Below are positions 1 to 25,086 of a stretch of 25,086 nucleotides of DNA, one piece after another. Source of the stretch: a virus; the IMG/VR virus record IMGVR_UViG_3300001371_000007, positions 1 to 25,086 of that record. One strand, written 5' to 3'. The notes under the pieces were generated by a model. The model saw only the letters and a program-made list of their open reading frames with translations. It made no database searches and was not told the origin of the DNA. The first letter of the stretch is position 1, and each line of letters starts with the position of its first letter. The position numbers were made by a program, and so were the translations under genes.

Positions 1-129
1 CTAAAGCGTAATCAAAATGGCAGTATTTTAAAAGTCCCGCAGTACCTTTTGATATTAATTAAATTTAATTTTATATCTGAAATACAATTTAGCAATTAGA
101 TACACAACTAAATTTAATTATCGATGATT

Positions 130-555
130 CTATTTAAGACCAAAACGTTCTTTCATTGATGATTCCAATGATTTATTTTTAGTTGCTACTGATCTAATCC
201 ATTTAGAAGGAATCAAACCACGATATAGATACCAGTTTTCATGGTCTCTGTTTGTATTTAGAGATTTGATTGTTTCATCAGTTGAAAGTTTTGACGAAAT
301 CTGATCCCATCTTACCAGATTTGTTTTCTTTTGCTGCGCTGGGATGTTCAGAGTCAATCTGAATTCAGTCCTGTCATATGGAAGAGTTGTAGGAATAGAC
401 CAAGTTTGATTGTTAAAATCATCGTTGATTGTTAGCCACTGATAGCCGGATATGAGTAATAACTTTTCAATATTAATTAAGACATATCCCTTTGTTATTC
501 CCTCTCTTAAAATCGAAGGTAGATGGTATCTACTGCAGAAATGATAAATCAGCAT
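130..555 (-). CDS. Phage hypothetical protein, possible ADP-ribosyltransferase-like fold
   Basis: This 141-aa protein is not firmly recognised. Its N-terminus reads YHFCSRYHLPSILREGI, which has the H...L-x-I-L-x-x-G pattern that opens several NAD-binding folds of the ADP-ribosyltransferase type (KptA and DarT-like proteins). It continues with an aromatic block (GYQWLT, then QTW) and ends with a NWYLYRGLIPSKWI block. I infer only a possible fold; no catalytic triad can be assigned. It is the last gene of a short leftward operon behind the DUF2303 gene, with a gap of about 90 nt and a weak ribosome site. The ATG at 555 is the only good start. The gene is intact, and the function is unknown. Confidence 0.6.
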   Translation of the reverse strand: MLIYHFCSRYHLPSILREGITKGYVLINIEKLLLISGYQWLTINDDFNNQTWSIPTTLPYDRTEFRLTLNIPAQQKKTNLVRWDQISSKLSTDETIKSLNTNRDHENWYLYRGLIPSKWIRSVATKNKSLESSMKERFGLK

Positions 556-646
556 CTTTGCTCACTTCATCAATATTTGCTTTGCAAATTGGCAAACAAT
601 TATTGATTAATTGCTTGCCAATTATGTCTTACAATGGTGTTTTAAA

Positions 647-1570
647 TTATGCCCAAACCTTTATTTCTGTTCCCGGATATGAACTGCTGTCAATATTGGA
701 GACTTTCCCCTTTTCGATATATTTCCTAATGCTATGGTAAGCATCATCTATGGTCTTTTCAGCGTTATCGATCATATAAACGAATTTTATAACATCATCT
801 GTAATTGGATAACGAAGTCTAATATTGATTTGCTTAAGTCCGCCACCTTTGAAAATTGGCATAACAAGCGCGAATCTTTCAGGAACGGTTATCTTAAGAT
901 CAGTTCCTGTCTTTTCATCTTTTGACATGAATTCAAACGTTCCGTCATGACGATTTACTTTTGAGCTTATCTTCCAGGTTCTTGTTTCTTGCAAGTTCAC
1001 AACCATTGCCATCAATTCAACAGCAGTGATATTATTTTTCCCTTCACTATCCTGCCCAGCCATGAAATCAAGCCTATTATCTTCAATAAAGTCGGCGAAT
1101 TCAATTTGATTCATCGGCTTTCCACTTTTAGAAAACCAATTTATCCATTGATCAGAAAATTTTAAAATCAGTATTGCTCTGAATTCATGTCTTCCAGGTT
1201 GTTCTTTGGAATGATCGTCAAATGTACAAATCACACGAAATGAATCATTTCTTTGAAACGATTGAATTGTCGTCTCACCAATTATTTTGTGTTTGTTCAC
1301 AAAATCGACGAAACTTTCTGTTTCTTCAAAAGTGTATTCCCCTCTTTTTTTAAGCGGCCTTTCAAGGAAATTTTCTAATGAATGCATTTCGAACGGTTCG
1401 CTTGAAAGGATGACATGACCAGGTACATCAATTCCTGCCTTTGTCACTTTTTCATTAAGAATCTGAATTTCAGTTGACATTCTTCCGGCAATGATCGCGC
1501 TGTCAACAATGTTTCGTTTTGATTCTTCAGTCTTTTCGAATGTTTTTTTTAAATCTTTTTCTTTATCCAT
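647..1570 (-). CDS. DUF2303 (YfdQ-like) phage protein
   Basis: This 307-aa protein matches the pattern I know for the DUF2303 family, which includes YfdQ of the E. coli CPS-53 prophage. The recognisable parts are HEFRAILIL, a W-x-x-W-F core, then MNQIEFADFIEDNRLDF near the middle, and a C-terminal block with ERFALVMPIF and RLRYPI. Members are common in the early or accessory region of phages, and their biochemical role is not known. The ATG at 1570 is preceded by AAGGAACCC, a good ribosome site. The gene follows its 126-aa partner by 17 nt, so they are co-transcribed. No truncation is seen. Confidence 0.8.
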   Translation of the reverse strand: MDKEKDLKKTFEKTEESKRNIVDSAIIAGRMSTEIQILNEKVTKAGIDVPGHVILSSEPFEMHSLENFLERPLKKRGEYTFEETESFVDFVNKHKIIGETTIQSFQRNDSFRVICTFDDHSKEQPGRHEFRAILILKFSDQWINWFSKSGKPMNQIEFADFIEDNRLDFMAGQDSEGKNNITAVELMAMVVNLQETRTWKISSKVNRHDGTFEFMSKDEKTGTDLKITVPERFALVMPIFKGGGLKQINIRLRYPITDDVIKFVYMIDNAEKTIDDAYHSIRKYIEKGKVSNIDSSSYPGTEIKVWA

Positions 1571-1587
1571 GGGTTCCTTTTTAATTT

Positions 1588-1968
1588 TTAAACGTTGCTT
1601 GTAACCATTTTCAATGGTTGTTTTTGAGTTTCGGCAAGCGGTTCAAAATCATCAACTGATGATTCGATATCATCAATCGTGTATTGGTCAGGGTCGTGTG
1701 GTGCCAACTTATGATTTCTCGTTCTGAACATAGACATAGACAAAAGTTTCTTTTTAGGAATTTTATAGTCAGCGTTGCAACTGACTTCAATCCTGTTATC
1801 ACCATCCAACTTGTAATCAATTTTTAATGTCAAAGTTCCTTTGCCGCCGCGATTTGAAACAGCTTCAACGATTTTATCTTGATAGTCAGTCAATAATGGA
1901 ATTAGATCTTTCATCCCATAGAGCCTCAGATTTTCAATGAAATCTGTTTTTTCTTTTTTATCTGCCAT
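1588..1968 (-). CDS. Small phage protein, usual partner of DUF2303
   Basis: This is a 126-aa soluble protein without a named function. Residues 41 to 75 carry a GGKGTLTLKIDYKLDGDNRI-type block, followed by a lysine-rich stretch (IPKKK) and an acidic tail with a DPDQ motif. This pattern recurs in small phage proteins encoded next to DUF2303 genes, so I infer that the two work together. AAAGGAAACC sits just before the ATG at 1968, supporting this start. An 8-bp hairpin lies about 60 nt upstream, between this gene and the ribbon-helix-helix gene. The leftward genes from 2270 down to 130 look like one transcript. Confidence 0.65.
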   Translation of the reverse strand: MADKKEKTDFIENLRLYGMKDLIPLLTDYQDKIVEAVSNRGGKGTLTLKIDYKLDGDNRIEVSCNADYKIPKKKLLSMSMFRTRNHKLAPHDPDQYTIDDIESSVDDFEPLAETQKQPLKMVTSNV

Positions 1969-2025
1969 GGTTTCCTTTAATTGAGTTTTGATTTGATGAT
2001 TTTAAAAGGCGCCCAATCAGATGAA

Positions 2026-2050
2026 ACCGGATGTAAATTCAGCATCCGGT
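2026..2050. other. 8-bp perfect inverted repeat between two early genes
   Basis: ACCGGATG (2026-2033) and CATCCGGT (2043-2050) are perfect reverse complements around a 9-nt loop. It lies between the stop of the ribbon-helix-helix gene (2091) and the start of the next gene (1968). On the minus strand it is followed only by TTTC, so it is a poor intrinsic terminator. It could be an attenuator, an mRNA processing site or a protein-binding site. Confidence 0.5.
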
Positions 2051-2090
2051 ATACCTCCTTTTTTCCTACCGGAGAGCAGGCATTTTGATT

Positions 2091-2270
2091 TCATTTAATA
2101 CCTTCTTTTGCTGTGTGAAAATCTTTATGAAATGAAATACATTCTTGAATAACTGTGGTCATAGATAAGCCTCTTTTCTTGGCTGTCAGTTTAATATAAT
2201 CGTGCAGTTCTTTTTTTACTCTGGTCGGTGATAAAAGAACTTCACCGCGCAAATTTGCCTTTTTTTCCAT
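2091..2270 (-). CDS. Small ribbon-helix-helix (Arc/CopG-like) DNA-binding protein
   Basis: This is a 59-aa reading frame starting at ATG 2270 and ending in TGA at 2091. Residues about 10 to 16 (EVLLSPT) form a plausible beta strand. Residues about 17 to 31 (RVKKELHDYIKLTAK) and 36 to 47 (SMTTVIQECISF) form two helices with an RGLS turn between them. This is the layout of ribbon-helix-helix repressors of the Arc/MetJ/CopG type, and the length is normal for them. A near-consensus promoter and a 9-bp dyad lie directly upstream, which fits an autoregulated repressor of the leftward operon. The ribosome site is weak (AAAAGAAAG). The fold call comes from pattern only; an antitoxin role is possible but no toxin neighbour is evident. 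Confidence 0.65.
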   Translation of the reverse strand: MEKKANLRGEVLLSPTRVKKELHDYIKLTAKKRGLSMTTVIQECISFHKDFHTAKEGIK

Positions 2271-2324
2271 CTTTCTTTTAAATGCGAATTGGGTTTTGAG
2301 ATTTAATCTGATCAGTTTTGACCA

Positions 2325-2354
2325 TTTATATATCTTTCAAAATATATGTGTCAA
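2325..2354 (-). promoter_or_regulatory. Sigma70-type promoter for the leftward RHH/DUF2303 operon
   Basis: On the minus strand there is a perfect -35 box TTGACA (2354-2349). It is followed by an AT-rich -10 region that can be read as TATATA (2332-2327, 16-nt spacer) or TATAAA (2330-2325, 18-nt spacer). Transcription would begin about 45 to 50 nt before the ATG at 2270. This is the best promoter seen in the window. Confidence 0.7.
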
Positions 2355-2384
2355 TACTTTATTAAATATTTGTTTAAGAATCTG

Positions 2385-2414
2385 TTACTGACAATCATTA
2401 GAGACTGTCAGTAA
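2385..2414. promoter_or_regulatory. 9-bp dyad upstream of promoter (candidate operator)
   Basis: TTACTGACA (2385-2393) and TGTCAGTAA (2406-2414) are perfect reverse complements separated by 12 nt. The dyad lies about 30 nt upstream of the -35 box and about 60 nt after the stop of the exported coiled-coil gene. No T-run follows on either strand, so an intrinsic terminator is unlikely. A regulator-binding site is the simpler reading, possibly for the RHH protein encoded next to it. Confidence 0.5.
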
Positions 2415-2472
2415 TTAATATGTGGGTTTTTCGAATGGAATTACAGCTGATGTGTACTGCTGTGGATAATAA

Positions 2473-3378
2473 CTAATAAATTTTTTGATAAGAACTTTCT
2501 GTGTATCCATCAACAGTAATTGGTCTATCTAGCGGTAGTTTACTGATACCTGTTATTGCTGGATCATTTGGTTTTAATTTTATCAACAATGATTTTACTT
2601 CATTGTTTTCAAGCATGTTACAGTATTTTTGTTGTGTATTATACCAGCTTTTTACTATGCCAATGTAGACAACTGGTTGTTTTTCAAAAAAATACAAATT
2701 TCCAGCATAATTGATTAATGCACCACCCTTGGGAAGAATAGGAAAGTAAGAAGTGCTGTATGAAGCCAATTTATAATATTGAGAGGAACCGGTGCAATAT
2801 GTTGTTGTGTAATAAATATTCGTGTCATGCCCTGGATTTTCATTTTGATTGCATGAGTCCATTGATCCATCAGGATTTATAATCATGTCACACAAACCAT
2901 TTTTCAATCTGACAGTCATTTTTAAAGAACTAACATCAATCAATTTTCCGATTTCGTTTCCAGCTGACCTGACTACCGGGAAATTTTCTTCAACATAATA
3001 AGGCAACGCGGCTAAATCTGATTTAACAATTTCAAGGTCATATCTTAATATTCCAACCTCACTCTGAATGAGGCTAAAATTGGAATTCAGTTCTGTTTTA
3101 GTAACGTCAAAATCATTTCTTAAAATTTCAACATTACTCTCAACAGAGTCAAAATCATTTCTTAAAATTTCAACCTCACCCTCAATAGAGCTCAAATTTG
3201 AATTCAGCTCAGACTTAGCAAGTTCAAGTTCATTTTCAATAAAATCGAAATTTGAATTCAGCTCGGTCGCGTCGATTATATCACCGTTTTTTAACACAAA
3301 TGGAACTTCTGAAAGTGCCGTTTGTGCAGAAACAGCCATCAAAAAGATAAAAAATACTGCTGCCATAGTATTTTTCAT
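2473..3378 (-). CDS. Exported coiled-coil protein with C-terminal Cys-containing domain
   Basis: This is a 301-aa protein. Residues 1 to 23 form a Sec-type signal peptide (Lys, then a hydrophobic core, cleavage likely near ALS-E). After a NGDIIDATELNSNF block comes a coiled coil over about residues 38 to 123. It is built from repeated segments such as VEILRNDFD (14-residue spacing) and ELNSNF. The C-terminal 170 residues are rich in Tyr and Asn and contain several Cys (GLCDM, DSCNQ, TYCTG, KYCNM) that could form disulphides outside the cytoplasm. I do not recognise a family. AAAGGAG lies about 10 nt before the ATG, inside the end of the upstream lipoprotein gene, so the two are translationally linked. 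Its place after the lysis genes suggests a lysis accessory or a lysogenic-conversion surface protein; this is inference. Confidence 0.7.
   Translation of the reverse strand: MKNTMAAVFFIFLMAVSAQTALSEVPFVLKNGDIIDATELNSNFDFIENELELAKSELNSNLSSIEGEVEILRNDFDSVESNVEILRNDFDVTKTELNSNFSLIQSEVGILRYDLEIVKSDLAALPYYVEENFPVVRSAGNEIGKLIDVSSLKMTVRLKNGLCDMIINPDGSMDSCNQNENPGHDTNIYYTTTYCTGSSQYYKLASYSTSYFPILPKGGALINYAGNLYFFEKQPVVYIGIVKSWYNTQQKYCNMLENNEVKSLLIKLKPNDPAITGISKLPLDRPITVDGYTESSYQKIY
3107..3174 (-). repeat. 42-nt-period direct repeat within the coiled-coil gene
   Basis: The string TCAAAATCATTTCTTAAAAT and the bases following it occur at 3107-3132 and again 42 nt later at 3149-3174, identical over about 26 nt. 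This encodes two copies of EILRNDFD with a 14-residue (two-heptad) period. It points to recent internal duplication lengthening the coiled coil. Confidence 0.75.
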
Positions 3379-3381
3379 GGT

Positions 3382-3534
3382 TTACATTCTCCTTTCATAT
3401 CTTGATTTTCCGTAAATCAAGGCGTTTTTTTTCTGGTCTGACGATCCTATCTCAGTTTTTTCAGATAATTTATCATCAGAACAACCATTTAAAAAAAGAA
3501 ATAAAATGGATATAACAATCACATATTTTGACAT
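3382..3534 (-). CDS. 50-aa lipoprotein, candidate outer-membrane spanin (Rz1-like)
   Basis: The frame starts at ATG 3534 and ends in TAA at 3382. It encodes a basic N-terminus (MSKY), a hydrophobic segment and a lipobox LNGC at residues 15 to 18. The mature lipoprotein would be 33 aa beginning Cys-Ser; Ser at +2 fits outer-membrane sorting. AAAGGA lies 6 nt before the ATG. Only 1 nt separates it from the stop of the 80-aa membrane protein, and the next gene's ribosome site lies inside its 3' end. Position and size resemble the small lipoprotein of a two-component spanin pair, but it lacks the proline-rich stretch typical of Rz1. The lipoprotein call is fairly secure; the spanin role is inferred from context. 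Confidence 0.7.
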   Translation of the reverse strand: MSKYVIVISILFLFLNGCSDDKLSEKTEIGSSDQKKNALIYGKSRYERRM

Positions 3535-3535
3535 T

Positions 3536-3778
3536 TTAATCCTTTATCAGTTTTGCTGCTACTCTCAGCTTTTGTTGCTCTGCAAAAGCTTTCAATTCAG
3601 AGTTACTATTCATCGCATCATTTGCAGCGTTAATGACTTTCAAAAGTTGCTTTTGTCCGACATCAACGGATGCAAACAAGGGAGCAGTTTGAGGAAAAAA
3701 AGCAACAATAGCAGTTTTCGCAACTGGTCCGGCAATTAAGGCAATGATTGCCCCAATTGCAATTGACATTGGGTCCAT
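3536..3778 (-). CDS. 80-aa protein with one N-terminal membrane helix (holin or inner-membrane spanin candidate)
   Basis: Residues about 5 to 28 form one hydrophobic segment (SIAIGAIIALIAGPVAKTAI...). The rest is a polar, helix-prone tail rich in Ala, Gln and Lys. It lies between the endolysin gene and the lipoprotein gene. A single N-terminal helix followed by a helical tail is the layout of an inner-membrane spanin, but a small holin is also possible. The start at 3778 has AGGA a few nt upstream. No family is recognised, and the membrane topology was read by eye. Confidence 0.6.
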   Translation of the reverse strand: MDPMSIAIGAIIALIAGPVAKTAIVAFFPQTAPLFASVDVGQKQLLKVINAANDAMNSNSELKAFAEQQKLRVAAKLIKD

Positions 3779-3791
3779 GGAGTCCTTTTAT

Positions 3792-3828
3792 TTTTAAGTT
3801 TTATCAAAAAAATTAAAACTGCTTAAAA
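3792..3828. other. AT-rich imperfect inverted repeat after the endolysin gene
   Basis: TTTTAAGTTTTA (3792-3803) pairs with TAAAACTGCTTAAAA (3814-3828) if three bases bulge, giving a 12-bp AT-only-rich stem. It lies in the roughly 90-nt gap between the endolysin stop (3872) and the next start (3778). It could be a weak terminator or chance in AT-rich DNA. Confidence 0.25.
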
Positions 3829-3871
3829 TTAACTATACATATATCAAGTTGCATATTTCAACAGAAATCGT

Positions 3872-4177
3872 TTATAATTTTTTTGCATCATCGTATTCAA
3901 CGTGGATGTGGGTTTCATGCCAAACGACATCAAACCCTTTTGGTAAAGACTTCACTAAGTCATCGAATATGTTTTTTTTCTGATCAGCTGTTAAAAAATT
4001 TGTCCGATAGTCAATAGCATATCCATAAGGATGTAAACTACCAGGCGAATGAATTCCATCAACAGTATGAACGATAAAGCTTTCAACTTTAGCGTGTTCA
4101 AGATAAGCTCTTTCAGCTTCTATCAAAACAACTCTCATTTTGATATTAAGACCGTATAAAGGAACATCGGATTTCAT
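3872..4177 (-). CDS. Endolysin-like M15-family metallopeptidase (L,D/D,D-peptidase)
   Basis: Taken from ATG 4177, this is a 101-aa protein. It carries the M15-type zinc site: H49-P-Y-G-Y-A-I-D56, then W86-H-E88 and H90-I-H92 near the C-terminus. His49, Asp56 and His92 would bind zinc and Glu88 would be the general base. Such proteins cut peptide cross-links in peptidoglycan and act as phage endolysins. AGGAG lies 8 nt before the ATG at 4177. An in-frame ATG at 4273 would add 32 residues with a hydrophobic stretch, but it has no good ribosome site and would overlap the divergent gene, so I prefer the shorter form. No separate cell-wall-binding domain is present. Export would need a holin unless the longer form exists. 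Confidence 0.8.
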   Translation of the reverse strand: MKSDVPLYGLNIKMRVVLIEAERAYLEHAKVESFIVHTVDGIHSPGSLHPYGYAIDYRTNFLTADQKKNIFDDLVKSLPKGFDVVWHETHIHVEYDDAKKL

Positions 4178-4185
4178 TAATTTAT

Positions 4186-4195
4186 CTCCTGGAGG
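4186..4195. promoter_or_regulatory. Back-to-back Shine-Dalgarno sequences of two divergent genes
   Basis: CTCCTGGAGG holds the minus-strand site AGGAG (4190-4186), 8 nt before ATG 4177. It also holds the plus-strand site GGAGG (4191-4195), 8 nt before ATG 4204. The start codons are only 26 nt apart, so neither promoter fits between them, and the two 5' leaders overlap. Confidence 0.75.
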
Positions 4196-4203
4196 GTTAT
4201 AAA

Positions 4204-4911
4204 ATGGCTCATGTTTGGGATTTACAAGGAAAAGACTTAGAAAAATTTGAACGAGTTTTAAAAAGATTTGCATCGACTGATTACCCTAAAGTAAATGGCG
4301 CGGCATTAAATACAATTGCCTATGAAGTAATGGGAAAATCTCATCAAATTGCTAAACAACGTTTCATGATGAGAAATAAATTCACAGTTAAATCAATACA
4401 ATTCCAAAAAGTCAGAGGTTTCAATCCTGGATCTCAATTTTCGAGTGTCGGATCCACCATGGATTATATGGAAGATCAAGAATTCGGAAAAAATAAGACA
4501 AAGACAGGAAAGAAAGGTGTCGCTATTCCAACGACGACGGCCTCAAACGAATCATTTTCGACTAGACCACGTCGTAAATTAGTAACAAGATCAAGACGGC
4601 GAACGAATATAAATCTGATGAAGTCGACTGTGAGAACAAAAAGCAGAAAGCAACATATCATAGGTATAATAAGAGAAAAAAGATCTGGTAGACGTTTCGC
4701 TTATCTCCCGATACAGAATGCCCCAGGAATATATATGATCACCGGAAAAGGAAAAAGAGCAAAAATATTTTTGATTTATGACCTTTCCAGATCATCAGTG
4801 ACTATCAAAAAAGCGCCTTGGTTACTTCCAGCCGTCAATTATATTAGGCCAAGAATGCCTTTGATATATGTCAGAACTGCAGAAAAAATACTTAAGAAGT
4901 CGTTTCTTTAA
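4204..4911 (+). CDS. Basic phage virion/tail-morphogenesis-like protein, on the opposite strand
   Basis: This 235-aa protein is very rich in Lys and Arg (for example RPRRKLVTRSRRR). It has a DYMEDQEFG...KGVAIPT block in the middle and a C-terminal pattern of GIYMITGKGKRAKIFLIYDL then APWLLPAV. I associate this pattern with a phage structural or minor-tail protein family usually found near head-tail genes; the exact role is not known to me. GGAGG lies 8 nt before the ATG. It is the only plus-strand gene supported here, between the endolysin (divergent) and a fibre-accessory gene (convergent). No convincing -35/-10 pair is visible upstream, though TATAAA occurs at 4155. Its late-type product on the opposite strand suggests a local inversion or insertion. 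Confidence 0.75.
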   Translation: MAHVWDLQGKDLEKFERVLKRFASTDYPKVNGAALNTIAYEVMGKSHQIAKQRFMMRNKFTVKSIQFQKVRGFNPGSQFSSVGSTMDYMEDQEFGKNKTKTGKKGVAIPTTTASNESFSTRPRRKLVTRSRRRTNINLMKSTVRTKSRKQHIIGIIREKRSGRRFAYLPIQNAPGIYMITGKGKRAKIFLIYDLSRSSVTIKKAPWLLPAVNYIRPRMPLIYVRTAEKILKKSFL

Positions 4912-4967
4912 AGTTTCCTTAACAAAAAAAAATACACGAATCAAAACTCATTAATTGACTATGATTT

Positions 4968-5294
4968 TTACTCTGGTTTTGGGTATGTGGTTTTAATTTG
5001 TGTGATGGTATCAATCCAAACAGTCGTATTGTTGATATTATCCCAATAAATCATGTCAAGTTGATCCGGTATAGAGGGATAAGCGGATTGTCTCAGTCCA
5101 ATATAAGCGATTGCTTCAATTGCTGCCAATTCTGCCGCTGTTTGATATTCTTCAGGAGTGTTTCCAAGGTCGATCCATGCTTGATAATCATCGCTCATCT
5201 GACCGGATCCAATTTTGAATGTTGTTGACAATCCATCATCGCTGATTGCGTTAACTAAATCTTCATATGGTGTAAGCTTATAATTTACAATCAT
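4968..5294 (-). CDS. Small tail-fibre accessory (XkdW/assembly-like) protein
   Basis: This is a 108-aa acidic protein. Its C-terminal half reads like the common phage pattern R-x-x-AYPSIPDQLDMIYWD followed by W-x-D-x-I-x-x-IKTTYPKPE, often encoded just after tail-fibre genes. Such proteins are thought to be fibre assembly helpers or tail-tip subunits; I infer the role from position. The ATG at 5294 has AAGGAAACT upstream, and the gene follows the last fibre gene by 9 nt. It ends 56 nt from the convergent stop of the plus-strand gene, and I see no clear terminator hairpin in that gap. Confidence 0.6.
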   Translation of the reverse strand: MIVNYKLTPYEDLVNAISDDGLSTTFKIGSGQMSDDYQAWIDLGNTPEEYQTAAELAAIEAIAYIGLRQSAYPSIPDQLDMIYWDNINNTTVWIDTITQIKTTYPKPE

Positions 5295-5303
5295 AGTTTC
5301 CTT

Positions 5304-5936
5304 TTATGCTGGTACAAATGGAGGTTTTTCTTCCAATAAAAAATCACCGTAGACAACAACCCTATCAAAAGTCTGACTCGGGTTGATGTATAATCTTAAA
5401 TTGATGGGAGCAGCATTTCTTGTCTTTATAAACGTATTGATCGGGTTCCCCAGATTTGAAATAAGTGCAAAAAACGGTTGATATTGTCTAGTATTTATAT
5501 TTGACACCTGTAAATCATAGGTAGTTGTGGTAACTGAACATTGACCGTAAATAAAGAGTTCAGAATGCCATCGACCTGTCACAACTTTATATGGCCGCGC
5601 GCGAGCAAATAAAGTTGTCCAACCGCCACTGGCAGTGACTGTGAAATGTGTTCCGTCGCCTTTGTATTCGACAAGATACTCATCATTTTTGCTATCAATA
5701 GCAAATTGAAGTGCTTGAAATATCTGTGAATTAAATTTATTCTCCTGACTTCCATCCGCGATTATTGATGCATAATTCATCATTCTAGTGGCAAAACCCC
5801 ATAAATCTGAAGGCCAAACTCTTTCATAGGGAGTTTCGTCAGCTGCTATTTCAGATGTCCTATTTTTGAAAGTTCCATCAGGATTATTTACATCAATTAT
5901 CGTCTTACCAGGGTAAAGATCTTTTAGTTTGTGCAT
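5304..5936 (-). CDS. Tail fibre/adhesin-like protein, paralogue 3
   Basis: This 210-aa protein is the third and most diverged copy of a tandem family. It shares the N-terminal block K-DLYPGKTIIDVNNPDGTFKN, then W-x-SDLWGFAT, a QIFQALQF helix, a GGWTT block, and a C-terminal -EKPPFVPA. Between these the sequence differs from the other two copies, as expected for a receptor-contact surface. It follows the gp48-like gene and the other two copies, where Mu-type phages place fibre genes. It is likely a baseplate-attached fibre or adhesin; the receptor is unknown. Confidence 0.6.
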   Translation of the reverse strand: MHKLKDLYPGKTIIDVNNPDGTFKNRTSEIAADETPYERVWPSDLWGFATRMMNYASIIADGSQENKFNSQIFQALQFAIDSKNDEYLVEYKGDGTHFTVTASGGWTTLFARARPYKVVTGRWHSELFIYGQCSVTTTTYDLQVSNINTRQYQPFFALISNLGNPINTFIKTRNAAPINLRLYINPSQTFDRVVVYGDFLLEEKPPFVPA

Positions 5937-5963
5937 TTTCTTTTATGGTACGAATGAAGGTTT
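5920..5963 (-). repeat. 44-nt junction repeat of the fibre duplication (copy A)
   Basis: These 44 bases are identical to 6577-6620, offset 657 nt, which is exactly one gene pitch. The repeat covers the start of one fibre gene, the short intergenic gap and the last codons of the preceding gene. This is the junction expected after tandem duplication by unequal crossing-over. Confidence 0.85.
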
Positions 5964-6593
5964 TTCAGTCAGTCTAAATGTTCCTGAAATCGCGAAGGAA
6001 CTAGTTAAAAGAGAAGGGAAAATAAACCTCAACTTATTGGTTCCTGGAATGCAGAAAGAATTTTTTGCTATTGCATTTGATGGAGAATTAAGAAAACTGA
6101 CTGCCGGTTGGAATGGATATAAGGCACTGAAATTGATTCCGCTTATATTCAGTTCGTAGCTTGTCAACGTGGTTGGCGTGATCGTTCCATAAATAAATAT
6201 TTTAGCGCGCCAAACATCGTTTGAAGGAACACCAGGTGTTTTATTTACGAACGGTACTATCCTCGCAATTACAGTCGTCCAACCATATAAACCGCTGACG
6301 AAAAAATCAACAGATAATCCTTTATACTCTTGTGAATAGAGGTCTTTATTTTTTTTGATAAGGAAATCTAAGGCTTCATAAATTTGAGAACTGTTGATAT
6401 TTTCTTCCGTTCCATTGGGTATAATTGATGCCTTATTCAGCAAATGAGTTGCAAACCCCCAAAGATCAGCCGTCCATAATTCGTCAAATGGTGTTCCCTT
6501 TAAAAGTTCACTTATTCTGTTTTTGAATGTACCGTCCGGATTGTTCACATCTATTATCACATTGTCCGGATAAATGTCTTTTAGTTTGTGCAT
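5943..6593 (-). CDS. Tail fibre/adhesin-like protein, paralogue 2
   Basis: This is a 216-aa paralogue of its two neighbours. The shared parts are KDIYPDNVIIDVNNPDGTFKN near the N-terminus, LWGFATHLLNKASIIPNG, and the final TEKPSFVP. Its 5' end and the junction with the next gene carry a 44-nt identical repeat, so the copies arose by tandem duplication. The middle and C-terminal beta-rich segment varies. The ribosome site is weak (AAAAGAAA just before ATG), and expression probably depends on coupling to the upstream copy, whose stop lies 6 nt away. Confidence 0.6.
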   Translation of the reverse strand: MHKLKDIYPDNVIIDVNNPDGTFKNRISELLKGTPFDELWTADLWGFATHLLNKASIIPNGTEENINSSQIYEALDFLIKKNKDLYSQEYKGLSVDFFVSGLYGWTTVIARIVPFVNKTPGVPSNDVWRAKIFIYGTITPTTLTSYELNISGINFSALYPFQPAVSFLNSPSNAIAKNSFCIPGTNKLRFIFPSLLTSSFAISGTFRLTEKPSFVP

Positions 6594-6620
6594 TTTCTTT
6601 TATGGTACGAATGAAGGTTT
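6577..6620 (-). repeat. 44-nt junction repeat of the fibre duplication (copy B)
   Basis: This is the partner of 5920-5963, identical over 44 nt. A second shared block of 40 identical bases lies inside the genes at 6428-6467 and 7079-7118. Together they show that recombination between copies is recent or maintained by gene conversion. Confidence 0.85.
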
Positions 6621-7250
6621 ATTAAGTAACCTGAAATCACCAAACATTGCATAAAAATCAGTCAGGACACTACTCGGATTGTAAAAAATTAATTGCCCAG
6701 TATTTGGGACCGCTGTTACTGTTCCACCAGGTGGATTATCAGTTAGATTTACAAAACTTAAACCAGGTTGGTTTCCGTAATCGATTGAAAACGTAATATT
6801 TGAAATAGTGAGCGTATAAGAAATGACAGCTGAATTTGTTTTCAAACCCCAAATGAATATTTTTGCCCTCCACATATCATCTAAAGCAGCTCCAGGGGTT
6901 GGGTTTAAGTATGGTCTTATCGTTGTAAGAAGTGTTGTCCAACCTGTTCCTGATACCGTGAAATCTGGCGGTATATATTCCTTTAGGTAAAGATCATTGT
7001 AAAGGGCTATTAGGTATTGAATTGCATCAAAAATCTGAGAATTGTTGATATTTTCTTCCGATCCATCTGGGATAATTAATGCCTTATTCAGCAAATGAGT
7101 TGCAAACCCCCAAAGATCTGAAGCCCAACGTCGTTCGAATGGTGTGCCATCTTTTAAGATTCCATTAGTCCTATTTTTGAACGTTCCATCAGGGTTATTT
7201 TCATCAATAGTCACTAAACCTGGATAAATATCTTTTAGTATATGAGCCAT
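6600..7250 (-). CDS. Tail fibre/adhesin-like protein, paralogue 1
   Basis: This 216-aa protein is the first of three tandem copies in transcription order, directly after the gp48-like baseplate gene. The conserved N-terminal half (LKDIYPG..., NPDGTFKNRTN, SDLWGFATHLLNKALIIPDG) probably attaches to the baseplate or mediates assembly. The beta-rich C-terminal half (ending NKPSFVP) differs among copies and is the likely surface-binding part. Each copy is much shorter than classical long fibres, so these may be short fibres or tail-tip adhesins. The function is inferred from location and from the conserved/variable pattern. Confidence 0.6.
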   Translation of the reverse strand: MAHILKDIYPGLVTIDENNPDGTFKNRTNGILKDGTPFERRWASDLWGFATHLLNKALIIPDGSEENINNSQIFDAIQYLIALYNDLYLKEYIPPDFTVSGTGWTTLLTTIRPYLNPTPGAALDDMWRAKIFIWGLKTNSAVISYTLTISNITFSIDYGNQPGLSFVNLTDNPPGGTVTAVPNTGQLIFYNPSSVLTDFYAMFGDFRLLNKPSFVP

Positions 7251-7256
7251 TTAGTT

Positions 7257-8054
7257 TTAAACGTAATTAATTAACAAACCGATTTTTTGTTGCATCGGAA
7301 AAGTTGATAAGAGTATCCGTTCAAATTCCCTTTTTCTATCTGCTGGAACATCAGCAAAATCAGGGAAAATTTCACCACCGACATAAACAACAAATCTAAA
7401 ACCACTAACCGTATTTGGAACCGGATAATATTTTGGAAAAGGCTGAAGCCCAAAATAAATACCGCATCCAGCCAGCGGGTTCCCACAATCGGAATCATCA
7501 GCACCGCAAAAAGTTTGATAGACTGGTAGTATAGTCACCGGTCCAATGTTTACAAGTAATGTTCCAATTCCAGATATTAAAATACCGCATCCAGCCAGCG
7601 GGTTCCCACAATCGGAATCAGGGTTTCCACATTGTGTTTGATATATTTCAGGATTGTAATTGACCAAATATTCATTAGGGTTTTTTGTGTCGTACAAACC
7701 ACCGCCGAGATCAGTCCACCACTCGTGAATAAAGACATTAGTGAAACCTGAACCATGAATAATATCTTGTAAATAATCTTTTCCCTGACCACCTAATGAC
7801 CTCCAGCGGCCTATAATATTTTCTCTTCTTTCTGCCTCTGTTCCGCGCGAAACGATATTGAATTGCTGTTCAAATTTTTCGATTTCCCTTGTGGTCAGAG
7901 GAAAAATATCAAGATAAATAAGTTCGATGTGCTCTTTGATATCGTTCAGAAATTCCGTTGCCCCAATAAAAAACTTTTTCAGCAGTTTATCGACAACTAG
8001 CTTCCAAACCCTTGAAAGAGGCAAAAGATGTTTTAAAATTTTTAAGAATGTCAT
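7257..8054 (-). CDS. Mu gp48-like baseplate/tail protein (DUF2313)
   Basis: This 265-aa protein resembles Mu gp48 / YmfQ (DUF2313): a helical N-terminus starting LKHLLPLSRVW, then REIEKFEQQF, and RRENIIGRWRSLGGQGKDYL, followed by a G-F-x-NVFIHEWW strand. It sits in the baseplate between the wedge proteins and the fibres. The C-terminal part contains a duplicated cysteine motif, C-x6-C-x6-C at residues 142/149/156 and again at 183/190/197, ending NPLAGCGI both times. It overlaps the baseplate-J gene by 4 nt (ATGA). The family call is good; the duplicated Cys unit is unusual and may bind metal or form disulphides. Confidence 0.8.
   Translation of the reverse strand: MTFLKILKHLLPLSRVWKLVVDKLLKKFFIGATEFLNDIKEHIELIYLDIFPLTTREIEKFEQQFNIVSRGTEAERRENIIGRWRSLGGQGKDYLQDIIHGSGFTNVFIHEWWTDLGGGLYDTKNPNEYLVNYNPEIYQTQCGNPDSDCGNPLAGCGILISGIGTLLVNIGPVTILPVYQTFCGADDSDCGNPLAGCGIYFGLQPFPKYYPVPNTVSGFRFVVYVGGEIFPDFADVPADRKREFERILLSTFPMQQKIGLLINYV
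7457..7497 (-). repeat. 41-nt direct repeat encoding the Cys motif (copy 2 of protein)
   Basis: This stretch is identical to 7580-7620 over 41 nt, with a 123-nt (41-codon) period. It encodes DSDCGNPLAGCGI in the gp48-like protein. Such exact identity in a short coding duplication suggests a recent event or conversion. Confidence 0.85.
7580..7620 (-). repeat. 41-nt direct repeat encoding the Cys motif (copy 1 of protein)
   Basis: This is the partner of 7457-7497. The protein similarity extends a little further on the N-terminal side (YQT-x-CG in both copies) than the exact DNA identity. Confidence 0.85.
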
Positions 8055-9256
8055 GGCCCGATAAAATTTATCTCATTTAGTTTTGATTTTTCTCCCTCCT
8101 GGAGATAATAAGATGGAATATCAACAGCTGGAACAGCAGCATTTTGAAGTGTTAAAGAAGAAAAAGTGCCATTAGCAGCGCTGACAAAACTGTTTACTAT
8201 TGATGAAAGATCTTCTCTAGAAACAATATATTTAGACGGAAGGACTGTTACACCCTCAATAAATGGTTCACGCCCTAAAAAATAATTTGTCACTGCATTA
8301 GTAATATCAGCTTGTATTGTCACTGGATCTTCAACTTCAAGTCCATATACCTGAACATTAAAAGCAACTCTGGTAATTGGATTCATGTTTAATTTGGCGT
8401 TTACAGGCTTCCTGGTCTGTTTTCCATCATCATCAAAAGTGATTGCATAAGCGACCTCATCAAGTTGTTCAGGCGTCGGAATTCCGTCTGGTGTCTCAAT
8501 AGTTTCTATTACTTCCACGTAAATATCGACAAAGCCTTCGTCCCCAGTATATGGGTAAATAGATACTACTCCGAGAACAGTCTCTCCCCATAATTCATAG
8601 TCAACACCTGAGCCACCTTGAGGAATTTTTTGAAATCTATCGATGACGCGCTGTCTATAATTTTGTTCCTGTTCACCGTCAGCCCCAGTTTTTGAAATCG
8701 AATCAACGGTTGTATCACGAGCGACGTTTGATTGTGGATTGACAAAAGAAACGATGTCACCAATTTGAAGATTTCCTATGATACCGGCTCCCGAATTTCC
8801 ATCAGCGTCTGACTGAGCCCTGATTGTTCCCTGAACTATTTCCGCATCGAGTAAAACACTTGTAATCAATAAATAGGTTATTCCGTTAATTGCTGAAAAC
8901 AATTGTGTTCCAGCCAATAAAGATCCAACCTGATTTTCAACTATGATATTAATGGTTAATTCAGCTTGAATTGGCGAAGCAGGGTCGCCGATTCCTATTA
9001 ACCTTCCCCATTCAACCAACGGTGTTATTTTTTTTCCTAATATTTCTACTTCCTTAAAACTTGCTGTTCTGACAAAGATTTGTAAAAATATCCAGCCAGC
9101 GTATTTGTAAATAAGGACAAAAATCCCGGAAAATGCCTTTGCTAGTACCCTTGAAAAAGACAAAGGCAAAAAAGGTATTGTCTGACTAATAGCCGAACCT
9201 ATTTGATTTACAATATTATCACTGATTTCTTTTGTCGTCGGGGTATAGTGAGCCAT
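8051..9256 (-). CDS. Baseplate J-like wedge protein (Mu gp47 type)
   Basis: This 401-aa protein has the baseplate_J pattern: a GSLLAGTQLFSAINGITY strand pair, then a GIIGNLQIGD block, TGADGEQEQNYRQRVIDRFQ, and GGSGVDYELWGETVLGVVSIYPY. It ends with a domain for contact with neighbouring subunits. In Mu and related myoviruses gp47 forms the inner baseplate wedge around the hub, like T4 gp6. The length is close to the usual size of about 350 to 400 aa. Start and stop overlap the neighbours (1 nt with gp46-like, 4 nt with gp48-like), typical of coupled late tail genes. Confidence 0.92.
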   Translation of the reverse strand: MAHYTPTTKEISDNIVNQIGSAISQTIPFLPLSFSRVLAKAFSGIFVLIYKYAGWIFLQIFVRTASFKEVEILGKKITPLVEWGRLIGIGDPASPIQAELTINIIVENQVGSLLAGTQLFSAINGITYLLITSVLLDAEIVQGTIRAQSDADGNSGAGIIGNLQIGDIVSFVNPQSNVARDTTVDSISKTGADGEQEQNYRQRVIDRFQKIPQGGSGVDYELWGETVLGVVSIYPYTGDEGFVDIYVEVIETIETPDGIPTPEQLDEVAYAITFDDDGKQTRKPVNAKLNMNPITRVAFNVQVYGLEVEDPVTIQADITNAVTNYFLGREPFIEGVTVLPSKYIVSREDLSSIVNSFVSAANGTFSSLTLQNAAVPAVDIPSYYLQEGEKSKLNEINFIGP

Positions 9257-9711
9257 TATTTATTTTTAGCCTCTTTTTCTTGTGCTTTCCAGTTTTCAAG
9301 ATATTCAAGTTTGATATTTTCACCGTTGGCCGCAATATCTATGACAATTTTTATTTTTCTCAATCCAACAAAAGAAACATCAACATTGACACTATCAAAA
9401 GCTTTTATGTCGATGAAGCGTTGCAAATCTGATACTACTCCATTTTCTAAGGTGACCAGATTAGAACTGATAGGGAGTAAATTAAGTAAATTGTATTGTG
9501 TTATTGATCTATAATGAAAAACAGGATCAGGTTCAACAACGTTTCCCCACCAATTGAATTTGTTGTCAATCGTTGTGTCGTCTCGGTTGTCTCCACCAAA
9601 TAAAGCTAAGTAAACGGCTGTTTCAAAACCACCTGTTAATTCTACTATGCCGTTTTTTATGTTTATTTCCCCGCCGTCCGGGGTATTGAATAGTAATACA
9701 TCACCTTGCAT
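9256..9711 (-). CDS. Mu gp46-like baseplate wedge protein (gp25-like role)
   Basis: This 151-aa protein matches the Mu gp46 family: FETAVYLALFGGDNRDD, then NKFNWWGN, a LLNLLPIS helix and a C-terminal strand. It is the small wedge subunit that helps link the baseplate to the tail tube and sheath. It stands between the gp45-like spike and gp47-like genes, the same order as in Mu. Its stop overlaps the next ATG by 1 nt (TAATG). The C-terminus is a Lys/Glu-rich helix. Confidence 0.88.
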   Translation of the reverse strand: MQGDVLLFNTPDGGEINIKNGIVELTGGFETAVYLALFGGDNRDDTTIDNKFNWWGNVVEPDPVFHYRSITQYNLLNLLPISSNLVTLENGVVSDLQRFIDIKAFDSVNVDVSFVGLRKIKIVIDIAANGENIKLEYLENWKAQEKEAKNK

Positions 9712-9723
9712 AATTCATCTTTT

Positions 9724-10224
9724 TTAAGGTACTGGCGGCCCTGAATCACCGCTTCCTGTGTCAACTCCGCTGTGTCGATGAGTTGTGAATCTTATACCAT
9801 TTAGAACAGCGTCAGAGGCTGTAATTTCACCAGAAACAATAAGATTTCCTGGACAAAATAAATTGCCTTCAACATCAAATTGAAAAACATTTCCGTTTAA
9901 GCTTATATCAATTGATCCATTGCTTTTTAGGTAAATGAAAGCAACTATTCCGCCTGAGCTGTTACGGGAATAGATTTTTTTTTCACCATCTGAAATTGAT
10001 GATTCATTTTTAGGGTCAAAAAAACCTAATATTACTTTTCTTCCAATCTTCATCAGAGAATCAAGCAAGCAAAAATCACCAGGTAATGGTTTTGAATCTT
10101 CATTGCAGCTGTTAAATCTAGTTGCATAGATATTGTCAGCCTTATAAATAACAACTTTTGATTCTGGCTCGTTTATTCGACGTTTTCGGACTATATTAGA
10201 AAGTATTTTTCCAATCAAAGCCAT
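9724..10224 (-). CDS. Baseplate central spike protein (Mu gp45 / P2 V type)
   Basis: Starting at ATG 10224, this 166-aa protein has an N-terminal OB-like region. It is followed by a beta-rich repeat stretch (SNGSIDISLNGNVFQFDVEG, LIVSGEITASDAVLNG) that would form the trimeric spike shaft. The tip is HRH at residues 149 to 151, followed by a Gly/Ser/Pro tail. In Mu gp45 and P2 gpV, an HxH motif at the apex binds iron and the tip pierces the outer membrane. A longer frame would begin at 10284, but the ATG at 10224 abuts the stop of the hub gene (TAAAATG) and matches the family start MALIGKI. Confidence 0.88.
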   Translation of the reverse strand: MALIGKILSNIVRKRRINEPESKVVIYKADNIYATRFNSCNEDSKPLPGDFCLLDSLMKIGRKVILGFFDPKNESSISDGEKKIYSRNSSGGIVAFIYLKSNGSIDISLNGNVFQFDVEGNLFCPGNLIVSGEITASDAVLNGIRFTTHRHSGVDTGSGDSGPPVP

Positions 10225-10225
10225 T

Positions 10226-11272
10226 TTAATTGGTCCATGGTAATTTTTCAGGAATTTTACCGCTATATGATTCCGGTAAAACAACAGATAATTTGCTTTT
10301 ATTTCCGGTTGATCTTTCCAACTCTACTGATTTAATCAAAAATCTTGTTTCGCGGTAGATCATAACCGACGGTGCAAAGACATTGACAAACATGTTTGGT
10401 TTCCAAATTTCGTCATATTGATTTCTCAATCCCTGACAATCTATAACATATTTAATTGCATCGCCGAACATTAAACCCATTTTCCAATTTACGGCCTGTT
10501 TAATATCAGCGTCGTCTAAATCTTCGTTTTCTGAATAAACAAAAGGTCTACTGTCACTATCAAAAAAAGGATTTTTAATAGTTACAGATTCAAAATCTCT
10601 CCCAAACATTCCTGGAATTAGAGCCGTGATCGAACTATAATAATTTTGTGGATCAAAAGAGGGTTCTATTGATGTCAAAGGGGTATAACCTTCTTTTAAA
10701 TCGGTTTGTCTACCGGTTGTAATAGCTTTATGAAAAAGAAGATTACCATCTGAATCATTTGTTATTAAAAAACCTCTTTTTTTAGCAAGGGGAATTAAAA
10801 AATCCAATGGTTTTTGGCCAGTTTCGAGAGCAACTTGGTCAAAAATAGCTTCGCTTTTACCAGGAATTTTACCAGAAAACTTAACATCAATGTTAAAAAT
10901 TCCAGCGATTGATTTTGCAATCTGTTCCAGTGATTGATTATTGAATTCAATTGGATACTTCTCTAAAGGGATATTGACATCATTCAAAATTCCAGGCAAT
11001 GAGTATCCTGAACAGGTTACAAAATTTGATGTGTCCAATTTTGGGTTTATATTGACTAAAACGCCTTTAAGAAATCTCACACCATCAATTTTAATCTCTA
11101 CAGGCTTGAAAGACATTGGTTCAAAAAATTCAATCAATTCTGAATTTTCTGGATCAAAAGGGGAATCAAATTCAAATCGATCAAAAGTATCAATGTCTAA
11201 ATTAAACTTGATAGAAGTCCAGTATTTAAATTCTTTGTTGTCAATTGATAATGTGATTAGATCGTCAGACAT
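10226..11272 (-). CDS. Baseplate hub protein (Mu gp44 / P type, late control D-like)
   Basis: This 348-aa protein has the hub layout: an N-terminal beta domain (LITLSIDNKEFKYWTSIKF), SFKPVEIKIDGV, a GYSLPGILNDVN block, a helix (QSLEQIAKSIAGIF), and LALAKKRGFL-like LIPLAKKRGFLITND. It forms the trimeric hub between the tail tube and spike, equivalent to T4 gp27 and P2 gpD. It overlaps the gpN-like gene by 8 nt and abuts the spike gene, so the trio is co-translated in the same order as in Mu. The length is near that of Mu gp44. Confidence 0.88.
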   Translation of the reverse strand: MSDDLITLSIDNKEFKYWTSIKFNLDIDTFDRFEFDSPFDPENSELIEFFEPMSFKPVEIKIDGVRFLKGVLVNINPKLDTSNFVTCSGYSLPGILNDVNIPLEKYPIEFNNQSLEQIAKSIAGIFNIDVKFSGKIPGKSEAIFDQVALETGQKPLDFLIPLAKKRGFLITNDSDGNLLFHKAITTGRQTDLKEGYTPLTSIEPSFDPQNYYSSITALIPGMFGRDFESVTIKNPFFDSDSRPFVYSENEDLDDADIKQAVNWKMGLMFGDAIKYVIDCQGLRNQYDEIWKPNMFVNVFAPSVMIYRETRFLIKSVELERSTGNKSKLSVVLPESYSGKIPEKLPWTN

Positions 11273-12554
11273 AGTACAACATTTCCCTACCCTTTGGTAA
11301 TTCTAAAATTTCATTTCCTACCAAATTGTTTGAGGTGATTATAAAATCAAGAACGTCATCCACTTTTCCGTAATATTCAGCCGCAAAATCGATTATTGTT
11401 CTGTCTCTGTCTAAAATAATCGATCTTTCCTGAAGGCTTGAAAAAACAAGATTTGTAAGATTCCCAATTGCCAGCGCGTAGATAGATTGTAAATCCTGGT
11501 AACCTTCCCCTGTATCAATAAGGTCATTTGTTCCTGGTTCCCTGGTTGGTAACAAATCTTGAATCAGGTTGTTTCTATTCTCATCTGACCAGTTTATATA
11601 ATTATCAAAGCTGCTTTTTAATTGTTCAATAGCGTTTATAACATCTGTTCGCGTCGGATAGTTTGCATTATCATCAAGCGTTGATTCAATCGATGCAGCA
11701 ATCACCGACGAAGCCACCAAAGAATTGATTGAAAATTGGTTAGATGTCTTTGAATCGTTTCCAGCTGTAAATTGATTAGAAGGACCGTTAATCATTGTTG
11801 AAAGCAAATTGTTATAAGCTTCCAATTTATCTAAAATTGATGAAGCTGATCTTGCCGGTAATCTTGATAAACTTATCATCTGAAATGCTAACAAGGATGG
11901 AGTACCAATCAAAATATCAATACTATCGTCAAGAATATCGAATGCAGCATTAAAAGCTCTTTCAATGCTTTCACTTGCTTTTGCAATTGCAGTTAATTCG
12001 CGTTTTATTTTTCTGATTGCTGCCTTTGCTGATGCTATCATATCGAGCGTTTCAGAAAGTGTCCCCAAACTAATAGATTTTCCAAAATTATCTGAAGTAT
12101 TTACTTCATAAGCAAACAAGCTGTCATCAATTGTATTTTGTACGCTGATGTTAACAATCGGGAAAACAATTTTTATTGTTTCCCAAAATGTGATGTCATA
12201 AACAACTTGGTTTGCTTCTTTGACTAGATCGTCTCTTCTTTTGACAGATCCAAAAGGAACGGCGTCAAACTGGCCATAAAATGGTAAACGAAGTTTCCAA
12301 ACTCCTTTTTCATCAATCGCAGAATCAAATTTTTTTGCTGTTTTGTCGTAATCAGAACCCCAAAAGATCACTTTTAAGGGGAATAAGTGACCTGATCTTC
12401 CCAAATCTTGAATATAAGTTCCGTCCACATCTGGAAATTCAAAAGCAGTTGTCTTTTTGGGAGTTTCCTTCTCTAGAACTTCCCAGGTAAACCTAAATTC
12501 TTCACCCGAAGGGGAAATGCAAACAGCTTCTGATATTCGGTCATTCCATGCCAT
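11265..12554 (-). CDS. Mu gpN-like tail protein (DNA circularisation N-terminal domain)
   Basis: This 429-aa protein starts with the pattern of the DNA_circ_N family: SPSGEEFRFTWE, TTAFEFPDVDGTYIQDLG, FPLKVIFWG, then WKLRLPFYG and VVYDITFWE. Despite the family name, Mu gpN and its relatives are baseplate/tail-tip proteins acting next to the tape measure. The C-terminal half is mostly helical, ending in a short strand (ILELPKGREMLYYV) reminiscent of a peptidoglycan/LysM-like tail module. It overlaps the tape measure stop by 1 nt (TAATG) and the hub gene by 8 nt. Confidence 0.88.
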   Translation of the reverse strand: MAWNDRISEAVCISPSGEEFRFTWEVLEKETPKKTTAFEFPDVDGTYIQDLGRSGHLFPLKVIFWGSDYDKTAKKFDSAIDEKGVWKLRLPFYGQFDAVPFGSVKRRDDLVKEANQVVYDITFWETIKIVFPIVNISVQNTIDDSLFAYEVNTSDNFGKSISLGTLSETLDMIASAKAAIRKIKRELTAIAKASESIERAFNAAFDILDDSIDILIGTPSLLAFQMISLSRLPARSASSILDKLEAYNNLLSTMINGPSNQFTAGNDSKTSNQFSINSLVASSVIAASIESTLDDNANYPTRTDVINAIEQLKSSFDNYINWSDENRNNLIQDLLPTREPGTNDLIDTGEGYQDLQSIYALAIGNLTNLVFSSLQERSIILDRDRTIIDFAAEYYGKVDDVLDFIITSNNLVGNEILELPKGREMLYYV

Positions 12555-14446
12555 TAAAAACCCCCTGATGTCGCTAATCTGATTTTTGATCCGTTACCTG
12601 TTGGGGTAGACAGTTCAGCTCTTCCTGTTTCATCTTTGATCAATAACGTTGATGATTTTTCAGTCACCTTTTCATTGATGGCAGTAGATATCCTTTCTTC
12701 CTTTGTTGTCATTTCCGGTTTTTTTGCCTCTCCGCCTTTCTTTTCCTCTTCAGGTTTTCCAAACAAAAAGGAAAACTTTTCACCAATTCCTGAAATTCCA
12801 GAAAAAAGATCTTTAAAAGGAGTTGTCACACCAGAAATGAAATTCAAAATCGCGTCGATTGAATCTTTTACTTTTGCTGTTATACTGTCCCAAACATCAG
12901 AAACAACTGCTTTGACGGTTTCCCAATTTTTGACCAGTAAGGTGATTCCGATAATCAAAGCCGCAATAGCGATACTGATTGCAAGCAGTGGGTTTGCCAT
13001 CATCACCGCATTAAGAGCAAACATTGCCACTTTAGCAACCACCAAAACACCTTGAAACAATAACATCGCAGCCTTGACAGCAAACATGGTTGTTTTGAAA
13101 ACTATAATTGCTGCATTTGTAAAAAGAATGATGCCTTTTAGGGCAATCATTGCAGCAATGAACATTCCAATAATTTTGATTGATCCTGAAAGTACGTTGT
13201 TAATGTCAGATACAAACGATTGAGCAAGATCTTGGTTTGTACTAATGGCGGAATCAATAGTTCTTACTGTTTCAGTTATTTTTTCAACAAAATCGGAAAA
13301 TGGACCTTTTTCAAGACCAAAGATCGTCAATTGCAAACCTTCGAACGCTGATTTCAAAGAATTAACTCGACCTTGCAACGTATCCCTCATGGTGGATGCC
13401 ATTTTGTTGCTTGATCCCGTTGCTGCTTCTAATTGCTTTCGATATTCCTTTAATTTTTCGGCACCTGTCCCAAGCAAAACATTGACACCTGCAATCGGTA
13501 TCTTACCGAATATTTCTTCCAATATTGCGGCCTGTTCAGCTGTCCCGAACTTTTTGACGCCTTTTTCCAAATCGCCCAAAATGTCGATGACATCGCGCAA
13601 ATTCCCTTCGTTATCTTTGGTTGCGACGCCCATCCTTTTTAACATCTTAGCAGCACCACCGACAGGAGCGGCCAGCCTCAAAAAGACATTTTTAAGCGTC
13701 GTTCCGGCTTCCCCTCCTTTTATACCTGCATTTGCAAGCTTGCCGGCTAATGTTGTAAACGTTTCAATCGAAGCACCAGCTGATTTTGCAACTGGTCCAC
13801 CTTCAGCTATTGCTTCGAACAGCTGTTCCATGTTTGTATTGGCGGTTGTGGTTGTTTTAGCCAATACATCATTGACACGCGCTAAATTTTTGCTAAGTTT
13901 TATTGGATCTTCAGTTGCAAGACCGAACGCGCCCAACGTATCAGTTGCGATATCGGTTGCCCTGGCAAGATCAATTGACGCCGCCGTTGCAAGGTCAACA
14001 ACTCCAGGTAATGCTGCGATTGACATCTGAGCATTGAAACCGGCCATTGCAAGGAAATTGATTGCTTCAGCTGATTGAGTAGCTGTGAATTCTGTTTCCT
14101 TTCCGGTTTTTTTGGCTGCAGCTTCGAGTAATTCAAATTCTTTGGTCCCTTTCTTTATTTCACCTGGAAATTTTGCTGCCGCTGACACTATTGTTTGTTC
14201 AAATTGCATACCAGTGACAACAGCATCTTTTGCAGCCAAGTTGAGCGCTAAAAATCCAGCAGTAGCTGAAACGGCTAATACTTTGCTGAATTTTTTGGAA
14301 AGGTTGTTGACTGAATTTCCGATTGATACAAGGTTGGCTTTTGCAGAACGAGCAAACTTTCCAACAGAATTTGACATGCGGCTCACTGGAGCAGTGATCT
14401 TGTCAATTCCCTTGAATATAGCCTCTATTGAAAATTTGCTCGCCAT
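12554..14446 (-). CDS. Tail tape measure protein (TP901 core type)
   Basis: This 630-aa protein has the TP901 tape measure core near the N-terminus: FEQTIVSAAAKFPG, KTGKETEFTATQSAEAINFLAMAGF, then TDIATDTLGAFGL, TTTTANTNMEQLFEAIAEGGP and GGEAGTTLKNVFLRLAAPVGGA. Residues about 415 to 500 are strongly hydrophobic with several possible membrane helices. The C-terminus is polar. It sets tail length and is ejected ahead of the DNA. By the usual rule of about 0.15 nm per residue, the tail would be around 95 nm. The start at 14446 follows the frameshifted chaperone stop by 9 nt. Confidence 0.95.
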   Translation of the reverse strand: MASKFSIEAIFKGIDKITAPVSRMSNSVGKFARSAKANLVSIGNSVNNLSKKFSKVLAVSATAGFLALNLAAKDAVVTGMQFEQTIVSAAAKFPGEIKKGTKEFELLEAAAKKTGKETEFTATQSAEAINFLAMAGFNAQMSIAALPGVVDLATAASIDLARATDIATDTLGAFGLATEDPIKLSKNLARVNDVLAKTTTTANTNMEQLFEAIAEGGPVAKSAGASIETFTTLAGKLANAGIKGGEAGTTLKNVFLRLAAPVGGAAKMLKRMGVATKDNEGNLRDVIDILGDLEKGVKKFGTAEQAAILEEIFGKIPIAGVNVLLGTGAEKLKEYRKQLEAATGSSNKMASTMRDTLQGRVNSLKSAFEGLQLTIFGLEKGPFSDFVEKITETVRTIDSAISTNQDLAQSFVSDINNVLSGSIKIIGMFIAAMIALKGIILFTNAAIIVFKTTMFAVKAAMLLFQGVLVVAKVAMFALNAVMMANPLLAISIAIAALIIGITLLVKNWETVKAVVSDVWDSITAKVKDSIDAILNFISGVTTPFKDLFSGISGIGEKFSFLFGKPEEEKKGGEAKKPEMTTKEERISTAINEKVTEKSSTLLIKDETGRAELSTPTGNGSKIRLATSGGF

Positions 14447-14455
14447 TCATTAACT

Positions 14456-15066
14456 TTATGATTGTGACGTGATTTTTTTCAAACCTGGTTTGAGACCATC
14501 ATAAAAAAACTTGATCTCTTTGATCGTAATAGTTCTTAAATCTGGCAGCGATGAATAATCACTGCAAATCTGTAAAATCATCAAACTAATTCCGTCTAAA
14601 CCTCTTGCTTTTTGTTCAGTTCCGCTTTGAATGATCTTACAAACTAAGAACCTAAAAAAAGCTGAACAACTCCCAGGCAAAACTTATAATCCGGTCCTTG
14701 CATTTTTGCAAAAATCTTTGGATCTTGGCTTACTATATTTCCTAGTATTCCATTCATTTTATGGACGTTTTGTCTGTCTTTGTGTCTGTCCATTGATAAA
14801 TAAGCAATACCGTATGGAAGTTTGAAGTGAAGAGTTTCGATGTCATTGACGGATTTCCTGAGCGTGTAAATGATATCACCGTTTTCATCGATGACAGCGC
14901 GTCCTTTCATTACAGCTCTAACTATTCTACGCTTTAAGCGTTCAAAATCTTCTTTGCTTTCAACGTCCATTGTGCTGATATCGTCGTCAATTTCCCATTC
15001 TTCAACAAATCGTTTGAATTCATTTTCAGCTGTTTCCAGATCTACTTTTTGATTATCGGTTTCCAT
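14456..15066 (-). CDS. Tail assembly chaperone, -1 frameshift product (gpGT-like)
   Basis: This is the fusion made when ribosomes shift -1 at the heptamer T TTT TTA (14659-14653). The first 138 residues are those of the shorter chaperone; reading then continues as RFLVCKIIQSGTEQKAR for 65 more residues to the stop at 14456, giving 203 aa. In lambda the equivalent G and G-T proteins load the tape measure and recruit tube subunits, and the shift is conserved across tailed phages, including Mu-type ones. The downstream part has no sensible start of its own: an ATG at 14680 exists but lies inside the first gene without a ribosome site. Position just before the tape measure gene supports the assignment. 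Confidence 0.85.
14644..15066 (-). CDS. Tail assembly chaperone, unshifted product (gpG-like)
   Basis: This 140-aa acidic helical protein begins ETDNQKVDLETAENEF. A central RIVRAVMKGRAVIDENGD block and IIYTLRKSVNDI follow; this motif is shared by phage tail assembly chaperones. It lies between the tail tube and the tape measure, as the family always does. The end of the gene (Q-L-F-L-G-S then stop) contains the T TTT TTA slippery sequence that gives the longer fusion form. No strong ribosome site precedes the ATG at 15066 (ACCAAA), so translation is probably coupled to the tube gene 7 nt upstream. Confidence 0.85.
   Translation of the reverse strand: METDNQKVDLETAENEFKRFVEEWEIDDDISTMDVESKEDFERLKRRIVRAVMKGRAVIDENGDIIYTLRKSVNDIETLHFKLPYGIAYLSMDRHKDRQNVHKMNGILGNIVSQDPKIFAKMQGPDYKFCLGVVQLFLGS
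14653..14659 (-). promoter_or_regulatory. -1 ribosomal frameshift site T TTT TTA
   Basis: On the minus strand the codons CAG CTT TTT TTA GGT TCT TAG contain T TTT TTA in the correct phase for a tandem -1 slip. The same heptamer works in HIV-1 gag-pol. After the slip the next codon is AGG in the -1 frame, which stays open for 65 residues. The zero-frame stop is only three codons further on. I did not identify a downstream stimulatory stem by eye. Confidence 0.85.
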
Positions 15067-15073
15067 TTTGGTT

Positions 15074-15457
15074 TTATTGTTGTGTTAATATTCCAACGCC
15101 AGACAAACCAAAAGTGCAAGTAGCGTTAGTATTTGAATATTTTAGATCATCCGTAATTTGTAATGATCCTTGCCAGACAGCACCGCTTGAATATGTGATA
15201 GTTGCCGCGAAAAAATCGTTTCTGTCTGCGAGCTCCTGCAAAAATTCATGATCGCCCGCGAAATCATCACAAACGACTGACAGACCATCCAGCATCAATG
15301 GCACCCTTGTTTTTATCAATCTTGCCGTTCCATCGCCATTCGCCATGACTTCATTTTTAAAACCTCCTATCTGTCTGTTGACTTCTGCATCAGCAGGAAC
15401 AGAAAAATAGCGGCCAGCAAGATCAATACTTTCTATGCTTCCACCAACTGCACTCAT
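15074..15457 (-). CDS. Tail tube protein (Mu gpM-like)
   Basis: This 127-aa beta-rich protein opens with the pattern GGSIESIDLAGRYFSVPADAE, then a GGFKNEVMANGDGTARLIKT block. A LVCDDFAGDHEFLQELADRN-like region (SVVCDDFAGDHEFLQELADR) and a final GLSGVGILTQQ follow. This is the standard sequence layout of small myovirus tube proteins of the Mu type, which stack as hexamers inside the sheath. It has a clear AGGAG ribosome site and follows the sheath gene by 11 nt. Confidence 0.93.
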   Translation of the reverse strand: MSAVGGSIESIDLAGRYFSVPADAEVNRQIGGFKNEVMANGDGTARLIKTRVPLMLDGLSVVCDDFAGDHEFLQELADRNDFFAATITYSSGAVWQGSLQITDDLKYSNTNATCTFGLSGVGILTQQ

Positions 15458-15468
15458 TTATTATTCTC

Positions 15469-16947
15469 CTAAACAGGTGTTCCAAAATAAAAGCCAAAAT
15501 TTGCAATGATTGATATTATCGTTGTATTACCTGAAATTTGATAAGTAAAATCAACATCTAATCGCCTTGGATTACTTGGACTAATCCCGGCGACGATTGT
15601 CTTTTTTGCTGCTTCGGGATCAGAGATAATTGCTTCAAGCGCTAAACCATCAATCATTTTAGCAATGTCAGAAACGGCGCTTTTAGGTTTCCGAGCGTCA
15701 GGGTTTACGGTTGCTTGATTGTCAGGAATCAACACTTTCCCTTTCCATGCATCAGCTTCAAAAATTAGACTGAGATTGAAAACAACATTCATCACTTTGA
15801 TAATGTCATTTACGTATCTGTATGCTGGAGGATCCTCACCGGTTGGATGATAAAAAGTCACTGTATCTGATAATTCAATGATATTATCAACAATTTCAAC
15901 AGTCGAACAACCACCAGTGACGGCAACTTCGCGGCTTAAATAATCCCATTGGTCGGTTTCAGCTCCTGGTTCTATACCGTTTATTTTTTGACCGGCATAG
16001 TCAAGCGGTGGATTTTCATTTGCTACAACAGCAATCCTTGAAACCATTCTCGCAGTAATAACAGCCGGAAAGTGTTTTGAACCTGGAGCGCTCAAAAAAC
16101 AATTTGTTCTGACAGTTTTATTTGCTTCAGGTGTTATAATCGCCGTCAACACATCGGTTTCTACTGTTGATGTAAAAACAATGGCAGGTTTCCTGACAAG
16201 TGCTCCCCATCGAGGCTCAAAAAATTGATTATACTTATCAAGACTATCAGTGTCTGCAGCTTCCATACAATTGATGACTAATGTTTCCCAAATGTTTCCA
16301 ATCTGTGACAAAGCGGTGTCAACATCAGGGTTTATTGTTCCACCAGTTGGCTGAACGATTGTGAAATCAATTCCAGCAACTGTACCAACAATATTGATGA
16401 ATATATCATTTCCGCTCGATCCTTTCCATTTAGCGACAAGCTCAACGTCTGTTCCATTGTCTATTGCATTTACAGGCATATCAATGATTGCATTGATTGC
16501 CGCTGTGATTGCTGCTGTTGCTTCTGATACTATTGCATCCTTTAGCAAGACAAAAGCTTGTGATTTTATATTATTGATTTCAATAATATAAGTCTGTGTT
16601 TCCGTTTGAACACCAACCGGCGTGATTGATCCAGTTGAGGCAATAGCCAGTGGACCATCCTTCAACGGAAAAATAGTCACTGGAATTATTCCTACACCGT
16701 CCCCATTTGCCGGCAACAACTCTTTAACCGCTAAATGAAGTGGGGAACCGTACCCGTAATTATCACCAACAAATTTTGGCGTTAAAACTCTGACCTTATC
16801 GGTTGTGTAGGAAGCCTGAGCAAGTGTTGATCCCTGTCCAATAACAGCAATCCGCATTGGTAATAATTTAACGCCGCCTCTCAGATTTTTAAAAGCTGTT
16901 TCTATTCCAATGACGCGCGCGACGGCTGATTCACTTACTGCAACCAT
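15469..16947 (-). CDS. Contractile tail sheath protein (Mu gpL-like)
   Basis: This 492-aa protein has the sheath pattern: an N-terminal RVIGIETAFKNLRGGVKLLPMRIAVIGQG segment, YGYGSPLHLAVKELLP, a variable domain in the middle, and a conserved C-terminal half. That half runs from CSTVEIVDNIIELSDTVTFYHPTG through DIIKVMNVVFNLSLIFEAD to the final strand (DVDFTYQISGNTTIISIIANFGFYFG). The sheath contracts to drive the tube and spike through the envelope. Its presence makes this phage a myovirus. The length is close to Mu gpL (495 aa). AAGGA sits 8 nt before the ATG. Confidence 0.93.
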   Translation of the reverse strand: MVAVSESAVARVIGIETAFKNLRGGVKLLPMRIAVIGQGSTLAQASYTTDKVRVLTPKFVGDNYGYGSPLHLAVKELLPANGDGVGIIPVTIFPLKDGPLAIASTGSITPVGVQTETQTYIIEINNIKSQAFVLLKDAIVSEATAAITAAINAIIDMPVNAIDNGTDVELVAKWKGSSGNDIFINIVGTVAGIDFTIVQPTGGTINPDVDTALSQIGNIWETLVINCMEAADTDSLDKYNQFFEPRWGALVRKPAIVFTSTVETDVLTAIITPEANKTVRTNCFLSAPGSKHFPAVITARMVSRIAVVANENPPLDYAGQKINGIEPGAETDQWDYLSREVAVTGGCSTVEIVDNIIELSDTVTFYHPTGEDPPAYRYVNDIIKVMNVVFNLSLIFEADAWKGKVLIPDNQATVNPDARKPKSAVSDIAKMIDGLALEAIISDPEAAKKTIVAGISPSNPRRLDVDFTYQISGNTTIISIIANFGFYFGTPV

Positions 16948-16958
16948 AATTTATCCTT

Positions 16959-17642
16959 TTAAGTGGTGTCAAATTCTGCTTCAAAAATAATTTTCCCATC
17001 AAGAGCTCTTTTTGCTGTAACAAATACTGATTCTAGTGGTTGATATTCGTCTGATATGGCATTTTCATTGAATTTTACCTGCAATTTCATTCTTGCGGCA
17101 ATGACGTTTTCAACCGGTCTATCTCCTAATTGTGGTTGGAACTTTTCTATTGATGATATCCACCTATTCCAAATCATCCTTTTTTCCCTCAGTCCAACCA
17201 TTTCAGTCAGTTTTAAATAGGCGTTGTCAGGATGCATTAAAATATTTCTCACTAGCCTAATGACCCTATGCAAATCAACGGCTGTTTGCTCGTCTGCCTT
17301 TGCATATCCCCCGGATTCGATATCAGTAGACGGTTTTGACGTGTAAATATCAATATTAAATGATGAGTCACTAGCCTGAGTTTTGACCACGTCACCAACT
17401 TTCATATCAAAGTTCGAACTTTCAAACCAAACATTAACAACTGGGAAAGGTTCCTCATTATCTTTGAATCCATCAAGCGGACTAAAACTTTCTAAATATA
17501 CGTCAAATTTCCACAAATCAGGATCTTTTCCAGCGTCGATTGCCAACTGTTGCTGATGAATGGTTTCATCTGCCAAGATTGCAGCAATTTGAAAACATAC
17601 TCTTTCAAAATTGTCTTGTTTATCAATCAGTAAAATAGTCAT
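16959..17642 (-). CDS. Putative tail terminator / neck protein
   Basis: This 227-aa protein is not recognised with certainty. It has an FPVVNVWFESS strand pair, a DVVKTQAS then FNIDIYTSKPS strand, and a helix (AVDLHRVIRLVRNILM). This alternation of a beta-sheet with one long helix fits tail terminator or head-completion proteins. It is directly before the sheath gene and overlaps the 128-aa head-tail gene by 4 nt, the position where terminators are normally encoded. I infer a neck role. The C-terminus is beta-rich with a PLESVFVTAKRAL segment. Confidence 0.6.
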   Translation of the reverse strand: MTILLIDKQDNFERVCFQIAAILADETIHQQQLAIDAGKDPDLWKFDVYLESFSPLDGFKDNEEPFPVVNVWFESSNFDMKVGDVVKTQASDSSFNIDIYTSKPSTDIESGGYAKADEQTAVDLHRVIRLVRNILMHPDNAYLKLTEMVGLREKRMIWNRWISSIEKFQPQLGDRPVENVIAARMKLQVKFNENAISDEYQPLESVFVTAKRALDGKIIFEAEFDTT

Positions 17643-18025
17643 TCTTTGTAAAATTCAAGATAACAAAAAATTAATCCGATAGTTCTGTCTGGATTGCTTT
17701 CTTTGACTGTGAAAGTATGGCTCGTTCCGTTAATATCTAAAAATTTTATTATCCAAGGCTTTTTAGTCTTATCTGATTGAACAGCCGGCAAAGCTGTGAA
17801 ACCCAAATCAGTTAAAGTTTTTACCCTCAAAACAACAGTTGCAACTCTACCAGTGACAGCCTGTCCAGTATCTGGATCAATAGCAAAGGCAATATCGTTT
17901 GATTGCCCATTTACCTTTTTCGTCAAACCATCAGGATCAATTATTTCTATTTCATATCCGAACCCAAATTGAGAATCCTCCAAGGTGAATGAAAGATCTG
18001 TTTCAGCTATTTCCCTGAAATTCAT
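17639..18025 (-). CDS. Head-tail joining protein (lambda FII-like position)
   Basis: This 128-aa protein opens MNFREIAETDLSFTLED, followed by GYEIEIIDPDGL. A DIAFAIDPDTGQAVTG block, LRVKTLTDLGF and a final TIGLIFCYLEFYKE follow. This layout is common in small phage head-tail attachment proteins encoded after the capsid gene. It would sit on the portal/head-completion ring and connect to the tail. Its ATG directly abuts, in the same frame, the TAA of the upstream gene (TAAATG). There is no Shine-Dalgarno, so re-initiation after the stop is likely. Confidence 0.65.
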   Translation of the reverse strand: MNFREIAETDLSFTLEDSQFGFGYEIEIIDPDGLTKKVNGQSNDIAFAIDPDTGQAVTGRVATVVLRVKTLTDLGFTALPAVQSDKTKKPWIIKFLDINGTSHTFTVKESNPDRTIGLIFCYLEFYKE

Positions 18026-18550
18026 TTACTTGTTTTTTTTTTTTGCACCTGATTTCTGATTAATGTTTTTCTTTCCCGTGGTGTCCGTCGGATCCCCTGA
18101 TTCATTTTCAGGTGCCGGGGTTTCTTCGAGGGGACCGGATTCAGTTTTTCCTTCAGGAGATTCAGCTTTATTTTCGCCCTCGTTGTCCGTCGGATCCCCT
18201 GATTCATTTCCAGGTGCCAGGGTTTCTTCGAGGGGACCGGATTCAGTTTTTCCTTCAGGAGATTCAGCTTTAATTTCTCCAGGGGTGTTTCCTAAATCAG
18301 CTGATTCGTTTACAGGTAAAGGGATTTCTCCCTGAGCATTTGTTTCTTTTTTCGGTTCCGTTGCTATCTGTGGCAAACTTTCTTTTTCAACAATTTTTTC
18401 AAGAAATCCATTGGCCAAAAAATAATCAATCCTTTTCTGTTTTTCTTCTTTAGTTGCACCTTGGAAGTTTTCCAGCGCTAATTTAGCCCCTTCATGTGCA
18501 ATACCCATTCGCGTTGATACTGATCTTCTTTCCTTTACTCTGTACTTCAT
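18026..18550 (-). CDS. Small head protein in lambda FI position, with 34-aa tandem repeats
   Basis: This is a 174-aa protein. The first ~60 residues (KYRVKERRSVSTRMGIAHEG, FLANGFLEKIVE) resemble the short domain of phage proteins often encoded just after the capsid gene. The remainder is acidic and rich in Pro, Gly and Glu, with two copies of a 34-residue repeat starting about residue 95 and 129 (AESPEGKTESGPLEET, GNESGDPTD). It ends in a Lys-rich tail encoded by a run of 12 A. The place between capsid and head-tail genes is that of lambda FI, which aids DNA packaging; I infer a similar role for the N-terminal part only. AAAGGAAACC precedes the ATG. Confidence 0.6.
   Translation of the reverse strand: MKYRVKERRSVSTRMGIAHEGAKLALENFQGATKEEKQKRIDYFLANGFLEKIVEKESLPQIATEPKKETNAQGEIPLPVNESADLGNTPGEIKAESPEGKTESGPLEETLAPGNESGDPTDNEGENKAESPEGKTESGPLEETPAPENESGDPTDTTGKKNINQKSGAKKKNK
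18083..18272 (-). repeat. 102-nt tandem repeat, two copies, in the FI-position gene
   Basis: The near-identical blocks 18083-18170 and 18185-18272 are 102 nt apart (34 codons). They differ by only a few bases over 88 nt. They encode the Pro/Glu-rich linker repeat and are a likely site of length variation between related phages. Confidence 0.85.
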
Positions 18551-18572
18551 TTGGTTTCCTTTATGGTTTTAT

Positions 18573-18608
18573 GGTGACTCGCCGGCGGAGGGGAACCGAC
18601 GAATCACC
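18573..18608 (-). other. Strong intercistronic RNA hairpin after the capsid gene
   Basis: On the minus strand GGTGATTCGTCGG (18608-18596) pairs with CCGGCGAGTCACC (18585-18573): 13 bp with a 10-nt loop. Two pairs are G-U in the minus-strand RNA but would be C-A mismatches in plus-strand RNA. This suggests selection on the late transcript. No U-run follows, so it is not a classic terminator. It may protect capsid mRNA 3' ends or tune downstream expression. Confidence 0.7.
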
Positions 18609-18647
18609 AGGGCAGCATTTTAACAATTAATTAAATCAGATCTGTTT

Positions 18648-19718
18648 TTAAGAAACGGTAAAGACGCAAAAAGAATCGATATTCGTCGGAATACAAAGCG
18701 GAGCAGATTTAACACCGTACTTTGCATTCTGTCCGAAAAAGTCAACAGCTCCGTAGGTATGAAAATCACCTCTGATAATTTGAGGGATATGAGAAAGCCC
18801 GATTGACTCCAATCTTGGATCTGTTGTTACAAGTTTTTCGATTCCTGCGAATACTAAGTCAAACCTCGTTTGCGAATTTCCCAACCAAACTTTGTCAGTG
18901 GGAATATATGGAACGAGTTCCCCTTCGTTTGGCAGACCAAAACCAACTGGAACTTTATAATATTGTGGATACGTCCAGATATTGATGACATAATCATCAA
19001 GCGACAAATTACCATGATAATTCGCGCCCTCTGCATTCATCATTGGCGGAGCGATGTTAACACGATCAACTCTTCTGAAATCAGCCTCTTCTTTGAATTG
19101 ATTATTATTAAAAAGCAATCGCAACGCACTTTCACCAAAAATTGCATCAGTGGTTTCTGTCTTTCCGTCCTTTCTGTTTAGTTTAGAACCTCCAGACAAG
19201 TTATCAATAGGAACCCCGGATGAATTTGACCAGGCTATCGGCGGTGTAATTTGATGTGACACCTTTTGTTTAAAATCTATTGTATCCGAATTGATCAGGG
19301 GTACTTGACCGAGGAAAAAAGCGTCGGAAGCTTGTTTTTCAATTGCTCTGTTGATTTTTTCCTGGAGTCTGACCTGATCATCAGTAATCGCCGCGACAAT
19401 GTCAGCCATGGTGTTTTGATCAAATTCAGTTCGACCAAATAACCTGGACAATCTTTCATTTTCGTTGACATTGGAGAATTCATCATAAACCGGAGGTTCA
19501 TATTCTTTCGTAGTAAATCTTTTACTCGCGTTTCCTCTCCCACCAGTCCCCCTTATAACATCAACGGCCAAGTCTTCATCATCCCTTTTGATATCGAACA
19601 CAATTTTTATTGTATCAGATTTGTTTGAATCAGGAGATTGAAACATACTTGACAAAAACATTGTTGGTTTGGCTTTGAGAGTGAACGCTTCAGCCATCGC
19701 TTTTCTTATATAATCCAT
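18648..19718 (-). CDS. Major capsid protein (lambda E type)
   Basis: This 356-aa protein has the lambda gpE family pattern. An N-terminal region (DYIRKAMAEAFTLKAKPTMFLSSMF) is followed by a KSDTIKIVFDIKRDDEDLAV-type strand and YEPPVYDEF. A long helix region (QVRLQEKINRAIEKQASDAF) and a C-terminal domain with FDLVFAGIEKL follow. It builds the HK97-fold shell. The length is close to lambda E (341 aa). It follows the decoration protein by 60 nt and has an AGAGG ribosome site, fitting high expression. A stable hairpin sits just after the stop. Confidence 0.9.
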   Translation of the reverse strand: MDYIRKAMAEAFTLKAKPTMFLSSMFQSPDSNKSDTIKIVFDIKRDDEDLAVDVIRGTGGRGNASKRFTTKEYEPPVYDEFSNVNENERLSRLFGRTEFDQNTMADIVAAITDDQVRLQEKINRAIEKQASDAFFLGQVPLINSDTIDFKQKVSHQITPPIAWSNSSGVPIDNLSGGSKLNRKDGKTETTDAIFGESALRLLFNNNQFKEEADFRRVDRVNIAPPMMNAEGANYHGNLSLDDYVINIWTYPQYYKVPVGFGLPNEGELVPYIPTDKVWLGNSQTRFDLVFAGIEKLVTTDPRLESIGLSHIPQIIRGDFHTYGAVDFFGQNAKYGVKSAPLCIPTNIDSFCVFTVS

Positions 19719-19778
19719 TTTTGCCTCTTTTCTGTGATTTTATTTCAAATAATTTACCTGATTTTAACGTTTAAAACG

Positions 19779-20471
19779 TTATTGATTGTCAAGTATGTCT
19801 GTTCGTACGGCTGCAACTGATTGGATTGAAAAGTTTCTCAATTGTTCTATTGCCTTTTCGGGAACTGATCCACCGGCTTGAACCAAAAGCTTTTCTTTTG
19901 ATACTTCACCGCCTATCAATATTCTCCTGAATAAATTACCAGCCCCTGTTGCTGTGACATCAACTGGTAATATTCCGCTAGCTTCCCCTGATCCGTCAAA
20001 AGCATCTTCAACCCACGGCACCCAAGCCAGATTTTCATCAACGACGTTCAAAGCGAATTTATCACCGGCTGAGAAATCGGTCGCGCCAACTGTAATAGTG
20101 AATGATAATCCACCAATAGAAAATGTTGTCAATAAACCTGTTCCTACTCTTAGAGTCAAATTATCTGCAACTAGATTTCCGTTAGGATCCTCCAGTTTAA
20201 AAACGCCACCCTCAACCACCGCGAAAGTACATTCCAAATTCCAATCACCAGGAAGTGGCGGACCACCGGGAGCCAAGGCAAAATTCGTCACGGTTCCGTT
20301 TCCAACGTTTCCACCATCAGGGGTGACAAGTCCGATCGAACAAACGAGTCGAGCCATTATCAGACCTAAATAATAGGTAATTGCCCCCAAAAATTTTATG
20401 ACACCATCCTTAAACACAGGATTGAAAACAGGCAATTGCAGACCGTCGTTGTTAGTAATTACTGGATTCAT
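19779..20471 (-). CDS. Head decoration protein (lambda D type) with an inserted repeat domain
   Basis: This 230-aa protein is about twice the length of lambda gpD (110 aa). It has an early Leu/Gly region typical of these proteins (an MARL segment near residue 39). An inserted beta domain follows: TPDGGNVGNGTVTNF, WNLECTFAVVEGGVFKLEDPNG and GATDFSAGDKFALNV. This is the insert seen in many longer decoration proteins. The C-terminal part (GNLFRRILIGGEVSKEKL) closes the trimer fold. It binds the outside of the capsid at three-fold axes and stabilises it. AGAGG precedes the start. Gene order protease-D-E is exactly that of lambda. Confidence 0.85.
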   Translation of the reverse strand: MNPVITNNDGLQLPVFNPVFKDGVIKFLGAITYYLGLIMARLVCSIGLVTPDGGNVGNGTVTNFALAPGGPPLPGDWNLECTFAVVEGGVFKLEDPNGNLVADNLTLRVGTGLLTTFSIGGLSFTITVGATDFSAGDKFALNVVDENLAWVPWVEDAFDGSGEASGILPVDVTATGAGNLFRRILIGGEVSKEKLLVQAGGSVPEKAIEQLRNFSIQSVAAVRTDILDNQ

Positions 20472-20473
20472 AA

Positions 20474-20851
20474 TTAAACCTCTTTTTTATTGATTGCCTT
20501 AGCTGACAATTTGCTTTTTTCCATGACTTGAGAAAGGAATTGTTCTTCATCCTTTTTTTCCTGATCTTTTTTTTCCTGATCTTTTTGCAGGTTTAAATTT
20601 TCGTCAGGATTATCTTTCCCCCTGTTTTTTAAGTCATTATTTTTTAGACTGACTGACATGTACTCGGCTAAAACCTCTTGATCCATCAGGCTTTTACCCT
20701 CTTTGATACATTCCAAACCGTATTCAATCGCGCCGGTACTTTTAGCCATTTTAATGTGGCCAATTGCCTGCTTCCTTTCCAATTCTCTGCCTTCGTCAAC
20801 AATTTCCGCGTAAGCTTCGGGGAATTGATCTTTTATTTCATCTTTATTCAT
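20474..20851 (-). CDS. Candidate internal-start scaffold protein (lambda Nu3-like)
   Basis: An in-frame ATG at 20851, codon 405 of the protease gene, is preceded by GAGG with 8 nt spacing. That is a better ribosome site than the one of the full gene. It would give a separate 125-aa protein, NKDEIKDQFPEAYAEIVDEG onward, made of charged helices. In lambda the scaffold Nu3 is made in exactly this way from the 3' end of the C protease gene. The signal is seen in the sequence; the function is inferred from the analogy. Confidence 0.6.
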   Translation of the reverse strand: MNKDEIKDQFPEAYAEIVDEGRELERKQAIGHIKMAKSTGAIEYGLECIKEGKSLMDQEVLAEYMSVSLKNNDLKNRGKDNPDENLNLQKDQEKKDQEKKDEEQFLSQVMEKSKLSAKAINKKEV

Positions 20852-22063
20852 GGCGTTTGCCTCGCTTTTCTTTTGTTTATTAAATTTGTCAAGGTAACGT
20901 TGTAAAGTTGACTTGACGCGCTCTTTTTCCGCCGCTGGAATTCCAGCTGTTTGTGGCAATCTGGCAAGAGCATTTCTAACGGCTCTAATGTTGATAACTT
21001 TCTTTCCGCCTTCAACATCTGCAATTGGTAATTTATAGGCAGCAAAATTTTCTGAATTCTTATTATCAAACCAAGAAAAATAATTTTTGTACTGTTTATC
21101 AGTGGATCCTGAATTATTTGGACCGTCTTGACTTCCTGTGTGCTGGCGAACCCTCTTTTCTGCTGATGTTTTATCCCATGTTTTATCAATAAAACCTGAG
21201 ACGTTATCAAACGGGATTACCGTTAATTTTATGTCAGTTGATCCGTCATGTAATTCTGGGTTAAATAAGTTTCCTGAATTGCTGATACGTTGTGATTCTG
21301 GAATTATTTCGTCAATCATTCCCCTTTCTAGTGCTTCGTCAGCAAGAAAAATAGAACCTTGACCGTAATCGCTGATTACCTTTTTCAGATTTATGATTTT
21401 CCCTGTTGCCGCTGATCTTCCATCCGATATTTTTTGAAGAAATTTCAGTTCAACATCATCCAACATTCTTTGAATTTCTTTTTCCCCTTCGTTGGTGAAT
21501 GCATCTGGATTCTTATTTTTTGCGTTTGAGCTCCTGATCGTTTTGATCATGCCTTTATTATCAAAAGCCCTTGTCATAACTCCCAACGATCCAATTTCAT
21601 TAGAATCATTAGTAGAGATAATTCTATCCGCTTGACTTGCTAAACCATATCCGGCTGAAGCTGCCATTCCAATGATTTCAGCAATAATCGGTTTTTTTGC
21701 TGAAGCTAAAGCGTTGATAGTTTCAGTCAGACCTATCCATTCTCCGCCCGGTGTATTGAATAACAATTTAGTTTTTTCAATATTTTTTTCTGCATCAGCC
21801 TTTTCAACACCAGCTATAATGTCATCATAGCTGGTGTTTTCCCCACCAAAAATCGAATAAAAGAAATCAGGCTTCTTTGTTAACGGTCCAAATACTGGGA
21901 TAATTGCGGTTTTTCCATCAACCCTATAAAGCTCTTTTTGTTGGTTATTTCTGATTGAAATCTTTGTCGCCAGCTCTCTGAGTGTATCTTCAGACAGTTT
22001 ACTACTATTAACTTTTTCGTAAAAATCGCTCAACCAGAAAGGATCTATCAACAAAACGTTCAT
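20474..22063 (-). CDS. Prohead protease, S49 (lambda C / SppA-like), with scaffold tail
   Basis: This is a 529-aa protein. Residues 50 to 260 form the S49 peptidase domain: NTPGGEW near 103, then GMAASAGYG with the catalytic Ser at 136, NEIGSLGVM, and a candidate catalytic Lys at 182 or 184. Residues about 295 to 393 carry a block (WDKTSAEKRVR, YKLPIADV, RAVRNALARL) that I have seen attached to phage prohead proteases. Residues 405 to 529 are helical, charged and scaffold-like, with a QEKKDQEKKDEE run. It matures the prohead. No good ribosome site precedes ATG 22063; the upstream stop is 1 nt away, so translation is probably coupled. Confidence 0.88.
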   Translation of the reverse strand: MNVLLIDPFWLSDFYEKVNSSKLSEDTLRELATKISIRNNQQKELYRVDGKTAIIPVFGPLTKKPDFFYSIFGGENTSYDDIIAGVEKADAEKNIEKTKLLFNTPGGEWIGLTETINALASAKKPIIAEIIGMAASAGYGLASQADRIISTNDSNEIGSLGVMTRAFDNKGMIKTIRSSNAKNKNPDAFTNEGEKEIQRMLDDVELKFLQKISDGRSAATGKIINLKKVISDYGQGSIFLADEALERGMIDEIIPESQRISNSGNLFNPELHDGSTDIKLTVIPFDNVSGFIDKTWDKTSAEKRVRQHTGSQDGPNNSGSTDKQYKNYFSWFDNKNSENFAAYKLPIADVEGGKKVINIRAVRNALARLPQTAGIPAAEKERVKSTLQRYLDKFNKQKKSEANAMNKDEIKDQFPEAYAEIVDEGRELERKQAIGHIKMAKSTGAIEYGLECIKEGKSLMDQEVLAEYMSVSLKNNDLKNRGKDNPDENLNLQKDQEKKDQEKKDEEQFLSQVMEKSKLSAKAINKKEV

Positions 22064-22064
22064 A

Positions 22065-22460
22065 TTATTTTTTAAAATTGAAATAGATTGTCAAAACAGC
22101 TGTAATAAAAGCCCCAAAACTGGCTGTCATTGAAGTATATATTCTGAGCATGACGTCCCTTTTAGCTGTCTTAACAGCTTCAGTTTTAGAATCTATAATT
22201 TTTTTTTCAAGTTCTCGCTTATCATCTTTGATTTGTTTTTTTAAATCTGTCACATTTTCTTTGATGGTCTTCATTGTCTCAGTATTTACTGTTGTTTCGT
22301 GGATATTTTTTTCTAATTTCTCAGCGATGTTTTCGACTTTTGTTCTAACGTCAGAAATTTTTTCGTCTATCCGCTGCAACACTGACAAACCATCATTGAT
22401 TGATTTACTGTCAAGTCTTTCAGATATTTTTTTCAATAATTCTAAAAGATTTTCTTCCAT
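22065..22460 (-). CDS. Coiled-coil protein with C-terminal membrane anchor
   Basis: From ATG 22460 this gives 131 aa. An alternative TTG start at 22490 would overlap the upstream gene by 26 nt and is less likely. Nearly the whole protein is heptad-like (LLELLKKISERL, DEKISDVRTKVENIAEKLEK, VTDLKKQIKDDKRELEKK). It ends in one hydrophobic segment of about 20 residues (SMTASFGAFITAVLTIYF) and a basic FKK tail. A tail-anchored coiled coil is odd within a head gene cluster. The layout recalls Bdr-like and DUF1640-like proteins, but I claim no homology. A holin-associated or membrane-tethering role is possible. Confidence 0.6.
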   Translation of the reverse strand: MEENLLELLKKISERLDSKSINDGLSVLQRIDEKISDVRTKVENIAEKLEKNIHETTVNTETMKTIKENVTDLKKQIKDDKRELEKKIIDSKTEAVKTAKRDVMLRIYTSMTASFGAFITAVLTIYFNFKK

Positions 22461-22464
22461 ATGA

Positions 22465-22668
22465 TTAATAGAGTTGTTCAGATTCAACAAAGTTTACTCT
22501 TGCTTGCACAACAGCAGTTTGAACTTCATCAGATTCGGTTGAAATATCCTGGTAAGGACCGATAGCTCTGATTTTTTGTTCATTCGTCATCTTACCGTCA
22601 ACGATAAAATAACTCTTCAATCTAACAATAAAATTATCAACTTCAATTCGCTCGGGAGAAAAGCACAT
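22465..22668 (-). CDS. Hypothetical 67-aa phage protein
   Basis: This short soluble protein has an N-terminal strand region (IEVDNFIVRLKSYFIVDG) and a final VVQARVNFVESEQLY. I do not recognise it. GAGG lies about 5 nt before ATG 22668, and the ATG overlaps the preceding stop region (TAAATG). It is co-transcribed with the portal and protease genes, so a head or connector role is likely but unproven. Confidence 0.55.
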   Translation of the reverse strand: MCFSPERIEVDNFIVRLKSYFIVDGKMTNEQKIRAIGPYQDISTESDEVQTAVVQARVNFVESEQLY

Positions 22669-23124
22669 TTAAACCTCAATCTCATAATCGACGAAATAAT
22701 GGATTATTGCTGAATTACCAACACCGCCTATGATATCAGTATCAAGCAAAGGTGTTTTTAAAGCTGGTGATTGTGGTGCCAGGGTAAAAATCATTATATT
22801 ACTATTATAATTTACTAATGCTTGTGGAATATATCCGGCCCTTCCAATACCGTTTACCTCGATAACCGGAACAGCAGCATTGAAAAGCACATTTTTAACC
22901 AGATAGGGAAAATTTTGAAAACTCAATTGCCCGGATGCCCCAGTTTTCTGAAAAACAACATAACCAAGAATTTTTATGAAACCATCCTTCAAGGAAAATC
23001 TGTTTTTTTGATCGATAATCGTCTGTGGTGTCACCCCAATATGAACAGCCAGATCAAAAAAACCGGTTGATGGTTTTATTTCTCTCGTGACTTTATTTCC
23101 TATCAGTCCGTAATTCAAAATCAT
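22669..23124 (-). CDS. Hypothetical 151-aa phage protein, head region
   Basis: This is a beta-rich protein with a LVKNVLFNAAVPVIEVNGIGRAG-type centre and a final IIHYFVDYEIEV. It has no membrane segment or known motif that I can identify. It overlaps the 86-aa gene by 4 nt (ATGA), starts after AAGGG, and abuts the 67-aa gene. The run of small genes between portal and protease differs from lambda, where C follows B directly, so these four genes look like an insertion of accessory or structural functions. No function is assigned. Confidence 0.55.
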   Translation of the reverse strand: MILNYGLIGNKVTREIKPSTGFFDLAVHIGVTPQTIIDQKNRFSLKDGFIKILGYVVFQKTGASGQLSFQNFPYLVKNVLFNAAVPVIEVNGIGRAGYIPQALVNYNSNIMIFTLAPQSPALKTPLLDTDIIGGVGNSAIIHYFVDYEIEV

Positions 23125-23381
23125 AAATCAACCCTTACTTTTCCGTCAGTCGCCTTGTGATAGACATAAACGTCAATCAACTCTTGTGAATTTATTTCAC
23201 TCGTTTGATACTGCATTTTGACTTCTGGTTGCTCTGTAGGTTCAGGATCTCCTGTAAGTCTGTATGTATGATACCACTCTGAATCAGTCGGTTCAATAAT
23301 GTGAACGAATCCTTCCAAAACTGAGGTTGCTACTATCACCCACTCATTAGCTGTAACGGGAACAAAAACTGGATTTGCCAT
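23121..23381 (-). CDS. Hypothetical 86-aa phage protein after the portal
   Basis: This small beta-rich protein (NEWVIVATSVLEGFVHIIEP, HTYRLTGDPEPTE) reads as a compact beta-sandwich-like fold, perhaps a decoration or fibre-like head protein. I do not recognise a family. Its ATG overlaps the portal stop (TGATG), so it is translated by coupling, and its stop overlaps the next start by 4 nt. Confidence 0.55.
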   Translation of the reverse strand: MANPVFVPVTANEWVIVATSVLEGFVHIIEPTDSEWYHTYRLTGDPEPTEQPEVKMQYQTSEINSQELIDVYVYHKATDGKVRVDL

Positions 23382-25086
23382 CAGTTAGCCATTTCAAAAA
23401 ATTGATTTAATTTATCTTCCATGATTTCTTCGATACTATCGCTTATCAAATTTTTTATTTCTTCTTTCTGACTTAAAAAATTTGAATTGTTCTCATTGGA
23501 TAAGGAAAGTGATTTTTGCTTTATCAGCCCCGCATCAACAAGAGGTTTGAGTGTTTCTGCCAACAATTCATTTTCTTTTTTAAGTTGTCTTGCAACACGA
23601 GTAAATTTCATTCCGGTCAGTTCCTTTGCACTTCTATCACGAGTCGAAAAACCTTCCGCGCACATGTCCTTTTTAGATTTAACCTCTTTAACCGGGTCAA
23701 CATGAGGCTTTATTGCTCCAGACCAATCGGAATCGATCCAAGCTCCAAATATTTCAAATTTTTCTCTGTTGAAATATGATTCTAAAAATCCGGGGGCTTC
23801 AATTCTGTCAGTCAAAGCCATGGAAACCAGCCAGTTTTCATGTCTTGGTTTCAGAAAATCATCAGAAAATTCACTTCTTTCTTTATTGAGGAAAATTGCA
23901 AATTCAGAATTTGCCATACGGGAAGAAGAATAATTCGAACGAAAAGCAAGTTTAAGGATTTCCGGAGGAACTTCGCAAGCCCACGAAATAGCATTGATGA
24001 TTGTGTCTTCGAAAAGTTGAAAATTGACATTAGGTCTTTTTGTGTCAAATCCTTGCGGTTCCTCTCCTTTTGCTAATTCTTCAATTCCCATGCCGGGAAC
24101 CCAATTATTTATTTTAAAATCTCTGGTTTCTCCGTTTTCATCAGTTACTGTTTCAGTTCCTTTTCTAGTTGCACCACCGGAAAGAGGTCTTGTCCCTATT
24201 CTGTCAGAAGTTTTCTTGATAAAAAGAGCAATCATTGAATTGATAACAGCCGCCCTTTGTTCACTGTCTCTATATCGATCAATTTCTTTGAGCGATTGAG
24301 CGATGGCAGCAAGCAAAGGAATTCCTCTTACATCATCCAGTAATCTTTTTGTTCCGTAGATCAACCAGGCAACACGACGTCCTGAATTATCACCGTAAGC
24401 GGGGATTTTCTTGGATACGTTTTTTTTATTGATTGTAGCTTGAATATAAAATGCGACGTGACGGTCATTAGAATCAAGTTCAACGCCGTGAATTATTCTG
24501 TGCCCCTTGTCTTCTGCCTGTTTAATTAAGGATTTTTCTGGAGGTTGTTTGATGTGTCTCCCGTCAATAATTTCTGTGACAGGCAATTGCGTTTTATCAT
24601 CCTGTCTCAATATGACCAATGCATCACCTGAGATCAAAGCTGTTTTCTTTGCAACTGCTTGCAACTGACCATCTGTGTATTGTCCCTTGGCGTCAACCAG
24701 GTCTTTATTGTTTCCCCATATGCGATAGAGATTTTCAACATTTTCTGACCAAGCATTAATGAAATCGTCATCTAATCCTAAAACATCTCCATTTGGTGTA
24801 GCTTCGAGCGAAAGTCCGGTGTTAATTATGTTTGTGATCAGGCGATTGATTAAACCGCTTGCATATAGATTTTCAGTGAAAAGCTGGACTGACCTTAAGC
24901 GCAACGTCCAGTAGTCAACAAATTCATAATCCTTTGTAATGCCAAAACCGCCGGGAAATTTATCACCGTCAAACAAAGAATTAAAAATATTTGATGTAAA
25001 TAATTTGTATGTTATCTGATTTACTAATTCTGACGTAGAAGTAGCGGCGGAGTCATTTTGACTTTCGATTGGTGGCGGGACTGCTG
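23381..25086 (-). CDS. Portal protein (lambda B type), 5' end beyond the window
   Basis: The frame stays open to the right edge (at least 567 codons), with no ATG in the last 36 codons visible there, so the true start lies outside. A TTG at 24976 gives a 531-aa frame, but the open upstream frame (Q-N-D-S-A-A-T-S...YKLFTSN) makes that start unlikely. Recognisable lambda-type portal blocks are GLINRLITNIINTGLSLEATP, an LVDAKGQYTDGQLQAVAKKT region, RHIKQPPE, GTKRLLDDVRGIPLLAAIAQSLKEIDRYRD and AISWACEVPPEILKLAF. The portal forms the 12-fold ring at one capsid vertex for DNA packaging and tail attachment. The C-terminus is helical and acidic. Confidence 0.9.
   Translation of the reverse strand, partial: AVPPPIESQNDSAATSTSELVNQITYKLFTSNIFNSLFDGDKFPGGFGITKDYEFVDYWTLRLRSVQLFTENLYASGLINRLITNIINTGLSLEATPNGDVLGLDDDFINAWSENVENLYRIWGNNKDLVDAKGQYTDGQLQAVAKKTALISGDALVILRQDDKTQLPVTEIIDGRHIKQPPEKSLIKQAEDKGHRIIHGVELDSNDRHVAFYIQATINKKNVSKKIPAYGDNSGRRVAWLIYGTKRLLDDVRGIPLLAAIAQSLKEIDRYRDSEQRAAVINSMIALFIKKTSDRIGTRPLSGGATRKGTETVTDENGETRDFKINNWVPGMGIEELAKGEEPQGFDTKRPNVNFQLFEDTIINAISWACEVPPEILKLAFRSNYSSSRMANSEFAIFLNKERSEFSDDFLKPRHENWLVSMALTDRIEAPGFLESYFNREKFEIFGAWIDSDWSGAIKPHVDPVKEVKSKKDMCAEGFSTRDRSAKELTGMKFTRVARQLKKENELLAETLKPLVDAGLIKQKSLSLSNENNSNFLSQKEEIKNLISDSIEEIMEDKLNQFFEMAN

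Follow-up and report, generated by a model that had tools for sequence, protein, structure and literature searches.

Bacteriophage lambda has a flexible tail, and the frameshift in its tail assembly chaperone gene takes place at the heptamer G GGA AAG. In the lambda model, G occupies the tape measure and the major tail protein is recruited by T; the frameshift product is the minor one of the two (PMC5009743). For the contractile-tail phage P2, the product E+E' has been assigned to a -1 shift at T TTT TTG (PMC3091744; P2 record), and P2 and its relatives were reported without a strong downstream hairpin (PMC3091744). P2 E and Mu gp41 belong to the family Phage_TAC_7 (PF10109), and the joined product is annotated in both the P2 and the Mu records. 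A programmed chaperone frameshift of this known kind is a well-known phage device. Among bacterial genes, dnaX shifts at A AAA AAG with a strong stem-loop and an efficiency of about 50%, SD-like stimulators have been established for dnaX and many IS elements, and U_UUU_UUA shifts more weakly than A_AAA_AAG in E. coli (PMC5009743).

Here, we analyse a stretch of viral DNA of 25,086 nucleotides (IMG/VR record IMGVR_UViG_3300001371_000007, positions 1 to 25,086; hereafter the window), in which a chaperone frameshift at T TTT TTA had been predicted from the letters of the DNA. The original prediction cited lambda and Mu as precedents. It is correct that tail chaperone frameshifts are known, but the nearest precedent is P2 E+E', and Mu gp41 shifts by -2 (Mu record; PMC5009743), whereas the window and its relatives, with the exception of one locus (L197), have a -1 arrangement. 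The likeness to P2 E+E' lies in the contractile tail, in the position of the site between the tail tube and tape measure genes, in a T run that serves for the -1 shift close to where the first frame ends, and probably in not requiring a strong downstream hairpin. The differences from P2 are the last base of the heptamer (T TTT TTA in the window versus T TTT TTG in P2 and in most relatives of the window), the length of G (140 aa here versus 91 in P2), and the negligible sequence similarity between P2 E and the G profile (1.5 bits). Mu gp41 matches the same profile weakly (8.2 bits), and Mu-like tail genes (Baseplate_J, gp44/GpP, gp48) surround the locus of the window. In Mu, too, the chaperone locus is placed between the genes for tail tube and tape measure.

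The heptamer had also been described as being of the HIV-1 type rather than that of lambda, a comparison that makes it look odder than it is, as a T-run heptamer is ordinary in this setting; its use in a contractile-tail chaperone was already established, because P2 E+E' shifts at T TTT TTG. HIV-1 gag-pol, which has a stem-loop stimulator, has only the heptamer U UUU UUA in common with the window, and the resemblance is convergent. In bacterial dnaX as in the window, where it is a candidate stimulator, an SD-like sequence lies about 10 nt 5' of the -1 heptamer. A literature search for TTTTTTA together with tail assembly chaperone, which had limited coverage and therefore says little, found nothing. 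The central claim, that a tail assembly chaperone is made by -1 frameshifting, is supported by the relatives, the gene position and the modest fold similarity of G to a known chaperone. We consider it very probable that two tail assembly chaperones, G and GT, are made here from one start codon by a programmed -1 frameshift.

The chaperone locus and its two frames

The window is A+T-rich (GC 37%), with its genes on the minus strand. The PHROGs and Pfam matches listed in Table 1 show that the chaperone locus is flanked by the tail tube gene and the tape measure gene; phrog_4648, which is matched by the zero-frame ORF, is a family of unknown function. The 3' end of this ORF reads CAG CTT TTT TTA GGT TCT TAG. 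Here T TTT TTA has the right phase for a -1 shift (XXY YYZ are zero-frame codons), and two sense codons follow before the stop. The sequence thus confirms the predicted in-phase T TTT TTA joining two overlapping frames before the tape measure gene. Recomputing the lengths also gave the predicted values, 65 added residues and a G+T fusion of 138 + 65 = 203 aa, for which the predicted junction-spanning peptide is VVQLFLRFLVCK. An error in the T run of a single assembly is unlikely, because a second contig, IMGVR_UViG_3300005832_000014, has 100% identity to the window over 3953 nt.

Table 1. Features of the chaperone locus and of the adjacent tail genes, with positions in the window
Feature	Position	Strand	Basis
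Tail tape measure protein (context)	12554..14446	minus	phrog_1533, 7.1e-84; PF10145, 7.7e-45
Open -1 frame for a C-terminal domain of the T type, with 65 residues past the shift	14456..14683	minus	homologous frame in relatives
8-bp hairpin in the T frame, 87 nt past the heptamer	14545..14565	minus	RNA folding
Possible stem-loop with long stem and loop of about 40 nt, weak candidate stimulator	14567..14645	minus	RNA folding
G-type tail assembly chaperone ORF, zero frame, 140 aa	14644..15066	minus	phrog_4648, 8.7e-26
Zero-frame stop TAG of the G ORF	14646..14644	minus	
Slippery heptamer T TTT TTA, -1 shift site	14653..14659	minus	family conservation and synonymous-codon test
SD-like GGGAG, 10 nt upstream of the heptamer, candidate stimulator	14670..14674	minus	anti-SD pairing
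Tail tube protein (context)	15074..15457	minus	phrog_4699, 1.7e-34
Tail sheath (neighbour)	15469-16947		phrog_165

We also found three tandem paralogous tail fibre-like genes on the minus strand (5304-5936, 5943-6593 and 6600-7250; phrog_26525), which are about 45-55% identical, two of them having an identical 20-nt leader before the ATG. In addition, a minor tail protein-like ORF (4204-4911; phrog_4688, 2.3e-37) is located on the plus strand, opposite to the remaining tail genes.

The chance level of the heptamer was counted over the 7375 codons of the window's genes, where any in-phase XXXYYYZ accounts for 1.4% of codons and TTTTTTN for 0.22%, and T TTT TTA itself is found in phase six times. 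For an overlap of 13 codons, the corresponding chance is about 3% for TTTTTTN and 17% for any heptamer. In the window sequence alone, the heptamer is weak evidence for a frameshift; therefore, the weight rests on the relatives. Other in-phase T TTT TTA sites (in 5304-5936, 23381-24976 and 8051-9256) lead into -1 frames of 4-21 residues and were dismissed.

As to the identity of the first product, its AlphaFold model has a pLDDT of 93, and the top PDB match of this model is the HK97 tail assembly chaperone 2ob9 with a modest score (VIA-align Z 4.5, rmsd 4.5 over 78 residues), clear of the next match (Z 2.7), although the same chaperone is a weak match in Foldseek (E 1.4). Matches in BFVD include a named tape measure chaperone and a named tail assembly chaperone. 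Phage_TAC_7 is matched by 26 of the 60 aligned G-family sequences (best 8.7e-7), while the window's own G protein has no match in Pfam, PF10109 included. The T domain matched nothing in Pfam, PHROGs or PDB, its model had no convincing PDB match (Z under 3), and the profile searches of solved structures returned chance matches only. When the gene position is taken into account as well, no reading other than a G/GT chaperone function has real support.

The -1 register and the shift site among relatives

A tblastn search with the first ORF retrieved 25 phage records at about 26-36% identity. The annotated relatives inspected have the gene order of the window, with this ORF directly before the tape measure gene, and the second frames are homologous to one another and to the -1 frame of the window. 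Scans of viral contigs with single proteins matched only the near-identical contig mentioned above, and one alignment (A1) had no stretch with enough conservation for scanning; alignments of the second domain, used as queries against viral contigs, raised the collection to 197 loci in total. No host is assignable, because a scan of genome contigs gave no confirmed relative. At 70% identity of the first ORF the loci form 76 clusters, and it should be noted that these clusters have common ancestry, so that combined counts overstate independence.

The second part is in the -1 register, always overlapping the first, in 192 of the 193 loci where both parts were recognised. The sole exception, L197, has its second frame in the +1/-2 register; it reads AAGGAGGTG TTC CAC CTT TTT CTG GAT GAG TGA at about 1869-1900, with a strong SD just 5' of TTT CTG, and either the shift direction could have switched (TTT to TTC, +1) or the second frame could be coupled to an ATG. 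In the 16 annotated phage records that were inspected, the two parts are never joined, in line with the expectation that gene callers miss it.

At the homologous position, 49 of the 76 clusters have an in-phase TTTTTTN, namely TTTTTTG in 39, TTTTTTA in 7 (the window among them), TTTTTTC in 2 and TTTTTTT in 1. The T TTT TTA of the window, one base away from T TTT TTG, is thus used by a minority of the family. GGGGGGN is present at the site in 3 of the 76 clusters; in L030, L168 and L181, the T run at the junction, close to the G stop, is replaced by an in-phase GGGGGGA or GGGGGGG. The site is CTT TTT AT(G/T) in seven clusters and CTT TTT CTG in one, while 16 have a TTR ATG form, mostly CTT TTA ATG GAY TAG, with the second domain still in the -1 frame. 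The TTR ATG group includes L043 (1890-1926), L052, L074, L174 and L191, and often has GAGG 10-13 nt upstream.

The -1 frame is kept among the relatives, but the heptamer is not kept by all of them. The original prediction was to count as refuted if relatives had both frames but no heptamer, and taken literally such relatives exist, since 24 of the 76 clusters (about one third) have no canonical heptamer and yet keep both frames. They do not refute frameshifting, however, because the -1 register and another nucleotide-constrained site are kept. Judged from these alignments, the heptamer appears to be one of several solutions in the family.

The constraint at the nucleotide level is seen in the spelling of the site. 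Of 43 clusters with Leu-Phe-Leu, 41 write it CTT TTT TTR, where the codon usage of each locus would predict 1.4, and in the TTR ATG group Leu-Leu-Met is written CTT TTA ATG in 14 of 16 clusters, against 0.9 expected. The CTT TTT TTR spelling persists even in phages of 60-66% GC, where its expected probability is mostly 0.0002-0.005, and without selection acting on the nucleotides themselves such T runs in G+C-rich genomes are difficult to account for. Selection on the -1 residues encoded upstream of the slip does not explain the spelling, because the -1 frame is read only after the slip.

Could the -1 frame instead be a separate small gene, with its own start and translationally coupled to the end of G, so that no fusion is made? 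Some public records do annotate the T part as its own ORF, and the window has an upstream TTG at 14680 in the -1 frame, with further TTG/ATG beyond. However, the SD at the TTG is weak (-3.3), and the first starts after the site in the window, TTG and ATG, come at about the 26th-27th codon, within the conserved domain. From 12 codons before the site (or the open start) to 12 codons after it, the -1 frame has no ATG, GTG or TTG in 30 of 72 clusters, and no ATG or GTG in 39 of 72. Moreover, a separate gene would need neither an invariant -1 register nor the CTT TTT TTR spelling, and we regard this explanation as very unlikely.

Transcriptional slippage on the seven consecutive T of the window, which would place part of the mRNAs in the other frame, is improbable to much the same degree: the run is shorter than the approximately nine A/T described for bacterial polymerase (PMC5009743), the relatives use five T (CTTTTTA), four T (CTTTTA) or six to seven G, and transcriptional slippage gives mixed products, whereas the direction here is -1 in nearly all loci. 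That two unrelated overlapping frames met by chance, with only G being used, can practically be dismissed, as the domain encoded by the -1 frame is conserved even between distant phages (alignments A2 and A6), lies in the -1 register in all loci except one and has the tape measure gene next wherever that gene is annotated, however readily six in-phase copies of T TTT TTA may arise in an A+T-rich genome.

For a programmed -1 frameshift, the sites of this family offer different possibilities of re-pairing. At CTT TTT ATN, full re-pairing is possible only for tRNA-Phe; at CTT TTA ATG, only tRNA-Leu can re-pair, from UUA to UUU, which is what happens in the A site of HIV; and a few members (TTA TTA ATG, TTG TTG ATG) do not even have this last option. 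The -1 register is retained almost throughout the groups with non-canonical sites, and the upstream SD-like element is retained at the level of the group. Tentatively, and with a little under an even chance in our estimation, the site may have drifted within the family from tandem slippage at CTT TTT TTR to sites with re-pairing in the P site only (CTT TTT ATN/CTG and CTT TTA ATG GAY TAG). The non-canonical clusters that keep both frames are the only unusual part of the system.

Candidate stimulators of the shift

The GGGAG upstream of the heptamer would pair with -6.8 kcal/mol, which in the window alone is not significant against synonymous randomisation (p 0.30). In the family, the potential to pair with the tail of the 16S rRNA is highest 8-10 nt 5' of the heptamer, and the SD-like element exceeds synonymous randomisation both in 49 clusters (Wilcoxon p 1.8e-6) and in the TTR ATG group (p 6e-4), where in both cases the shared ancestry of the clusters should be kept in mind. 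A recognisable SD precedes 13 of the 25 window genes checked; therefore, the host can probably use an SD-like stimulator. The chaperone gene and the tape measure gene (14446-15066) have no recognisable SD themselves, and may be coupled to the preceding gene.

Folding of the RNA downstream, which had been proposed as a check on the prediction, revealed a stem that starts 7 nt past the heptamer; at 80-90 nt its z is about -2 to -2.8. However, an equally good fold is given by about 10% of the window's 90-nt stretches, and the window has no close relatives for covariation. The mean z of downstream folding in the clusters is -1.0 at 60 nt versus -0.14 in control stretches. A conserved downstream RNA structure was dropped as a defining element, the signal being scattered among clusters from strong to none.

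Proposed mechanism and implications

For the slippage itself, its efficiency, its stimulators and the binding partners, we infer the following course. Most ribosomes would stop at the TAG and release the 140-aa G form, while a minority would slip back by one nucleotide on T TTT TTA, where either tRNA-Phe re-pairs from UUU to UUU together with tRNA-Leu from UUA to UUU, or an incoming Phe pairs in the -1 frame. The slipped ribosomes would then add 65 residues and yield the 203-aa GT form. The efficiency is probably increased by the SD-like GGGAG upstream and perhaps also by the stem-loop downstream. On the pattern of lambda G/GT, the tape measure protein would be coated by G, while tail tube subunits would be recruited by GT through its T domain, a division of labour that would set up polymerisation of the tube; neither G nor GT need be in the virion.

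On this account, a large and mostly unannotated family of contractile-tail phages would join the users of a frameshift that sets the ratio of two chaperones, with a second product that is absent from the records of all annotated relatives inspected. In addition, the variety of homologous sites (TTTTTTG/A/C, GGGGGGN, CTTTTTAT and CTTTTAATG) lends itself to the question of what nucleotides are really required by the bacterial ribosome for a programmed -1 shift. If the drift of the site is true, these loci would form a natural series in which re-pairing of the A-site codon is dispensable in a phage programmed -1 shift.
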